Source: Natrinema mahii (GTDB lineage Archaea; Halobacteriota; Halobacteria; Halobacteriales; Natrialbaceae). From it: a stretch of 64,000 nucleotides of DNA. The stretch spans positions 248,001 to 312,000 of the forward strand of contig JHUT02000003.1 of assembly GCA_000690595.2 (NCBI GenBank). The letters are read 5' to 3'. The first letter of the stretch is position 1. Every line of letters begins with the position of its first letter. Shown here one piece after another: positions 1 through 64,000 of the stretch. Under the pieces are notes generated by a model that worked only from the letters and a program-made list of their open reading frames with translations, did not search any database and was not told where the DNA came from. Position numbers and translations under genes: made by a program.

Positions 1-341
1 TCGAACGACCGCTGCTTTCGGACCGCGACGTCGAGTACGTCGTCAGCGTCGACCGCTCTCGCCGGCTCGCGGTTCGGGCCGACGTGTTTCCCGAGACCGT
101 CACGGAACCCGTCGACGACGTCCTCGTCGTCCCGTCCGAACTCTCCGACGCGCAGGTCCGCGACAAGGCCGAAAACGCGGTGTTCACGTGGACGCTCCGG
201 AAAGTCGCCGTCGGCTCCGCGCCGGACCTGACCGTCGAACGGTCGGTCGACGCCCACAAGCTGTTCTGGATCGCGTCCCGACCCGACGGGGACGTCATCG
301 TCGATAGCGTCCGCGGCACTGAGATGCCGCTGACGGACTGA
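1..341 (+). CDS. 3' end of a hypothetical protein (partial)
   Basis: An open frame runs in from the left edge of the window and stops at TGA 339-341. The visible part is about 112 residues. It is acidic and arginine-rich at the start and ends with the sequence RGTEMPLTD. No membrane segment, signal or catalytic motif is visible. Alternating hydrophobic and charged stretches suggest a soluble alpha/beta protein. A GTG at 84 could be mistaken for a start, but the frame is open with good codon use upstream of it, so this is the tail of a longer gene. I do not recognise the family and assign no function. Confidence 0.6.
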   Translation, partial: ERPLLSDRDVEYVVSVDRSRRLAVRADVFPETVTEPVDDVLVVPSELSDAQVRDKAENAVFTWTLRKVAVGSAPDLTVERSVDAHKLFWIASRPDGDVIVDSVRGTEMPLTD

Positions 342-970
342 GCAACGGGACGTCCGACCACGCCACGCCCGCGCGGCGCTCGTCGCCGACGAACCCGGCC
401 GGCCGAGAGCCGAGCACCGATCCCGGCCGCCGGTTCGTCACGTAAACGTCTCGCATCCGCGTCTATTTCTGAACGTTGGTATTTACCGGTCGTGGCGGCC
501 GAACCAGCGAGACGCGGCGGCCGATCGCGAATCACCCGTGAGGCCGGTGCTGAGAGCGTGAACCTGCACTGTCTCCCTCGAACGACGTTCCGTTCGATTG
601 CTCGGGGTGCAGACGAAAGCCGGAGGCCGCATCTCGGAACGGACTGAATAGCTACCGTCTCTCTCCGATCAGCCCTCGAGAGACCTGTTTTCCCCCGACT
701 GAACGGTCCGCTTTCGATGAACGGGCGGAACACATCGGTCGAGTCGATATCTGCCTCCGTCGGACACCGCCGAACGATCTGTGAGCTCCAGAAATGAAAT
801 ATACATGGTAGTATGACGGAACCATCTCTCAGCGTATGGGTCTGGTGATGGCTGGTTGCCAAACGCTCGCCTCGCCTCGTTCGGGCGGCACTGGCCGTCG
901 AACGCGACCGAGTTCGCTCGTCGGTGACGAACCGCTCGGGAACCCCGACCGTTCTCGAAGCGGGACTCGG
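342..970. other. Intergenic stretch without a recognisable gene
   Basis: About 630 bases lie between the partial gene and the 3' end of the minus-strand SDR. No frame here has haloarchaeal coding character. The open frame beginning near 836 is antisense to the SDR. A few AT-rich patches (around 470-490 and 790-820) could be promoter or terminator sequence, but no gene depends on them. I see no RNA gene. Confidence 0.5.
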
Positions 971-1921
971 CTACGTCGGGACGTCCGCCGCTTTCGGCTC
1001 CGGCAGGTCGTAGGTGACGTCGGTCAGCTCACTCGAGACGCGCCAGAGCCGTCGAGCGGTGTCTTCGTCGTAGGAGCGGTCCGAGGAGGCCTGGCGTTCG
1101 GGCGTGCCGCGCATGTTCATGAGGCCGCCGGGGCCGTAGTAGGCACCGCCCTCGGCCTCGGGCGCGGTGGCGGCGTACAGGGTCGGGAGCGCACCCATCG
1201 CGGCCGATTGAGCCGCGACGGTGTTCAGCACCGTCATCGCGGCCTTGCGGAGCCGGCTGCCGCTCTGTTCGGGGCCGCGCAGCTGTAACTGGGTGTTCGC
1301 GTAGCCGGGATGGACCGCCACGCTCGCCGCGTTCGCGTCGGCGGTGAGCAGCCGGCGCTCGAGTTCGTAGGCAAAGAGGACATTCGCCAGCTTCGACTGG
1401 GCGTAGGCGTCCCACTTGTCGTAGTCGTCCTCGTGCTGGAGGTCGTCGAAGTCGATCCGGCCGCGCTCGTGGACGCCGCTCGAGACGGTGACGATCCGCG
1501 AGTCGGGCTCTTCGTGGATGTGAAGGTTCTCGAGCAAGAGCCCGGTCAGCGCGAAGTGACCGAGGTGGTTGACGCCGAACTGGGTCTCGAAGCCGTCCGC
1601 GGTCTCCGAGCGCGGGATCGCCATGACCCCGGCGTTGTTGACGAGGACGTCGATCTCCGCCTCGAGTCGGGCCGCGAAGTCGCGAACGGACGCGAGATCG
1701 CCCAGGTCGCAGGCCTCGACGCGGAGGTCGGCACCGGGGATCTCCCCGCGGATATCGTCGGCCGCGTCCGCGCCGCGTTCGGCGCTGCGACAGGCCATGA
1801 TCACCCTCGCACCGTTGCGCGCGAGTTCGCGCGTGGCCTCGAGACCGATGCCGCTGTTCGCGCCGGTGATGACGATCGTCCGTCCGCTCTGGTCGGGGAT
1901 GTCGTCGGCTGTCCAGCCCAT
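971..1921 (-). CDS. SDR-family oxidoreductase, retinol-dehydrogenase-like
   Basis: A 316-residue NAD(P)-dependent short-chain dehydrogenase, predicted cytosolic. The Rossmann motif TGANSGIG is at residues 19-26, NNAG at 95-98, and the catalytic pair is in YAQSK (Tyr173, Lys177), with Ser at about 147. The region around 155-180 and the C-terminal extension match the long retinol-dehydrogenase/WWOX-like SDRs rather than the 250-residue FabG type. The frame extends upstream to 1966, but the ATG giving MGWTADDIP is preferred because haloarchaeal relatives begin this way and the 15 upstream residues lack conserved character. The substrate cannot be told from the sequence. It stands alone on the minus strand, and the next gene upstream is the cyclophilin. 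Confidence 0.85.
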   Translation of the reverse strand: MGWTADDIPDQSGRTIVITGANSGIGLEATRELARNGARVIMACRSAERGADAADDIRGEIPGADLRVEACDLGDLASVRDFAARLEAEIDVLVNNAGVMAIPRSETADGFETQFGVNHLGHFALTGLLLENLHIHEEPDSRIVTVSSGVHERGRIDFDDLQHEDDYDKWDAYAQSKLANVLFAYELERRLLTADANAASVAVHPGYANTQLQLRGPEQSGSRLRKAAMTVLNTVAAQSAAMGALPTLYAATAPEAEGGAYYGPGGLMNMRGTPERQASSDRSYDEDTARRLWRVSSELTDVTYDLPEPKAADVPT

Positions 1922-2035
1922 GGTGGTCGTACGGGCTGGCGGCCCTAAAACGGACGCGTCGGTCACGCTTCGATTCCGTGCGATGTCTACGTCGTGCGTG
2001 CAGTCACATCGCCCGGCCGAACGGCTCGAGCCGGC

Positions 2036-2554
2036 TTACTCGTAGTCGACGGAGACCGACTCGAGGACGACCTCTTCCTGGGGCTGGTCGTTGGCGTCGG
2101 TCTCGACGCTACCGATCTCGTGGACGACGTCCATGCCGTCGGTGACCTCGCCGAACACGGCGTGGCGGTCGTCGAGGTGAGGCTGGGCGTCGAGCGTGAT
2201 GAAGAACTGCGAGCCGTTGGTGTCGGGCCCGGAGTTGGCCATGCTCAGGATGCCGGCGTCGTCGTGGCGCAGTTCGTCGTGGAACTCGTCGTCGAACTGG
2301 TAGCCGGGACCGCCGCGGCCGGTCTCGGTCGGGTCGCCGCCCTGGATCATGAAGCCCTCGATGACGCGGTGAAAGGCCACGTCGTCGTACAGGGGCTCGC
2401 CGTCGATTTCTTCGCCCGTCTCGGGGTCTTCCCAGGTCTTGCCGCCGGTCGCGAGGCCGACGAAGTTGTCGACGGTCCGGGGGGCCCGCTCGTCGTAGAG
2501 TTCGACCTCGATGTCGCCGCGGTTCGTGTGCAGGGTGGCAGTAACGTCTCCCAT
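2036..2554 (-). CDS. Peptidyl-prolyl cis-trans isomerase, cyclophilin type
   Basis: A 172-residue cytosolic cyclophilin that catalyses cis-trans isomerisation of prolyl bonds during folding. The signature FHRVIEGFMIQGGD is at residues 61-74 and includes the catalytic Arg63. NGSQFFIT at 113-120 and HLDDRHAVFG at 126-135 complete the active site. The open frame runs 78 codons further upstream in arginine-rich shadow sequence. The ATG at 2554 is chosen because the first beta strand of the fold begins immediately after it. There is no signal peptide. The gene is transcribed divergently from the AstE/AspA-type gene at 2689, with 134 bases between the two starts. Confidence 0.93.
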   Translation of the reverse strand: MGDVTATLHTNRGDIEVELYDERAPRTVDNFVGLATGGKTWEDPETGEEIDGEPLYDDVAFHRVIEGFMIQGGDPTETGRGGPGYQFDDEFHDELRHDDAGILSMANSGPDTNGSQFFITLDAQPHLDDRHAVFGEVTDGMDVVHEIGSVETDANDQPQEEVVLESVSVDYE

Positions 2555-2688
2555 ACCGTCCGCGACGGCGGGCCGAGTGAAAACGGTAGTGGTCTCGATG
2601 CGACGGAGACGATTTCGACACCGCCGTGACTGTCTCGAGCGACGAGGGCCGGCCGCAGTTACATACCGTCGGCCGTGGAACGACCGAT

Positions 2689-3660
2689 ATGACTGACGGC
2701 GCGCACACGGCTGAACGGGTGACGCTCGCGCGGCTCCCGTCGGGCGTCGACCTGACGACGACGGTCCACACCTATCGCGGCGCGACACCGGGGCCGACGC
2801 TGTACGTCCAGGCGGCCCAGCACGGCCGCGAGATCAACGGCACCGAAGTCCTCCGGCGGTTCCACGAGCGACTCCCCCTCGAGTCGCTGTCCGGAACCGT
2901 GATCGCGGTCCCCGTCGCGAACCCGCTGACGTTCGACCGCGTTTCCTACACCACGCCGGAGCCACTCGACGGCGTCCATCCGAACATGAACCGGATCTGG
3001 CCGGGCGACGCGGCCGGCACCCTCCACCAGCGGATGGCCGCTCGCCTCTGGGAGTACGTCACGGTGGCCGACGCCGTCGTCGACCTCCACACCGGGAGTC
3101 CCGACATGCTCCCCCACGTCGTCTACCGGGCGGGCGACGAGCGCTCCCGCGGCCTCGCGGCGGCGTTCGGTACCGATCTCCTGCTGGCCGAGGGGGCCGG
3201 CGAGGACGTTCCCGACGAGTGGCACCGGCGGGGCTTCGCCGGCAAACTTCGGCTCGCCGCCGCGGACGCGGGGATCCCCGCAATCACGCCCGAACTCGCC
3301 CACAACAAACGGATCACCGAGGACGTCGTCGAGACGGGCGTGACGGGGCTGGTGGACGTCTGTCGACACCTCGATGTCCTCCCCGGTGCGGTCCCCGAGC
3401 GCGACCAGCGGAGCGCCCGCAACCACCTCGGGCAGGTCTCCGCGGCCGACGCCGGACTCTTCCGGCCGACGCCCGGGCTCGCCGTCGGCGACGAGGTCGC
3501 CGAGGGTGCGCCGATCGGGACGGTGTACGACCCGACGACCTACGACGCGCTTCAGGAGGCCCGTACGGACCGTGGCGGACTCCTCTACGCGCTCACGCGC
3601 GAGGCGACGGTGACCGCGGGCGATCAACTCGCGAGCGTGGCACTGGCCCGCGAGGCGTAG
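2689..3660 (+). CDS. AstE/AspA-family zinc deacylase (M14-like)
   Basis: A 323-residue protein of the succinylglutamate desuccinylase/aspartoacylase family, zinc hydrolases that remove an acyl group from an N-acyl amino acid or similar amide. Zinc ligands are visible as HGRE (His45, Glu48) and His134 in DLHTG. Substrate-binding Asn101-Arg102 lie in HPNMNR, and the likely catalytic Glu202 is in TPELAH. The C-terminal 70 residues form the usual beta barrel-like lobe with a GLAVGDEV turn. The ATG at 2689 fits the domain start; the upstream extension of the frame is overlapped by the divergent promoter region. Its stop codon abuts the stop of the next, convergent gene with no spacer. The substrate is unknown. 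Confidence 0.82.
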   Translation: MTDGAHTAERVTLARLPSGVDLTTTVHTYRGATPGPTLYVQAAQHGREINGTEVLRRFHERLPLESLSGTVIAVPVANPLTFDRVSYTTPEPLDGVHPNMNRIWPGDAAGTLHQRMAARLWEYVTVADAVVDLHTGSPDMLPHVVYRAGDERSRGLAAAFGTDLLLAEGAGEDVPDEWHRRGFAGKLRLAAADAGIPAITPELAHNKRITEDVVETGVTGLVDVCRHLDVLPGAVPERDQRSARNHLGQVSAADAGLFRPTPGLAVGDEVAEGAPIGTVYDPTTYDALQEARTDRGGLLYALTREATVTAGDQLASVALAREA

Positions 3661-4422
3661 TCAGCAGGTCGAGAACCCGCCGTCGACGACCAGCCCGTGG
3701 CCGCTGACGAACGAGGCCTCGTCGCTGGCCAGAAAGAGGATCGCGTTCGCGATCTCCTCGGGCTTGCCCAGCCGCTTGAGCGGGTAGTCCTCGATCATCT
3801 CCGCTCTGGCGTCCTCGGGGTCGTCCTGCTGTTCGAGAAAACCCTCGAGCATCTGGGTCTCGGTGAAGCCGGGACAGACGGCGTTCGCGCGGACGCCGTA
3901 GGGGCCGGCCTCGGCCGCGACCGTCCGGGTCATGTTCAACACGGCGGCCTTGGTCGTCGAGTAGGCCGCCTGTTTGGGGAGGCCGAGGATGCTCGCCAGC
4001 GAGCCGATGTTGACGATCGAGCCGTGGCCCTGATCTTTCATGTGGGGCAAGGCGGCCGAACAGCCGTTCCAGACGCCCTTGATGTTGATGTCGATCACGA
4101 AGTCCCGAACCTCGTCGTCGAGGTCCTCGAGGCTCCCGCCGGGGTGGCCGGTGCCGGCGTTGTTGACCATGACGTCGATGCCGTACTCTTCGGCGACGGT
4201 GTCGACGACGTCGTGAAACGCCTCGCTGTCGGTGACGTCGAGTTCGGCGAACTCGGCCTCGCCGCCGGCCGCCTCGATGCGCTCGACGGTCTCCTCCCCG
4301 CCCTCGATATCGACGTCCGTGACGATGACGCGCGCTCCTTCCTCGGCGCACCGCTTGGCGGTCGACCGACCGATCCCAGACGCCGCGCCCGTGATAACTA
4401 CTGTCTTGTCTTCGAGTCGCAT
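3661..4422 (-). CDS. SDR-family oxidoreductase, FabG-like
   Basis: A 253-residue classical short-chain dehydrogenase, probably reducing or oxidising a 3-oxoacyl/3-hydroxyacyl or similar ketone/alcohol with NAD(P). TGAASGIG is at residues 11-18 and Asp at about 36-38 ends the second strand, which suggests a preference for NAD. NNAG is at 87-90, and the catalytic residues are Ser141, Tyr154 and Lys158. The C-terminus has the typical GHGLVVDGGFST end. Length and motifs match the FabG group exactly. The start ATG at 4422 follows an AT-rich stretch suitable for a leaderless promoter. The gene converges on the AstE/AspA gene without spacer. Confidence 0.88.
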   Translation of the reverse strand: MRLEDKTVVITGAASGIGRSTAKRCAEEGARVIVTDVDIEGGEETVERIEAAGGEAEFAELDVTDSEAFHDVVDTVAEEYGIDVMVNNAGTGHPGGSLEDLDDEVRDFVIDINIKGVWNGCSAALPHMKDQGHGSIVNIGSLASILGLPKQAAYSTTKAAVLNMTRTVAAEAGPYGVRANAVCPGFTETQMLEGFLEQQDDPEDARAEMIEDYPLKRLGKPEEIANAILFLASDEASFVSGHGLVVDGGFSTC

Positions 4423-5192
4423 ACGGTCCGTATCGGACGGCCACTACATAAATTCGTTCATGGTTTGCCGTCGATATCCTGCCGATGTTCATCGAATTCG
4501 ACTGGCACGCAAACAGTGTAATCGACCGCTCGAGTCCGTCCGGTCACTCGCGGCGCGTCCGGTCGGCACGACCGACAAATTACATGTGAAATTCGATAGC
4601 ACAGCAAACTACTTTGAAAGCGTATTGCTCTAGCCGTCTCGGACTGCGGCCGTTCGATCGGGCCCCGACCGGCGATCCGGTAGCTGTACAACCGCGTTCG
4701 TGAGACCGCCGTTGGCCGTGGTCGTCCGCGTTCCCGGTGAGAAAACGGCGTGTACAGGACTGAACCGCTGCTCGAGCGCCTGCCCCCGCTCTCGTTCTCG
4801 ACCGTTCCGGCGAAGCGGCGTCGCGTCTTCGATGCAGCGACCGTTCGGGACGAGTCGCGAGCGACAGCGGTTTCGTTCGCGTCCGTCGCTCGAGGACGCC
4901 AACCTACCAGCTAGAAGGGATTCTTTGTATATTGTTAGTTCGGGGGGAAGGAGGGGGATTCGAATTCCCACACAGTGGGATCGCCGAACCCATCGTTCGT
5001 CAGTCGTCGTCAACTGCTTCCCGGCCGGAGACGGATGCCGCGGCGATCGCCGCTCGCTCCGCGATTGGCTATACAATCATACGATTGTAAATCAGTATCA
5101 GCGCGGTGATCGGTTTCCGGGCCGCCCACAGGTACGGGGTCCGATCGGCGGCCGTCTCACCTCGCCGAGTCGTGTTCGGCCTGACTGAACGG
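4423..5192. other. 770-base gene-free region with a perfect 18-base palindrome
   Basis: This region separates the 5' end of the SDR from the 3' end of the IclR gene. Open frames on both strands are arginine-rich and lack acidic haloarchaeal bias, so I do not call a gene. AT-rich sequence at about 4575-4630 and 5068-5098 stands out. The latter holds the palindrome described separately. A tRNA T-arm-like string at about 4953-4970 cannot be built into a tRNA. Confidence 0.5.
5071..5090. promoter_or_regulatory. Palindromic site downstream of the first IclR gene
   Basis: The sequence ATACAATCATACGATTGTAA contains 7-base perfect inverted arms (TACAATC and GATTGTA) around a 4-base centre. It lies about 100 bases beyond the IclR stop codon. 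A 15/20-identical sequence occurs at 57667-57686, downstream of the second IclR gene. It could be an operator or a repeat; function is inferred only from symmetry and recurrence. Confidence 0.35.
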
Positions 5193-5966
5193 CTACGAGA
5201 ACATCACGTTCACTTCGATCGTGTTCGCCGTCGACAGCAACCGGTCACGCAGGTCGTTTTCCTCCCACTCGTTCTCGAGGCGGTGTTGCGGGCCGGCGAC
5301 GGTGACCGCCCCGTAGACGGTGCCGTCGTTGTCCAGGATCGGCGCGCCGATCGCGCTGATTCCCCGGAGGTACTCCCCGTTGTTGTACGCCACGCCAGCC
5401 TCGCGGATGTCGGCAAGTTCGTCGTAGAGGGTTTCTCGATCGGTAATCGTGTTCTCGGAGAACGCCGGGAGTCCCCACTGTTCGATGACGTCCTCGACTC
5501 GCTCCTCGTCGAAGTGAGCGAGCATCGCCTTGCCGCCGGCCGAGCTGTGGAGGTAGGTGTGGGTCCCGATGTCGATGTCGCTGGTAAAGGAACGCGTCCC
5601 CTCGCTGACGTTAATGACCGTTCCGAGCCCGTTCTGGTGTGTCGAACAGAGGACGCGCTCGCCGACCTGCGCCGACAGTTCGTCGATCGGCGCGTCGGCG
5701 GCCTCGTACAGCGGCTCGGCGTGTTTGACGTGTTCGCCGAACGAGAGAAACCGGAGACTCAGCCGGTATTCGTCGCCTTCCTGGACGACGTACCCCTTCG
5801 ACCGCAGCGTCGTCAGATGGGCGTGTACCGTACTCTTTGCCAGCCCCGTTCGCTCGGTGAGTTCGGTGACGCCGGCCCCTTCGGCCTGCCACAGCGCCTC
5901 GAGGATATCGAGGGTCTTCACCACTGCATCGACCCGATTCCCGCCGTCCGCGTCCGGTGTTGTCAT
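5193..5966 (-). CDS. IclR-family transcriptional regulator
   Basis: A 257-residue DNA-binding regulator. Residues about 12-75 form the N-terminal winged helix-turn-helix; the recognition helix is in TGLAKSTVHAHLTTL. Residues about 85-250 form the IclR effector-binding (GAF-like) domain, with the conserved LHSSAGGKAMLA segment and a C-terminal PILDNDGTVYGAVTVAG strand pair. Such proteins usually repress or activate catabolic genes and respond to a small aromatic or organic acid. The start at 5966 leaves a normal-length N-terminus. It is transcribed divergently from the acyl-CoA dehydrogenase at 6162, with 195 bases between them, so that gene is the most likely target. This is an inference from position. 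Confidence 0.9.
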   Translation of the reverse strand: MTTPDADGGNRVDAVVKTLDILEALWQAEGAGVTELTERTGLAKSTVHAHLTTLRSKGYVVQEGDEYRLSLRFLSFGEHVKHAEPLYEAADAPIDELSAQVGERVLCSTHQNGLGTVINVSEGTRSFTSDIDIGTHTYLHSSAGGKAMLAHFDEERVEDVIEQWGLPAFSENTITDRETLYDELADIREAGVAYNNGEYLRGISAIGAPILDNDGTVYGAVTVAGPQHRLENEWEENDLRDRLLSTANTIEVNVMFS

Positions 5967-6132
5967 ACGTCATGTTCAACGATGAGAGACAAAACCGTTC
6001 CGCTCTGCTGAACGCCAGTTGCGAGCGAAAAAATCGATCCGGGTTCGAATCACCGTCCTGTCGGCGTTGACACGGCGGATTCGGGGCACCTCCCGCCGAA
6101 TATGGCGACTGAAAACAAGTGCCATGGTAACG

Positions 6133-6140
6133 TTTATGTA
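6133..6140 (+). promoter_or_regulatory. TATA box for the acyl-CoA dehydrogenase at 6162
   Basis: TTTATGTA is centred about 26 bases before the ATG at 6162. This spacing places transcription initiation at or next to the start codon, as in haloarchaeal leaderless mRNAs. No Shine-Dalgarno sequence lies between. Confidence 0.5.
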
Positions 6141-6161
6141 GGCCCTCATGTGACGTAGATT

Positions 6162-7358
6162 ATGGACTTCAGCGAACCGTCCGAAGCCGTCCAGATAAAG
6201 AAGGCACTCGACGAGTTCATCGATCAGGAGGTCGCCCCGCTCGAGAACGAGTACGATCAGTTCCTCGGCGCGGACTACGAGAAGGAGATCGTCGACGACG
6301 AGCATCGGCAGGTCCCCGAGTACCGCAACATCGTCGAGGAGATCCGCCAGAAATCCGTCGAGGCGGGTTTTTACGGCATGACGATGCCCGAGGAGGTCGG
6401 CGGCGGCGACGTCGACATCCTCACTCGCGCCATCGTCGGCGAACACATGTCCAACCGGCCGCCGGGCTTTCACAGCGCCATCTTCGGCGGCGCGGGCGGG
6501 CCGACGCCGATCCTGCTGAACTGCGACGAGCGCCAGCGCGAGGAGTATCTGGAGCCGCTGATGGACGGCGAGATCACGACCTGTTTCGCGCTGACCGAGC
6601 CGGGACACGGCAGCGACGCCCATCACATGGACACCCGCGCCGAGAAGGACGGCGACGAGTGGGTCATCAACGGCCAGAAGGTCTACATCACGAACGCACC
6701 CTACGCCGACTTCGCGATGGTCTTTGCCCGGACCAGCGGCGACGACGGCGATCTCAGCGGGATCACCTGCTTCCTCGTCGACAAGGAGACGCCCGGCTTC
6801 GAGGTCGGGAAGATCCACCGCGCGATGGGGATGACGCCCGGGACCCACGCCGAACTCCACTTCGACGACTGCCGCGTCGGCGAGGAGCAGGTGCTGGGCG
6901 AGGTCGACGCCGGGTTCCAGTCCGCGATGGACTGGATCGGCGGCGGCCGGATCAACATCGCCGCCGGCGCGGTCGGGACGGCCGAGTTCCTGCTGGACAT
7001 GTCCCTCGAGTACGCTCGCGACCGGGAGACGTTCGGCAAGCCGATCGGTCACCGGCAGGGAATCTCGTTCCAACTGGCCGAACTCGCGACCGACATCGAA
7101 CAGGTCCGCCAGCTCTACCGTTACGCTGCCTGGAAGATGGACAACGGCGAGCGCGCTCGGAAAGAGGAGTCGATGGCGAAGCTCCGCGGCGCGAAGTTGG
7201 CCAACGATGCGGCCGACATCGCGATGCAGGTCCACGGCGGGGCCGGCTTCATGAAGGACCTGCCGATCGAACGTAACTACCGCTCGGCGCGGGTCTTCCG
7301 CATCTTCGAGGGGACCGACGAGATTCAAAAGCGGACGATCGCCCGCGAACTCATCTGA
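6162..7358 (+). CDS. Acyl-CoA dehydrogenase
   Basis: A 398-residue FAD-dependent acyl-CoA dehydrogenase performing the first oxidation of a beta-oxidation round, cytosolic. The N-terminal helical domain covers about residues 1-140. The beta domain begins at about 142 with CFALTEPGHGSDA, which carries the FAD/substrate loop. The C-terminal helical domain starts at about 250. The catalytic base is the Glu in FEGTDEIQ near residue 384. The N-terminus starts directly with the first helix, and the start is supported by a leaderless-type TATA box. The next gene follows after 4 bases, so both are likely co-transcribed. Chain-length or branch specificity cannot be assigned; the electrons presumably go to ETF. 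Confidence 0.92.
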   Translation: MDFSEPSEAVQIKKALDEFIDQEVAPLENEYDQFLGADYEKEIVDDEHRQVPEYRNIVEEIRQKSVEAGFYGMTMPEEVGGGDVDILTRAIVGEHMSNRPPGFHSAIFGGAGGPTPILLNCDERQREEYLEPLMDGEITTCFALTEPGHGSDAHHMDTRAEKDGDEWVINGQKVYITNAPYADFAMVFARTSGDDGDLSGITCFLVDKETPGFEVGKIHRAMGMTPGTHAELHFDDCRVGEEQVLGEVDAGFQSAMDWIGGGRINIAAGAVGTAEFLLDMSLEYARDRETFGKPIGHRQGISFQLAELATDIEQVRQLYRYAAWKMDNGERARKEESMAKLRGAKLANDAADIAMQVHGGAGFMKDLPIERNYRSARVFRIFEGTDEIQKRTIARELI

Positions 7359-7362
7359 ACCG

Positions 7363-8358
7363 ATGGGTGAGTCGACGGAGCGGGACACACGCGCCGCTGG
7401 GCAGGTGTCGCGCATCGACTTCGACATCGAGTGGCCGCCGAAACACGCCGCGGCCTACCTCATCGAGGGGCCCGAACCGATCCTGATCGACACCGGGGAC
7501 CCCGAGGAACGGGCCGAAGCGACGATCCGCGAGGGGCTGGCCGCGACGGGGTACGACCTCGCGGACGTCGCGGCGGTCGTCGTTACCCACCCTCACAGCG
7601 ATCACATCGGGCAGGTCCCGCTGTTGCGCGAGGCCGGCGCGACCGTCTACGCCCCCCGGCCCGTCCTCGAGCAACTCGAGCGCGAGCCGGCCGACCTCGC
7701 CGCGGGGGTCCGCGAGATCGGCCGGTCGGCGGGCTACCACGGCGAGGCCATCGAGCGCGAGACCGAACGCGCGAAATCGTCGCTCGAGCGCAATCGCCGA
7801 CTGCTCGAGCCCGAGGCGGCGGTGCCGTTCGCGTTCGACGAGTCGGTCACCGTCGCGGGCCGGGAGTTCGACCCGATCCACACGCCCGGCCATCAGGTCC
7901 ACCACGCCAGCTTGGCGACCGAGGTCAACGGCGAGCGCGTCCTCTTCTCGGGGGACGCGCTCATCGAGCCGTTCCGTCCGGGCGCGATCAACGTCGGCCT
8001 CGATTACGGTGCCTACGACGCCGTCGACGACTTCCACCGCGCGATGGACCGACTCGAGGGCCGCGCGGTCGATCGGGTCTTCCCCGGGCACGGTCCGGTA
8101 TTTACTGACTACGAGGGGACCATCGAGAGTACGCGGTCGGCCCTGGAGTCGCTCACGGCCGAAACCCTCGAGGCGGTCAGCGCTGTCGGCCCGGCGACGC
8201 CCTTAGAGATCACCCGGCATCGCAGCGGCGAGGTCCGGCATCCCGCCCAGTTGCTCGACACGCTCGGGGCGCTTGGCACGCTCGAGGGCCGGGACAGAAT
8301 CGAGTACGAGGACCGCGACGGCGCTCGCTACTACTCGTTCAGGAAGGCCTCGCCGTGA
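7363..8358 (+). CDS. MBL-fold metallo-hydrolase
   Basis: A 331-residue metallo-beta-lactamase-fold hydrolase. The dinuclear metal motif is HPHSDH at residues 76-81. Further ligands are His in HTPGHQVHH, Asp in LFSGDALI and His in FPGHGPVF. The C-terminal 80 residues form a helical winged-helix-like region (LDTLGALGTLEGRDRIEY) common in the LACTB2-like hydrolases that act on thioesters or glyoxalase-type substrates. It sits 4 bases after the acyl-CoA dehydrogenase, in what looks like an operon. Acyl-thioester hydrolysis is therefore a reasonable guess, but this is not shown by the sequence. Its last 28 bases overlap the convergent gene at 8331. Confidence 0.85.
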   Translation: MGESTERDTRAAGQVSRIDFDIEWPPKHAAAYLIEGPEPILIDTGDPEERAEATIREGLAATGYDLADVAAVVVTHPHSDHIGQVPLLREAGATVYAPRPVLEQLEREPADLAAGVREIGRSAGYHGEAIERETERAKSSLERNRRLLEPEAAVPFAFDESVTVAGREFDPIHTPGHQVHHASLATEVNGERVLFSGDALIEPFRPGAINVGLDYGAYDAVDDFHRAMDRLEGRAVDRVFPGHGPVFTDYEGTIESTRSALESLTAETLEAVSAVGPATPLEITRHRSGEVRHPAQLLDTLGALGTLEGRDRIEYEDRDGARYYSFRKASP

Positions 8359-9320
8359 TCGAGCGGGAGAACGACCCGGTCGGCGATCCCCCCGTAGACC
8401 GCCCGCGCCTCCGCGAGTAGTTCCTCGGGCGGCGCTTCGATCGCGAACGTCGCGATCATCTCGTCGGTCACGAGGTCGGCCATCTCTTCCCACTCGCCGT
8501 CTTTGGAGAGGTCGTGTAGCTCCTCGCCGACGGACTTCCAGCCGTGGTGTTCGAGGACGTCGTGATAGGTTCGGGTGCTGCCGTAGAAGGCGATGCGTCG
8601 GCGCACCTCCCGGCGGGACCGCTCGCGTTCGTCCTCGGTCTCGCCCGTCACGACGAAGGGGCTCGCGGAGAGGGCGACGTCCTCGAGCGACCGCTCCCCG
8701 CGATCGGCCCCCTCGGCGACGGTCGGCGCGATGACATCGTCGGTGTAGCCGGGGGTGTTGAAGACGTGCATGTCCAGTCCGTCGCAGAGCTCGCCCGCGA
8801 GCCGGATGTTGTACTCGTTGACGCCGGCGATGTAGATGGGCATGTCGGGGTGGTCGATCGGCCCCGGATTGAAGTTGTCCGTCATGAGCGAGAACGAGTA
8901 GTGGTCGCCCTCGTAGTCGAGGTCTGCCTCGCCCTGGAACACGTCGAAGATGTGTCGCAACGACTCGACGACCTCGCGTAGTCGCGGGCCGGGCGACTCC
9001 CAGTCGACGCTGAAGCGGCGTTCGTTGTGGCCTTTGACCTGCGTGCCGAGGCCGAGAACGAACCGGCCGTCGGTGTACTGTGCGAGGTCCCAGGCGGTGT
9101 AGGCCAGCGCCATCGGGCTGCGGGTGAACGAGAGCGCGATTCGCGTCCCCTGCTGGATCTCCTCGGTTCGGTTGGCGATCACCGGGTGCGGTAGGAACGC
9201 GTCGTTGTCCATCTCGGGCGTCCAGACGCCGTCGAACCCGAGTTCCTCGGCGCGGGCGGCGGCCTCGCCCGAATCGTTCGCCAGCTTCGGTACCATCGCG
9301 TCGATGCGAAGGTCTGACAT
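8331..9320 (-). CDS. F420-dependent LLM-class oxidoreductase
   Basis: A 329-residue luciferase-like TIM-barrel oxidoreductase. The N-terminus (RIDAMVPKLA), the GVWTPEMDNDAF segment and the GRFVLGLGTQVKGH strand-loop are typical of the TIGR04024-like group of archaeal coenzyme-F420 enzymes. Length is normal for the family. It probably transfers hydride between reduced F420 and an organic substrate in the cytosol. The substrate is unknown, but the setting among acyl-CoA genes hints at a role in catabolism of an unusual acid. The 3' end overlaps the convergent MBL-hydrolase gene by 28 bases. An alternative is an FMN-dependent monooxygenase, which is less likely in this lineage. Confidence 0.85.
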   Translation of the reverse strand: MSDLRIDAMVPKLANDSGEAAARAEELGFDGVWTPEMDNDAFLPHPVIANRTEEIQQGTRIALSFTRSPMALAYTAWDLAQYTDGRFVLGLGTQVKGHNERRFSVDWESPGPRLREVVESLRHIFDVFQGEADLDYEGDHYSFSLMTDNFNPGPIDHPDMPIYIAGVNEYNIRLAGELCDGLDMHVFNTPGYTDDVIAPTVAEGADRGERSLEDVALSASPFVVTGETEDERERSRREVRRRIAFYGSTRTYHDVLEHHGWKSVGEELHDLSKDGEWEEMADLVTDEMIATFAIEAPPEELLAEARAVYGGIADRVVLPLDHGEAFLNE

Positions 9321-9386
9321 ACACGATGGTCGACGGGTCGACCCTTCAATCTATGGACGGGTGCGGCCGCGAGCGGAGTGGAAAAA

Positions 9387-10325
9387 TCAGACGACGCGGT
9401 TCTCGAGCGCCTCGCCGTCGCGGAACCGATCGTAGTTCCGCAGGAAGACGTCGGCACACCGCTCCCAGTAGTGGGGCGTGCTGCCGGCCATATGCGGCGT
9501 CACGAGGACGTCGTCGCGGTCCCACAGCGGCGATTCCTCGGGGAGGGGTTCCTCCTCGAAGACGTCCAGCGCGGCCCCGCCGAGATCACCGGTCTCGAGG
9601 GCGTCGACCAGCGCGGCCTGATCGACGACCTGCCCGCGGGCGATGTTGACCAGCACGGCGTCCTCCGGCAGCGTCGCGAGCGCCTCGGCGTCGATCAGTC
9701 CTCGCGTCTCGTCGGTCAGCGGACAGGCGATCACGAGGTAATCGCTCTCGGCGAGGACCGACTCGAGCCCGTCGGGACCGTAAATCTCGTCGACGCTCTC
9801 GGGCGCGTCGGTCGGGTCCCGCTTCGTCCCGATCACGCGGGCGTCGAATGTCTGGCAGTAGTCGGCCACGTTCGAGCCGATCGCGCCGACGCCGACGATC
9901 CCGACGGTTCGGTCGCCGAGTTCGCCGCCCATGTAGCGCTCCCACTCGCGGTCGTCCTGCTGGGCGATCGCGCGGTCGAAGCCGCGCTCGAAGTGCAACA
10001 GATAGCCCAGGACCTGCTGGCCGATCGGCTTCGCGTGGATCCCCGAGACGTTCGTCAGCGCCACGCCGCGGTCGGCCAGCGCGTCGTGATCGAAGCGATC
10101 GGTCCCGGCGCTCAGTGCCTGTACCCACTCGAGCCCGTCGGCCGCCTCGAGAACCTCGTCGGGGAGCCGGTGGGTGAGGAGGACCTCGGCATCGGCGACC
10201 GCTGCCGGGAGGTCGGCCTCGTCCTCGACGTGTTCGAGGTCGATCCCCGGGCGTCGCTCGCGGATCTCGGCGGTGACCAGCGGTCCGCCGCCCGCGAGGA
10301 CGTGCGGGGAGACGACGACGCGCAC
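9387..10325 (-). CDS. D-2-hydroxyacid dehydrogenase
   Basis: A 312-residue NAD(P)-dependent D-isomer-specific 2-hydroxyacid dehydrogenase. The dinucleotide motif GVGAIG is at residues 145-150. The catalytic triad is Arg230 (in VNIARG), Glu at about 259 (in DVFEEEP) and His278 (in TPHMAG). The catalytic domain is split around the Rossmann domain as usual, with residues 1-100 and 285-312 forming the lid. It interconverts a 2-oxoacid and a D-2-hydroxyacid; the exact substrate is not visible. The start of the CoA ligase gene lies upstream on the same strand, with the ligase stop only 3 bases before this start. The pair is probably one transcript. Confidence 0.88.
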   Translation of the reverse strand: MRVVVSPHVLAGGGPLVTAEIRERRPGIDLEHVEDEADLPAAVADAEVLLTHRLPDEVLEAADGLEWVQALSAGTDRFDHDALADRGVALTNVSGIHAKPIGQQVLGYLLHFERGFDRAIAQQDDREWERYMGGELGDRTVGIVGVGAIGSNVADYCQTFDARVIGTKRDPTDAPESVDEIYGPDGLESVLAESDYLVIACPLTDETRGLIDAEALATLPEDAVLVNIARGQVVDQAALVDALETGDLGGAALDVFEEEPLPEESPLWDRDDVLVTPHMAGSTPHYWERCADVFLRNYDRFRDGEALENRVV

Positions 10326-10328
10326 GAG

Positions 10329-11921
10329 TTACCGGTCCTCCGTCCCCTCGTCGTCCTCGGCGCCGTCCCGCTCCTCGAGCTTGTACTTCTGGATCTTGCC
10401 GCTGGTCGTCCGGGGCAGCTCCTCGATGAACTCGACCTCGCGGGGGTGTTTGTAGGAGGCGACGTTGTCGAGGAAGTACTCCTTGATCTCCTCGCTCGTG
10501 ACGTCCGCGCCGGGTTCGACGCCCGGCGCGGTGACGACGTAGGCCTTCGGCACCTCGTTGCGCCGCTCGTCCGGAATCCCGACGACGGCGCCCTCGGCGA
10601 CGGCCTCGTGTTCGGCCAGCAACTCCTCGAGTTCGCTGGGATAGATGTTGTAGCCGGCCGAGTTGATCATGTGTTTCTTCCGGTCGACGATCTCGTAGTA
10701 GTTGTCCTCGTCCCGGCGGGCGATGTCGCCGGTGCGGAACCAGCCGTCCTCGGTGAACGCTTCCTCGGTCGCCTCCGGCATCCCGTGGTAGCCTTTCATC
10801 ACCTGCGGGCCGCGGACGAGGAGTTCCCCTTCCTCGCCGATGGGGACCGTCTCCCCGCTCGAGTCGACGATCTTGGCCTCCGTCATGCGGGTCGGCTGGC
10901 CGATCGTCCCGTGCCGCAGGCCGAACGTCGAGTTGTTCTGGGAGTGTGTCGCGCCGTTGGTCTCGGTCAGCCCGTACCCCTCGCTCATCTCGACGCCGGC
11001 GGTCTCCTCGAACTCCTCCTGGACCGCGACGGACATCTTCGCGCCGCCCTCGCCGGCCGACTCGAGGCTGGTCAGGTCGTACTCGCCGAAGTCGTCGCTG
11101 TTGATCATGTCGACGTACATCGCGGTGACGCCAACGTAGTGGGTGATCTCCTCCTCCTCGATCAGCTTCATCGCGGCGTCGCCGTCCCAGTTGGCCGCGC
11201 TGCGGAGGTAGACGCTGCCCCCGCGCACCAGCGGCTGCCAGGCGGTGTGGGTGAAGCCGGTGATGTGATAGAGCGGCAGCCAGACGAGGCTCCTGACGGC
11301 CTCGCCCTCGAGCGCCTGTTCCTGTGCAAGAACGGAGAACGTCTGGGCGCGGAAGTTCCGGTGGGTCAACTGGACGCCCTTCGGTTTCCCGGTCGTCCCC
11401 GAGGTGTACGGCAACAGTGCCACGTCGTCGTCGGCCCGCTCGACGAACCGCTCTTCGCCGCGGACGTCCGCGAAGGGGCGGACGTCCTCGCCCTCGCCGT
11501 CGACCGAGATCACGACCGGGTCCCAGTCGATCGCCTCGAGGGCCTCCTCGAGGTGGGGCTCTAAGGCCTCATGAGTGAGAACGGCCGCGGCCTCGGTATC
11601 CTCGAGCTGGTAGGTCAGTTCGCGTTTGCGGTACTGGGGATTGACCGGCGAGACGATCACGCCGGCCTTGAACGCGCCGAGCGCGCCGATCAGGTACGGC
11701 GGGCAGTTCGGCAGGTACTGGAGCATGACATCGCCCGGCTCGAGCCCGAGATCGGCCAGCCCGCCGGCGAAGCGTGCGCTCTCGGCCCTGAGGTCGTCGT
11801 GGGTCAGCGTCGTCCCGTGGTACTCGATCGCCTGCGCGTCGCCGTGTAACCGAGCGGTCTCGTCGTGGAGTCGCGCGACGTTCCCTTCCCTTGCACTCTC
11901 GGTAACGCTTGCCAAATCCAT
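10329..11921 (-). CDS. Acyl-CoA synthetase (AMP-forming)
   Basis: A 530-residue member of the ANL superfamily that activates a carboxylic acid with ATP and CoA. The phosphate-binding motif YTSGTTGKPKGV lies near residue 175. The GYGLTETNG motif, the GWFRTGDIARRDED hinge-region segment and the C-terminal catalytic Lys in SGKIQKYKL complete the family pattern. The frame extends 87 codons upstream, but that part is basic and overlaps the promoter of the divergent gene. The ATG at 11921 lies 25 bases after TTTTATATTA and is preferred. Overall pattern suggests medium/long-chain fatty or aryl acids. It probably shares a transcript with the 2-hydroxyacid dehydrogenase. Confidence 0.9.
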   Translation of the reverse strand: MDLASVTESAREGNVARLHDETARLHGDAQAIEYHGTTLTHDDLRAESARFAGGLADLGLEPGDVMLQYLPNCPPYLIGALGAFKAGVIVSPVNPQYRKRELTYQLEDTEAAAVLTHEALEPHLEEALEAIDWDPVVISVDGEGEDVRPFADVRGEERFVERADDDVALLPYTSGTTGKPKGVQLTHRNFRAQTFSVLAQEQALEGEAVRSLVWLPLYHITGFTHTAWQPLVRGGSVYLRSAANWDGDAAMKLIEEEEITHYVGVTAMYVDMINSDDFGEYDLTSLESAGEGGAKMSVAVQEEFEETAGVEMSEGYGLTETNGATHSQNNSTFGLRHGTIGQPTRMTEAKIVDSSGETVPIGEEGELLVRGPQVMKGYHGMPEATEEAFTEDGWFRTGDIARRDEDNYYEIVDRKKHMINSAGYNIYPSELEELLAEHEAVAEGAVVGIPDERRNEVPKAYVVTAPGVEPGADVTSEEIKEYFLDNVASYKHPREVEFIEELPRTTSGKIQKYKLEERDGAEDDEGTEDR

Positions 11922-11940
11922 GCCATATGGTATCACGGAG

Positions 11941-11950
11941 TAATATAAAA
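11941..11950 (-). promoter_or_regulatory. TATA box for the CoA ligase at 11921
   Basis: On the minus strand the sequence reads TTTTATATTA, centred 25 bases before the ATG at 11921. This supports that start and a leaderless transcript. The divergent gene at 12109 must use its own promoter, perhaps the AT-rich CTTATTTG near 12045. Confidence 0.55.
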
Positions 11951-12108
11951 TAGTATCTATCAGTCGCGGGGACCCGCGCCGGGGTCCGGTTCTGCGATGG
12001 CGCGCGGTTCGATAGTTCACGTCCCGTGTTATCGCCCACCACAACTTATTTGCGTTCGCTCGAGATATCGGGAGACGATGATACGACCGGTACGACGGAG
12101 GAATACCC

Positions 12109-13257
12109 GTGGCTGAACCGATCCTCGCGGGCGTCGCCGAGAGCGACCTCGGCGAGACGCCCGACCGGAACTGGCTGGACAACGCCGCCGTTGCGACGGT
12201 GCGAGCCCTCGAGGACGCCGGCTGTACGCTCGCGGAGGTCGACGGCGTCGCGGTCGCCGGCGGCGACGACTACATGCCTGCGCTGGTGCTGTCGGAGTAC
12301 CTCGATCTCGACGAGCCCTCGTTTCTCGAGGGGACCGAGATCGGCGGCTCGTCGTTCGAGCACTTCTGTGGCCACGTCCGCGACGCGATGGCCCGCGACG
12401 AGGCCGACGTGGTGGTCGTCGCCTACGGCTCGACGAGCAAGACCGGTCCGGGCAGGGACCAGTCGCTCGAGGAGACCCACCCGATCGACGGCTTCGTCCG
12501 ACCGACGGGGCTGTTCCGGCCGCCGGGGGCCTACGCGATGGCCGCGCGCCGACACATGCACGAGTACGGCACCACCGAGGAACAGCTCGCGGAGGTCGCG
12601 GTCGCGACCCGCGAGTGGGCGTCGATGAACCCCAAGGCCGCCCAGCGGGAGCCGATCTCCGTCGAGGACGTCCTCGAGTCCCGCGAGATCGCCGAGCCGT
12701 TCAACCTGCTCGACTGCTGTCTCGTCTCGGACGGCGGCGGCGCGGTCGTCCTCGTGAGCGAGGAGAAAGCGGCCGAACTCGGCGTGCCGGAGATCGCCGT
12801 CGCGGGCGTGGCGTCGACGAGTACCCACCGCCAGGACATCAGCGAGATGCCCGACATGACGACCACGGGGGCGGCGGTAACGGGGCCGAAGGCCTTCGAC
12901 CAAGCCGGGATTACCCACGACGACGTCGACGTCGCCGAGATTTACGACTCGTTTACCTACACCGCCCTCGTGACCCTCGAGGATCTGGGCTTCTGCGAGA
13001 AGGGCGAGGGCGGCGAGTTCGTCTCGGGCGGCACCACCGCGCCGGGTGGCGAGTTACCGATGAACACGCAGGGCGGCGGCCTGTCGTACTGTCACCCCGG
13101 TCACTTCGGTGTCTTCGTCCTCATCGAGGCCGCGCGCCAACTCCGCGGTGACTACGAGGGCGACCGCCAGGTCGACGACGCCGAGGTCGCCGTCGCCCAC
13201 GGTACTGGGGGGTTACTCTCCTCGAGTAGCACCGTCGTCCTCCGGAGGGAATCATGA
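12109..13257 (+). CDS. Thiolase-fold protein lacking the nucleophilic Cys (SCP-x/Ltp2-like)
   Basis: A 382-residue thiolase-fold protein starting at GTG 12109. The normal thiolase nucleophile position (CASG-like) reads GGSS here (residues 79-82); the nearest Cys, Cys87, is displaced. The later GHPxGATG motif is replaced by CHPGHFG (328-334), and the C-terminal CxGxG by HGTGG. This pattern matches SCP-x/Ltp2-type proteins. Several of these work as retro-aldolases with a DUF35 partner instead of as thiolases. The next gene is exactly such a DUF35 protein and overlaps by ATGA, so a complex is likely. The possible reaction is cleavage of a beta-hydroxyacyl-CoA. An inactive or ordinary thiolase remains possible. 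Confidence 0.8.
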   Translation: MAEPILAGVAESDLGETPDRNWLDNAAVATVRALEDAGCTLAEVDGVAVAGGDDYMPALVLSEYLDLDEPSFLEGTEIGGSSFEHFCGHVRDAMARDEADVVVVAYGSTSKTGPGRDQSLEETHPIDGFVRPTGLFRPPGAYAMAARRHMHEYGTTEEQLAEVAVATREWASMNPKAAQREPISVEDVLESREIAEPFNLLDCCLVSDGGGAVVLVSEEKAAELGVPEIAVAGVASTSTHRQDISEMPDMTTTGAAVTGPKAFDQAGITHDDVDVAEIYDSFTYTALVTLEDLGFCEKGEGGEFVSGGTTAPGGELPMNTQGGGLSYCHPGHFGVFVLIEAARQLRGDYEGDRQVDDAEVAVAHGTGGLLSSSSTVVLRRES

Positions 13258-13679
13258 CGGGACACGTCGAGGACCGCCGCGAGGACTGGGAGGGGCCGGT
13301 GCCGGTCCCGACCGGCGCGACGGCCCCGTTCTGGGACGGAACGCTCGAGGGCGAACTGCGCTATCAGGAATGCGAGTGCGGCCACCGCCAGCTGTACCCG
13401 CGGGCGGTCTGTACCGCCTGCGGGGCCGAGGACCCGCCGTTCGAAGCGAGCGAGGGCGTCGGGACGATCTACACCTACACCGTCTGTCACGTCCCCGGCG
13501 AACCCGGCTTCGCCGAGCGGACGCCGTACGTCGTCGGCGCGATCGACCTCGCCGAGGGACCGCGCCTGCTCGCCCTGCTCGACGCTGAGCCCGACGACCT
13601 CGAGATCGGCGCGGCCGTCGGGGTGCGGTTCTGGCAGGTCTCAGAGGAAGCAGCGATTCCGGTGTTCGTACCGGAGTAA
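13254..13679 (+). CDS. Zn-ribbon OB-fold protein (DUF35), thiolase partner
   Basis: A 141-residue two-domain protein. A rubredoxin-like zinc ribbon is formed by Cys40, Cys42, Cys53 and Cys56, followed by an acyl-CoA-binding OB fold (GVGTIYTYTVCH onward, about residues 67-135). DUF35 proteins bind thiolase-fold enzymes and shuttle or hold acyl-CoA. In actinobacterial sterol side-chain degradation the DUF35 domain of ChsH2 is needed by the aldolase Ltp2. In archaea a DUF35 protein joins acetoacetyl-CoA thiolase to HMG-CoA synthase. The ATGA overlap with the preceding thiolase-fold gene shows translational coupling and points to a 1:1 complex. Confidence 0.88.
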   Translation: MTGHVEDRREDWEGPVPVPTGATAPFWDGTLEGELRYQECECGHRQLYPRAVCTACGAEDPPFEASEGVGTIYTYTVCHVPGEPGFAERTPYVVGAIDLAEGPRLLALLDAEPDDLEIGAAVGVRFWQVSEEAAIPVFVPE

Positions 13680-13694
13680 GAGTTCGAACGCGTC

Positions 13695-13700
13695 TTTTTT
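13695..13700 (+). terminator. T-run after the DUF35 gene
   Basis: A run of six T residues lies 16 bases after the stop codon of the DUF35 gene. T-rich tracts terminate transcription in haloarchaea. It also touches the stop codon of the convergent MaoC gene. Confidence 0.4.
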
Positions 13701-14706
13701 ACTCGAGGTCGGCCGTCGCCGTCCCGGTCAGCAGCGTCTCGCCCTCGGTCGTCCGGGCCTCGAGCGCCGCCTCGACCGTCCCCTCGTCGATCTCGGCGAC
13801 CTCGCCGCTCGCGACGACGGTGTCGCCGGGGAAGACCCGTGACTGGAACCGGACGCCGAAGCTCGTCACGTCCCGCAGGTCGAACCAGTTGGCGACGACC
13901 CGCGAGGTGACGCCGGCGGTGAACATCCCCTGGCCGAAGACACTCTCGTTGCCCGCCCCGGTCGCGTACGGTTCGTCGTAGTGGATCGGGTTGAAGTCGC
14001 CGCTTGCCCCGGCGTACTTGACGAAGTGCTTTCGCTCGAGGTCCTCGACGACGGCCGTCGGACCGGCGTCGCCGGGCTCGAGGCCGTCGATCGTCCGGAC
14101 CCGATCGAACGCGTCGACGGTCGGGTCGGGTGCCGGTTCGGTCTCGGCGGTGCCGCCGTCGGGTTCGGCCGGCTCGCCGTCGCTCGCGGACTCGTCGGCC
14201 GCGCTCTCGTCGCCGTCGTCGATCGCGCCCTCGGTTTCGATCGCCGTCGAGCGGTCGGTCAGGACGAGTTCGCCCTCCGGGGTTCGGTACTCGGTCTCGA
14301 GGACGGCGAAGGTCATCGTCCCCGCCCGGCCGCCCTCGCGCTGGAAGACGTCCGCGAGGGTGGTCGTCCCCTCGAGGACGTCGCCGACGTAGACCGGGCG
14401 TTCGTACTCGTGGGCCTGTTCGCCGTGGATGACGTACTCCGGCTGGAAGGCGAGGTCGAAGCCCTTGCCGTCGACGTCGGCGGGGGTGTACCGCGGGAAT
14501 CGGGCGACCTGCGAGTAGGTCAGCGGCGCGGGAACGCGGTCGTGGCCCCGCTCGGCGGCGACCGACTCGTCGCGGAAGACGGGGTCCTCGGCGGTGATCG
14601 CCCGCGCGAACTCCTCGACCTTGCCCGGTTCGATGCGGAACGCCTCGGCGGTGACCGTGGTGTCGCCGACCATCGCCTCGAGTTCCTCGATGGGCCTATT
14701 CGGCAT
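13699..14706 (-). CDS. Double-hotdog MaoC-family enoyl-CoA hydratase
   Basis: A 335-residue protein with two hotdog domains. The N-terminal domain (about 1-155) matches the FAS1-like/MaoC_N dehydratase type. A low-complexity acidic linker follows (about 160-198). The C-terminal MaoC domain (about 205-335) carries the hydratase-2 motif YAGASGDFNPIHYD at 231-244, with catalytic Asp237 and His242. It hydrates a 2-enoyl-CoA to the (R)-3-hydroxyacyl-CoA. It converges with the thiolase/DUF35 pair and fits the same pathway. The ATG at 14706 lies within the end of a 34-codon upstream frame (ATGCCGAATAG overlap). The linker may be a haloarchaeal adaptation. Confidence 0.87.
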   Translation of the reverse strand: MPNRPIEELEAMVGDTTVTAEAFRIEPGKVEEFARAITAEDPVFRDESVAAERGHDRVPAPLTYSQVARFPRYTPADVDGKGFDLAFQPEYVIHGEQAHEYERPVYVGDVLEGTTTLADVFQREGGRAGTMTFAVLETEYRTPEGELVLTDRSTAIETEGAIDDGDESAADESASDGEPAEPDGGTAETEPAPDPTVDAFDRVRTIDGLEPGDAGPTAVVEDLERKHFVKYAGASGDFNPIHYDEPYATGAGNESVFGQGMFTAGVTSRVVANWFDLRDVTSFGVRFQSRVFPGDTVVASGEVAEIDEGTVEAALEARTTEGETLLTGTATADLE

Positions 14707-14800
14707 CGTGGCCCTCCGTGGCTCGAGCGGTGGTCGTCGGCCGGTCGGTCGTCGCGTCGCGTCGCACCTCGGTGCGGTAGCCGCGTTTCATTGGCGACAT
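14696..14800 (-). CDS. Possible 34-residue leader ORF overlapping the MaoC gene
   Basis: A short frame starts at ATG 14800 (MSPMKRGYRTEV...) and stops at 14696, overlapping the MaoC start by 11 bases. A weak TATA-like sequence (TACTGTTATG on the minus strand, about 14818-14827) lies about 22 bases before the ATG, so a leaderless transcript would begin with this frame. The peptide is basic and polar, with no membrane segment. It may be a translated leader that couples to the MaoC start, or just untranslated sequence. Confidence 0.3.
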   Translation of the reverse strand: MSPMKRGYRTEVRRDATTDRPTTTARATEGHDAE

Positions 14801-14924
14801 GGTTTGGGGACAACTGACATAACAGTACCCCTCTCGGACGCTTTCGTGGGGATTGCTCGAGCGACCGTGCAGTATCGGGGCCGCTGTCGGTACCGAACTG
14901 ACGACGAGGACGCTGCTATCGCGG

Positions 14925-15045
14925 CAACACGGCGTGGCCACGCCCTCCTCGGCCGATTGCGGTCCTCGCTCCCCGGCTCGCGGCGGTGCCGTTCGCAACA
15001 CTCGGTCGGGCGACAGCGCGCGCCACCGCCTGCCGACCGGTCGAA
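14925..15045 (+). repeat. Single-arm, diverged copy of the large palindromic repeat
   Basis: From CTGCTATCGCGGCAAC to GCGCGCGCCACCGC (15016-15029) this stretch aligns along its length with the right arm of the inverted-repeat element at 39690-39830. Both contain, in the same order, the CTGCTATCG-GGCAAC start, a CCTCC/CCGATT segment and the GCGCGCGCCACCGC core. No matching left arm is present upstream. It fills most of the divergent promoter region between the MaoC gene and the SDR. Confidence 0.5.
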
Positions 15046-15048
15046 TAG

Positions 15049-15056
15049 CTTATACC
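15049..15056 (+). promoter_or_regulatory. TATA box upstream of the SDR at 15154
   Basis: CTTATACC is centred about 30 bases before ATG 15083 and about 100 before the SDR start. It therefore predicts a transcript starting close to 15080 that first meets the small frame 15083-15157. Confidence 0.45.
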
Positions 15057-15082
15057 GGCGGTCGATGAACCCGTACACGCTC

Positions 15083-15157
15083 ATGGCAGTAACTGTCACA
15101 CTCGGGTACGGAGAACGGTCAGTCGAACGAACGCGCGTCGCGGAGGGCGACCGATGA
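15083..15157 (+). CDS. Possible 24-residue leader ORF coupled to the SDR
   Basis: A short frame from ATG 15083 (MAVTVTLGYGERSVER...) ends at TGA 15155-15157 and overlaps the SDR start in an ATGA. An in-frame ATG also exists at 15065, but the TATA box position favours 15083. It mirrors the divergent 34-codon frame in front of the MaoC gene. Coding status is uncertain. Confidence 0.3.
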   Translation: MAVTVTLGYGERSVERTRVAEGDR

Positions 15158-15927
15158 CGGTCGAGCAGTTCGGCGTCGACGGGCAGACGGCGATCGTCAC
15201 CGGCTCCTCGAGCGGCATCGGGAAAACCATCGTCGAGCGGTTCGCCGACGACGGCGCCGATGTGGTCGTCACCTCGCGGGACATCGATAACGTCCAGCCG
15301 GTGGCCGACGACATCAACGAGAGCGAGCGGCCGGGCGAGGCGATCGCGATCGAGTGCGACGTGACCGACCGCGACGCGGTCGGGGACCTGATCGACGAGA
15401 CGGTCGAGACGTTCGGCGGGCTCGACATCCTGATCAACAACGCGGGGGCGAGCTTTCAGGCCCCGCCCTCGGAGATCAGCGAGAACGGCTGGAAGACCAT
15501 CGTCGACATCAACCTGCACGGGACCTTCCACTGTTCGCAACTGGCCGTCGAGTACATGCGCGACAACGGCGGCGGCCGGATCGTCAACTTCGCCAGCGTC
15601 GCGGGCACCCGCGGCTCGAAGACGATGAGTCACTACGGCGCGGCCAAGGCCGGCGTCGTCAACTTCACCACATCGTCGGCGGCCGACTGGGCCGAGGACG
15701 GGATCTGGGTCAACTGTATCGCACCCGGTCTGGTCGCCACCGAGGGCGTCCGCACCCAGATGGGCGTCGAGGACGACGCGGACGAGATCGCCCGTACAAG
15801 TCCCGACCGGACCATCGGCAAACCCGAGGAGGTCGCCGACCTCGCGCAGTTCCTCGCCAGTCCAGCCTCGTCGTACATGGTCGGCGAGACGATCGAGATC
15901 AAGGGCATCCCCCGTCTCGGCGAGTAA
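15154..15927 (+). CDS. SDR-family oxidoreductase
   Basis: A 257-residue classical SDR. TGSSSGIG is at residues 16-23, NNAG at 95-98, and the catalytic residues are Ser148, Tyr161 and Lys165. The C-terminus (VGETIEIKGIPRLGE) is shorter and lacks the usual VDGG end, as in 2,4-dienoyl-CoA reductase or peroxisomal-type SDRs. The ATG start overlaps the stop of a 24-codon upstream frame. It lies between a MaoC hydratase and a CoA ligase, so a role as 3-hydroxyacyl-CoA dehydrogenase for the (R)-isomer made by MaoC is plausible. This is inference from position only. Confidence 0.85.
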   Translation: MTVEQFGVDGQTAIVTGSSSGIGKTIVERFADDGADVVVTSRDIDNVQPVADDINESERPGEAIAIECDVTDRDAVGDLIDETVETFGGLDILINNAGASFQAPPSEISENGWKTIVDINLHGTFHCSQLAVEYMRDNGGGRIVNFASVAGTRGSKTMSHYGAAKAGVVNFTTSSAADWAEDGIWVNCIAPGLVATEGVRTQMGVEDDADEIARTSPDRTIGKPEEVADLAQFLASPASSYMVGETIEIKGIPRLGE

Positions 15928-16067
15928 CGGCGGGGCACCTCGAGCGCCCGGCCCGAAGCCCCGGTCGCTTCTGAGCCGACGCCCGACCGCGCGGGACGGG
16001 GCCGAAACACGAACTGTGTTACCAGTACCCGTATACTTTTCAGGTCGAACGACAAATCAGGGCCAAT

Positions 16068-17645
16068 ATGGAGCTCGACATCGTCCCCGCGGAGACGCTC
16101 ATGGACTCACCGTACGACGGCAACGTCGCGAACCTCCTCGAGCGAGCGGTCGCGGAGCATCCCGACACGATCGCGATCGAACACGCCGGCGAGACCATCA
16201 CCTACCGCGACTTCGGCGACCGCGTCGCACGCTTTGCCGACGGTCTGCGGGAACTCGGCCTCGCGGCCGGCGACCGCGTCGGCGTCTACATGCCCAACGG
16301 CATCGACTTCTGTACCGTCGTCTGGGCCTGCTGTCACGCCGGGATCATCGCCAGCCCGCTGAACCCCGAGTACCGCCGTCGCGAGATCGAATACCAGCTC
16401 GACCACGCCGACGCCGAGGCGGTCCTCGTGGAGGGGTCGGCCGACGAGTACGTCCGCGAGGCCGTCGCCGACCTCGAGACCGAGATCGTCAGCGCGACGG
16501 CCGGCAGCGATCATCCCTCCCTGCCGGAACTCGGCACCGACGCCGAGGCGTCGGTCGTCGACCGGGAAGACGAGGACGTCCTCCTCCAGCCCTACACCTC
16601 GGGGACGACCGGGAAACCGAAGGGCGTCCTGCTGACCCACCGCAACTTCCGGGTCCAGATCGCCCAGGCCGTCTCCAGTTACAGCGCCGGCCCGATCAAG
16701 GGTGACGGCATCATCGTCCTGCCGATGTACCACATCACGGGGATGGTCGGCATGCTGTCCTCGCTGTGTGCCGGCCGGACGCTGCACCTGCTGCGTCCCG
16801 ATCAGTGGGATCCCGAACTCGTCCTCTCGAAACTCGACGAACACGACATCCCGGCCTTCGTCGGCGTCGCCGCGATGTTCGTCGACCTGCTCGAGGCCTA
16901 CGACCCCGACGAGTACGACCTGTCGACGCTGGTCCGGGCCGGGCAGGGCGGGGACAAGCTCCCGCAGCCGACTCGCGAAGGGTTCGAGGAGGCCCTCGAC
17001 GTACCGCTTACCGAGGGATACGGGCTGACCGAGACGACCGCGACGAGTCACACGATCCGGTGGTCGTCGCTCGGCAATCGGCCCGGCAGCGTCGGCCAGC
17101 CGGTGGGACACACGCGCTCGAAGGTGGTCGACGAGGACGGGGAGGAGGTCGACCCCGGCGAGGAAGGAGAGATCCTCATCGCCGGCTCGCAGGTGATGAA
17201 AGGCTACTACAAGAACCCCGAGGCCAACGAGGCGGTCTTCACCGAGGACGGCTTCTTCCGGACCGGCGACATCGGGACCCGCGACGAGGACAACTACTAC
17301 TACATCAAGGGCCGCGAGAAGGAGATGATCCTGACCGGCGGGTACAACGTCTACCCGCGAGAGATCGAGGACCTGCTGTACGACCATCCCGAGATCCACG
17401 AGGCCGCGGTCTTCGGCGTCCCCGACGAGCGCCGCGGGGAGACCGTCGCCGCCGCGATCACGCCCGCCGAGGGAGCCGACATCTCCGCCGACGACGTCGA
17501 ATCGTACGTCCTCGACGAACTCGCGCCCTACAAACACCCCCGCATCGTCGAGGTGCGCTCGGACCTCCCGAAGACCGGCAGCGGGAAGATCCGCAAGACG
17601 AAGTTACGCGACGAGATCGTCGCGGACCGCGGGCTCGAATCGTGA
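16068..17645 (+). CDS. Acyl-CoA synthetase (AMP-forming)
   Basis: A 525-residue ANL-family ligase converting a carboxylic acid, ATP and CoA to acyl-CoA. YTSGTTGKPKGV is near residue 178, followed by LPMYHITGM, GYGLTETTAT, the hinge segment FFRTGDIGTRDEDNYY, and the C-terminal catalytic Lys in TGSGKIRKTKL. The C-terminal lobe segment YNVYPREIEDLLY is typical of medium/long-chain fatty acid and aryl-CoA ligases. The start at 16068 lies about 30 bases after GTATACTTTT, a good TATA box. It is followed by an MFS transporter after 42 bases on the same strand, which may import the substrate. Confidence 0.9.
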   Translation: MELDIVPAETLMDSPYDGNVANLLERAVAEHPDTIAIEHAGETITYRDFGDRVARFADGLRELGLAAGDRVGVYMPNGIDFCTVVWACCHAGIIASPLNPEYRRREIEYQLDHADAEAVLVEGSADEYVREAVADLETEIVSATAGSDHPSLPELGTDAEASVVDREDEDVLLQPYTSGTTGKPKGVLLTHRNFRVQIAQAVSSYSAGPIKGDGIIVLPMYHITGMVGMLSSLCAGRTLHLLRPDQWDPELVLSKLDEHDIPAFVGVAAMFVDLLEAYDPDEYDLSTLVRAGQGGDKLPQPTREGFEEALDVPLTEGYGLTETTATSHTIRWSSLGNRPGSVGQPVGHTRSKVVDEDGEEVDPGEEGEILIAGSQVMKGYYKNPEANEAVFTEDGFFRTGDIGTRDEDNYYYIKGREKEMILTGGYNVYPREIEDLLYDHPEIHEAAVFGVPDERRGETVAAAITPAEGADISADDVESYVLDELAPYKHPRIVEVRSDLPKTGSGKIRKTKLRDEIVADRGLES

Positions 17646-17687
17646 GTCCCTTACACACGGGCGCTCGAGTCGTCGACTACTGTCAGC

Positions 17688-18983
17688 ATGTCTGAGGAGG
17701 CCACCTACTCGACGGGGGAGATCCGGACGATCGCGCTCGCGGTCATCGCGGGCGTCTTCTTCGGCGGCGTCGCGACCGGGGTCGCGTTCCCGACGCTGCC
17801 GTTGCTCGACGAGAAGCTCGTCATCTCCGCGGTCATGCTGAGCGTGATCCTCTCGGCCAACCGGATCGGGCGGCTGTTCATGAACACGCCCGCCGGGACG
17901 ATCATCGACCAGTACGGCGCGCGGACGCCGATGATATTCGGGCTGTTCACGCAGGCGCTCGCGCCCTTCGGTTACGTCGTCGGGCTGCACACGCCCCCGA
18001 CACACCTCGGAACGGTGCCGCTGCTGGGGGACGTGTCGCTGCCGGGGCTGGTCTTCGTGCTGGCGCGGCTGTTCTGGGGGGTCGGCAGCGCGTTCGTCTT
18101 CATCGGCGCGTTCGCGACGATCACCTACGTCACCACGGCGGACAACCGCGGCCGTTGGGTCGGCTACATGCGCGGCGGGCAGTCGCTGGGCTTCCCTACC
18201 GGCCTCGTCGTCGGCGGCCTGTTGACCGACCTGGCCAGCATGCAGACCGCCTTTCTCACGGCGGGCATCCTCGCGCTGGTCGCCGGCACCGTCGCGACGC
18301 TCGTCTTGCCCGACGTTCACGGCGGTGCCGACGGGGGCAGAGCTGCCAAGCTCCGGGAAGTCCCCGCCTTGCTCGCGGCCAACCCGACCGTCGTCCTGAT
18401 CGGCTATGGCAACTTCGCCGTCCGCTTTCTCTGGGGCGGGATCATCCTCTCGACGCTGGCCCGCTACGCCAGCGACTACGGCCTCGAGCTGTCGGCGCTG
18501 GGCGCGGCCGGCATCAGCGGGATCGTGATGGGACTGGGCGTGATCACCTCGGGGTCCATGACGATCGTGACCGGCTGGATTTCGGACATGGTCAGCGATC
18601 GGACGCTGCTGACGGTGCCGGCGTTTCTCGCGATGGGTGCGGGCTTTCTGGTGATCGCCTACGTACCCACCATCGAGGCGCTGCTCGGGGCGATCGTCCT
18701 CGTCGGCGCGGGGATGGGGGCGGCCGCGCCCGCGTTGCTCGCGATCATGGGCGATCTCACGCCCGGCGACGAACTCGGGCGGATGGGCGGCGTCTATCAG
18801 GTGATGGGCGACGTGGGGCTCAGTCTCGGCCCGCTCGTCGCCATCCCCGCGGTGGACCTCTGGTTCGGGTACCAGCTGACCTACGTCCTCTGTGCGGCGC
18901 TCGTCTTCAGTTGCTTGACGATCGTCTCGCTGCCGCTGCTTCGCAACCCCGAGGTCACGCGGACGGGTGTGAAAGCGGACTGA
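17688..18983 (+). CDS. MFS transporter
   Basis: A 431-residue integral membrane protein with about 12 predicted membrane helices in two groups of six and a short central loop near residue 215 (LPDVHGGADGG). The loop between helices 2 and 3 carries a motif A-like sequence (GTIIDQYGARTPMIFG, with Asp, Gly and Arg in place). This supports the major facilitator superfamily. It is probably a proton-linked transporter of an organic acid or an exporter. Position 42 bases after a CoA ligase suggests uptake of the acid that the ligase activates. The substrate cannot be read from the sequence. Confidence 0.88.
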   Translation: MSEEATYSTGEIRTIALAVIAGVFFGGVATGVAFPTLPLLDEKLVISAVMLSVILSANRIGRLFMNTPAGTIIDQYGARTPMIFGLFTQALAPFGYVVGLHTPPTHLGTVPLLGDVSLPGLVFVLARLFWGVGSAFVFIGAFATITYVTTADNRGRWVGYMRGGQSLGFPTGLVVGGLLTDLASMQTAFLTAGILALVAGTVATLVLPDVHGGADGGRAAKLREVPALLAANPTVVLIGYGNFAVRFLWGGIILSTLARYASDYGLELSALGAAGISGIVMGLGVITSGSMTIVTGWISDMVSDRTLLTVPAFLAMGAGFLVIAYVPTIEALLGAIVLVGAGMGAAAPALLAIMGDLTPGDELGRMGGVYQVMGDVGLSLGPLVAIPAVDLWFGYQLTYVLCAALVFSCLTIVSLPLLRNPEVTRTGVKAD

Positions 18984-19063
18984 GGTTGCCGGGGCCGCAC
19001 CCGTCTCCCTACGCTCGTGCGCGAAGCTTTCATGTTCGGCCGGGCGTATTGCTACATGTTACC

Positions 19064-20608
19064 ATGGTGAGTTCACGCCTGCGGAGTGCGGTCGTCCGGG
19101 TGCGGCCGTGGCTGCCCGCGGTCGCGGTGGCGCTCGCTGCGGGACTGGCTGCCGTCGCGGGGTCGTATCTGGCCGTCGGCCGGCGGCCGGCGTTCGTCGC
19201 GACGCCGTTCGACCGCCTTGTCGTCGCGCTCAGCCCCGACGCACTCATCGCCTTCGCGATCACGCAACTCGGGACCCTCGGGCATCAGCTGGCCTTTCTG
19301 CTGGCCATCGCGGTGGCCTGTCTCGCGTTCGGACTGGCCGCCCTCCCCGGGGTGGCACTCCTGCTGGGACGCGGTCCCGCCGCCGGGCTACTGGACCGGG
19401 GACGTGGGAAAGCTGTCGTCGGCGTCCTCCTCGGGCAGGCCCTGCCGGCCGCCCTCGCGTTCGGCGTGACCCGCTCTCGGCCGTCCGCGCTCGGTGCCGC
19501 CGCCGGCGCGGGGATCGTCCTGCTCGTGGCCGCCGTGGCGACGGTCCTCGCCGGCGATGCGGACCGTCCCCTCGGCTCGCTCGAGCGGCGACGCATCCTC
19601 GGCTCCCTCGGGACGGCGATCGGCGTGAGCGTACTCGCCGTGTTCGTCCGTGGCTCCGGCGAGGAGTCGTTCCCCTCGCCCCTCGAGATCCCCGCGGACG
19701 CCCGCCCTGAGGTCCGAGACGCGCTCACGCGTGCGAAAGAGCAGTCGTTCGGGGTGGCGGGCCTCGAGCCGCTCGTTAGCACGGACTTCTATCAGGTCGA
19801 CATCGGCAACGTCGATCCTGCCGTCGACCGCGACGAGTGGTCGCTCTCGATCACGGGGGCCGTCGCCGAGGAGCGGGAGTACGACTTCGCGGACCTCGAG
19901 GCGATGACGCTGGAAGACCGGTTCGTCACGCTGCGGTGTGTCGGCGACCGGCTCAACGGCCGCCAGATGGACACCGCCCTCTGGAGCGGCGTGCCCGTCG
20001 CCGACCTGCTCGAGGCGGCGGGTCCCGAGGGCGACCGGGTGATCCTGCACGGTGCCGACGACTACTACAACGAGTTTCCGATCGACGCGCTGTGGCCGGG
20101 ATTGCTGGCCTATCGGATGAACGGCCGGCCGCTGCCGCGAGCACACGGGGCCCCGTTGCGCGCGCTCGTGCCGGGCCACTGGGGCGAGATCAACGTGAAG
20201 TGGTTGACCGAGATCGAGGTCCGGGACGAGGACACCATGGGCTACTGGGAACACCGCGGCTGGCACGGCACCGGACCGGTCGAGACGGTCGCCAAGCTCT
20301 GGCAGACCAACTATCTGGGAAGCGGCCGGTACGAGGTCGCCGGGCACGCCTACGCCGGCACCAGGGGGATCGAGACCGTCGAGGTGTCGACCGACGGCGG
20401 CGACAGCTGGACCGAGGCCGACCTCTCCGAGCCCCTGCCCGGCGACGACGTCTGGCGACAGTGGCGACACGAGTACGGGGCCAGCGGGCGCCACGAGGTG
20501 ATCGTCCGGGCCCGCGACGGGAACGGGACCCTCCAGATCCCCGAGGAGGACGGCCCGAAGCCGGACGGGGCGACCGGCTGGGTGTCCGAAACCGTCGGCC
20601 CGCAATGA
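19064..20608 (+). CDS. Membrane-anchored sulfite-oxidase-type molybdopterin oxidoreductase
   Basis: A 514-residue fusion. The N-terminal 200 residues hold about five hydrophobic helices (near 17-38, 75-103, 117-135, 145-163 and 177-197). Residues about 240-430 form a sulfite-oxidase-fold molybdopterin domain with the molybdenum-ligand Cys292 in LRCVGDRLNG and the substrate-side segments LWSGVPVADLL and GHWGEINVKW. The C-terminal part (about 435-514, GRYEVAGHAYAGT) is the Ig-like dimerisation domain. The catalytic part should face outside the cell if the last helix ends outside. The ATG at 19064 is used because the frame upstream is a shadow of the MFS gene. No Tat signal is needed in this topology, which is odd for a cofactor-loaded exported enzyme. 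Confidence 0.82.
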   Translation: MVSSRLRSAVVRVRPWLPAVAVALAAGLAAVAGSYLAVGRRPAFVATPFDRLVVALSPDALIAFAITQLGTLGHQLAFLLAIAVACLAFGLAALPGVALLLGRGPAAGLLDRGRGKAVVGVLLGQALPAALAFGVTRSRPSALGAAAGAGIVLLVAAVATVLAGDADRPLGSLERRRILGSLGTAIGVSVLAVFVRGSGEESFPSPLEIPADARPEVRDALTRAKEQSFGVAGLEPLVSTDFYQVDIGNVDPAVDRDEWSLSITGAVAEEREYDFADLEAMTLEDRFVTLRCVGDRLNGRQMDTALWSGVPVADLLEAAGPEGDRVILHGADDYYNEFPIDALWPGLLAYRMNGRPLPRAHGAPLRALVPGHWGEINVKWLTEIEVRDEDTMGYWEHRGWHGTGPVETVAKLWQTNYLGSGRYEVAGHAYAGTRGIETVEVSTDGGDSWTEADLSEPLPGDDVWRQWRHEYGASGRHEVIVRARDGNGTLQIPEEDGPKPDGATGWVSETVGPQ

Positions 20609-20779
20609 CCGGCCATGACCGGGTGTTTCCCCGCCTGAACGTCGGCCGCCCGCCCCCGTGACCTGTCCGCATCCACGTTTTATACCTATACGCGATATTA
20701 TGATAATTCCCCGTCAGGACGGATAACGGAGGCGCTTCGGGTGAATCCCCCGAGTAAACTGGTGGAAAAAACATGAACG

Positions 20780-20789
20780 TTTATATGGG
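20780..20789 (+). promoter_or_regulatory. TATA box of the ABC transporter operon
   Basis: TTTATATGGG lies about 26 bases before position 20810, which gives a short leader of about 20-25 bases before the ATG at 20832. This makes the in-frame ATG at 20799 too close to the promoter and supports 20832 as the start. Confidence 0.5.
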
Positions 20790-20831
20790 AGTAGCAGGAT
20801 GTTAGCAGTGGACAAGAGTGATTGTGAACCA

Positions 20832-22249
20832 ATGACACGGGATTCCATCAACAGGCGACGGGTGCTTACGGGTGCAGGTGTAGGACTTGCGGGGGCAATG
20901 GCCGGTTGTCTCGGTGGCGGCGGCGGTGACGACGACGTCCAGTTCCTCACGGACTACTACAACGACGCGTGGCAATCGGTCTGGGACGACCTCGAGCCGC
21001 AGTTCGAGGACGAGACCGATATCGCCATGTCTATCGAGGAAGCGGGGATGTCCGGGAGTCAGGAGTCGCGGCTCTCGCAGCTGATTCAGGCGGGCAATCC
21101 GCCGGAGGCCAACACCTCCACGTTCGACCAGGTGGCCGACATCTGGGAGACGGACCAGCTCGAGACCGTCAACGACGTCGTCTCGTCGATCGAGGAGGTA
21201 AACGGGGAACTGAACGCCGGTGGCGCGTTCCTCGGTGAGGGAGACGATATCTATCAGATTCCCCACGGCGTGTACGTCTCGAACTTCCAGTACCGCCAGG
21301 ACGTCTACGACGAACTCGGACTGGACGAGCCCGAGACGTTCAGCGACGTCCTCGAGAACGCCGAGGTGATCGACGACGCCGGCGGCGATCTCGAGGGCAT
21401 GCGCGGCTACGGGCTGGCCGGGGCCAAGACCGGCAAGAGTCAAGACGAAATGCTCGTCCTGCTCGCGAGCGCGGGCATCTCCGGTATCGGGCTTCGTTGG
21501 CAGGACCCGGACGCCCGCGACGAACTCGAGGTCTGGTGGCCCGAAGACACGGTGATCGAGGTACTGGAGTACGTGGACGAACTCTCACAGTACTCGCCGG
21601 ACCCGACCAATATCGGCTGGGCCAGCTCGCTCAGCAGCTGGGTACAGGGGGAATACGCTCAGTGTTACCACCTCAATGCGTGGCCGGTCGGCGTCACCGC
21701 ACAGACTGCCGAGGCCACGACAGCGACGGGCTGCGTTCGGTCGCCGAGAACACCGAGATCATCCCCTACCCGATGCAGGACGGCGTCGATCCGAGCGAGA
21801 ACTGGCTGTCCGCGCCGGCCCCTGACGGCTACCACGTCTTCGCGAACTCCGAGCGGCCGGGCGACGCCAAGGAGTGGTTCGAGTGGCTCTACGCCGATAG
21901 CATGGAACGTACCGTGAGCTTCTACGAGACGGACCCCGGTCGGTTCCTGCCGACCTACTCCGACGTGCTGGAATCGGACGCGTTCCAGAACCAGGACATC
22001 TTCGAGAATCACGGCCACTTGCTCGAGAAGCTCCAGTACGTGCAGGACGAGATCTGGGGCAACCACTACGGCAGCGTCGACGAGGCCAACACCTCCTCGC
22101 CGGTGTCACTGTACATGCAACGACAGTGGTTCTACGGCGAGATGATCAACCGAGTGGTCACCGACTCGATGAGCCCACAGGAGGCCTACGACTGGGGATA
22201 CGGGGAACTCGAGGATGCCTTCGCAGAGGCACAGGACACGTTCGGATAA
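20832..22249 (+). pseudogene. ABC transporter solute-binding lipoprotein with a one-base frameshift
   Basis: The gene starts at ATG 20832 with a Tat lipoprotein signal: twin Arg in NRRRVLTGAG and lipobox AGC at about residues 24-26, followed by a GGGGGDDD linker. The binding-protein fold continues in frame to about 21713 (TAQTAE). There the codon-biased, acidic reading switches to the +2 frame and continues as HDSDGLRSVAEN to TAA at 22247-22249. Restoring one G in GAGGCC (giving GAG GGC CAC GAC) joins the halves into a protein of about 472 residues, normal for CUT1-type sugar-binding proteins. Without the correction the first frame ends at 21917 in arginine-rich nonsense. It could be a sequencing error in a G run or a real inactivation. 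Confidence 0.85.
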
Positions 22250-22353
22250 TCGATGCCGGACGGCCGATCCGCTTTCGGCCGTGTGAGCGTCGGAGCGAAT
22301 CGTTTATAGCCAACCGTGAGATTAACATACATGCACGCAGAGGAAATCTAGAT

Positions 22354-23307
22354 ATGGCCAGTGAAACCGGAGAATCGATACGGCCGGGCAGGACGTACAT
22401 TCCGTGGGACGACCTGCCGGTCAAGCGGGAGACGGTCGCGGGAGTCGGGACCGTTATTCCCGTCGTCGTCTTGTACTTACTCATCGCGGTGCTTCCGATC
22501 GCGTTCGCGTTCTGGGCATCGTTACACGAGATTCACACGCTCAACCCCGAGTGGCAGTGGGCCGGCCTCGCGAACTACCGGGAGGTCCTGAACATTTCCA
22601 CGTTCTGGGGCTCGCTGTGGCGGGGGATCGTCTACATGGTCGGCAGTACCCTCCTCCAGCTCGGCGTCGGGCTCTGGATGGCACTGGTCCTTAACCGTAT
22701 CACGCGCGGGCAGAAGCTGCTCACGGCGGTCGTCTTCACCGCTTACCTGATCCCGACGATCATCGTCTCGCTGGTGGCGATGCGGGTGTTCGACCCGGCC
22801 AGCGGCGTCTTCCAGATGATCGGCGCCGAGTGGCTCGGGCTCTGGGGCGGACGGGAGGCCCCGCTGGGGTCGCGTGACTGGGCGATGCAGCTGCTGATCC
22901 TCATCGGCACCTGGAAGTTCGCCGTCTTCGTCACGATCTTCACGCTCGCGCAGTTGCGGGCGATTCCGGATCGGTTCTACGAGGCGGCGAAGGTCTGTGG
23001 CGCGAACCGGTGGCAGATGTTCCGCGACATCACGCTGCCGCGTCTCATGGGGATCGTGACGGTCGTCGTCTTGCTCCGGTCGGTCTTCATGTTCAACAAG
23101 TTCGACATCATCTGGCAGCTCACGGAGGGCGGTCCCGGTAACGCCACGACGACGCTGCCCGTGTTAGCCTACAAGACGGTCTACACGGACCAGGCCTACG
23201 GGCTCGCCAACGCGATCTCCGTGGTCATGTTCCTGTTCCTGCTCGCATCGGCGATCATCTACTTCCAACTCTTCAACCCCAGCGAGGAGGTGGAGACGAC
23301 GACATGA
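22354..23307 (+). CDS. ABC transporter permease, MalF/UgpA type
   Basis: A 317-residue inner-membrane permease with six predicted helices starting near residue 27. The EAA loop that contacts the ATPase is visible as YEAAKVCGANRWQMFRDITLP, with the conserved Gly. This is the usual first permease of a carbohydrate-type (CUT1) importer. The ATG at 22354 is chosen because upstream codons in the same frame overlap the binding-protein gene as basic shadow sequence. The start codon of the second permease overlaps its stop (ATGA at 23304-23307), so the two are translationally coupled. Substrate is not determinable; a sugar or glycerol-phosphate-like compound is likely for the family. Confidence 0.9.
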   Translation: MASETGESIRPGRTYIPWDDLPVKRETVAGVGTVIPVVVLYLLIAVLPIAFAFWASLHEIHTLNPEWQWAGLANYREVLNISTFWGSLWRGIVYMVGSTLLQLGVGLWMALVLNRITRGQKLLTAVVFTAYLIPTIIVSLVAMRVFDPASGVFQMIGAEWLGLWGGREAPLGSRDWAMQLLILIGTWKFAVFVTIFTLAQLRAIPDRFYEAAKVCGANRWQMFRDITLPRLMGIVTVVVLLRSVFMFNKFDIIWQLTEGGPGNATTTLPVLAYKTVYTDQAYGLANAISVVMFLFLLASAIIYFQLFNPSEEVETTT

Positions 23308-24179
23308 GTCAAAGCGAATCACCGGGAGGCATCTTTGGCCTCTCATACGACGGCGAGACGCGAGTCTTCGAGGCACTGAAACTCGTCAGCACCGCGATCA
23401 TCGTCCTCGTCGGTGCCTGGCCGATCTACTGGATCACCCAGTTGGCATTCACCGAGTACGAGACGGTCGAGGACGACGTGGTCACCGTCTTCCCCACGCC
23501 GGACATCTTCACGTTCGGGAACTTCACGGTCCTGACGGACCCGGAGATGTACACCTACATGTTCAACACGGTCGTGGTGGCGATCGGAACCATCGTGACG
23601 GTCGTCCTCGTCTCGCTGATCGCCGGCTACGGCCTCGCGCGGCTGGACTTCCCGCAAAAGGAGAACTTCGCGCGGATCCTCCTGATCGGCTACCTCTTCA
23701 GTCCGATCGTCATCGGGATCCCGCTCTACCAGATCTGGCAGAGTATCGGTCTGCTTGGAACCCGGTTCGGGCTCATCATCGCCCTGTCGGCGATCTCGAT
23801 GCCCTTCGCGGTCTGGCTGATGTGGAAGTACATCATGACGATCCCGGCGGCCCACGAGGAGGCTGCATGGGTCGACGGCGCATCCCGGTGGCGCGGCTTC
23901 CGCGACGTCGTCGTCCCGCAGTGTCGGCCGGCGATCATCGCCGCGGCGCTGTTTGCCTTCGCGCTCGCCTGGAACGACTTCACGTTCGCACAGATCCTCC
24001 TGCCCCAGACCGACACTACGACGTTCGCGCCCGGTATCCTCCGGGCGATGGGCCAGACGCAGTTCCTGCCGGACGCCTACCTGATGGCGATCTCGCTGGC
24101 CATGACGCTGCCGCCGCTGCTGTTTGCCTACTTCATGCAGAGCTACCTGCTGAAGGGGTTCCAGGTCAGAGCCCTCTGA
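23304..24179 (+). CDS. ABC transporter permease, MalG/UgpE type
   Basis: A 291-residue membrane permease with six predicted helices. The EAA loop reads EEAAWVDGASRWRGFRDVVVP, which matches the second permease of CUT1 importers. The N-terminal extension of about 30 residues precedes the first helix. The C-terminus ends in YLLKGFQVRAL, close to the GLTAGAVKG-type end of MalG proteins. The gene overlaps the first permease by 4 bases and is followed after 44 bases by the ATPase. Together these form one transport operon with the frameshifted binding protein. Confidence 0.9.
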   Translation: MSQSESPGGIFGLSYDGETRVFEALKLVSTAIIVLVGAWPIYWITQLAFTEYETVEDDVVTVFPTPDIFTFGNFTVLTDPEMYTYMFNTVVVAIGTIVTVVLVSLIAGYGLARLDFPQKENFARILLIGYLFSPIVIGIPLYQIWQSIGLLGTRFGLIIALSAISMPFAVWLMWKYIMTIPAAHEEAAWVDGASRWRGFRDVVVPQCRPAIIAAALFAFALAWNDFTFAQILLPQTDTTTFAPGILRAMGQTQFLPDAYLMAISLAMTLPPLLFAYFMQSYLLKGFQVRAL

Positions 24180-24223
24180 GCGTGCATTACCTTTACAACC
24201 AACACCACGAGACACACTAACAT

Positions 24224-25309
24224 ATGCCAGACATCGAGATCCGGAACCTGACGAAAGTGTACGAGGAATCGGGCAACAGAATCGTCGCCGTCGACGACGT
24301 CGACCTCACGATCAAAGACGGCGAGTTCGTGACGCTGGTCGGCCCCTCGGGCTGTGGCAAGACCACGACCCTTCGCTGTGTCGCGGGGCTGAACAAGCCG
24401 ACAAGCGGGACGATCACGTTCGGCGACCGCGACGTGACCCAGAAGCCGGTCCAAGAACGCAACATCGCGTTGCTCTTCCAGGACATCGCGCTCTACCCGC
24501 ACATGAGCGTCCAGGAGAACATGGCCTACGGGCTCAAGATCGCCGGCTTCTCCCGCGAGGAACGGATGGCCCGCGTTGAGGAGGCCGCCGAGTTGCTCCA
24601 GATCACGGACCAGCTACAGAAGATGCCCGCGGACCTCTCTGGCGGCCAGCAACAGCGCGTCGCGCTCGGTCGGTCGCTCGTGCGGGACCCGGAGATCTTC
24701 CTGTTCGACGAGCCGATGTCGGACTTGGACGCGAAGCTCAAGGCCGAACTCCGGCCGGTCATCGAGAAGGTGACCGACGAGATCGGCTGCCCGACGCTGT
24801 ATGTGACCCACGACCAGGAGGAGGCGATGACCATGTCCGACCGCGTCGCCGTGATCAACGACGGCGAACTGGCACAGGTCGCCCCGCCGAAGGAGGTCTA
24901 CGACGAACCGGCCTCGCAGTTCGTCAGCCAGTTCATCGGCCAGCCGTCGACGCAGTTCTTCGAGGGCAACGTCGGCGCGGTCAACGGCACCGCCGAACTC
25001 GACGTCGGCGGCTACGAGTACAACCTCGCCCGCGACGGCCTCGAGGGCTGGGCCGGCGAGGACGTCCGCGTCGGCCTCCGGCCACAGTACATCCGGGTCA
25101 GCGACGACCCCGAGGCCGGCATCCCGGCGACGCACCTGCTGGACGAGCCGCTGGGCGACGCGACCCATAGCTTCTTCGACACCGAGTTCGGCGAGATCGT
25201 CGTCGTCACCGATCCGGACTTCGACGGCGACGGGAAAGAGTACAGCCTCGTCTTCGACGACGAGTACATCCAGCTGTTCGACGACGATTCCGGCGTCCGG
25301 ATCGCCTGA
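24224..25309 (+). CDS. ABC transporter ATP-binding protein, MalK/UgpC type
   Basis: A 361-residue cytoplasmic ATPase. The Walker A motif GPSGCGKTT is at residues 40-48, Q-loop Gln86, signature LSGGQ at 138-142, Walker B IFLFDEP at about 158-164 and H-loop His196. Residues about 240-361 form the OB/TOBE regulatory domain, slightly shorter than in bacterial MalK. It energises import through the two upstream permeases. It is the last gene of the operon. The adjacent RDD gene is convergent and begins only 6 bases beyond the stop. Confidence 0.93.
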   Translation: MPDIEIRNLTKVYEESGNRIVAVDDVDLTIKDGEFVTLVGPSGCGKTTTLRCVAGLNKPTSGTITFGDRDVTQKPVQERNIALLFQDIALYPHMSVQENMAYGLKIAGFSREERMARVEEAAELLQITDQLQKMPADLSGGQQQRVALGRSLVRDPEIFLFDEPMSDLDAKLKAELRPVIEKVTDEIGCPTLYVTHDQEEAMTMSDRVAVINDGELAQVAPPKEVYDEPASQFVSQFIGQPSTQFFEGNVGAVNGTAELDVGGYEYNLARDGLEGWAGEDVRVGLRPQYIRVSDDPEAGIPATHLLDEPLGDATHSFFDTEFGEIVVVTDPDFDGDGKEYSLVFDDEYIQLFDDDSGVRIA

Positions 25310-25315
25310 TTCCGG

Positions 25316-25891
25316 TTAGTTCTTTTCGTCGCCGCTCGCTCGAGCGGCCGCGCTCGTGTCCGCGTCGGCAGCCACCGCCGTCTCGAGGTTCGCCGGTGCC
25401 GTCGAGCGAACGACGATCGTGCCGGCGGCGAGATCGCCGACGCGTCGGCCGTCGGCCGCCAGCGCCGAGACGAGCCCGAGTACCAGCGGCGGGACGCCGA
25501 GCAGATCGACGTACCGACAGAGGTTCCGGACGGCGCTGGCCCGGAGCGTACACTCGCGACCGTCCGCCATGACGACCAGCAGGCCGCGGTTGACCTTCCC
25601 CGGCGTCCGCCCGTAGCGCCACTCACAGACGAACGAGTAGGTGACATAGAGCGGCACGAGCGCGACCAGCGACAGGAAGACGGCGTCCCCGCCCAGCGCC
25701 TCGTAGGGCTCGCTGAAGACCACGCTCGCGGCGTAGATCAGCGGGAACTCGAGCAGGACGTAACAGACGAACAGGTCGATCGCCGCCGCCCCGGCGCGGG
25801 CGAGCAGCACGTCTCGGTCGCTCGCGGTGTCGATCATCGGAGCCGGCTGTCGCCGGGTCGGGAAGAATCCGTCCAGCGTCCAGTCGATCAC
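25316..25891 (-). CDS. RDD-family membrane protein
   Basis: A 191-residue membrane protein with three hydrophobic segments (about 28-55, 68-88 and 130-147). It has the RDD pattern: RAGAAAIDLFVCYVLL with Arg and Asp near the start of the first helix, and YGRTPGKVNRGLLVV between helices 2 and 3. The function of RDD proteins is poorly known; some take part in Na+/H+ exchange. The C-terminus is a polar Ala/Asp-rich tail. The first possible start is GTG 25891; an ATG at 25837 (MIDTASDRDV) would remove 18 residues and is equally compatible with the domain. It converges with the ABC operon. Confidence 0.75.
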   Translation of the reverse strand: MIDWTLDGFFPTRRQPAPMIDTASDRDVLLARAGAAAIDLFVCYVLLEFPLIYAASVVFSEPYEALGGDAVFLSLVALVPLYVTYSFVCEWRYGRTPGKVNRGLLVVMADGRECTLRASAVRNLCRYVDLLGVPPLVLGLVSALAADGRRVGDLAAGTIVVRSTAPANLETAVAADADTSAAARASGDEKN

Positions 25892-25965
25892 GGTGCGACC
25901 GCCTCGGCGTTCATGCGGGAGTCATTCGGTAGCGGACGGGAAATAGCTGCCGTCGTCCGACGGCG

Positions 25966-26247
25966 TTACTCCATCCGGACGTCCGTCCGCAACGTCACGA
26001 GGAAGTAGGCGAGCAGAAAGAGCGTGATCCCGCCGAACACCTGCGAATCGATCGACAGGTAGCCATCGATCTGGTACAGCAGGACGCTGGTGATCGCCAA
26101 CACGAGGACGGCACCGAGTGTCCGCCAGCGTTCGACCGTTTTCTCGACGGCGATCCCGGCCGTGGACTTCTCGACCGCATCCGACGCCTTGCGGATGTTC
26201 TCGAGCCCCGCGCTATCGGATTTGCGTGATGTGGTATCTCCACTCAT
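25966..26247 (-). CDS. Small two-helix membrane protein, hypothetical
   Basis: A 93-residue protein. Residues 1-44 are polar and predicted helical (ENIRKASDAVEKS). Two hydrophobic segments follow (about 45-62 and 69-88) with a short loop containing YLSIDSQ. The C-terminus is charged (RTDVRME). The N-terminus is rich in Ser/Thr/Asp, typical of haloarchaeal cytosolic tails. I do not recognise a named family. It lies between the RDD gene and an acyl-CoA dehydrogenase on the same strand, with no obvious functional link. Confidence 0.6.
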   Translation of the reverse strand: MSGDTTSRKSDSAGLENIRKASDAVEKSTAGIAVEKTVERWRTLGAVLVLAITSVLLYQIDGYLSIDSQVFGGITLFLLAYFLVTLRTDVRME

Positions 26248-26466
26248 ATACTGTCGTTATTCCCACCGAGGAGTAAATAGCTATGGGTACAGGTGACACG
26301 GTTTCGGCGTCGGAGCCGCGCGCCAATACGGGCCGGCCGACGACTCGGCGGTGCGCTCTCGATACCGAGACGACGGGACGAAAACGCCGACGGCGACGCC
26401 CCTCGAGTCATCGCCGTCAGCGGGTCGTGGGAACCGGCGGTGAGGCCGGCGCGCTCGAGGCGAGCG

Positions 26467-27717
26467 TTACTCTTTGAGTTCGTCGTTTCGCAGGTCCTCG
26501 TCGAACTGGAGGGTGTTCTCGATCTCGGTCTCGTCGACGTCCTCGAACGCCCAGCGGGCGATCGAGCGGCGATGGACCTCGTCGGCCCCGTCGACGATGC
26601 GGAACGCGCGGACGTTCTCGTAGAAGTGTGCGATCGGGATGTCCTTCCCGATCCCGTTGCCGCCACAACACTGCAGCGCGAGGTCGATCGTGTCGTTGGT
26701 GACGTTCGCGGTGAACATCTTCGACATCGCGACCTCGATGCGGGCGTCGCTGCGGTCGAGTTCCCGCGCGGCGTGGCGCACCATCGTTCGCGCGGCGTGC
26801 AGGCGGGTTTCGGCGTCGGCGATACGGTGGCGCAGCGCCTGCTTGTCCTCGAGTTTCGAGCCGAAGGCCTCGCGCTCTTGGAGGTAGGCCTTCGCGATCT
26901 CGAGCGAGCGCTGGGCCATGCCGGAGTAGCGCATGCAGTGGGTGAGCCGGCCGCCGCCGAGTCGCATCTGGGCGATGCGGAACCCGTCGCCTTCCTCGCC
27001 GAGGGTGTTCTCGACGGGGACGCGGACGTTGTCGAACTTCATCTCGGCGTGTCCGCCCTCGCGCTCGGTGATCCCGTGGCCGCCCAGGTGATCGACGTTG
27101 CGGACGACCTCGACGCCGTCGGCGTCGCGCGGCACGAGGATGATCGAGGCACCCTCGTAGGGATGGGCGTCCAGATCGGTCCGGACCATCGTCAGATAGT
27201 AGTCCGCACCCAGCCCGTCGGAGGTCCACCACTTGTGGCCGTTGATGACCCACTCGTCGCCGTCCTTGACGGCGGTACTCTGGAGCATCTTCGGGTCGGA
27301 ACCGGCACCCACCTTGGGCTCGGTCATCGCGAAGGCGGTGGAGATCTCGCCTTGCACGAGCGGGCGCAGGTACTCCTCTTTCTGTTCTTCCGTGCCGACC
27401 ATCTCGAGGGTGTGCATGTTCCCCTCCTGGGGCGCGTTGGCCCGGATCGCGATCGCGCCGATCAGCGAGCGCCCGACCTGTTCGAACGACGGCAGCATGT
27501 CGCTGAAGTCGAGTCCCTGCCCGCCGTACTCTTCGGGGACCTGGGGCGCGAACAGGTCGCGCTCCTTGGCCAGCTCCCACATCTCGTGGATCTCGTCCAT
27601 GGAGATCGTCTCACCCGTCGCGAGCGCCTCTCGCTCGCGCGGAATGACGACTTCATCCATGAAGTCTTCTACGCGGCCCGCAACCTCCTTTGCTTTCTCG
27701 GAGTCGTGGTACTCCAT
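26467..27717 (-). CDS. Acyl-CoA dehydrogenase, ACAD10/11-like
   Basis: A 416-residue acyl-CoA dehydrogenase-fold flavoprotein. FAD/substrate loops FAMTEPKVGAGSDP and WVINGHKWWTSDG are in place. The position of the usual catalytic Glu reads VDGADEVHR, with Asp for Glu, as in ACAD10/11-type enzymes that act on unusual acyl-CoA. The C-terminus is longer than in ordinary enzymes (FEDVDETEIENTLQF). The frame extends upstream to 27879 but the ATG at 27717 fits the fold start, and a CTATAGCTT promoter element lies about 40 bases upstream. It lies just downstream of a thiolase on the same strand; the two may act on the same substrate. Confidence 0.88.
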   Translation of the reverse strand: MEYHDSEKAKEVAGRVEDFMDEVVIPREREALATGETISMDEIHEMWELAKERDLFAPQVPEEYGGQGLDFSDMLPSFEQVGRSLIGAIAIRANAPQEGNMHTLEMVGTEEQKEEYLRPLVQGEISTAFAMTEPKVGAGSDPKMLQSTAVKDGDEWVINGHKWWTSDGLGADYYLTMVRTDLDAHPYEGASIILVPRDADGVEVVRNVDHLGGHGITEREGGHAEMKFDNVRVPVENTLGEEGDGFRIAQMRLGGGRLTHCMRYSGMAQRSLEIAKAYLQEREAFGSKLEDKQALRHRIADAETRLHAARTMVRHAARELDRSDARIEVAMSKMFTANVTNDTIDLALQCCGGNGIGKDIPIAHFYENVRAFRIVDGADEVHRRSIARWAFEDVDETEIENTLQFDEDLRNDELKE

Positions 27718-27853
27718 ATCACTCACAACCGCATACAGCATTGTAAAGCTATAGGTAAGGAAACGCATACATTGGCAACGAGCGGACGGAGAATAGACTA
27801 CGCGTTCCGAGACGACGTCCGCTTCGGTCCGGCCTCTACCGGGAGTGGCCCGT

Positions 27854-29002
27854 TCAGACCCGTTCGAGGATCGTCGCAACGCCCTGGCCGAAGCCGATAC
27901 ACATCGTCGAGAGCGCGGTGTCCTGGCCGGTGCGCTCGAGTTCGTGGGCCAGTTTAGTCAGCAACATCGCGCCGGTCGCGCCAAGCGGGTGGCCGTGGGC
28001 GATCGCCCCGCCGTTGACGTTGACGTCCTCCCAGGACGCGCCGGTCTCCTCGAGCCAGGCCCCGACGACCGAGGCGAAGGCCTCGTTGACCTCGAAGAGG
28101 TCGATATCGCCGACGCTCATGTCGGCCTGCTCGAGGACGTTTTCGGTCGCCGGGATGGGGCCGCGAAGCATCGTGACGGGGTCGACGCCGACGACCTCGG
28201 TCTGGACGATGCGGGCCATCGGGTCCCAGCCGTGTTCCTCCGCGGCCGCCTCGCTGGTGATCAACAGCGCACAGGACCCGTCGACGATCCCCGAGGAGTT
28301 GCCGGGATGGTGAACGCCCTCCCCCTCCTCCCGGAACGACAGCGGGAGTTCGGCGAGCGTTTCCTCGTCCGTGCCCGGCCGCGGGTGTTCATCCTGTTCG
28401 ACGACGATTTCCTCGCCGTCGAGTTCGGTCTCGACGGGCGCGATCTGGTCGTCGTACCGGCCCTCGTCCCAGGCCCGCTTCCAGCGCCGTTGGGAGTCGG
28501 CAGCGATCTCGTCGAGTTCCGAGCGCGTGAGGCCGTAGTTCTCGGCGATGCGCTCGGCCCCCTCGCCTTGCGTGGTCAGCTCGTCGAAGTACTCGAAATA
28601 CGTGTCGGTCGGCGCGTCGCCGTCCGACCCCATCGGTACGCGGGTCATGTGTTCGACCCCGCCGGCGATGAGGACGTCGTGCTGGCCGGCCATGACGTTC
28701 GCGGCGGCGAAGTTCGCGGCCTGCTGGCCGGAGCCACACATCCGGTTGAGTTGGACGCCGGGGACGACGTCACCCCAGCCGGCGACCATCGGCGCGAGCC
28801 GTCCGATGTTCAGTCCCTGTTCGTCGACCGGCGTCACACAGCCGTAGATGACGTCTTCGATCGTCTCCGGCTCGAACCCGTTGCGCTCGCGCAGGGCCTC
28901 GAGCGGTTCCGCGGCCAGGTCCTGCGGGTGCGTGTCGCTGAACGATCCGTCGCGTTTGCCAAACGGCGTTCGGACGGCATCGACGATGACTGCGGAGTTC
29001 AT
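27854..29002 (-). CDS. Thiolase (acetyl-CoA C-acyltransferase)
   Basis: A 382-residue degradative-type thiolase that cleaves 3-oxoacyl-CoA with CoA at the end of a beta-oxidation round. The nucleophile is Cys89 in NRMCGSGQQA. The other active-site residues are His338 in GHPLGATG and Cys368 in CIGFGQG. NEAF is also present near residue 305. All catalytic residues are intact, in contrast to the thiolase-fold protein at 12109. The ATG at 29002 begins with the classical VIVDAVRTPFGK strand; the 15 codons upstream are not needed. It precedes the ACAD10/11-like gene on the same strand by 136 bases. Confidence 0.93.
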   Translation of the reverse strand: MNSAVIVDAVRTPFGKRDGSFSDTHPQDLAAEPLEALRERNGFEPETIEDVIYGCVTPVDEQGLNIGRLAPMVAGWGDVVPGVQLNRMCGSGQQAANFAAANVMAGQHDVLIAGGVEHMTRVPMGSDGDAPTDTYFEYFDELTTQGEGAERIAENYGLTRSELDEIAADSQRRWKRAWDEGRYDDQIAPVETELDGEEIVVEQDEHPRPGTDEETLAELPLSFREEGEGVHHPGNSSGIVDGSCALLITSEAAAEEHGWDPMARIVQTEVVGVDPVTMLRGPIPATENVLEQADMSVGDIDLFEVNEAFASVVGAWLEETGASWEDVNVNGGAIAHGHPLGATGAMLLTKLAHELERTGQDTALSTMCIGFGQGVATILERV

Positions 29003-29129
29003 GACGTGGACTTGAGTATTCCGCGATCCATCATAGAAGTTGCGCATAAATTCGTGATCGACGGTGCTGGACTCTTTTCGGGGCGCTCAGGTTCGCGGAT
29101 CGGCGTGTTGAGTGGTACCTCTCCACAAC

Positions 29130-29139
29130 GATTAAATCA
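29130..29139 (+). promoter_or_regulatory. TATA box for the SDR at 29164
   Basis: GATTAAATCA is centred about 29 bases before the ATG at 29164, a spacing that fits a leaderless transcript. Confidence 0.4.
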
Positions 29140-29163
29140 GATCGTGTAGTATTCGCTCGGGCG

Positions 29164-29949
29164 ATGGATTTCGGACTACAGGACCGGACCGCCGTCGTCA
29201 CCGGCGGGGCCGGACGCATCGGAAGCGCAGACTGTCGACTGCTCGCCGAGGAAGGCGCGGACGTCGTCGTCCTCGATGTCGACGACGAGGGCGCGACGGC
29301 GGTCGCCGACGAGATCAACGAGACCGCCGGGGGCGGCGAGGCGATGGCCCTCGAGTGCGATCTTACCGACCGCGCGGACGTCGCCGACTCGATGGCCGCG
29401 GTCCGCGACGCCTTCGGCGGCGTGGACGTTCTCGTGAACAACGCCGCGATGGTCGACGCCCGCTCGCGCGTCGGCGACTACGACGACGGCGTCTGGGACC
29501 GCGACGTGGAGATCAACCTCACCGGCACCTACAACATCAGCAAGGAGCTGTTCCCGCGGATGTGTGAACGCGGCTGGGGGCGGATCGTCAACATGTCCTC
29601 GATGGCCGGCTGGTACGGCGGCTTCGGCCAGTTTTCCTACTCCGCGACGAAGGCCGCCATGATCGGCGTCGGCCGGACGATGGCGCTCGAGGGGGCCCAG
29701 TCGGGGGTCACCTCCAACGTCATCGCGCCCAACATCGTCGTCGGCGACTGGGCCGACATGGGCCCCGACGAACTCCTGGAGAACGTCGACGAGTACTACG
29801 CGCGCATCGCCGAGGCGACGCCGATGCGCCACCTCGGGACCGAGGAGGACGTGGCCAACATGGTCACCTACCTCTGTTCGGAGCAGGCGAGCTACGTGAC
29901 CGGACAGGTGATCGGGGTGACGGGCGGGATCGACCTGTTCAGTTTCTAA
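29164..29949 (+). CDS. SDR-family oxidoreductase
   Basis: A 261-residue short-chain dehydrogenase. The nucleotide-binding motif is TGGAGRIG at residues 13-20, followed by Asp38 and Asp40 at the end of strand 2, which favours NAD. NNAA lies at 92-95. Catalytic residues are Ser146, Tyr159 and Lys163. It ends with VIGVTGGIDLFSF. A role in oxidation of a hydroxyacyl-CoA would fit the neighbours, but FabG-like SDRs have broad functions. The gene is divergent from the thiolase at 29002 and convergent with the amidase. Confidence 0.85.
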   Translation: MDFGLQDRTAVVTGGAGRIGSADCRLLAEEGADVVVLDVDDEGATAVADEINETAGGGEAMALECDLTDRADVADSMAAVRDAFGGVDVLVNNAAMVDARSRVGDYDDGVWDRDVEINLTGTYNISKELFPRMCERGWGRIVNMSSMAGWYGGFGQFSYSATKAAMIGVGRTMALEGAQSGVTSNVIAPNIVVGDWADMGPDELLENVDEYYARIAEATPMRHLGTEEDVANMVTYLCSEQASYVTGQVIGVTGGIDLFSF

Positions 29950-29985
29950 TCGTGGGTCGAGCATGCGGCGGCGACGCCGCCCGCC

Positions 29986-31422
29986 TCACGCGGGATACGC
30001 GTCGTGCCACGGCCGCTGGCGCTCAAGGGCGGCGCTGGCCGCGATGACCGCGTCGTCGTCGTGTCGCGGACCGGCGATCTGCATCCCGACGGGGAGCCCG
30101 TCGGCGAAGCCGGCCGGGACCGAGGCCGCCGGCTGACCGGTGAGATTGAACGGCTGGGTGAGGACCCAGCCCCGATACGGTTCGATCTCGACGCCGTCGA
30201 TCGCTTCGGGTTCCTCGTCGTGGGGGAACGGCGTCGTCCCCGCCGTCGCCGTCACGAGGAGGTCGTACTCCGCGAACAGGTCGACCAGCCCGTCGAGAAC
30301 GTCGGTCCGGACCACGTCAGCGCGCTTGTATTCCCGCGTCGTCGGCTCCTCGGCGTCGACGATCAGTTCGACGAGATACGGCCGCAGGCGGTCGCGGTCC
30401 TCACCGAGCGGGTCGAACCCCTCCGCTCTGAGGTTCTCGAGCAGCGACCCCCACCGCACGGTCGCCATGGTGTAGTAGGCCTCGAGGATCGCCTCGTTGT
30501 CGTGTCCCAGGTCCGGATCCACCCGATCGACCGTCGCGCCGGCGCGCTCGAACGCCGAGACGGCGTCCTCGAGGACCTCGCGGACGGCGGGGTCGACCGG
30601 ATAGATCCCCATCCCGGGGCTGAAGGCGATCTCGAGCTCGTCGATCGGCCGGTCGACGGCGTCGCGGTAGGATTCCTGCTTCGGGACCGAGAACGGATCC
30701 CGCGGGTGGACCCCCGCCATCACGTCCAGCGAGAGCGCCGCGTCCTCGACGGTTCGGGCCAGCGGCCCGTTCGTGGAGAACGGGGTGTGACTGGCGAACG
30801 CGTTCGGCCGGCTGACGTTCGGGATCACGCCCTGCGTGGGCTTGAGGCCGTAGACGCCGCAGAAACTGGCCGGGATCCGGACGGAGCCGCCGGCGTCCGA
30901 GCCCGGCGCGAGCGGGACGAGCCGGTCGCCAAGCGCCGCGCCCGCCCCGCCGGAGGAGCCCCCCGAGACGCGATCGGGGTCGAACGGCGTCCCCGTCGGC
31001 CCGGCGACGCGGTTATCGGTCGTGACGCCGAGCCCGAACTCGGGCGTGTTGGTCTTGCCGACGACGATCGCACCTGCCTCTCTCAGTCGGGCGACGAACG
31101 GCGAGTCCGACTCGGCGATCCGGTCCTCGAACAGCAGCGATCCGGAGGTCGTCCGGACGCCCGCCACGTCGTCTAAGTCCTTGATCGCGACGGGAACGCC
31201 GTGTAACGGCCCGAGCGGCTCGCCTGCCTCGATCGCGCGCTCCGCGTCCGCGGCCATCTCGCGGGCCAACTCGTCCGTCACCGTGACGAATGCGTTCGTC
31301 CGCTCGTTTCGTTCGTGGATCCGCTCGAGGACGGCGTCGACGACCTCGGTCGGCGAGCACTCGCGGTCGCGGATCGCCCGCGCGAGCCCAGCGGCAGTCC
31401 TTCCCGTGTGTAAAGTTACCAT
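29986..31422 (-). CDS. Amidase (amidase-signature family)
   Basis: A 478-residue cytosolic hydrolase of amide bonds. The Ser-cisSer-Lys triad is visible: Lys81 in VAIKDL, Ser156 in SGGSSGG and the nucleophile Ser180 in GSDAGGSVRIPA. The glycine/serine-rich signature spans about 150-185. Length matches bacterial and archaeal amidases that release carboxylic acid from a primary or aryl amide. It is not GatA by context, because no GatB or GatC lies nearby. The ATG at 31422 is preferred; the upstream frame is basic. The product acid could feed the CoA ligases nearby, but that is inference. Confidence 0.88.
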   Translation of the reverse strand: MVTLHTGRTAAGLARAIRDRECSPTEVVDAVLERIHERNERTNAFVTVTDELAREMAADAERAIEAGEPLGPLHGVPVAIKDLDDVAGVRTTSGSLLFEDRIAESDSPFVARLREAGAIVVGKTNTPEFGLGVTTDNRVAGPTGTPFDPDRVSGGSSGGAGAALGDRLVPLAPGSDAGGSVRIPASFCGVYGLKPTQGVIPNVSRPNAFASHTPFSTNGPLARTVEDAALSLDVMAGVHPRDPFSVPKQESYRDAVDRPIDELEIAFSPGMGIYPVDPAVREVLEDAVSAFERAGATVDRVDPDLGHDNEAILEAYYTMATVRWGSLLENLRAEGFDPLGEDRDRLRPYLVELIVDAEEPTTREYKRADVVRTDVLDGLVDLFAEYDLLVTATAGTTPFPHDEEPEAIDGVEIEPYRGWVLTQPFNLTGQPAASVPAGFADGLPVGMQIAGPRHDDDAVIAASAALERQRPWHDAYPA

Positions 31423-31582
31423 GACCAGTGATATCAGCGTACCTGGTGAAAAGCGTTCGTCTCGGCGAACCACGGTCCCGGGCTCGAGACGATTCACGCC
31501 GGTCGCGAGGGGCGGAGAGCCGTCGGCGATCGCCGACGACGGCAGCGGTGGGATAGCGCGGCGGCGACTCGGACGGACCGTC

Positions 31583-32803
31583 TCACTCCGTGATGCCCAT
31601 CGTCTTCGCGATCGTGTTCAGCTGGATCTCGTCGGTCCCCTCGACGATCCGCAGGACCCGCGCCTGGTGGACCAGATCCATGTACGGGTTCTCCTCCGCG
31701 AGCCCGTTCGCGCCGTGGACCTGGACGGCCGCGTCGGCGACCTCCCAGAGGACGTTCGTCGCGAACCACTTCAGCACGGACGAGTCCATGATCGTCCGCT
31801 CGTCTTGGGCCATCTTCCAGGCGAGTTTCAGCCCCGCCGCGTCGGCCGCGTAGGTCTTCGCCTTCCCCTTCGCGAGCTTGGCCGAGACCTGCTGGAAGTT
31901 CCCGATCGGCTCGCCGAAGGCCTCCCGCTCGGTGACGTACTCGCCGGCCTCCGAGAGCAGGTACTCGCTGTACCCCACGGCTTCGGCGCCCAACTCGAGT
32001 CGCCCGAGCGAGAGAAACTCCATCGCGGCGTAGAAGGCCTCGTCGACCTCGCCGAGGACGCGGTCCTCGGGGACCCGCACGCCGTCCAGCACGATTTCGG
32101 CCTGTGACCCCTCCGCGCCGACGGCGTTGTTGTACGAGCCGATCTCGTACTCGTCGCGCTCGACGATGAAACAGGTGATGCCGCCGTAGCGGCCGACGTC
32201 TTCCTGGGGCGTCGTCCGGGCGAACAGCTGGACGAAGTCGGCGTAGGGGGCGTTGGTGATCCACTGCTTGCGCCCGTTGAGTATCCACTCGTCCCCATCC
32301 CGTTCCGCCGTCGTCTCCATATTCGGCGAATCCGATCCCACGCCGGGCTCGGTCTGGCCGAACGCCGTCGACTTCTCGCCGCGGACCACGGGCTCGAGGT
32401 ACGTCTCGCGCTGGTCGCCCTCGGCCTGCAACAGCAGCGGCTTCGGACCCTCGGGCCCGGCCAGCACGTAGCGCTCGAGGCCGCCGCCGTGGCTGGCGAG
32501 GCGTTTCTTCGCCCGATACCAGGTGACCGGCGAGATGCCGTCCCCGCCCGCGTCCTCGGGCAGGTTCATCGCGTAGAAGCCCGCTTCGGCCGACTTCCGC
32601 CGGATCTCTTCCCGGGCCTCGAGCAGCTCGTCGGTCCACCGGCCGTTCTCGTGGTGGCCCTTTCGGGGGTTGGTGTAGGTATCGCCCAACTCCTCGACGA
32701 TCGGCTCGACCTCGCGTGCGACGAACTCGTCGATGCTCTCGAGGATCAGTTCGGTCTCGTCGTCGGTGTCGAAACTCACGCCGCCTGTGGTGTTTGCTAC
32801 CAT
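31583..32803 (-). CDS. Acyl-CoA dehydrogenase
   Basis: A 406-residue FAD-dependent acyl-CoA dehydrogenase. FGQTEPGVGSDSPN and WILNGRKQWITNAPYA form the substrate and FAD loops. The catalytic Glu is in IVEGTDEIQ near the C-terminus. The N-terminal domain includes a longer insertion (LGDTYTNPRKGHHENGR) than usual. A related overall pattern is seen in the enzyme at 6162. The start at 32803 gives a short polar tail before the first helix. It follows the CoA ligase on the same strand after 21 bases, so ligase and dehydrogenase are probably co-transcribed for activation and first oxidation of one acid class. Confidence 0.9.
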   Translation of the reverse strand: MVANTTGGVSFDTDDETELILESIDEFVAREVEPIVEELGDTYTNPRKGHHENGRWTDELLEAREEIRRKSAEAGFYAMNLPEDAGGDGISPVTWYRAKKRLASHGGGLERYVLAGPEGPKPLLLQAEGDQRETYLEPVVRGEKSTAFGQTEPGVGSDSPNMETTAERDGDEWILNGRKQWITNAPYADFVQLFARTTPQEDVGRYGGITCFIVERDEYEIGSYNNAVGAEGSQAEIVLDGVRVPEDRVLGEVDEAFYAAMEFLSLGRLELGAEAVGYSEYLLSEAGEYVTEREAFGEPIGNFQQVSAKLAKGKAKTYAADAAGLKLAWKMAQDERTIMDSSVLKWFATNVLWEVADAAVQVHGANGLAEENPYMDLVHQARVLRIVEGTDEIQLNTIAKTMGITE

Positions 32804-32824
32804 ATAAGTTGTCGGTGGTGTCGC

Positions 32825-34483
<1,659 letters not shown>

Positions 34484-34555
34484 GGTCGTCGCCACTATTC
34501 TGTCCAGTACCTTATGAGTTGGGGCGAGACGGCGGTTGCGCCGTCGACGCGGCAG

Positions 34556-35719
34556 TCAGCGGATCGCACCGCGTTCGCGAAGCGCGGCCAGTTCGTCCGC
34601 GTCGTATCCCGCGGCGGCGAGCAGTTCGTCCGTATGCTCGCCGTGGCCGGGGACCGATTCGTCGCGGCCCTCGGGGGCGTTCGACCCCAGCGCCGGGAAC
34701 CCGACCCGCGGCGGCGCGTCGTCGGGCCGTTCGACCAGCCCGCGGGCCTCGAGCTGTGGATGCTCGAGCGCCTCGGCGGGCGTACAGACCGGTCCGGTCA
34801 TCGTCTCGTCGCTCAGTTCCGCGAGCCAGGCGTCCCGCGTGCGGGTCGCGAACAGGGCCTCGAGTTCCTCGCGGACGGCTTCGAGTTCGGCCGGATCGTC
34901 CGTTCCGTGCAGGTCCGTCAGGTCCTCGCGGCCGACCTCCTCGCAGAAGGCCGTCCAGAACTTCGGCTCGAGCGCCGCCAGCGTCAGATAGCGGCCGTCG
35001 GCGGTCTCGTAGACGTCGTACCAGGGGACGCCGCCGGTCAGGACCGTCTCGCCGGGCCGGGGGTCGTCGCCGGTCAGCGCCTCGTGACTGATCGCCTGCG
35101 AGAAGGAGGCGACCACGTCGGTCATAGCCACGTCGACGTACTCGCCGCCGTTGCCCAGTTCCCGCGAGAGCAGGCCGCCGACGATCGAAAACGCCGCGAA
35201 CAGGCCGCCGCCGAGGTCGCCGATCTGATAGCCCGGGAGCTGCGGGGCCATCGCCTCGTCCTCCCGGGTCATATCGAGTAAGCCGGCCACTCCGACGTAG
35301 TTGAGGTCGTGGCCCGCGCGCTGGGCGTAGGGTCCGGTGCCACCGTAGCCCGACAGCGAGCAGTAGACCAGCTCCTCGTTGTACGCGACGAGCGTCTCGT
35401 AATCGATCTCGAGCCGGTCGGCGACGCCGGGGCGGAACTGTTCGAAGACGACGTCGGCGTCGGCGACGAGGTCGTAGAACGCCTCGCGACCGGCCCCCGA
35501 TTTCAGGTCGAGCGCGACGCTTCGCTTGCCGCGGTTGACGCCGTCGAACAGCGCGCCGACGTCACGCTCGGTCGTCGGCGGCGTATAGCGAGCGTAGTCG
35601 CCCGCGTCCGTGTCCTCGACTTTGATCACGTCGGCACCCGCGTCGGCGAGCAGTTGCGTCGCATACGGACCCGGCAAGAGCCGCGACAGGTCGAGTATTC
35701 GAACGGAATCGAGCTGCAT
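34556..35719 (-). CDS. CaiB/BaiF CoA-transferase family, alpha-methylacyl-CoA racemase-like
   Basis: A 387-residue class III CoA-transferase-fold protein. His137 in AGHDLNYVG and Asp168 in IGDLGGG correspond to the acid/base pair of alpha-methylacyl-CoA racemase, with spacing almost equal to that in the mycobacterial enzyme. The Asp that would carry CoA in true transferases also falls at this place, so motif alone does not fully separate the two. The AMACR-like GHD and the family length favour racemase. Such an enzyme would epimerise 2-methyl branched acyl-CoA for beta-oxidation of isoprenoid-derived acids. These are abundant in archaeal lipids (inference). Confidence 0.82.
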   Translation of the reverse strand: MQLDSVRILDLSRLLPGPYATQLLADAGADVIKVEDTDAGDYARYTPPTTERDVGALFDGVNRGKRSVALDLKSGAGREAFYDLVADADVVFEQFRPGVADRLEIDYETLVAYNEELVYCSLSGYGGTGPYAQRAGHDLNYVGVAGLLDMTREDEAMAPQLPGYQIGDLGGGLFAAFSIVGGLLSRELGNGGEYVDVAMTDVVASFSQAISHEALTGDDPRPGETVLTGGVPWYDVYETADGRYLTLAALEPKFWTAFCEEVGREDLTDLHGTDDPAELEAVREELEALFATRTRDAWLAELSDETMTGPVCTPAEALEHPQLEARGLVERPDDAPPRVGFPALGSNAPEGRDESVPGHGEHTDELLAAAGYDADELAALRERGAIR

Positions 35720-35806
35720 GGTACCATGTCCCGACCCGGTCCCAAAAGTCTACTGTCGGCGGTCGGCCAGGGCTGTGGCCCCGCAGCCGCGATCGGTGCG
35801 AATCGC

Positions 35807-36739
35807 TCAGTCGTCGCCCTCGAGCGCTACCAGGTCGTCGACGTCCGGAATGTCGGCCGCGGCGTCGGTGATCTGTTGCATCCGGTCGGTGTGTTTCTCG
35901 ATCGCGTACTCGGCCAGTTCGCCGGACTCGAGGCCCCGACGATCCGCGGGGTCGTCGGGCTGGAACCGCTCGTCCTCGGTGATCCCCTGCACGAGCGGGA
36001 GCAGGTCCTCGACGGTCTCCTCGATGAGGTTGGGGTCGACCCCCTCGGCGATGAGCTTTTTGAGCTGGTTCATCCCGAAGCCGACGTGGCGGCCCTCGTC
36101 GCTGCGAATCTTGGTAAAGCCCTGGACGAGCCCCGGCAGGTGTGGCAGCCCCTCGAACTCGCCGCCGTAGGAGGTCTGCATCCCGTAATAGCCTGTCTGT
36201 GCGAGGATGCCCTCCACCGTGAGATGGTAGTGACAGTACGCTTTCGCCCTGTTTTCGGGCGTGTCTTCCTCGAGCAGTCGGAACTGCGCTTTCCGATTGC
36301 GGTCGAACAGCTCGATGTAGGGGTCGTTGAACCACCGCTCGTGGCGGGGGTTCGATCGCTCCCAGCCCAGTTCGTCCTCGACCGTCCAGATGACCTCCCG
36401 CCAGTACCGGTCGAAGAAGTCCGCGTGTTTGGCCTCCTCGTACAGCTGGGTCGTCAGGAACAGCTGGTCGTCGATGTCGTCGAGGACGGCCCCCAGCGGC
36501 GCGAGGTCCTCGGTGACGGCGTCTTCGCCCGCGCCGAATTTCGCGATGCCGTTGAGGGTGCCATACCACGACTCCCGGTCGTAGCCGTCCGTCTCCTCGA
36601 TGAACGCGAGTAAGTTCTCGACGTCTCGCTCGAGGTCGATCTCGCCGGGATCCCAGTGGCGCTCGACCGCGTTGCGGTAGTAGCGGTTCGATCGGGACGC
36701 CCGGTCCATCATCTCGGTTGGCGTGTACTCCGTTGCCAT
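35807..36739 (-). CDS. R2-like ligand-binding oxidase (Mn/Fe ferritin-like)
   Basis: A 310-residue ferritin-like protein of the ribonucleotide reductase R2 superfamily. The metal ligands can be placed: Glu72 in AGEDAVTEDL, Glu102 and His105 in EEAKHADFF, Glu176 in HLTVEG, Glu215 and His218 in SDEGRHVG. Val75 (Glu72+3) and Tyr171 (Glu176-5) sit where R2lox forms its Tyr-Val ether crosslink. R2lox proteins hold a Mn/Fe centre and a bound long-chain fatty acid, and perform a two-electron oxidation whose substrate is unknown. Location amid fatty-acid genes fits. It is not a ribonucleotide reductase subunit by context; no large subunit lies nearby. Confidence 0.85.
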   Translation of the reverse strand: MATEYTPTEMMDRASRSNRYYRNAVERHWDPGEIDLERDVENLLAFIEETDGYDRESWYGTLNGIAKFGAGEDAVTEDLAPLGAVLDDIDDQLFLTTQLYEEAKHADFFDRYWREVIWTVEDELGWERSNPRHERWFNDPYIELFDRNRKAQFRLLEEDTPENRAKAYCHYHLTVEGILAQTGYYGMQTSYGGEFEGLPHLPGLVQGFTKIRSDEGRHVGFGMNQLKKLIAEGVDPNLIEETVEDLLPLVQGITEDERFQPDDPADRRGLESGELAEYAIEKHTDRMQQITDAAADIPDVDDLVALEGDD

Positions 36740-36827
36740 ACCACATACTACTCGTCGCGGCTATTAAATGTGCAGTCCCTGTCACGCGGATCGGGTCCGT
36801 CGGGGTACCCGAAAGCCGCTCGAGCGG

Positions 36828-38264
36828 TCAGTCGCCGCCCTCGCCGGCGTCCGCTCGCGGGGTGTCCCCGCTCGCGTCACTCGAGGCGTGGTGTGTCTCG
36901 CTCTCCTCGACGCGCTCGTGGCGGTCGAGGGAGGTCATCGTCCGGTAGGTCTCGATTCGGTCGGTCTTCGCGAGCCGGTAGCGGTAGTAGCCGTAGGCGA
37001 CGACGAACCAGCCCACGAGGACGACGCCGACGATCGGTCGCTGGAGCAGCGTGACGATCCAGAACGCGCCGGTCGCGACGGCGCCGCCGAGGACCGCGAG
37101 GAGGAGTCCCCGGTAGCGCCGGAGTCGGAACGGGGCGTTGGCGTAGTGGGCGGGGAACTCACGGGGTAGGTTCCAGAGCCCGATCGCACAGAAGAAGTAC
37201 GCGGTGAGGCTGGCCAGGCCGATGAATACCGAGAGCCCCACGATCTCGTTCGCGATCGGGACGAGCGCGAACGGCGGGAGGCCAAGCAGCGCAACGGCGT
37301 AATGGGGCGTCTCGAACCGCGGGTGGATCCGCGCGAGCGACGCGGGGAGGATGCCGTCGCGGCTCGCGCGCATGAGCGTCCGGGAGAAGACCAAAAGCGT
37401 CGTGTTCACGGTCGTGACGACCGCGAAGACGGCACCGGCGGCGACGACGTACTCGACCCACCACGGGAGAAATCGCGAGGCGGCCATCGCGAGATCGGCC
37501 TCGGCCCCCAGTTCGGTGTAGGGAACGACGCCGACGAGGACGGCGATCAGCGCCACGTAAAACAGGGCGACGATTCCGATGCCCAGACCGAGCACGATCG
37601 GGATCGTCCGGCCGGGGTTTTCGATCTCCTCGCCCAGTTCGATCAGCAGTCCAAAGCCCAAGAACGGGTAGAACAGGGCGACGACCGCGAGCCCGAACGC
37701 GCCGTAGTCCGGGAAAAACGGCGCGTAGTTGGCGGCGTCGACCGCGGTCGCGCCGGGGACGATGAAAGTCAGAAGCGCGATCACGAGCCCGGCAAAGAAG
37801 ACGAGTTGGACCTGCGCGACGACCCTGAGCCCGATCAGGTTGACGAGCAGGACGAACGCCAACAGGACGTAGATCAGCGGCGTCGACGGCACGTCGACGA
37901 AGATCCGGGTGTACTCCGCGAAGCCGGTCGCCGTGATGAGCAGTGACGCCCACGCGACCAGCGGGATGGTAAACGGCACCAGAAAGCCCCAGTACGGCGC
38001 GGTGAGCCGGGAGATATAGACGTACAACCCACCGGCGACGGGCATCGCCGACCCGAGCAGGGCGTTGTAGAGGACGACGAACGACGCCGGGATCGCCGCG
38101 AGGAGGATCGCTACCACGAGCGACGGGCCCGCGGTCCCCGCTAGCGGCCCCGGCAGGACGAATATCGGGACCGAGATCGCGTTCCCGACCAACAGCGCGA
38201 GGACGCCGACGATCCCGATGCTCGAGGACAGCGTCGCCGCGTCGGCGTCGCCGGACTCGCTCAT
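36828..38264 (-). CDS. APC-superfamily amino acid/organic cation permease
   Basis: A 478-residue membrane protein with about 12 hydrophobic helices. The first helix carries the unwound-segment pattern (VGNAISVPIFVLPG) of APC transporters, and helix 6 the GFGLLIELGEEIENPGRTIP sequence that is highly characteristic of the family. It should be a proton- or sodium-coupled importer or an exchanger of amino acids or related compounds. The C-terminal 50 residues are a polar cytosolic tail. The ATG at 38264 overlaps the stop of the preceding small gene in an ATGA and is the correct start; the longer upstream frame is shadow sequence. Confidence 0.88.
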   Translation of the reverse strand: MSESGDADAATLSSSIGIVGVLALLVGNAISVPIFVLPGPLAGTAGPSLVVAILLAAIPASFVVLYNALLGSAMPVAGGLYVYISRLTAPYWGFLVPFTIPLVAWASLLITATGFAEYTRIFVDVPSTPLIYVLLAFVLLVNLIGLRVVAQVQLVFFAGLVIALLTFIVPGATAVDAANYAPFFPDYGAFGLAVVALFYPFLGFGLLIELGEEIENPGRTIPIVLGLGIGIVALFYVALIAVLVGVVPYTELGAEADLAMAASRFLPWWVEYVVAAGAVFAVVTTVNTTLLVFSRTLMRASRDGILPASLARIHPRFETPHYAVALLGLPPFALVPIANEIVGLSVFIGLASLTAYFFCAIGLWNLPREFPAHYANAPFRLRRYRGLLLAVLGGAVATGAFWIVTLLQRPIVGVVLVGWFVVAYGYYRYRLAKTDRIETYRTMTSLDRHERVEESETHHASSDASGDTPRADAGEGGD

Positions 38265-38512
38265 TCCGCCGTCGATCGATCGGCCCGCCGGCGTCGGACG
38301 GCGGCGTCGCGGACCCGCCGACCGAGGGCGAACCCGACGACGGCGCCCAGCACGGGCGCGACGGCGAGCAGCCCCGGGACCGTAACCAGTGGCAGGACGA
38401 TGCCGAGCCCGAGGCCGACCACCAGCCCGCCCTCGGGGTACTGCGCCGCGGCGACCGCGCGCTCGACGTCGTCCATCTTCGCCGGCTCGTCGCGGTACTC
38501 TCCGATTGCCAT
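38261..38512 (-). CDS. Small membrane protein coupled to the APC permease
   Basis: An 83-residue protein. A polar N-terminus (MAIGEYRDEPAKMDDVERAV) precedes two closely spaced hydrophobic segments (about 29-46 and 48-63). The C-terminus is strongly basic (GRRVRDAAVRRRRADRS). The start at 38512 lies 27 bases after TATTTTACC on the minus strand, which indicates a leaderless mRNA. Its stop overlaps the start of the permease. The coupling suggests an accessory or regulatory subunit of that transporter. I do not recognise a named family. Confidence 0.6.
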   Translation of the reverse strand: MAIGEYRDEPAKMDDVERAVAAAQYPEGGLVVGLGLGIVLPLVTVPGLLAVAPVLGAVVGFALGRRVRDAAVRRRRADRSTAE

Positions 38513-38533
38513 GTAACGTCTCACCATACCATG

Positions 38534-38543
38534 GGTAAAATAG
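38534..38543 (-). promoter_or_regulatory. TATA box of the small protein/APC permease operon
   Basis: The minus strand reads TATTTTACCC, centred about 27 bases before ATG 38512, so the transcript probably starts at that codon. Confidence 0.45.
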
Positions 38544-38703
38544 CTTCTGGACGTTGACACGGTCTGCAGCGGCGTCGCCGACGTCGTCGGCCGCCATCGA
38601 CCGCGACCGAGAGCGGCTGGCGGCTCGACCGGATCGCGGTCGCTTCACTGCCGATGGTTCCGGGTTGACAAGAACTAAGTCGATTCTCGTGAAGGTTGGT
38701 GAC

Positions 38704-39441
38704 ATGGCACAAAAGAGCGCCGCCGTCGTCGGCGGCGGCATTATGGGCGCCGGTATCGCACAGGTACTCGCGCGGAACGGCTACGACGTGGCCGTCCGCG
38801 AGATCAACGAGGAACTGGCCGAGGAGGCCCGCGAGCGCGTTATCTCGGGCAACTACGGGCTCGAGGACGCCGTCGAGGGCGGCTATCTCTCCGAAGACGA
38901 GAAAGACGCGGTCCTCGAGCGGATGACGTTCACCACGGACCTCGATGCGGCGACCGATGGGACCGACTTCACGATCGAGGCGGTCACCGAGGATCTGGCC
39001 ATCAAGGGGCAGGTCTTCCGCGACTTGGACGAGGTGACCGACGATCAGCCGCTGTACTCGAACACGAGCGGCTTTGCGGTCACGTCGATCGCCAACGCCG
39101 TCGACGATCCCTCGCGGGTCGCGGTGACGCACTTTTTCAATCCGGTCGCGGTCATGGACATGGTCGAGATCGTCCAGGCGCCGGAGACCGACGCGGCCGT
39201 CGTCGAGCGCGCCGAGGAACTGGTCGACGAACTCGGGAAGACGCGGGTCACCATCGACGACGATCCCGGCTCCTACGGCTTCCTCGCCAACCGGTGTCAC
39301 GCCGCGATGCGCGAGGAGGCCCAGAAGATCGTCGACGAGGGGATCGCCACGAAAGAACAGGTCGACAAGGCGCTCGAGGACGGGTACAACCTCCCGGTCG
39401 GCCCGTTCTCGCTGGCCGGCATCGGCGAGGAGTGGGACTGA
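38704..39441 (+). CDS. 3-hydroxyacyl-CoA dehydrogenase, short form
   Basis: A 245-residue NAD-dependent L-3-hydroxyacyl-CoA dehydrogenase. The nucleotide motif GGGIMG is at residues 10-15. The catalytic His is in VTHFFNP and the paired Glu in MVEIV. The C-terminal substrate domain starts at ANRCHAAMREEAQKIV and reaches LPVGPFSLAGIGEEWD, then stops. Ordinary family members continue for about 40 residues with the helices that complete dimer contacts. The gene ends about 45 bases before a large inverted-repeat element. Either this is a naturally short haloarchaeal form, or the end was lost when the element arrived. The core active site is complete. Confidence 0.85.
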   Translation: MAQKSAAVVGGGIMGAGIAQVLARNGYDVAVREINEELAEEARERVISGNYGLEDAVEGGYLSEDEKDAVLERMTFTTDLDAATDGTDFTIEAVTEDLAIKGQVFRDLDEVTDDQPLYSNTSGFAVTSIANAVDDPSRVAVTHFFNPVAVMDMVEIVQAPETDAAVVERAEELVDELGKTRVTIDDDPGSYGFLANRCHAAMREEAQKIVDEGIATKEQVDKALEDGYNLPVGPFSLAGIGEEWD

Positions 39442-39486
39442 GGTCGGTTTCGCAAACTGGTGCAGATTCGCTTCAGTTTTTGACTG

Positions 39487-39830
39487 CTGAATCGGTATGC
39501 GGTGGCGTGCGCTGAACCGCAGTGAGCGATAAGCGAACTGCGGTTCGATACTGCGCGAGGGATGAGCGAGCATAGCGAGCGAATCGGCTGGGGAGGGTGT
39601 GGTCCCTCCGTGTTGCCACGATAGCAGGAGCGCTCACCCTGTGGTTCTAAACACCACACGACGAGTGTCATCGACCAAGATAGAGCATTCTGCTATCGTG
39701 GCAACTAGGGATTCCACGTCCTCCCCAACCGATTCGCTCAGTCACTCCGTTCCTTCGCTCATCCCTCGCACAGCGTTGCGTCGCGGTTCGTTCGTCACTC
39801 ACCGCGACACAGCGCGCGCCACCGCAGGCC
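39487..39830. repeat. Large imperfect inverted-repeat element
   Basis: Two arms of about 130-140 bases (about 39487-39627 and 39690-39830) are inverted copies with roughly 80 percent identity by eye. They surround about 60 unique bases. Landmarks are TGCGGTGGCG(T/C)GCGCTG near the outer ends, GCGAGGGATGAGCGA in the middle and TTGCCACGATAGCAG at the inner ends. The RNA of either strand would fold into a very long hairpin. No coding frame with haloarchaeal bias is present. A diverged single arm occurs at 14925-15045. It looks like a non-autonomous mobile (MITE-like) or REP-like element. Confidence 0.7.
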
Positions 39831-39874
39831 GGTTCGTCGGGTGGCGTAAAACCAAAGATACCGGTGCGAAGGCG

Positions 39875-40672
39875 TTACTTCCCGTCGAACTCGGGTTCGC
39901 GGTCCTCGGCGAACGCCGACGCGCCCTCCGCGTGGTCTTCGGTCTTGAGCAGTTCCTGGAAGAGCGAGCGGTCGTAGGCCAGTCCTTCCTCGAGCCCGCT
40001 GTGGACGGCCATGTCGGCGGATTTCTTGATCCCCTGGATCGCCAGCGGTGCCTGGCCGGCCAGATCGGTGACGAAGTCGTCGACCTCCGCGTCGAACTCG
40101 TCGGCGTCGTAGACGTGGTTGACGATGCCTTCCTCGCCCGCGCGTGTCGCGGAGATGTGGTCGCCGGTCATCGCGAGTTCCTTCGCGACCGCGGGGCCGG
40201 CGATCTTCGTCACGTACTGGATGCCGCCGGCACCGGGCAGGATGCCGAGGTTGACTTCGGGGAAGCCGAACGTCGACCCCTCGCTGGCCAGCCGGACGTC
40301 ACAGGCCAGCGCGGTCTCTAACCCGCCGCCCAGACAGTAGCCGTCGATCTTCGCGATGACCGGTGCGGGGAAGTCCCGGATGACGTCGTAGTGGCTCCGA
40401 GCCGAGGTGTCGCCGGCCGACTCGTCGGAGAAGCCGCCGATGTCCGCCCCGGCACAGAAGGCCTTCTCGCCGGCCCCCTCGAGGACGACGGCGCGCAGAG
40501 CGACGCCGTCCGCGCCCTCGTTTTCCGCCTCGAGCAACTCGAGGCCCGCGACGATATCGTCTCTGAGTTGGGCGCTCAGCGCGTTCAATGCGTCCGGCCG
40601 ATTCATCGTCAGCGTCCCGACACCGCTGTCTTCGTCGAACTCCACTAGGACTGTCTCGAGTGATTCGTCCAT
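39875..40672 (-). CDS. Enoyl-CoA hydratase/isomerase family protein
   Basis: A 265-residue crotonase-fold enzyme. Both catalytic glutamates are present: Glu119 in GGGLETALACD and Glu139 in FPEVNLGILPGAGG. The oxyanion-hole segment AFCAGADI is near residue 72-79. This combination predicts hydration of 2-trans-enoyl-CoA to L-3-hydroxyacyl-CoA, the second step of beta-oxidation. It is the only crotonase-type hydratase in the window. It partners naturally with the 3-hydroxyacyl-CoA dehydrogenase at 38704, from which it is separated by the inverted-repeat element and with which it converges. The start at 40672 fits the first strand of the fold. Confidence 0.92.
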   Translation of the reverse strand: MDESLETVLVEFDEDSGVGTLTMNRPDALNALSAQLRDDIVAGLELLEAENEGADGVALRAVVLEGAGEKAFCAGADIGGFSDESAGDTSARSHYDVIRDFPAPVIAKIDGYCLGGGLETALACDVRLASEGSTFGFPEVNLGILPGAGGIQYVTKIAGPAVAKELAMTGDHISATRAGEEGIVNHVYDADEFDAEVDDFVTDLAGQAPLAIQGIKKSADMAVHSGLEEGLAYDRSLFQELLKTEDHAEGASAFAEDREPEFDGK

Positions 40673-41227
40673 GGGTGATGGTCACGGTCACCGATGAAAA
40701 AGCTGTCCTGTCCACACCGCGGCCGACGGCCGAACGGGCCGCAAGCGCCGCCCGGCGAGCCCCGCCCCGCCCCGCCGTCGGAGTCGCCGGCTCACGACTC
40801 GAGCCCGCGCCGGTAGGCGCCGCCTCGAGCGACGACGGTCCGGTCCCTGAACCAACGCGACAACTGTCAGGTTGGCGTATTAGTAATAGACCCCACATCA
40901 CTCCCGTTCTCGGGACGAAAGCCGAGAGTCGCTCTGTTACCCTCCCACAATGGCTATTTTGGCTGCCCCGTTATTTTACCGCTCTCGGAGGACGAACGAC
41001 GGAGAAACCAATAAAACCGTCTGAAACCCCATCTGGGGGCGTGTATCCGACTCCCTTGCCGTCCGACGGCAGCACAGGTGTGTATGAACAACTAGTTACT
41101 AGGGAATCTGATGGCTACTGCGAATCGTGATCGTTTCTGAGCTGTGAGTGGGGTCGAACGCGATCGATAGTTCGGCCCGGCAACCCGTTCCGTCGGCTCG
41201 AATCGATCGGCGGGCGGTCGGGCGCGA
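40673..41227. other. 555-base gene-free region
   Basis: This lies between the 5' end of the enoyl-CoA hydratase and the 3' end of the TrpD-like gene. No frame has coding character. It holds a GC-rich part (40700-40830), AT-rich patches near 40955-41010, the dyad TGCCGTCCGACGGCA at about 41056-41070, and a CACAGGTGTGTA/AACTAGTT string at about 41073-41097 that resembles one near 45931. Part of it must contain the hydratase promoter. No RNA gene is recognised. Confidence 0.45.
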
Positions 41228-42295
41228 TCAGAACGCCTGCAGGTCCTCGAGGACGGCCCCTGCGCTGCCGTCGGCGATGACCTCGCGGGCCCGCTCGAGG
41301 CCCGCATCCAGGCTCTCGACGTCCTGACGGGCGTACATCCGGAACGCGCCGTTGAGCGCGATCGCGTCGGCGAAGTGGTCCTCGCGGTCGCCGGAAAGCA
41401 CCTCGGCGGTGATCGACGCGGAGTCGGCCGCCACGTCGTCGACGGCGAGGTCCTCGCGCTCCATCCCCATGCCGTACTCGGCGGTCTCGATCTCGTAGTC
41501 CTCGAGGTCCTCGCCCGCGCTCCACTCGGCGACTTTCGTGTAGCCGGGTCGGATGTCGTCGTAGCCCTCCATGCCCTGGAAGAAGATCGCACGGGAGTAA
41601 TCGAGTCGCTCGCTCTCCCGAATGAGATCGATCATCTTCCGTGCGAACGCGAGGTGGTAGAACGAGCCCAGGTGGACGTCCGCGTTCGCCGGGTTCGCGA
41701 CGGTCTCGATCGTGTTGATGAACGTCCGGACGCCCATCTCGTCGCGGCGGTCGAAGAGGTCGTCGATGCCGGGGTTGAACGCGGGCTGGTAGTAGAAGCC
41801 GAAGCCGGTCTCGTCGACCATGTCGGCGCTTTCGCCCGGCTCGAGGTCCGTCCGGACGCCGAGTTCCTCGAGGACGTGTTTGTAGGACGTCGCCTTCTGG
41901 GAGGGGACGCGGTCCCCGGAGTGGACGACGACCGGCGTCCCGGCCGCGGCGGCGACGACGCCGGCACCGACGCCGAGGATGGCGGAGGTGTCCTTGCCGT
42001 CGTAGTTCGCGCCGCAGTCGACCGGGTCGGCCTCGGGTTCGGCGGTCACGACCGACGCCTCGCGCATGACGTCGGTGTAGGCCGCCAGCTCCTCGGGGTT
42101 GTTGCGCTTCCAGCGGTTCGCCAGCAAGAACGCGCCGAGGGTGGTCTCGTCGGGCTCGCTGGCCAGGATCCGCTGGATGGCCTCGCGGGCCTGCTCGCGG
42201 TCCATGTCGCCGGCCGATTTGGGGCCGGAACCGACTACCTCCGTCATCAGGCGTTTCAACGGCCAGTCGCCGAACTCTTGGGATGCCTGCGCCAT
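41228..42295 (-). CDS. TrpD-family phosphoribosyltransferase-like protein
   Basis: A 355-residue protein of the glycosyltransferase family 3 (anthranilate phosphoribosyltransferase, YbiB-like). The N-terminal helical domain covers about 1-80. The phosphoribosyl diphosphate-binding part includes CGANYDGKDTSAILGVGAG, where TrpD has its GTGG motif, and VVVHSGDRVPSQKATSYKHVL, where TrpD has HGNRxxSSxSGSAD. Both motifs are altered, so tryptophan synthesis is doubtful. YbiB-like homologues bind nucleic acid and lack TrpD activity. No other trp genes lie nearby. The ATG at 42295 is favoured; the frame continues upstream but overlaps the region before the divergent gene at 42469. Confidence 0.8.
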   Translation of the reverse strand: MAQASQEFGDWPLKRLMTEVVGSGPKSAGDMDREQAREAIQRILASEPDETTLGAFLLANRWKRNNPEELAAYTDVMREASVVTAEPEADPVDCGANYDGKDTSAILGVGAGVVAAAAGTPVVVHSGDRVPSQKATSYKHVLEELGVRTDLEPGESADMVDETGFGFYYQPAFNPGIDDLFDRRDEMGVRTFINTIETVANPANADVHLGSFYHLAFARKMIDLIRESERLDYSRAIFFQGMEGYDDIRPGYTKVAEWSAGEDLEDYEIETAEYGMGMEREDLAVDDVAADSASITAEVLSGDREDHFADAIALNGAFRMYARQDVESLDAGLERAREVIADGSAGAVLEDLQAF

Positions 42296-42468
42296 AGCTG
42301 GGGCTTCGGACGGACACCGCAAAAATCCCGCGTTTCCGGTCTTCCCGTGGCCGTCAAACGACGGGTCGCCGTCGCTCGAGCGCTGTGACTCCGCGGGCGC
42401 TCGTTCGTCGCTTCCGGCCGCCGAGACGACCCGAAAACGATACGGTCCCCGTCTCCCTAGAACGACCA

Positions 42469-43509
42469 ATGAGTGCCCTGTCGGGGAACTGGCGCGACGC
42501 CATCGACGACGTGGACGCGGCGCTGATCGACGGCTATCAGAGCGGGTTCCCGATCGAGGAGCACCCGTTCGACCGCGTCGCTTCCGACCTCGGGATCGAC
42601 GAGTCCGCCGCGGTCGACCGCGTTCGAGCCCTCCGAGAGGCGGGGATCGCCCGCCGGTTCGGGGCCGTCCTCAACCCGCCCGTGATCGGCTCCTCGACGC
42701 TCGCCGCGATCCAGGCCCCCGCGGACCGCTTCGACGAAATCGCGGCGATCGTCAACGAGTACCGGCAGGTCAACCACAACTACGCCCGCGACCACGAGTG
42801 GAACATGTGGTTCGTCGTCACCGCCGGCTCCCGCGAGGCCCGCGACGAGATCCTCGCCGAAATCGAGGCCCGCACCGGCTGTGCGGTGTTGAACCTGCCG
42901 ATGCTGACCGATTACTACATCGACCTCGAGTTCCCCGTCGTCAACGCGGATCGCTTTGCACGGGAATCCCTCGAGGAGCAAACCGACTCCTCGGCGACCC
43001 GGATCAGCGAGGCGGCGACGGGCGATCTCTCCGCGCTCGAGGCCGACCTCCTGCTCGAGATTCAGGACGGCTTTCCCCTCTCGGCGACGCCGTATCGGGA
43101 CATCGCCGCGGCACTCGACGCACCCGTCGAGGACGTCCTCGCGGCCGTCGACCGCCTGCTCGCGACCGGCTGTATCAAGCGGATCGGCTGCGTGATCAAC
43201 CACGTCGCCACTGGTTTCGATGCCAACTGCATGGTCGTCTGGGACGTTCCCGACGACGACCTCGACGCGTGGGGCGAGCGGGCGGGCGGGCTCCCCTACG
43301 TCACCCTCTGCTATCACCGGCCCCGCCGGCCCGAGCAAGACTGGCCGTACAACCTGTTCACGATGATCCACGGCCGCGACCCCGAGGCCGTCGACGAGAA
43401 GATCGACGAACTCGCCGCCGACTATCTCCCCGTCGACCACGAGCGACTCTACTCCACCGAGACGCTCAAACAGACCGGCGCGCGCTACGACGACCTGCTC
43501 GGCACGTAG
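42469..43509 (+). CDS. Fused AhbA-AhbB sirohaem decarboxylase
   Basis: A 346-residue tandem of two Lrp/AsnC-like units. Each has a helix-turn-helix-like part and a ferredoxin-like domain: about 1-165 and 185-346. The first half carries HNYARDHEWNMWFVV and the second LCYHRPRRPEQDWPYNLF. These are the hallmark active-site segments of AhbA and AhbB, which together decarboxylate sirohaem to 12,18-didecarboxysirohaem in the alternative haem pathway of archaea and sulfate reducers. In most organisms these are separate subunits; here they are one polypeptide. AhbC and AhbD must be elsewhere. The start at 42469 begins with a short polar segment before the first helix. Confidence 0.9.
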   Translation: MSALSGNWRDAIDDVDAALIDGYQSGFPIEEHPFDRVASDLGIDESAAVDRVRALREAGIARRFGAVLNPPVIGSSTLAAIQAPADRFDEIAAIVNEYRQVNHNYARDHEWNMWFVVTAGSREARDEILAEIEARTGCAVLNLPMLTDYYIDLEFPVVNADRFARESLEEQTDSSATRISEAATGDLSALEADLLLEIQDGFPLSATPYRDIAAALDAPVEDVLAAVDRLLATGCIKRIGCVINHVATGFDANCMVVWDVPDDDLDAWGERAGGLPYVTLCYHRPRRPEQDWPYNLFTMIHGRDPEAVDEKIDELAADYLPVDHERLYSTETLKQTGARYDDLLGT

Positions 43510-43609
43510 CCGGAGCGAATCGACCGCTCCCGTCGCCGACACCGTCGCTCGAGGGCGTATCGGGGGCTGGGAAACGTATTTCCCTTTGCGTCGCTTACGA
43601 GGGGACACG

Positions 43610-44209
43610 ATGATGGCGACGACCCACGCGCTGTTGGGACTGGCACTGGCGCTGCCTCTGGTGGCGGTCGCTCCGGACCTCGCCCCGGCCGCGTTCCTCG
43701 CGGGACTGGTCGGCGGGGTGGCTCCCGACCTCGACCTCTACACCGGCCACCGGAAGACGCTTCACTACCCCGTGTACGGCTCCGTCGCGACGGTGCCGGC
43801 GGTCGTCCTCGCGGCGCTCGTTCCCACGCCCGTGACGGTCGCGATCGCCGTCGGTCTCGCGGCCGCGGCGCTTCACGCCGTCGCCGACGCGGCCGGGAGC
43901 GGCCTCGAGTTACGGCCTTGGCAGGGGACCTCCGAGCGGGCGGTCTACAGCCACTATCACGGTCGCTGGGTTCGCCCGCGGCGGTGGGTCCGGTACGACG
44001 GCGCGCCCGAGGACCTCGGCGTGGCCGGGGTCGTGGCCGTGCCGCTCGTCGCGCTCGGCGACGGTCCCGTGACTGCCCTCGCGGTCGGCCTCGTGGCAGT
44101 GTCGGCCGTCTACGTCCTGTTGCGGAAGCCGCTCGCGACCGTCGCCGAGCGGCTCGTCTCGTACCTCCCGGCGTCGGCTCGACCCTACGTCCCCGCGCGG
44201 TATCTGTGA
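43610..44209 (+). CDS. YdjM/DUF457-type membrane-bound metal-dependent hydrolase
   Basis: A 199-residue membrane protein with about four or five hydrophobic helices. The N-terminal MATTHALLGLAL, GGVAPDLDLY and HRKTLHYPVYG motifs hold the conserved His and Asp residues of the DUF457/YdjM family. These are predicted to bind metal and hydrolyse phosphoester-type substrates at the membrane. A further His lies in ALHAVADAAG. ATG codons at 43610 and 43613 are both possible; a GTATTTCCC element lies about 35 bases upstream. The adjacent gene on the same strand also encodes a small His-rich membrane protein. Confidence 0.82.
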   Translation: MMATTHALLGLALALPLVAVAPDLAPAAFLAGLVGGVAPDLDLYTGHRKTLHYPVYGSVATVPAVVLAALVPTPVTVAIAVGLAAAALHAVADAAGSGLELRPWQGTSERAVYSHYHGRWVRPRRWVRYDGAPEDLGVAGVVAVPLVALGDGPVTALAVGLVAVSAVYVLLRKPLATVAERLVSYLPASARPYVPARYL

Positions 44210-44266
44210 CGAGGGCGCCGCGACTGAACGGTATTTTTATCAGTCAGCGCTTCGACCAATCCCGCA

Positions 44267-44830
44267 ATGAACGGAGAGCGGGCGGCCGAACGCGGCGTCC
44301 GAGCGGGACTCGTCGCCGTCCTCGTCGCGGGCGTGCGCCGACGCGACCCGGGCGCGGTCGTCAACGCCGTCGTCGCGTTCGCGGCGACGTACGCCCCCGA
44401 CGTCGCCGAGCGCGTCTTCGACCTCGAGTTCCGACCGTGGCAACGCGCGTACGTCGACGGCGCGATGCTTACCCACGCCGTCGGCATGCTCGGCCCCTAC
44501 GACGACGTCTGGTGGTGGGATCACCTGACCCACGCCCACTCGTCGACGCTCGTGGGCAGCGCGGCCTTCGCCGCCGCCCGTCGCCGCGGTGACGACCCCC
44601 GTCCGCGCGTCGTCGCCGCCGTCGCCGTCGCCGGGCTCTGTTGGGAACTCCTCGAGTACGTCATCCACGCGACGGCGAACCGGCTCGGTCTCGAACCGGT
44701 ACTGGTCACCTACGGCAAGCGCGACACCGCGCTGGATCTCGTCTTCAACTTCGTCGGGGCCGCCGTCGTCCTCCTGCTTGGCGATCGCGCACTCGAGAAC
44801 GTCGCTCGGACGCCCGAGACCGACGACTGA
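44267..44830 (+). CDS. Membrane protein, DUF2238/YjdF-like
   Basis: A 187-residue membrane protein with about four hydrophobic segments. Conserved-looking histidines and tryptophans occur in WWWDHLTHAHSSTLVG and LCWELLEYVIHAT. This recalls DUF2238/YjdF proteins, where WDxxxHxxxG and WExxE motifs sit in membrane helices. The function of that family is unknown. TATTTTTATCAG about 30 bases upstream gives a good promoter for a near-leaderless mRNA. The C-terminus is acidic. It lies 57 bases after the DUF457 gene. Confidence 0.7.
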   Translation: MNGERAAERGVRAGLVAVLVAGVRRRDPGAVVNAVVAFAATYAPDVAERVFDLEFRPWQRAYVDGAMLTHAVGMLGPYDDVWWWDHLTHAHSSTLVGSAAFAAARRRGDDPRPRVVAAVAVAGLCWELLEYVIHATANRLGLEPVLVTYGKRDTALDLVFNFVGAAVVLLLGDRALENVARTPETDD

Positions 44831-45502
44831 CCGGGGCAGTTCCGAACGCGGGCTCCCGGAACTCGTTTCCGGCGCGGTCGTCCCGTCCGACGGTTGCACC
44901 GGAACCCCGTTCCAGCGGCCGACTCACTCGAGCGCGTCGGCGACGGCCTCGACCGAGGTCCTCGCTCCGGTAGTCGTCGTTCGCCCGCCGGGCGGCCGCC
45001 GGGTCAGCGCTCGGCTCGAGGGACATGCGCTAGCCTTGCACACTCGCGGCTAAAAGCGCCCGCCTTGGCGATGTTGCTGCAGTTCGTACTGTCGGCCGGT
45101 CACGCGTCGACGGGAAGCGGTCGGACGGCGGTTCTCGAACCGTCCGACCCGTACGCAGGCGGGGTGCTGGGAGTGGTGACCGAGTGGAAAAGTGGCCCCG
45201 TCGTTTTCCCACGTGCGCCCCCGGGGCCGCCGTCCGATCTCACGGACGGTAAGTGAACGTTGTGGAGCTACTAATACAAATGGCACCCCTATCTGGTTAG
45301 GGAAATCACTGCTGTTGTGGACGCCCTGAAGCGTAACGTGGCCTCTGAGGGGTCCGGAATACGCTCCCAAGAGTATTACTGTTGTTTCAGTGACGAGGCA
45401 CTACGCATCTTGAACTCACATGAAAATACGGTCATCTCTTGATGAGTGAAGCGTGTCTCAGTAGTTTCGGTTGTCGTGCGATCAGATGGCGCATACAACG
45501 GT
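44831..45502. other. Gene-free region leading into the IS remnant
   Basis: No frame has coding character. GC content falls sharply after about 45255. The string TTACTGTTGTTTCAGTGAC at 45376-45394 lies about 110 bases beyond the end of the transposase remnant and may be its old terminal repeat, but I cannot find the matching end on the other side. Confidence 0.4.
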
Positions 45503-45893
45503 TTAGTTTGTAGTATTGTGCCGGACGACGAAGGCTTGGAGCCACGATTCAGCTGTTAACGGTTTTGCGTAACTGAAACCGTTTGAGATTGATGAGGTGC
45601 GTCGTTTTGTCTCATGAAAGATCCGTTCGACAGCGTTCCTATTTCCATGTTTTTGGTATCGAAATCGGAGCCCTGATCGACAGAGTGCAGTCTGGAGATG
45701 TTTTGCTCCATCAACGAAAACACAGCGTTCTCGATATCGTGTTTCTCAGTCAGTTCCTATTAAAATCGCTATGTAAGTGCGGTGTAGTAGTAGAAAACAG
45801 ACGTATCTGCAGCATTTCATTCGATTTGGGATCGGTGGCAGCATACAGCCAGTACTGTTGATCGTCAATCTAAATCACTGTCTCATTAGCGTA
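45503..45893 (-). pseudogene. Decayed IS6-family (ISH-type) transposase, C-terminal part
   Basis: Reading the minus strand from about 45893 gives NETVI-stop-IDDQQYWLYAATDP, then after a frameshift ELTEKHDIENAVFSL, and after another KHGNRNAVERIFHETKRRT and a stop at 45503. These match in order the DDE catalytic core and C-terminus of the haloarchaeal IS6-type transposases (QYWLYAA, KHDxENAVF, RHGNRNxVERxFxExKRRT). The first third of the protein is missing. At least one in-frame stop and two frameshifts make it inactive. The first catalytic Asp and the final Glu are still visible. The surrounding AT-rich DNA is probably the rest of the element. Confidence 0.85.
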
Positions 45894-45997
45894 ACGTAAT
45901 TCGGTAACGCATCGGCGGCGGGCCGTAGATCACACCTGTGTACCTAGTTGGTATTAATAATAAATCTGAATTATCTGTGTGGTTTAATAGTAGGAAG

Positions 45998-46007
45998 TTT
46001 TATATTC
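45998..46007 (+). promoter_or_regulatory. TATA box for the small gene at 46030
   Basis: TTTTATATTC is centred about 28 bases before the ATG at 46030. A GGAGGT string (46012-46017) lies between but would be upstream of the transcription start, so it probably does not act in translation. Confidence 0.45.
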
Positions 46008-46029
46008 TCGGGGAGGTTATTTCCGATGA

Positions 46030-46266
46030 ATGGCTGAGGATTCAGTAAAATACTCGCTTCAGCAATATCCCGTAATAGAAGCGTATCTCCGGGCCTTCTT
46101 CTTTGTATCAGTCGCCTTTGTACTCTCAATTCTTTCGATTATCGCAGTCCTGGCTAATCCCGCTGGGCCAGCACTCGGCGGACTCATCGGTACTGTCTCC
46201 GCGATCGTTCTCTGTTATGCTGCCGTCACTGTCCGGCGAACGAAAGTAGAACTTCAGCAGCGATGA
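46030..46266 (+). CDS. Small two-helix membrane protein, hypothetical
   Basis: A 78-residue protein with two hydrophobic segments (about 19-41 and 47-66) and a short basic C-terminus (RRTKVELQQR). The N-terminal tail is polar. Its base composition is clearly lower in GC than the neighbours, which suggests it arrived with the AT-rich segment containing the IS6 remnant. I do not recognise a family. The start is supported by a TATA box at leaderless distance. Confidence 0.55.
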   Translation: MAEDSVKYSLQQYPVIEAYLRAFFFVSVAFVLSILSIIAVLANPAGPALGGLIGTVSAIVLCYAAVTVRRTKVELQQR

Positions 46267-46369
46267 GGAGGACGAGGGGCTCTCGACGAACATTCTCACG
46301 ATACCGGTCCCAGTTGCCGACTGGCACACGGAAATCTGCGCTCGCTCTCGTCGGGGACAGGCGTGACGA

Positions 46370-47251
46370 TTATTCGCCCCAGTCGCCGCTCATGCCGACG
46401 CGCTCGCCGTCCTCCCAGACGTAGTAGCCCTCACCGGTCTTCTTGCCGAGGTTGCCCGCCCGGACCTTCCGGCGCAGCGACTGTGGCGGCTTGAACCGCT
46501 CGCCGAGCTCCTCACGGAGGTGTTCGGCGATGTGCAGGCGGACGTCCAGTCCGACGTGATCGGTCAGCTCGAGCGGGCCCATCGGGTGGCCGTAGCCGAT
46601 CTCCATCCCCTCGTCGATGTCCGCCGGGCTCGCGACGCCCTGCTCGACCATCCGGATCGCCTCGAGGCCCAGTGCGAGACCGAGCCGCGAGGTCGCGAAG
46701 CCGGCCGTGTCCCGGACGACCACGTCCTCCTTGTCGATCCCACGGACGTAGTCGACGGCGACCTCCTCGGTGCGCTCGTCGGTCTGCTCGGCGATGACGA
46801 TCTCGACCAGGTCCATGATGTGCGGCGGGTTGAAGAAGTGCAGCCCCACCGCCCGCTCGGGATGCTCGAGCGCGCTGGCCATCTCCGTGACGGACAGCGA
46901 GGAGGTGTTCGACGCGATGATCGTATCCTCGCCGGTCGCGTCCTCGACGTCCGAGAACACCTGCTGCTTGAGGTCCATGTCCTCGGGCACCGCCTCGACG
47001 ACCAGATCCGCGTCCGCGACCGCCGCCTCGAGGTCGGTCGTCCCCTCGATGCGCTCTAAGGCCGCCGCCATCTCGTCTTCGGTAAGCTTGTCCCGGTCGA
47101 CGCCGCCCTGGAGGTTCTCGCGGATCCCCTCGAGGCCGTCCGCGACGAGGTCGTCCTCGATGTCGCGGAGGACGACGTCGTGGCCCGCCGTCGCGGAGAC
47201 CTGTGCGATTCCGTGTCCCATACTCCCGGCTCCGAGAACTGCGATTTGCAT
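46370..47251 (-). CDS. 3-hydroxyacyl-CoA dehydrogenase
   Basis: A 293-residue full-length L-3-hydroxyacyl-CoA dehydrogenase oxidising the 3-hydroxyacyl-CoA with NAD. GAGSMG is at residues 7-12. The catalytic His is in LHFFNPPHIMDLVEIV, with the paired Glu. The C-terminal domain is complete: GHPMGPLELTDHVGLD, then LRRKVRAGNLGKKTGEGYY. It is about 45 residues longer than the paralogue at 38704, in the part that protein lacks. The ATG at 47251 starts the Rossmann fold directly; the extra 19 codons upstream are shadow. It is divergent from the thiolase at 47465. The two could share a control region of about 210 bases. Confidence 0.93.
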   Translation of the reverse strand: MQIAVLGAGSMGHGIAQVSATAGHDVVLRDIEDDLVADGLEGIRENLQGGVDRDKLTEDEMAAALERIEGTTDLEAAVADADLVVEAVPEDMDLKQQVFSDVEDATGEDTIIASNTSSLSVTEMASALEHPERAVGLHFFNPPHIMDLVEIVIAEQTDERTEEVAVDYVRGIDKEDVVVRDTAGFATSRLGLALGLEAIRMVEQGVASPADIDEGMEIGYGHPMGPLELTDHVGLDVRLHIAEHLREELGERFKPPQSLRRKVRAGNLGKKTGEGYYVWEDGERVGMSGDWGE

Positions 47252-47464
47252 GTGCAAATCCACAGACGATGCGATCAAAAGCGTTCCCTTTCGCTCAACC
47301 GGCACCACTGCGACCGAGGCGACGCCCCGCCGTCCCGTCTCCGAAACGACCCACGGCGCGCGCCACCGCGTGTGTACCGTTCGCTCGGTTCGATCCGGAC
47401 GGCCGTCCGGGCAGAGCGGAGAACGGAGCTACTTTAGTTCCGGAGCGCGAGTCAGTCAGTACCA

Positions 47465-48607
47465 ATGAGCGATCGCCAGCCAGTCGTCGTGCAGGCAGTC
47501 AGGACTCCGCAAGGGAAACACGGTGGCGTCTTCGCCGAGACCGGCAGCGAGGAGCTGTCGGTCCCGCTCGTCGACGAGATGCTCGAGCGGACGGGCCTTA
47601 CCGGCGAGGACGTCGACGATATCCGGTGGGGCTGTGCCAAACAGGTCAACGAACAGAGCAACAACATCGCGCGGGTGATCGCTCTCCTGTCCGATCTCGG
47701 TGAGGGCGTTCCCGGCACGACGATCGACCGGCTCTGTGCCTCCTCGGCGGAGGCGATCATGAGCGCCAGCGACGCCGTCCGGGCGGGCCAGCGCGACGTG
47801 ATCGTCGCTGGCGGCGTCGAGAACATGTCCCGCAACGAGCGCCGGAAGGGGATCGACTCCTACGCGGGCATCGCCGAGCAGTACGACGCGGCCGGGCTCG
47901 CGATGGGCCAGACCGCCGAGAAAGTCGCTGAAGAGTTCGACATCAGCCGCGACCAGCAAGACGAGTACGGCGCTCGGAGCCAGCAGCGCGCGGTCGAAGC
48001 GACCGAGGACGGCAAGTTCGACGCGGAGATCGTCCCGATCGAGACCGAGGCGGGCCTCGTCGAGGAGGACGAGGGGCTCCGTCCCGGCACGACCAAAGAG
48101 AAGATCGCCGGCCTTCCGCCAGCGTTCCGCGAGGAGGGTACGGTCACCGCCGCCAACGCCTCGCAGGTCTCCGACGGCGCTGCCGGCGTCCTCATCACGA
48201 GCAAGGCGTTCGCCGAGGAGCAGGGCCTCGAGATCATGGCCGAGATCGAGGACCACAACGTCGCGGGCGTCGATCCGACGATCATGGGTGTCGGCCCGGT
48301 CCCCGCGGTCCGGGGGATCTGGGAGCGCAACGGCCGCTCGGCCGACGACTACGATCTCGTGGAACTCAACGAGGCCTTCGCGAGCCAGACGATCTACTGT
48401 CGGGCCGAACTCGGCTTCGACGACGATCGGTTCAACGTCAACGGCGGCGCGATCGCCATCGGCCACCCGCTCGGCGCGTCGGGGGCCCGCCTGCCCGTCA
48501 CGCTGATTCACGAACTCCAGCGCCGGGGCGGCGGGCTGGGGCTCTCGACGATGTGCGTCGGCTATGGACAGGGCGCGGCCGTCGAGTTCCGCGTGCCGGA
48601 GCAGTAG
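47465..48607 (+). CDS. Thiolase (acetyl-CoA C-acyltransferase)
   Basis: A 380-residue thiolase with complete active site: Cys91 in [10 protein letters not shown], His334 in GHPLGASG and Cys364 in CVGYGQG, plus NEAF near 298. It cleaves or forms 3-oxoacyl-CoA in beta-oxidation. It belongs to the same degradative type as the gene at 27854 but differs in the loop before the nucleophile ([12 protein letters not shown]). The start at 47465 gives the typical first strand [13 protein letters not shown]. It is divergent from a 3-hydroxyacyl-CoA dehydrogenase, a pairing that fits two consecutive steps of the same pathway. Confidence 0.93.
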
Positions 48608-48771
48608 CGACGCGCTCCGTTCGCGACCGGCCGCTCATCGCGTTCGGATCGGATTTCGGTTCCATCGAATACCCGTCCTCGAGCGCCGTGAGACGCTCGT
48701 CTCGGCGGTCGGACAACACCGCGAAAAAGACGGCGTGGATCCGCGGTCGGCGCCGCGATCGTCGGGCCGGT

Positions 48772-49911
48772 CTAGAGGATCTGGTCGGCGATGATGTTCT
48801 TCTGGATCTCGCTGGTGCCCTCGTAGATCTTCGTGATGCGGGCGTCGCGGTAGTAGCGCTCGGCGGGATAGTCCGTGACGTAGCCCGAGCCGCCGTGGAC
48901 CTGAATGCCCTCGTCGGCGACTTCGACCGAGATCTCGCTCGCGAAGTACTTCGCCATGCTCGAGTACTGCGCGGCGATGTCCTGATTCTCCTGCTCGACC
49001 TGGGTCGCGGCGCGGTAGGTCAGCGAGCGGGCGGCCTCGACCTTGGTGGCCATCTCGGCGATCTTGTGCTGGATGGCCTGGAAGTCCGAGATCTTCTGGT
49101 CGAACTGCTCGCGCTGGTTGGCGTACTCGATGGCGGCGTCGAGTGCGCCCTGTGCGGCACCGACGGCCTGCGCGGCGACGCTGGTGCGGCCGGAGGCGAA
49201 GAACTCCATCAGCTGGTAGAAGCCCTTGTCGACCTCGCCGATGACGTTGTCCTCGGGGATGCGGACGTCGTCGATGACGACCTCGGCGAGGTCCGAGGCG
49301 CGAATTCCGAGCTTGTTGTCGATCTTGTCGGTCGAGACGCCGTCGCGGTCCATCTCGACGAGGAAGGCGGTGATGCCCTTGTGGCCCTCGCCGGGGCTGG
49401 TCTTGGCCATGCAGACGCCGACGTCGGCGACGGTCCCGTTGGTGATCCACATCTTGTTGCCGTTGAGGACGTACTCGTCGCCGTCCTTCTCGGCGACCGT
49501 CTCGATGCCGGCGACGTTCGAGCCGTGGGCGGGCTCGGAGATCATCGAACAGGAGGCGGTCTCGCCGTTGGCGATCTGGGGCAGCCACTCCTCTTTCATC
49601 CACTCGTCACCGAACTCGACGATCATGTCCGTCCCGAAGCCGGCCGAGCCGACGGCGGAGCCGATCCCGGGGTCGGCACGCCAGAGTTCCTCGGTGACGA
49701 TCGTCGAGGAGATCTTGTCCATCCCGGCCCCGTCGTACTCGAGCGGGATGTTCGGCGCGACGAAGTCGTACTCGGCGGCCTTCTTGCGGAGTTCCTCGGG
49801 GTATTTCCCCTCCTGATCGTGTTCCTCCGCGACCGGCTTCATCTCGTTCTCCCCGAACTCGCGGACGGCCTCACGGATCGCTTCGTGTTCGGCTGACAGC
49901 TGGAACGTCAT
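48772..49911 (-). CDS. Acyl-CoA dehydrogenase
   Basis: A 379-residue acyl-CoA dehydrogenase of the standard short/medium-chain length. SMISEPAHGSNVAG and YVLNGNKMWITNG are the usual flavin and substrate loops. The catalytic Glu is in IYEGTSEIQKN near residue 363, in the most canonical form among the five paralogues of this window. GSGYVTDYPAERYYRDAR is also typical. It should carry out the FAD-dependent 2,3-oxidation of saturated acyl-CoA with electron transfer to ETF. It converges with the thiolase at 47465 and lies downstream of the CoA ligase at 50067 on the same strand. Confidence 0.94.
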   Translation of the reverse strand: MTFQLSAEHEAIREAVREFGENEMKPVAEEHDQEGKYPEELRKKAAEYDFVAPNIPLEYDGAGMDKISSTIVTEELWRADPGIGSAVGSAGFGTDMIVEFGDEWMKEEWLPQIANGETASCSMISEPAHGSNVAGIETVAEKDGDEYVLNGNKMWITNGTVADVGVCMAKTSPGEGHKGITAFLVEMDRDGVSTDKIDNKLGIRASDLAEVVIDDVRIPEDNVIGEVDKGFYQLMEFFASGRTSVAAQAVGAAQGALDAAIEYANQREQFDQKISDFQAIQHKIAEMATKVEAARSLTYRAATQVEQENQDIAAQYSSMAKYFASEISVEVADEGIQVHGGSGYVTDYPAERYYRDARITKIYEGTSEIQKNIIADQIL

Positions 49912-50066
49912 AATAGATTGCTTGGGTTCGTCTTACAAAGTAGCTTCGGATACAATCCCCGGTTGGTGTTGTTAACCCGACTGCCGGATCGTCGGTCACG
50001 ATGGAAACCGTCGACGGCCGGCGGCGGGCCGATCGCGATCAGGCTGTCGGGGCGGGGTTCAGCCGT

Positions 50067-51635
50067 CTATTGCTCGTTTTCGCCTTCGCCACGGAGTTCG
50101 AACTTCTGGACCTTCCCGGTCGTCGTCCGGGGCAGTGCCTGGACGAACTCGACCTCGCGGGGGTGTTTGTACTCCGCGAGGTTCTCGAGGCAGTACTGCT
50201 TGATGTCTTCCGGCGTCGCCTCGGCGTCGGGCGTCGTCACGACGAACGCTTTCACGGTTTCGCCGCGGCGCTCGTCCGGCACGCCGACGACGGCGGCGTC
50301 GGCGACGTCTTCGTGTTCGAAGAGGAGTTCCTCGACTTCGCGTGGGTAGACGTTGTAGCCGCCCGTGACGATCATGTGCTTCTCGCGGTCGACGACGTAG
50401 AAGAAGTCGTCCTCGTCCCAGTAGCCGATGTCGCCGGTGTGGAACCAGCGCTTGCCGTCCTCGTTAGTGAAGGCCTCCTCGTTGGCCTCCGGTAGGCCGT
50501 AATACTCCTTCATCACGTTGGGGCCGTGGATGACGAGTTCGCCGGTGATGTCGTGGATCGCGGCCTCCTCCTCGTCGATCGGACCCTCCGCAACGCGGGG
50601 GACCTCCTCGAAGTCCTCGTCGACGATCTTCGCCTCGACGCCCTCGAGGGGCTGGCCGATGCTGCCCTTCCGACGGCTCTCGTTGGTGTTGGCGTGAGTG
50701 ACCGGACTCGTTTCGGTCAGACCGTAGCCCTCGTTGAGCTGGACGTCCCAGAGGTCCTCGAACCGCTCTAAGACCTCCAGCGGGAGACTCGAGCCGCCGG
50801 AGTTGGCAAAGCGCAGGGACTCGAACTCGTAGCGCTCGGCGTCCGGGTGGTTGATCATGTCGTTGAACATCGCGGGGACGGCGAACATGATGGTGATCTC
50901 GTCGTCCTCGAGCTGGTCCATCACCTCGGTGGCGTCCCACTTCGGCACCGGGTAGTAGGTGCCGCCGCTGTACATCGCGCCGTTCATGACGACGGACATG
51001 CCGTAGATGTGAAACAGCGGGAGCGTCCCGATGAGCCGGTCGGAGGCCTGGAAGCCGCCCGGCGGGATGACGGCGTTGGCCCGCGTCGTAAAGGCGAGGT
51101 TGTGATGGGTCAGGAGGACGCCTTTCGGCGTGCCCGTCGTCCCGGAGGTGTAGGGCTGGACCGCGACGTCGTCGTCCGCGCGATCGACGACGGCTTTGGT
51201 GTCCTCGGCGAGGAAGTCGTCGAACTCGGTCGCGCCATCGACGTCGGCTCCGACGCTGACGACCTGCTCGACGTCCGTGTCGTCTTGGACCTCGAGGACG
51301 TTGGGAACCAGATCGGCGAGCGCGACGACGGCCTTGGCCTCGCTGTCGCCGAGCATGTGGCTGATCTCACGGGCCTTGTACTGGGGGTTCATCGGGACGA
51401 TGATGCCGCCGGCACGCAGGGTGCCGTAGAAGGCCGTGACGAACTGCGGCAGGTTCGGCAGGTAGATCCCGACGCGGTCTCCCTCGCCGATGCCACGATT
51501 CTCGAGGGCCTGTGCGAACTGTCCGGCTCGCTGCCAGAACGCCTCGTAGCTCAGTTCGGTCCCTTCGTACGCGATCGCGGGCGATTCCGGGTTCGCATCG
51601 ACGGTCTCGACGACCTCCGTCACGAGGTTTGTCAT
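50067..51635 (-). CDS. Acyl-CoA synthetase (AMP-forming)
   Basis: A 522-residue ANL ligase. YTSGTTGTPKGVLLTHHN lies near residue 158, GYGLTETSPVTHAN near 290, the hinge segment WFHTGDIGYWDEDDFFY near 390, and the C-terminal Lys in TTTGKVQKFEL. The segment YNVYPREVEELLF is shared with the ligases at 10329 and 16068. Between GYGLTET and the hinge an extra acidic loop (VAEGPIDEEEAAIHD) is unusual. Substrate may be a fatty, aryl or dicarboxylic acid. Upstream on the same strand lie the TRAP transporter genes, so it could activate the imported acid. This is inference. Confidence 0.9.
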   Translation of the reverse strand: MTNLVTEVVETVDANPESPAIAYEGTELSYEAFWQRAGQFAQALENRGIGEGDRVGIYLPNLPQFVTAFYGTLRAGGIIVPMNPQYKAREISHMLGDSEAKAVVALADLVPNVLEVQDDTDVEQVVSVGADVDGATEFDDFLAEDTKAVVDRADDDVAVQPYTSGTTGTPKGVLLTHHNLAFTTRANAVIPPGGFQASDRLIGTLPLFHIYGMSVVMNGAMYSGGTYYPVPKWDATEVMDQLEDDEITIMFAVPAMFNDMINHPDAERYEFESLRFANSGGSSLPLEVLERFEDLWDVQLNEGYGLTETSPVTHANTNESRRKGSIGQPLEGVEAKIVDEDFEEVPRVAEGPIDEEEAAIHDITGELVIHGPNVMKEYYGLPEANEEAFTNEDGKRWFHTGDIGYWDEDDFFYVVDREKHMIVTGGYNVYPREVEELLFEHEDVADAAVVGVPDERRGETVKAFVVTTPDAEATPEDIKQYCLENLAEYKHPREVEFVQALPRTTTGKVQKFELRGEGENEQ

Positions 51636-51741
51636 ACCTTGTGTATGGTTACCCCGGTCGCAAAAGGGTTGTCACTCGGCGCTTCCATTTACTTCGGTTG
51701 TTTTCGAGAACGCGCGACTCGAGTGCCCTGTCGGGCCTCGA

Positions 51742-53928
51742 TCAGTCGAGCGTCGTCGGATCCACGCCGGACTCGGTGCCGGTGTCGTTCGGCAGGTCGT
51801 AGCCGACGACGTATCGGGCGTGTAGCAACGCGGCGACGATCGCTGCTGCGGCGACGAGTTGGATGGCGACGTGGACGATCGAGCCGAACATCGCGCCGGC
51901 GGCGGCGATGACGAAGACCGCACGAACCGGGGCGGAGAGATCCCGCGCTCCGTCGAACCCGATCGTCGCGACGATCAGGGCGACGGTACCGGCAAGCACG
52001 ACGGGGAACGCGACGAGCGTCTCGCTCGACCAGTAGATCAGGCTCTCGTTCGCGATGAACGCGTAGGGGATGACGAACCCGGGCGCGCCGAGTCGGAGCG
52101 CCTGTTTAGCCGACTGGAGGAAGCCCGCGCCCGCGATCCGTGCGCCGATCGCGACGGAGATCGCGACCGGCGGCGTGATCGCCGACAGCATCGCGAAGTA
52201 GAACACGAACATGTGTGTCGCGATGTCGGGCGTTCCCAGTTCGGTGATCGGCTTCGCGACCAGGATGGCCACGAGGATGTACGCCGCGGGCGTCGGCATC
52301 CCCAGCCCGAACAGGATACTGGCGATCATCGCGAGGAACAGGACGACGAACAGTCCTCCGCCGAAGCCGAGAATGCTCACGTCGCCGAGGCTGACGATCG
52401 ACGTCGCGACGCGAGCCGTCAGCCCCGTTCCCTCGAGCAGTTCGACGATCACGCCCATGGCCGCGAGGACGCCGACCAGCGGTGCCATGTCGACGCCGCC
52501 CTGCTTGAACCCGTCGACGGTCTGCTTGGCCGTCGCGAAGAGGTTCGAGAGCGGATCGTCGCCCCGTATTTCCCGTCCAAAGACTTCGGCCGTCACTTCG
52601 TCGGAGCCGACGTCGAAGACGCCGACCACGAAGTTCCGGACGAACATCACGCCGATGATCGCGAAGATCGTGTTCATGCCCGATGACAGTGGCGTATACC
52701 GAAGGTAGACGAGCGTATACAGGAGGACGCCCATCGGGATCGCGAAGTGGAGTCCGTTGAGGAGGAGCCGCCACCTGAACGACGAGAGGTCGTTCGAGAT
52801 CCAACCGAACTTGAGGATCGTAAAGTGGACGGCCAGACAGACGCTGAAGTAGAACAGCGCCGCCGGAATGATTCCCGCCTGAACGATGTCCAGATACGGG
52901 ACCTGGATGATGTCGGCCATCAGGAACGCCGCGACGCCCATCACGGGCGGCAGCATCTGACCGCCCGCCGAGGCGACCGCCTCGATCGAGGCCGCGATGT
53001 CGCTGTCGACGCCCTGATCCTTGATCATCGGGATCGTGAAGCTGCCGGTCGTCGCCGTGTTGGCCGCCGCGCTACCGGTGATCGAGCCCATGATCATGCT
53101 CGAGATGACGGCGATCTGGACGACGCCGGTCCGGAGGCTCCGTCCGAGTTCCTTCCCGATCTCACGGACGAACTCCATCAGCCCGAACGCCTTCGCGATG
53201 CCGGCGAACATGATAAAGATCGCGACCCACGTCGAGCCGATCCCCATCATCGTGCCGTCGTAGACGCCGCTGAGCGCGATCGCGCCGTTCTCGGCGATCT
53301 GCTCCCAGCTTTGCCCCGAGTGCTGGAAGACGCCGAATAGCCGCGGGCCGACTGCGGAGTGAGCGTAGGCGATCGCGGCGACGGCGACGGCCGCGATCGT
53401 GGTACCGAACGCCCGGCGGGTCGTGTCGACTGCCAGCGCGATCAACACCACGCCGACGACGTGGTCGGTGGTTGTGTAGCCGAGGATGTACGCGTCCCCG
53501 TCGAGTCGGCTGAAGTTCGTGTAGACGTGGTACATCGTGTACAGCGCCGCGAGGGCGAGGGCGAGGGCGATGTACGGATCAACCCGCTTCCAGACGCGTC
53601 GCGCTCGCTCGAGCGCACCGTCGGCGCTTTCGCTGGCCGGTGACGTCGCTGCCTCGGCGTCGGCACCGACGCCGGCGTTCTCGTCGGCGAGTTGTTGGTA
53701 GACGTAGTCGAGGTAGTACAGCGTGATCCCCATGCCGAAAAAGAGGATCATGTACCGCTTGTCACGGACTACCCAGCGCGGTTCCTCGACGAGGCCGGTA
53801 AGAGGCCAGCCGCCGACGAGGGACACGGCGTACAGGACGGTGTAGCCCGTCAGGACGAACCCCAATGTGTACACGAGGAGTCCGAGGGCGACCTCGGGGA
53901 GACCGCGATCGGAGTATGTTTCGGACAT
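51742..53928 (-). CDS. TRAP transporter fused permease (DctQM type)
   Basis: A 728-residue membrane protein that joins the small (4-helix) and large (about 12-helix) TRAP permease parts in one chain, as is normal for TAXI-type systems. The large part contains GSITGSAAANTATTGSFTIP and SAITPPVAIS, both characteristic of the DctM fold. A polar insertion (about 80-110) separates early helices. It imports an organic acid with a sodium or proton gradient. The binding protein gene precedes it with only 8 bases between, so both are in one operon. The substrate is not visible; many TAXI systems carry dicarboxylates such as 2-oxoglutarate, glutamate or related acids. Confidence 0.9.
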   Translation of the reverse strand: MSETYSDRGLPEVALGLLVYTLGFVLTGYTVLYAVSLVGGWPLTGLVEEPRWVVRDKRYMILFFGMGITLYYLDYVYQQLADENAGVGADAEAATSPASESADGALERARRVWKRVDPYIALALALAALYTMYHVYTNFSRLDGDAYILGYTTTDHVVGVVLIALAVDTTRRAFGTTIAAVAVAAIAYAHSAVGPRLFGVFQHSGQSWEQIAENGAIALSGVYDGTMMGIGSTWVAIFIMFAGIAKAFGLMEFVREIGKELGRSLRTGVVQIAVISSMIMGSITGSAAANTATTGSFTIPMIKDQGVDSDIAASIEAVASAGGQMLPPVMGVAAFLMADIIQVPYLDIVQAGIIPAALFYFSVCLAVHFTILKFGWISNDLSSFRWRLLLNGLHFAIPMGVLLYTLVYLRYTPLSSGMNTIFAIIGVMFVRNFVVGVFDVGSDEVTAEVFGREIRGDDPLSNLFATAKQTVDGFKQGGVDMAPLVGVLAAMGVIVELLEGTGLTARVATSIVSLGDVSILGFGGGLFVVLFLAMIASILFGLGMPTPAAYILVAILVAKPITELGTPDIATHMFVFYFAMLSAITPPVAISVAIGARIAGAGFLQSAKQALRLGAPGFVIPYAFIANESLIYWSSETLVAFPVVLAGTVALIVATIGFDGARDLSAPVRAVFVIAAAGAMFGSIVHVAIQLVAAAAIVAALLHARYVVGYDLPNDTGTESGVDPTTLD

Positions 53929-53936
53929 CGATTCCG

Positions 53937-55010
53937 TTAGTTATCGCCGTCGGCGATGAAGAACCACGGCAGATCGTAGAAGTGGACGATCTGCGCCATC
54001 TGGAAGTCGAGTTCGCTGTAGGCACCGGCACCGTCTTCGACCTCCTGTGCCGACCAGTTCTGGATGTACACCATCTCGGCGTCCTCCTGATTGAGCGCAC
54101 CGAGGTTCGCCTCGGTCCCCTCGCTCGTCTGGGCTTCGACGAATATGTCGCTGGTCGCGTCGTTGACGGCGCTGGCCATTCCCTGGTTGGCGGTGTAGGC
54201 CGTCGTCGTCGACGTCGACGTCCGCATCCGGACGTCCGTGTCGCCGGTCGCGCCGCCGCTCGTACTGCCGCCGGCGCGCTCGAACTCGTCGCTCCAGACG
54301 CCGATCTCCTCGTAGAAATCCGCTGCGGCGTCGTGGAACGGGACGCCGTCGTACATGTTCTTCACCCAGAAGTCGTCTTCCTCGTGAGTCGCCAGTAGGC
54401 CGGCGTATTCCGAGAGTTCCGATTTCTGTTCGTAGAGCGTCTCGAGGAACGTGTAGACCGTGTCGTACTCGAGGTCGGCCCGGGAGACGAAGTTGTACGC
54501 GAACGTCGGCGCGGGGACCTCGTCCGGGGCGTCGACGTTCTCGATCTGGCCCGTCTCGGTCGGTCGGATCAGCAGTCGGTCGTCGTCGTTCCAGGCCTGT
54601 TCGGTCTCGTCGCTCACGTCGAGGACGGTGAGGTTGTCGACCGTACTCGCGGTCTGCTGGAGCCAGCTGGGCGTGATCGAGAAGTTCATCAGCGTTCCGA
54701 CGCCGACGTCGAGCTGGTTCTCGTTGATCGCGTTGCCCTGATTCCCGTAGCTCGTACTCACGCGGTTGTAGTCGTCGGTTGCGTGACCGAGCGCTCGCTC
54801 GAGTGCCGGTGCCGTTCCGGAGCCGCTCGGCGTCGGCGACACTGACGTGTTCTCGTTGATGTCCGACAGCGTCTCGAGGGGACCACTGCTGCCACCGCTC
54901 GTCTCACCGCCGAGACAGCCGGCGATCGCTGCGAGGGAGCCGGCGCCTGCTGCCGCGAGAACCGATCGTCGAGTCGAACGCCTATCCGTGTGCTTGTGTT
55001 CGTTCGCCAT
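53937..55010 (-). CDS. TAXI-type TRAP solute-binding lipoprotein with swapped halves
   Basis: A 357-residue Tat lipoprotein: twin Arg in RRSTRRSVLAA, lipobox AGC near residues 29-31. After a Gly/Ser linker, residues about 44-250 carry the second half of a TAXI protein (LSDINENTSVSPTPSGSGT, QLDVGVGTLMN, YDTVYTFLETLYE, DGVPFHDAAADFYEE). A GGSTSGGATGDT linker follows, then residues about 257-357 carry the first half (DVRMRTSTSTTTAYTANQGM, EANLGALNQEDAEMVY). In normal TAXI proteins these occur in the opposite order. This suggests a circular permutation. The start at 55010 lies 27 bases after TTATAACA; 55025 is the alternative. It should capture the substrate for the fused permease. Confidence 0.82.
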   Translation of the reverse strand: MANEHKHTDRRSTRRSVLAAAGAGSLAAIAGCLGGETSGGSSGPLETLSDINENTSVSPTPSGSGTAPALERALGHATDDYNRVSTSYGNQGNAINENQLDVGVGTLMNFSITPSWLQQTASTVDNLTVLDVSDETEQAWNDDDRLLIRPTETGQIENVDAPDEVPAPTFAYNFVSRADLEYDTVYTFLETLYEQKSELSEYAGLLATHEEDDFWVKNMYDGVPFHDAAADFYEEIGVWSDEFERAGGSTSGGATGDTDVRMRTSTSTTTAYTANQGMASAVNDATSDIFVEAQTSEGTEANLGALNQEDAEMVYIQNWSAQEVEDGAGAYSELDFQMAQIVHFYDLPWFFIADGDN

Positions 55011-55033
55011 GGGGAACCTCTTCATACTTACCT

Positions 55034-55041
55034 GTTATAAT
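55034..55041 (-). promoter_or_regulatory. TATA box of the TAXI-TRAP operon
   Basis: The minus strand reads TTATAACA, centred about 27 bases before ATG 55010. This favours 55010 over 55025 as the start and predicts a leaderless operon mRNA. A dyad GATAG-N7-CTATC (55068-55084) lies just upstream and could be an operator. Confidence 0.5.
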
Positions 55042-55243
55042 CCTTCCGCTATCTGCCGAAATTGGCCGATAGTCATATGCTATCGTACAGCAATCATGCT
55101 GTCTACACTACGTTTGGCGGCAGCCGGGACACCTTGGGTCCGAACAGTGACGGTCCTGAGCGGCCGTCCGCTGTCGTTTCGCTGGTCGATAACGTGACAA
55201 GTGGTATCGCAATACCTATTGTGCCATTCCCATAGGTCTAGGT

Positions 55244-56407
55244 ATGCTGGATTTCGTTCAGCTTGAGGAAGACCTCGACCAGGAAGAGCGGATGATCCGG
55301 GACACCGCCCGGGAGTTCGTCGACGAACACGTCAAGCCCGACATCGGCGACCACTTCGAGGCGGGGACGTTCCCGAAGGAACTCATCCCGAAGATGGGGG
55401 AACTCGGCTTTTACGCCCCCAATCTCGAGGGCTATGGCTCGCCGAACGTCTCCGAGACGGCCTACGGCCTGTTGATGCAGGAACTCGAGGCCGGCGACTC
55501 GGGGCTGCGCTCGATGGCGTCGGTTCAGGGCGCGTTGGTCATGTACCCGATCCATGCTTACGGGAGCGAGGAACAGAAAGAGGAGTGGCTGCCGGAGATG
55601 GGACGGGGCGAGGCGATCGGTTGCTTCGGCCTCACCGAACCCGAACACGGCTCGAACCCGTCGGCGATGGAGACCCGTGCCGAGCGCGACGGCGACGGCT
55701 ACGTCCTCAACGGCTCCAAAACCTGGATCACGAACTCGCCGATCGCCGACGTGGCCATCGTCTGGGCGCGTGACAAGTCGGCCGAGGACGACCCCGTTCG
55801 CGGGTTCCTCGTCGAGACCGACCGCGACGGCGTCACGACCAACAAGATCGACGACAAGCTCTCGCTGCGGGCCTCGATCACGGGCGAGATCGGCCTGAAC
55901 GACGTCCACGTGCCCGAGGAGAACGTCCTCCCCGGCGTCGAGGGCATGAAGGGGCCGCTGTCCTGTCTCACGCAGGCCCGCTACGGCATCGCCTGGGGCG
56001 CGGTCGGCGCCGCCCGGGACTGCTTCGAGGAGGCCCGACAGTACGCGAAAGATCGCGACCAGTTCGGCGGCCCGATCGGTCGGTTCCAGCTCCAACAGCG
56101 CAAGCTTGCGGAGATGGGCACCCAGATCACGCTGGCACAGTTGCTGGCTCACCGGCTCGCCGAACTCAAAGAGCGCGGCGAGATGCGGCCACAGCACGTC
56201 TCGATGTCGAAGCGAAACAACGTCCGCATGGCCCGAAACCAGGCCCGCATCGCCCGCGAGATGCTCGGCGGCAACGGCATCACCACCGACTACTCGCCGA
56301 TGCGGCACATGTCCAACCTCGAGACGGTCTACACCTACGAGGGCACCCACGACATCCACACCCTCGTCCTCGGCGAGGAGTTCACCGGCATCCCCGCCTA
56401 CCAGTAA
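55244..56407 (+). CDS. Glutaryl-CoA dehydrogenase-like acyl-CoA dehydrogenase
   Basis: A 387-residue acyl-CoA dehydrogenase of the glutaryl-CoA dehydrogenase branch. Glu82 and Arg89 in ELEAGDSGLRS match the Glu and Arg that bind the distal carboxylate of glutaryl-CoA. Catalytic Glu366 lies in TYEGTHDIHTL, a form typical of this branch. The N-terminus LEEDLDQEERMIRDTAREF also fits. It may oxidise and decarboxylate glutaryl-CoA to crotonyl-CoA, or only oxidise it. A CaiB-linked or 2-methylsuccinyl-type substrate is possible. It is divergent from the TAXI-TRAP operon, which may bring in the acid, and is followed by an IclR regulator. Confidence 0.88.
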   Translation: MLDFVQLEEDLDQEERMIRDTAREFVDEHVKPDIGDHFEAGTFPKELIPKMGELGFYAPNLEGYGSPNVSETAYGLLMQELEAGDSGLRSMASVQGALVMYPIHAYGSEEQKEEWLPEMGRGEAIGCFGLTEPEHGSNPSAMETRAERDGDGYVLNGSKTWITNSPIADVAIVWARDKSAEDDPVRGFLVETDRDGVTTNKIDDKLSLRASITGEIGLNDVHVPEENVLPGVEGMKGPLSCLTQARYGIAWGAVGAARDCFEEARQYAKDRDQFGGPIGRFQLQQRKLAEMGTQITLAQLLAHRLAELKERGEMRPQHVSMSKRNNVRMARNQARIAREMLGGNGITTDYSPMRHMSNLETVYTYEGTHDIHTLVLGEEFTGIPAYQ

Positions 56408-56555
56408 CACCGCGTCGCCGGTCCGCGTTCTCTCCCGATTTCTCTCCCCCGTCCCAGCCACTGGTTCCGCTCCGGCCGGGGGACTCTTTCGACCGAACCG
56501 GATCGGTCTCGGAAACGGACGTCCCGCTCGCCAGCACTCCCGTTTCAGTATCCGA

Positions 56556-56580
56556 AATATTAATTGCGCTGTCCGAACAG
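56556..56580 (+). promoter_or_regulatory. Promoter and possible operator of the second IclR gene
   Basis: AATATTAATT (56556-56565) is centred about 28 bases before ATG 56589. Between TATA box and start lies CTGTCCGAACAG (56569-56580), with 4-base inverted ends. A protein bound there would block initiation, so autorepression is possible. Confidence 0.4.
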
Positions 56581-56588
56581 TATCGCAC

Positions 56589-57353
56589 ATGGGCACGGAT
56601 CGAGACGGGGACGACGGGGCCGGCGTTTCCACGACGCGGAAGACGTTCCGACTCCTCGAGGCACTCAAAGACGAGGAAGGCGTTACTATCGCCGATCTCA
56701 CCGAGCGGACGACCCTTCCGAAAAGCACCGTCTACCGCCATCTCCAGACGCTGACCGAACTGGGATACGTGATCGAACGCGACGGCCGTTACTACGTCGG
56801 GTTCCGGTTCGTCGAACTCGGCGAGCAGGCCCGGTCCCGGAAGACGGGATACTCGGCCGCGAAGCGAGCGGTGTTCGAACTCGGCACGGAGACCGACGAA
56901 CGCGCGGTATTCATCGTCGAAGAGGACGACGACGCCGTCTACGTCCACCGCTACGGCAGTCTCTCGAACTCGATGATCGGCCAGCGCCGACCCCTGCACT
57001 CGATGGCCTCCGGGAAAGTGATTCTCGCGGAGTGGGACGACGACGCCGTCGCGGCCTACGCCGAACGGACCGGTCTCGAGGCACACACGGCGAACACGAT
57101 TACCGACCTCGACGCGCTCTTCGACGAACTCGAGCGGGTTCGAGACCGCGGCTACGCGGTGAACGAACAGGAGCACATGGACGGCCTTCGCGGGATCGCC
57201 GTCCCAGTCTACACTCCCGACGACGAGTTTCTCGGCTCGCTGGCCGTTTTCGGGCCGACAAGCCGATTTACCGACGACTACGTTTACGACGAACTGGTGG
57301 CCCGGCTCCGGGACAAGGCGGGTGAGATCAAAGTCACGCTCGCATACGGGTGA
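56589..57353 (+). CDS. IclR-family transcriptional regulator
   Basis: A 254-residue regulator with an N-terminal winged helix-turn-helix (about 15-75, recognition helix in TTLPKSTVYRHLQTL) and a C-terminal IclR effector domain (about 85-250, with LHSMASGKVILAEW and RGIAVPVYTPDDEFLGSL). It has the same architecture as the regulator at 5193 but differs clearly in the effector pocket. The ATG at 56589 follows a strong TATA box at leaderless distance. The neighbours, a glutaryl-CoA-dehydrogenase-like gene and the TRAP operon, are the likely targets. The effector may be the imported acid or its CoA ester. Confidence 0.9.
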   Translation: MGTDRDGDDGAGVSTTRKTFRLLEALKDEEGVTIADLTERTTLPKSTVYRHLQTLTELGYVIERDGRYYVGFRFVELGEQARSRKTGYSAAKRAVFELGTETDERAVFIVEEDDDAVYVHRYGSLSNSMIGQRRPLHSMASGKVILAEWDDDAVAAYAERTGLEAHTANTITDLDALFDELERVRDRGYAVNEQEHMDGLRGIAVPVYTPDDEFLGSLAVFGPTSRFTDDYVYDELVARLRDKAGEIKVTLAYG

Positions 57354-57842
57354 TCGCGTCCGCTCGCCGTCGGTCCGCCGTCCGGCCCCTGTTTCACTGG
57401 CCGGAACGCGATCGATCGTTTCGTCTCGACCGGCCGGAAAACCCGTCGCTCGTCCCGATTTCCGAGATCTGTATTTCACTATGCGGAATTTGCCTTTCGA
57501 AAAGTGCGACGGCCGCCGTCAGTACCGATCCGGCGTTTCCCCGCCTCGCGGGATGTCACACGCAATGACCGAGTCGACGAGTCCCGGACCAGGCCCGAAG
57601 GTGTGTGGCTCAGTCGGACGGACGACCTCGCGGGGACTCGAAAACGACCGCTCGGCCACCCGAATTATACAGTCATATATCTGTAATGGAGTCCGTAACG
57701 GTCGAGCGACTGCCCCGCCGGCCACACTGCCCCCGGTCCGCCAGGGACTACGCTGCGGACAGGGAAATGCGCTTCTCGAGGCCGACCGCGACTCACGGGG
57801 AACCGAAGCGGAGCGACGACAGTTCGTCGCGGTCCGTGCCGA
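57354..57842. other. 490-base gene-free region with a palindrome
   Basis: A frame of 58 codons begins at ATG 57686, but it is basic and its codon use resembles noncoding shadow sequence. It also overlaps the convergent membrane gene. I leave it uncalled. ATACAGTCATATATCTGTAA at 57667-57686 resembles the palindrome at 5071-5090. Confidence 0.45.
57667..57686. promoter_or_regulatory. Palindromic site downstream of the second IclR gene
   Basis: The sequence has 5-base inverted arms (TACAG and CTGTA) with an 8-base centre. It is identical at 15 of 20 positions to the perfect palindrome at 5071-5090, which also lies downstream of an IclR gene. A shared regulator or a shared repeat are both possible. 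Confidence 0.35.
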
Positions 57843-58205
57843 TCACGGTATCAACGGCGTGAGCAGCGGTTCGCGGGAGACCAACAGGACGACGTTGTTG
57901 CTCGCGAAGAGGGCATAGCAGCCGACGACGGCCACGACGAAGGCGACGTCGAACGGCCTCGAGAGGACGTAGCCGATCACGAGGACGGCGGCGGCGTAGA
58001 TGGCGGCGGCGAGGACGACGCCGGCGAGCCCGAAGAGATCGTGGAGGAAAACCGTCACGGGGTTGAGTTCGTAGGCGTACGGGACGGTGAAAAAGCCCAC
58101 CGTCGCGACGAGGTCGACGAACCAGACGGCGAAGAAGGCGGCGCGGAGGCTGGTGGTGCCAGGCCGATCCAATCCGATCCCGGACGCGTTCGCTGTGTCC
58201 ACCAT
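57843..58205 (-). CDS. DUF5658-like membrane protein
   Basis: A 120-residue protein with three hydrophobic segments (about 22-45, 57-80 and 86-108). The pattern WFVDLVATVGFF...YELNPVTVFLHDLFG in the first helix and loop recalls DUF5658 proteins, in which an Asp in helix 1 and an ELNP-like loop are conserved. The function of that group is unknown. The start at 58205 is the first ATG of the frame. It lies on the same strand as the DUF3006 gene but with 129 bases between. Confidence 0.65.
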   Translation of the reverse strand: MVDTANASGIGLDRPGTTSLRAAFFAVWFVDLVATVGFFTVPYAYELNPVTVFLHDLFGLAGVVLAAAIYAAAVLVIGYVLSRPFDVAFVVAVVGCYALFASNNVVLLVSREPLLTPLIP

Positions 58206-58334
58206 CGTGTTCGGATCGAGGGGCCGCCGAGCATTACGCCTTGGACTTGCGGATTCCGGGCCTGTGGGGGATTCACACCGTTCAGGCGGCCGGACTGTAT
58301 CCGGAACGCGACCGCCCCGACGGTCGGTGGCCGG

Positions 58335-58766
58335 CTACAACTCCTCCGAGAGGCAGTCGAACCTGTCTTCGTGACAGTCGGTCGGTTTCGACGGCAGGGA
58401 GCGGTAAGCGAGTAACTCGTCGCCGACGACGGCGGTCAGGAAGATGTCGTCGGGAGCCATCGCCTCGAACTCCTCGGCCGGCAACACGAGCTGGTCGACG
58501 ACTGCCTCGCCGTCCTCGAGCAAGAGGACGACGTGGTCACCGTCGACGATTCGATCCACGACGCCGACGTACAGATCGCTGCCGTCGATTCCATCGTCGG
58601 TCGACGACGCGGCGACCGGCGGCCGTCCGCGCGTCGGCGTCGCATCGGTATCGGGGCGAGCGCTGTCGGCCGCACCGGCAGTCGTCACTGCGGCGACCGC
58701 CCCCGTTCCGAGGGCACCGAGCGTTCGCAGAACCGTTCGTCGCGGTCGTCGGGTCTGATCCGACAT
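58335..58766 (-). CDS. Tat-exported DUF3006-domain protein
   Basis: A 143-residue protein. The N-terminus is a Tat signal (RRPRRTVLRTLG, then an Ala/Gly/Thr-rich hydrophobic stretch to about residue 32). After a low-complexity linker, residues about 65-125 form a DUF3006-like beta domain (YVGVVDRIVDGDHVVLLLEDG, VDQLVLPAEEF). In bacteria DUF3006 proteins are small and often accompany secreted MBL hydrolases; here no such partner is adjacent. Two Cys near the C-terminus (CHEDRFDC) could form a disulfide or bind metal. The start at 58766 lies 26 bases after TTTATACG on the minus strand. Confidence 0.75.
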   Translation of the reverse strand: MSDQTRRPRRTVLRTLGALGTGAVAAVTTAGAADSARPDTDATPTRGRPPVAASSTDDGIDGSDLYVGVVDRIVDGDHVVLLLEDGEAVVDQLVLPAEEFEAMAPDDIFLTAVVGDELLAYRSLPSKPTDCHEDRFDCLSEEL

Positions 58767-58786
58767 ACCCCGCTTGGCCGCGGGAT

Positions 58787-58796
58787 ATCGTATAAA
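58787..58796 (-). promoter_or_regulatory. TATA box for the DUF3006 gene
   Basis: The minus strand reads TTTATACGAT, centred 26 bases before ATG 58766. This spacing fits a leaderless transcript and decides the start over the longer upstream frame. Confidence 0.5.
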
Positions 58797-59605
58797 CCCT
58801 CGGCTGGGAGTTACCGATCCTGCCGGTTCGGCGGGAGGAGCGCCATCCGCGAGTACCGACCCGGCGAATCGTGCCGGTCCCGGACCGTCGTTGGGACTGA
58901 TGTCATCCACCGACTCGATTCCGACGACCCATCGGATGCCTCCTGAATGTACTAATAATCCGACTATATCCACGACTACTCAAGATTAGTATAGTTCTGC
59001 CCTCCTGCGTTCCAGATGTTTGTTCATGGTCAAAAACGTCGGTTATAGGCCCACTGTAGCCGTATCTCGTGTCTACTATCGTCGGTATCACTCACTGATG
59101 ATACCCAATCGACGTTGAGAACAGCTTCCTCTCTCTGTGGTATTTGAGCGGTTTGAGCCATACTACACACGGACCCACCTCTATTCCACTAGGTGTCGGG
59201 ATTCCCATATCTATCCCAACCTATATCTTCGTATTTGTATGTGGATCTGGTATTTCTATTCTATCGTACCCGCCTTGGACCGAGTGCCAACTCCAGCTTG
59301 GGATCGACCCGTTGCCGAAACGAGCCGCTGTGCCGACGCGCTCTCGAGAACGCGACCGACCGTCCGACGGGTATCGAGGACCGACTATGGATCGTCGCGT
59401 TCGCGTAAGGTGTGCTGACCCTTTGAACAGCCACCGCTGTCGATCGGCGACAGTTGAACCCCCCCGCTGGCTCACGGCCCGTCGCCTCGAGATGCGGACT
59501 GGGGACCCGCGCAGTCGATCCGTGTGGCTCGCGACCGGTTTCTCACGAACAGATGATGAGTCGGCTCTCGGAGCCGTAACTCGAGAACTCAGTCGCCGCA
59601 AACGG
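58797..59605. other. AT-enriched gene-free region next to tRNA-Ile
   Basis: No frame has haloarchaeal coding bias. The part from about 58960 to 59290 is much lower in GC than the rest of the window. With the partial tRNA 3' copies that follow, it may be the worn-down remains of an integrated element. No integrase fragment is recognisable. Confidence 0.45.
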
Positions 59606-59627
59606 ATGGGCCGACCCGGGTTGAACC
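59606..59627 (-). repeat. Diverged tRNA 3'-end fragment
   Basis: The plus strand reads ATGGGCCGACCCGGGTTGAACC, resembling the T-arm plus acceptor end of the tRNA-Ile at 59783 (ATGGGCCAACTCGGATTTGAACC) with three substitutions and one missing base. The rest of a tRNA is absent. It may be an old attachment-site copy. Confidence 0.4.
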
Positions 59628-59727
59628 ACTGGAAGACGGTCTCACTCGCTCCGCTCGTGAGGGTGCGACTTCCGTCGTTTAAATTCCTGTAGTAGCACGC
59701 GCTCGTGGCTCACTTCGTCGCGAGACG

Positions 59728-59743
59728 TGGGCCAACTCGGATT
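59728..59743 (-). repeat. 16-base direct copy of the tRNA-Ile 3' end
   Basis: TGGGCCAACTCGGATT is identical to the last 16 bases of the tRNA-Ile region at 59783-59798. The two copies are 55 bases apart in the same orientation. This is the arrangement left by site-specific integration into a tRNA 3' end, though the interval is now tiny. Confidence 0.6.
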
Positions 59744-59782
59744 CCATATTTGCGGCTCGCGAGGTCGCTCGCAGCAAAAGTA

Positions 59783-59856
59783 TGGGCCAACTCGGATTTG
59801 AACCGAGAGCCTCCACCTTATCAGAGTGGCGCTCAACCTAATTGAGCTATTGGCCC
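59783..59856 (-). tRNA. tRNA-Ile (GAT anticodon)
   Basis: On the minus strand the 74-base sequence starts GGGCCAATAGCTCAATTAGG and folds as a complete cloverleaf. The acceptor stem is GGGCCAA/TTGGCCC with discriminator A, the D-arm GCTC/GAGC. The anticodon stem CCACT/GGTGG (one G-T pair) has loop CTGATAA and anticodon GAT, and the T-arm has loop TTCAAAT. No intron is present and CCA is not encoded. It reads AUC/AUU codons. No rRNA operon lies within the window, so this is a stand-alone gene. Confidence 0.95.
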
Positions 59857-59931
59857 GCGTCCGTCCTTCGCACTCGATAGTTGCTCGGTGGTACGTTTAA
59901 GCGTTTCTTTCTCCGCGACCCGTGCGAACCG

Positions 59932-60522
59932 CTACCGAGCGAGGGGGTCGTCGTCCCGGTCGTCGTCGCCATCGTCCGGTCGCTCGTCCTCGAAGTCGAT
60001 CGTGTAGGCGTCCTCGTCGTCGACGCTGTAGGCGTCCTCACCGAGATCGTAGGTCCCGCCGTCGCTCGAGTCGGCGGCGTCTCGAGTCGGGTCCTCGTCG
60101 GGGAAGCCAAACGTCCAGACGCCGCCGCTGGCGAACCCGCCGGTCTTCTTGTCCGCGTAGGGGACGACCACGTAGCGTTTGAGCCCCATTCGGATCGGAA
60201 CTCGGGTCAGCGGGACGGCCAGCAGGAACCCGAGCAGGTCGGTCACCAGGCCGGGGGTCAGCAGAAAGGCTCCGGCGGCGATCAGCAGGCCTCCATCGAG
60301 CAGTTCGTTCGTCGGAGGCTGCCCCTGGGCCATCGACCGTTGCATCTTCCGGATCGTCCGCCGGCCTTCGGCGCGAACGAGGAGCATCCCGACGAGGCCG
60401 GTCAGGACGACGAGCAGTATCATCCCGACCCAGTTGAGGAACCCGAACTGGGTGACGATCACCGCGAGCAACACGGCGTCGAGAAACGGGATGAGCAACA
60501 GCGCGAAGATCCACCGGAGCAT
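59932..60522 (-). CDS. fxsA: FxsA-family membrane protein
   Basis: A 196-residue membrane protein of the FxsA family. Hydrophobic helices lie near 3-25, 30-50 and 76-108. The RAEGRRTIRKMQRSMAQGQPP loop and LLIAAGAFLLTPGLVTDLLGF are typical. In E. coli FxsA overproduction relieves exclusion of phage T7 by the F plasmid; its normal role is unknown. The C-terminal 70 residues form a strongly acidic cytosolic tail (DDEDAYTIDFEDERPDDGDDD) added in haloarchaea. The start at 60522 begins directly with the first helix. It is divergent from the DUF255 gene. Confidence 0.87.
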   Translation of the reverse strand: MLRWIFALLLIPFLDAVLLAVIVTQFGFLNWVGMILLVVLTGLVGMLLVRAEGRRTIRKMQRSMAQGQPPTNELLDGGLLIAAGAFLLTPGLVTDLLGFLLAVPLTRVPIRMGLKRYVVVPYADKKTGGFASGGVWTFGFPDEDPTRDAADSSDGGTYDLGEDAYSVDDEDAYTIDFEDERPDDGDDDRDDDPLAR

Positions 60523-60647
60523 ACTAGGATCTAGCCGCCGACGGGTGAAAATCTTTTACTCTCGGTTCGGAAACGGAATCGAGCCGCGTCGGGCCGACTG
60601 TGAGACGCGAACGAAGGGCTTACGCCCGCGACTCCCGTCGCTCCGGT

Positions 60648-62294
60648 ATGGACGATACGACCCGCGTCGAGTGGCGCGAGTGGGGACAGGCGGCCTTCGA
60701 CGAGGCCGCCGAGGCCGACCGCCCCGTCTTGCTCTCGCTGACCGCGACGTGGTGTGACCACTGCCACGAGATGGACGAGGAGACCTACGCCGAGCCCCGG
60801 ATCGCGGCCAACCTCAACGACAGCTTCGTCCCCGTCCGGGTCGATGTCGACCGGTACCCGCGGGTCCGCGACCGGTACAACATGGGCGGTTTTCCGTCGA
60901 CGGTCTTTCTCGCCCCGAACGGCGAGGTCCTGACCGGCGCGGGCTATCTCGGCCCCGACGGGATGCGTCAGGTCTTGGACAGCGTCCGGACCATGTGGGA
61001 GACGAAAGGCAGCGGTGCGGCCCGCGTCCCCCGGCCGCTGCGGGAGGACAACCCGCCGGCCGGCGAGCTGACCGCCGAGATCGAACAGGGGATGCTCGGC
61101 CACCTCACCGACACCTACGACGAGACTGCCGGCGGCTGGGGCCAGAGTCCGAAGTTCCCCCTGCCCGACGCGCTGGAGTTCGCGCTCAAACGCGACCGCG
61201 AGATGGCCCTGCGGTCCTACGATGCGGTCAGCGCGAACCTGTTGGACGAGTACGACGGCGGCTTCTACCGGTTCGCGACCGACCGGGACTGGTCGGGCCT
61301 CCAGCGCGAGAAGTTGCTCGACTCCAACGGCGCGTTGGTACGGGCCTTCGCCAACGCCTACCTGCTGACCGGGAAAGACGAGTACCGCGACCCCGCCGCC
61401 GACACCATCGACTACCTGACGACGACGCTGTGGAACGACGAGGTCGACGCCTTCGCGAACAGCCAGGCGCCGGGCGACGCCGACGCCCACAGTCTCGACG
61501 CGACCGAGCGCGCGGCCGCCGACGAGCCCCCGGTCGATTCGGGCGTCTTCGCCGGGCCGAACGCACTGGCGATCGACGGCCTGCTGACCTACTACGCCTA
61601 CACCGACGACGAACGGGCCCGCCGGTACGCCGAACGCGCGCTCGAGACCCTCCGGACGGACCTGCTCACCGACGGCGTCGTCGCACACGCACGCGAGGAC
61701 ACGAACGAACGCGACGAGGACAGCGACCCGCTCCCCTTGCTCACCAATCAGGCCCGCGCGCTGGCGGCGCTGACGACGGTCGCCAGTACCCTCGAGACGG
61801 ACGCGCTCGCGGACGCGACGGCGGTCGCCGACGCGACGATCGACCGACTCCACGACGAGGACTCGTTCCTCGACGGCCCCGCGGAAGGGGTCGGACTCTG
61901 CGATCGCCCGCTGCGGCCCCTGGACGCGAACGTCGCCTTTGCGGACGCGCTGATCGATCTGGCGGCGCTTACCGGCGAGGACCGCTACCGCGAGTACGCC
62001 CGAGAAACGCTCGAGGCCTTTGCGGGGGCCAGCGACCGCTTCGGCGTCCAGATCGCCGGCTACGCGACGGCGGTCTCCCGACTGCTCGAGGGTCCGCTGG
62101 TGATCAGGGTCGGTGCCGACCCCGGCGCTGACCTCCATCGGGCGGCGTTGCGGATGGCCGACCACGAGAAGGTGGTCGTTCCCGACGCCGACTGCGAGCC
62201 GGGGACGGCGCGGGCCGAACTGGGCGAGGCCGTGTCAGCCACTGCCGAAACTCCCGCCGAGTTGAGCGACGCGGTCCAGCGGCTTCTCGACTGA
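60648..62294 (+). CDS. DUF255 thioredoxin-like/glycoside-hydrolase-like protein (YyaL type)
   Basis: A 548-residue protein. Residues about 5-120 form a thioredoxin-like DUF255 domain with the CxxC motif in TATWCDHCHEMD (Cys36, Cys39). Residues about 135-548 form an (alpha/alpha)6 barrel-like region with GGWGQSPKFPLP and YDGGFYRFATD, as in spermatogenesis-associated protein 20 and YyaL. Family members reach 650-720 residues, so this is a shorter haloarchaeal version. The function is unknown; redox-linked carbohydrate or protein handling has been suggested. The ATG at 60648 is preferred to the upstream 60600, because the fold starts just after it. Confidence 0.87.
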   Translation: MDDTTRVEWREWGQAAFDEAAEADRPVLLSLTATWCDHCHEMDEETYAEPRIAANLNDSFVPVRVDVDRYPRVRDRYNMGGFPSTVFLAPNGEVLTGAGYLGPDGMRQVLDSVRTMWETKGSGAARVPRPLREDNPPAGELTAEIEQGMLGHLTDTYDETAGGWGQSPKFPLPDALEFALKRDREMALRSYDAVSANLLDEYDGGFYRFATDRDWSGLQREKLLDSNGALVRAFANAYLLTGKDEYRDPAADTIDYLTTTLWNDEVDAFANSQAPGDADAHSLDATERAAADEPPVDSGVFAGPNALAIDGLLTYYAYTDDERARRYAERALETLRTDLLTDGVVAHAREDTNERDEDSDPLPLLTNQARALAALTTVASTLETDALADATAVADATIDRLHDEDSFLDGPAEGVGLCDRPLRPLDANVAFADALIDLAALTGEDRYREYARETLEAFAGASDRFGVQIAGYATAVSRLLEGPLVIRVGADPGADLHRAALRMADHEKVVVPDADCEPGTARAELGEAVSATAETPAELSDAVQRLLD

Positions 62295-62343
62295 CGTTCG
62301 GGCCCCTCGCGGCCGACGCCGTCGAAACGCCAAACTACCACAG

Positions 62344-62353
62344 TGTTTATGTT
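62344..62353 (+). promoter_or_regulatory. TATA box for the TrmB-like regulator
   Basis: TGTTTATGTT is centred about 28 bases before ATG 62377. This supports that ATG over the TTG at 62365 and predicts a leaderless mRNA. Confidence 0.45.
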
Positions 62354-62376
62354 TCTTCAGCGGGTTGCTCTCGGAC

Positions 62377-63180
62377 ATGGCCAGTCTCAGGGACCTCGGG
62401 CTCTCCGAGTACGAAGCTCGAGCCTACCGATCGCTGCTCAACACCGGCCCCACAACGGCCAAAGAGTTGTCCCGGGCGAGCGACGTCCCGATGGGGCGGA
62501 TCTACGACGTGTTGAACAGTATCGAACAGTACAACCTCGTCCGCAGCCAGACCGCCAGCCGGCCGAAGAAGTACGTCGCCGTCGAACCCTCGACGGCGCT
62601 GGACCGGCTCCTCGAGGACAAGAAACGCGAACTCGAGGAGAAAGCCGACCAGTACGAGTCGATCGTCGACGATCTGGCCGACGAACTGGACGCGGCCGAA
62701 CCCGTCGAGGAGCAGTTCTGGACCGCCGCGGTCGGCCCCGAGGAGACGAAGGACCTGCTCTTAGAGCGGCTGGCGGCCGCCGACCGCGACATCGTGATGG
62801 TCTCGTCGCACCCGTCGCCCCAGTGGGACATGCAGGCCGCCAGCGAGGAGATCAACGCCCAGCTCGAGGACGCACTCGATCGCGGGGTATCGATCGACCT
62901 GCTAATGACTCGGGAGATGGTCGGGTCGATGTCGGAAGAGGTGGGGCGGCGCTACCGGGAGACCTTGCAGCAACGCGAGGACTTCGACGTCCGTACGAAC
63001 GACGACATCACGGGCTCGTTCAACATCATCGACGGCGTCGAGGTCTGCATTCAGGTGCCCAACCCGCTGTCCTCGGGCGAGGCCTTCGCCATGATCGATC
63101 TGAAGGATCCGGAGTTCGCCGCGAACGTCCACGAGGAGTTCGTCCCGCGGTGGGAAGAGGCCGAGCCGCTCGAGTTTTAA
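62377..63180 (+). CDS. TrmB-family transcriptional regulator
   Basis: A 267-residue regulator. Residues about 1-70 form the TrmB winged helix-turn-helix ([36 protein letters not shown]). A heptad-rich helix (about 75-107, [16 protein letters not shown]) likely mediates dimerisation. The C-terminal part (about 115-267) resembles the TrmB C-terminal, phospholipase D-like domain ([29 protein letters not shown]). In haloarchaea TrmB proteins control sugar and central metabolism genes. Its target is unknown here. It converges with mptA, and the two stop codons overlap by 4 bases. Confidence 0.88.
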
Positions 63181-64000
63181 CGGTCGATCTCGTCGCGGAG
63201 CGTCCCCAGCTTGACGACCCGCTCGGCGTGGGCGTTGTGCTGGTGGATCGACTCGTCGTTGGACTGACTCATCGTGATCACCGCGTCGTCGGCCAGGTGG
63301 TCGAACTCGTCGACGACGCCCTCGGCCAGCGCGCGCACGCAGTCCTCGACGAACTTCGCGTCGGCGTGGGCCGCGTAGGTCATGTGGTCCTCGTCGGGCC
63401 GTTTCGCGAGGTTGTAGATCCGCGCGCTCATCGAGTCCCGGGCGATGTCGATGATGTCGTTCAGGTCGACCTCTGGGTCGCCGCCCGCTTCGACGGTCAG
63501 CGTCGCGTGCCCTCGCTGGGAGTGTCCCGGCTGCGGAACCTCCTCCAAGAACTCCGTGATCGTCTCCTCCTCGACGCCTAAGTCCTCGAGGGTCTCTTTC
63601 GCGCGGGCGGCGGACATCCCCTGCGAGCAGGGACAGACGGTCATCCCGGTGACCGTCGCGCCGATCTCCTCGCGAGTGCCCTCGTCGGTCGCCGTCGCCG
63701 AGGCGACGATGTCGACGGTGTGTTGGGTCTCGCGGTCGCTCGCGGGGGTCTGCTCGCGGCGCATGAACTCCGCTTCCATCGAGACCTCCGCTTTCGAGGT
63801 GTAGTCGTGTTTCTCGAGCAGCCGTTCGGCGGCTTCGCCACAGACCTCCTCGACGCCGTAGGCCTCCTCGCGGGTCGCGTCCTCTAAGATCTCGTCGATG
63901 ACCTCCATGTTGCGGCTCATGTCGGCCCCCTTGCGCCAGCCGGGGAGGTCGACGAAGACCTCGAACTCGGCGGTGAGGACGATCGGTCGCTTCCCCTCGC
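63177..64000 (-). CDS. mptA: GTP cyclohydrolase MptA (partial, runs off the right edge)
   Basis: The visible 274 residues are the C-terminal part of a GTP cyclohydrolase of the IB/MptA type. It opens the imidazole ring of GTP to make 7,8-dihydroneopterin 2',3'-cyclic phosphate. The metal-binding Cys is in [10 protein letters not shown] and the His residues in [16 protein letters not shown]. The frame stays open to the last base of the window ([20 protein letters not shown] before [10 protein letters not shown]), so the ATG at 63920 is internal. About 35-40 N-terminal residues are missing. In haloarchaea this enzyme feeds pterin/folate cofactors and archaeosine in tRNA. Confidence 0.93.

Follow-up and report, generated by a model that had tools for sequence, protein, structure and literature searches.

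Introduction

Natural circular permutants are usually met long after the event that produced them, when the ancestor is gone. A duplication/deletion model for their origin has been reviewed (PMC3281007), and a lipid-anchored example is TpMglB-2 (Tp0684) of Treponema pallidum, a permuted sugar-binding protein designated 'Type Ic', for which tethering was suggested as a factor favouring permutation (PMC4990184). Solute-binding proteins (SBPs) of the TAXI family include VcGluP, in which domain 1 comprises residues 29-115 and 268-328, the hinge strands residues 116-131 and 255-267, and domain 2 residues 132-254 (PMC11574862), and TAXI-GltS BP0403 of Bordetella pertussis, which has extra N-terminal and helical domains before the standard TAXI domain and a GltS partner (PMC12344293). 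In searches of the open-licence literature, we came across no permuted TRAP or TAXI protein.

Here we analyse a stretch of 64,000 nucleotides from Natrinema mahii (the window), in which an initial annotation, made from the sequence without database searches, had described a TAXI SBP with its two halves in swapped order. The features of this locus are collected in Table 1.

Table 1. Features of the permuted SBP gene and its neighbourhood (window positions).
Feature	Position	Strand	Basis
ORF of permuted SBP	53937-55025	(-)	read directly
Permuted SBP coding region, 357 aa, ATG at 55010	53940-55010	(-)	
Putative archaeal promoter: BRE-like GCGGAAGG, then TATA-like ATTATAA	55035..55049	(-)	motif; role putative
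Tat-type signal (RRSVL), hydrophobic stretch, lipobox AIAGC	54915..55010	(-)	sequence; Cys32 predicted to be lipidated
Gly/Ser tether, residues 33-43	54882..54914	(-)	sequence
Former second part of TAXI (S1 + S2), residues 44-247, now N-terminal	54270..54881	(-)	PF16868 102-289, TIGR02122 147-320, HMM segments
Linker, residues 248-258, old C-terminus to old N-terminus	54237..54269	(-)	comparison of canonical tails and tethers
Former first part of TAXI (N), residues 259-357, now C-terminal	53940..54236	(-)	PF16868 3-86, TIGR02122 29-104
Fused TRAP permease	51742..53928	(-)	TIGR02123 396.8 bits (cut-off 320.65), DctM; 8 bases after SBP stop
Acyl-CoA ligase (AMP-binding)	50067..51635	(-)	Pfam; synteny, conserved neighbour
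Acyl-CoA dehydrogenase	48772..49911	(-)	Pfam; synteny, conserved neighbour
Acetyl-CoA C-acyltransferase (thiolase)	47465..48607	(+)	TIGR01930 442.6 bits (cut-off 240.55); synteny, conserved neighbour
Second acyl-CoA dehydrogenase, divergent from SBP	55244..56407	(+)	Pfam; synteny, conserved neighbour
IclR-type regulator, frequent neighbour	56577..57353	(+)	PF01614, PF09339; synteny

Results

The placement of the second TAXI half before the first is borne out by two family profiles, whose C-terminal and N-terminal parts are matched in inverted order. PF16868 matches the whole SBP at E = 2e-18 and 67.4 bits (cut-off 27) in two stretches that cover both parts; its best stretch aligns residues 44-237 to profile positions 102-289, and when the C-terminal piece is searched alone, fragment residues 14-92 (approximately 264-342 of the SBP) align to profile positions 3-86. 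The same inversion is seen with TIGR02122, where residues 60-237 correspond to profile positions 147-320 and the C-terminal fragment to 29-104, and also with TAXI chains from the PDB. NMT1_3 (PF16868) is the sole Pfam family matched. Rotated in silico, the sequence aligns to TIGR02122 without a break over positions 32-320 (68.8 bits), in place of two separate stretches (59.6 bits), and TAXI chain 9ibp is the best PDB match of the rotated sequence, over query residues 33-294 of 303 (4.4e-6). Both as encoded and as rotated, the SBP scores below the NCBI cut-off of 84.35 bits for TIGR02122, which is a threshold for naming and not a biological criterion; elsewhere, a normal-order relative (L013) reaches 113.5 bits and a relative with the B order defined below (L011) 87.8 bits. 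For the two segments first proposed, residues 44-250 and 257-357, the inverted order stands, and the borders were refined to those in Table 1, with a linker between them. As had also been noticed, the C-terminus lies where the first half would enter the second: the chain ends ...DLPWFFIADGDN, precisely where canonical proteins continue into LETLSDI. Since the SBP is homologous to TAXI proteins but departs from the chain order of the family, it is classed as a permuted variant.

The sequence contains a twin-arginine leader and a lipobox with Cys32, in agreement with the earlier reading as a Tat-exported lipoprotein, and the leader is homologous across canonical and permuted relatives. The promoter motif GCGGAAGG-ATTATAA is centred approximately 28 bases before the ATG at 55010, and an upstream comparison revealed an equal motif at equal spacing before SBPs with the same permutation and before many canonical orthologues. 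A BRE/TATA-like motif at this distance from the start codon would fit leaderless transcription of the SBP gene.

We searched 391 haloarchaeal genomes, then the whole genus (29 genomes) and then the family (125 genomes), and described segment order with three HMM segments: N, the first part; S1, the opening 36 residues of the second part; and S2, its remainder. The 84 distinct proteins gathered before the search of a second family comprise 68 with the order N-S1-S2, 10 with the order S1-S2-N of the window ('A') and 6 with the order S2-N-S1 ('B'), in which the cut lies approximately 36 residues further on than in A. No further permuted gene was found in the 146 genomes of the second family. A is present in ten genomes, nine of them Natrinema (this one included, together with N. 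thermotolerans, N. gari, N. versiforme and N. pallidum) and one Natrialba taiwanensis. Chance similarity and an erroneous assembly join are ruled out, because the S1-S2-N order recurs in nine further genomes of related haloarchaea. The SBP is thereby confirmed as a true circular permutation of a TAXI protein, with relatives in normal and permuted order being up to 75% identical.

Five Natrialbaceae genomes carry B (B1), as does G351, a genome from a different family (B2); the B loci are L091-L096 and L061-L065. One of the five is Natrarchaeobaculum sulfurireducens, whose B gene lies on a plasmid in each of two records that were sequenced separately (NZ_CP024046.1 and NZ_CP027032.1). In these records the B form bears just the name 'substrate-binding domain-containing protein', whereas plasmid genes in normal order are called TAXI; permutation seems to keep automatic naming from recognising the family. 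Separately, an equally scoring pair of TAXI genes was observed on one contig, approximately 243 kb apart (G432:C3:4219 and 247311), possibly representing a recent duplication.

In A, the chain ends ...YDLPWFFIADGDN and restarts, after leader and tether, at (D)LETLSDI, and the normal counterpart of this cut reads ...DLPWFFITDDAD-LETLSDI; in the window SBP the cut falls between ...DLPWFFI and LETLSDI.... B proteins start at (D)YERVS and end ...LERALEHALD, where the normal sequence reads ...LERALGYATD-DYERVS. At both breakpoints scarcely any residue has been lost or duplicated. The old ends are joined as WSDEYERADG-SSSGSGGSGET-TVRMRTS in A (L009) and as WSDEFERADE-PDDTFEVD-TIRMKTS in B (L016), resembling a normal C-terminal tail (RADEP) followed by a normal lipoprotein tether (GDGGSGET-TVRMRTS in L012). 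An old tail joined to an old tether is what would be expected if two tandem copies had fused and the stop codon and second signal peptide had disappeared, and tandem duplication, fusion and trimming would be the best mechanism for the permutation. The duplication and trimming proposed at the outset are therefore plausible and agree with the linker remnants, but no duplicated or intermediate order (N-C-N-C) was found among the 84 proteins.

To place the order changes on a tree, all SBPs were rotated to normal order and aligned by segment. A forms a single clade (100/98) nested among normal-order proteins, and B appears in two places, with five Natrialbaceae proteins adjoining the normal-order L120 and with L011 apart. 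An AU test rejects a single origin of B (p 1.4e-9) and a single origin of A and B together (p 5e-9); on the tree, one origin of both B lineages would in addition need approximately six reversions to normal order. Trees from S2 alone and from N+S1 alone show the same three order changes, and their agreement indicates that mosaic genes are not the explanation. In the permease tree, the A partners form one clade (SH-aLRT 99) and the B1 partners another (100), with the B2 partner elsewhere. B2 is supported by a single genome (G351), in which the gene is on one contig, with an intact frame and its own permease. The concordance of the SBP, part and permease trees shows that permutation has at least three separate origins, with two cut sites, in the haloarchaeal TAXI family.

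Members of A and B1 and closely related normal forms mostly share one chromosomal slot that consists of thiolase, acyl-CoA dehydrogenase, ligase, permease, SBP and divergent acyl-CoA dehydrogenase, often together with an IclR regulator; in B2 (G351) the permease is present and the remainder of the slot is absent. Among the neighbouring enzymes the thiolase alone passes an NCBIfam cut-off (TIGR01930), so that the substrate is left at 'organic acid'. G091 belongs to the same genus; its flanks match the window mostly at 97-100% identity, but its SBP and permease are of another, normal-order lineage, nearest in the trees to those of Natrialba asiatica and N. aegyptia. Normal and permuted forms can fill one chromosomal place. 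The exchanged piece is approximately 3.3 kb long (window 51900-55200 compared with L110 of G091 and with L032) and covers the body of the SBP together with most of the permease. Compared with N. thermotolerans, near-complete identity extends as far as the codons that follow the twin arginine and resumes at the last approximately 100 bases of the permease. These edges, within the signal peptide and at the permease 3' end, indicate that the permease and the body of the SBP were swapped together as one cassette, with homologous recombination as the presumed route. Two different SBP-permease pairs are arranged in tandem within the slot of G064 (L132:4039-10557, (-)), and in G119 the normal-order TAXI gene of the slot is split over two frames by a frameshift (L144:6510-7589, (-)).

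AlphaFold2, run on alignments built solely from sequences gathered in this analysis, gave models with a pLDDT of 92.9 for A (the window SBP) and 94.9 for B. In the window SBP, mature residues 1-9 have a pLDDT below 50, and residues 221-224 of the mature model, in the linker, are of low confidence. The list of helices and strands in B equals that in A with the first long helix shifted to the end, i.e., a rotation, and two long strands in the A model (134-146 and 307-323) appear compatible with the TAXI hinge strands. With Foldseek, the A model and TAXI entry 9ibp aligned over 217-225 columns; the VIA lists were filled by other two-lobed binding proteins. Since both methods follow chain order, a partial TAXI alignment is expected of a permutant but is no positive proof of TAXI topology. 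The structural expectation is thus favoured by a confident alpha/beta prediction and a rotated order of elements, but not by the chain-order searches, which gave no full-length TAXI match.

Values of dN/dS are 0.09-0.21 within A, measured against the window, which indicates functional genes, and 0.05-0.17 within B1. All near-invariant positions across 45 related proteins are retained in the window SBP, and the family-conserved residues kept include S296, G298, T299, N302, Q317, N318 and W319. The suggestion that the protein still works with its permease is favoured by co-inheritance and by the sequence signature of purifying selection. When mapped on VcGluP by homology, hinge strand 1 ends at cut A, and cut B falls inside domain 2. 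Because all three cuts are at the start of or in domain 2, the lipid-bearing N-terminus would move from domain 1 to domain 2; we hypothesise that the lipid anchor was relocated in this way in all three permutations, and that in A a single covalent crossover between the lobes may remain.

Discussion

Taken as a whole, it is very probable that the window encodes a working permuted SBP of the TAXI type, belonging to a set of permutations that arose at least three times via tandem duplication and spread as cassettes with their permeases. We infer that the SBP would be exported via Tat, anchored by lipid and folded into two lobes, and that it would deliver its ligand to the fused TRAP permease, whose gene starts 8 bases downstream. 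Its chain would be opened where the first hinge strand meets domain 2, with the old ends joined by an 11-residue linker, and its ligand would probably be an organic acid that is degraded by the adjoining CoA ligase, dehydrogenases and thiolase. Such a gene would most likely have arisen by duplication in tandem, after which the copies fused in frame, the stop codon and the second signal peptide were lost, and both ends of the fused gene were trimmed; homologous recombination would subsequently have spread the SBP-permease cassette into one fixed slot of the chromosome.

Compatible with this explanation, and possible although we would give it somewhat less than an even chance, is that the repeated permutations were adaptive, with the anchor shift from domain 1 to domain 2 altering permease docking or the hinge; the alternative would be neutral topological drift. 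In line with adaptation, all three cuts are at the start of or in the domain 2 segment (VcGluP limits from PMC11574862, mapped by homology), the permease partners of permuted SBPs form separate clades, and the work on permuted TpMglB-2 proposed a role for tethering (PMC4990184). However, domain 2 makes up a large share of the chain, so that three of three cuts there may be chance (three events are too few, and the pattern is not significant), and normal-order cassettes fill the same slot in close relatives. We tentatively suggest that permutation may be recurrent, selectable variation among haloarchaeal TAXI transporters, in which the anchor moved from domain 1 to domain 2 and cassettes were exchanged, making topology a polymorphism of the locus.

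The agreement of the part trees also bears on whether parts of two different TAXI genes were fused (by heterologous fusion or by fission and fusion) rather than one gene being permuted. Several haloarchaea have more than one TAXI gene, and some of these genes lie close together, but S2 and N+S1 each put A beside identical normal-order relatives, each with three order changes, and residues are scarcely lost or duplicated at the cut, making such a fusion improbable. Slightly less credible still is that the SBP is permuted but decaying or non-functional, leaving a defunct transporter: the frameshift in the normal-order relative of G119 provides a precedent for decay in this slot, but the dN/dS values of 0.09-0.21, the intact frames in ten genomes, the conserved promoter motif, the family residues kept in the permuted SBP and the intact permease all argue against it. 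That two gene copies were joined by an error of assembly or annotation has a negligible probability, given ten genomes with the same order but differing flanks and contig structures, and B in two separately sequenced Natrarchaeobaculum sulfurireducens plasmids.

For the permuted TAXI proteins, the normal and permuted forms are found at one locus in one genus with the same neighbours, with three origins at two sites. The locus permits a direct test of how permutation originates, whether it is neutral and whether anchor position matters for substrate handover in TRAP systems; the last of these questions had come up for TpMglB-2 without an answer. The B form of the Natrarchaeobaculum plasmid further illustrates how permuted proteins escape annotation.

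Compared with known systems, TAXI SBPs (TIGR02122, PF16868; VcGluP, Thermus 1us4/1us5) resemble the window SBP in homologous sequence and in having a fused TRAP permease as partner. They are two-lobed binding proteins and many are lipoproteins, as is predicted for the window SBP, whose fold comes from a model, and a normal-order TAXI gene occupies the same slot in its relatives; the window SBP probably works like a TAXI protein. Unlike TAXI proteins, A is rotated at the hinge-1/domain-2 border and B inside domain 2, and the lipid anchor would be on the other lobe. BP0403 is similar to the window SBP in having an unusual architecture for the TAXI family, but no permutation was reported for it (PMC12344293).

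The closest precedent is TpMglB-2, which like the window SBP is a natural circular permutant of a lipid-anchored two-lobed SBP. TpMglB-2, however, is a Type I sugar-binding (MglB) protein of an ABC system, a family to which the window SBP has no Pfam match. Its cut is within the N lobe, it has a fourth crossover, and its permuted part is too diverged for its origin to be traced (PMC4990184), whereas haloarchaeal TAXI proteins in normal and in permuted order share up to 75% identity, and three origins can be told apart. Natural circular permutants in general likely share the genetic route of the haloarchaeal TAXI proteins, but the latter differ in combining several independent events within a narrow family with an unpermuted form at the same locus.
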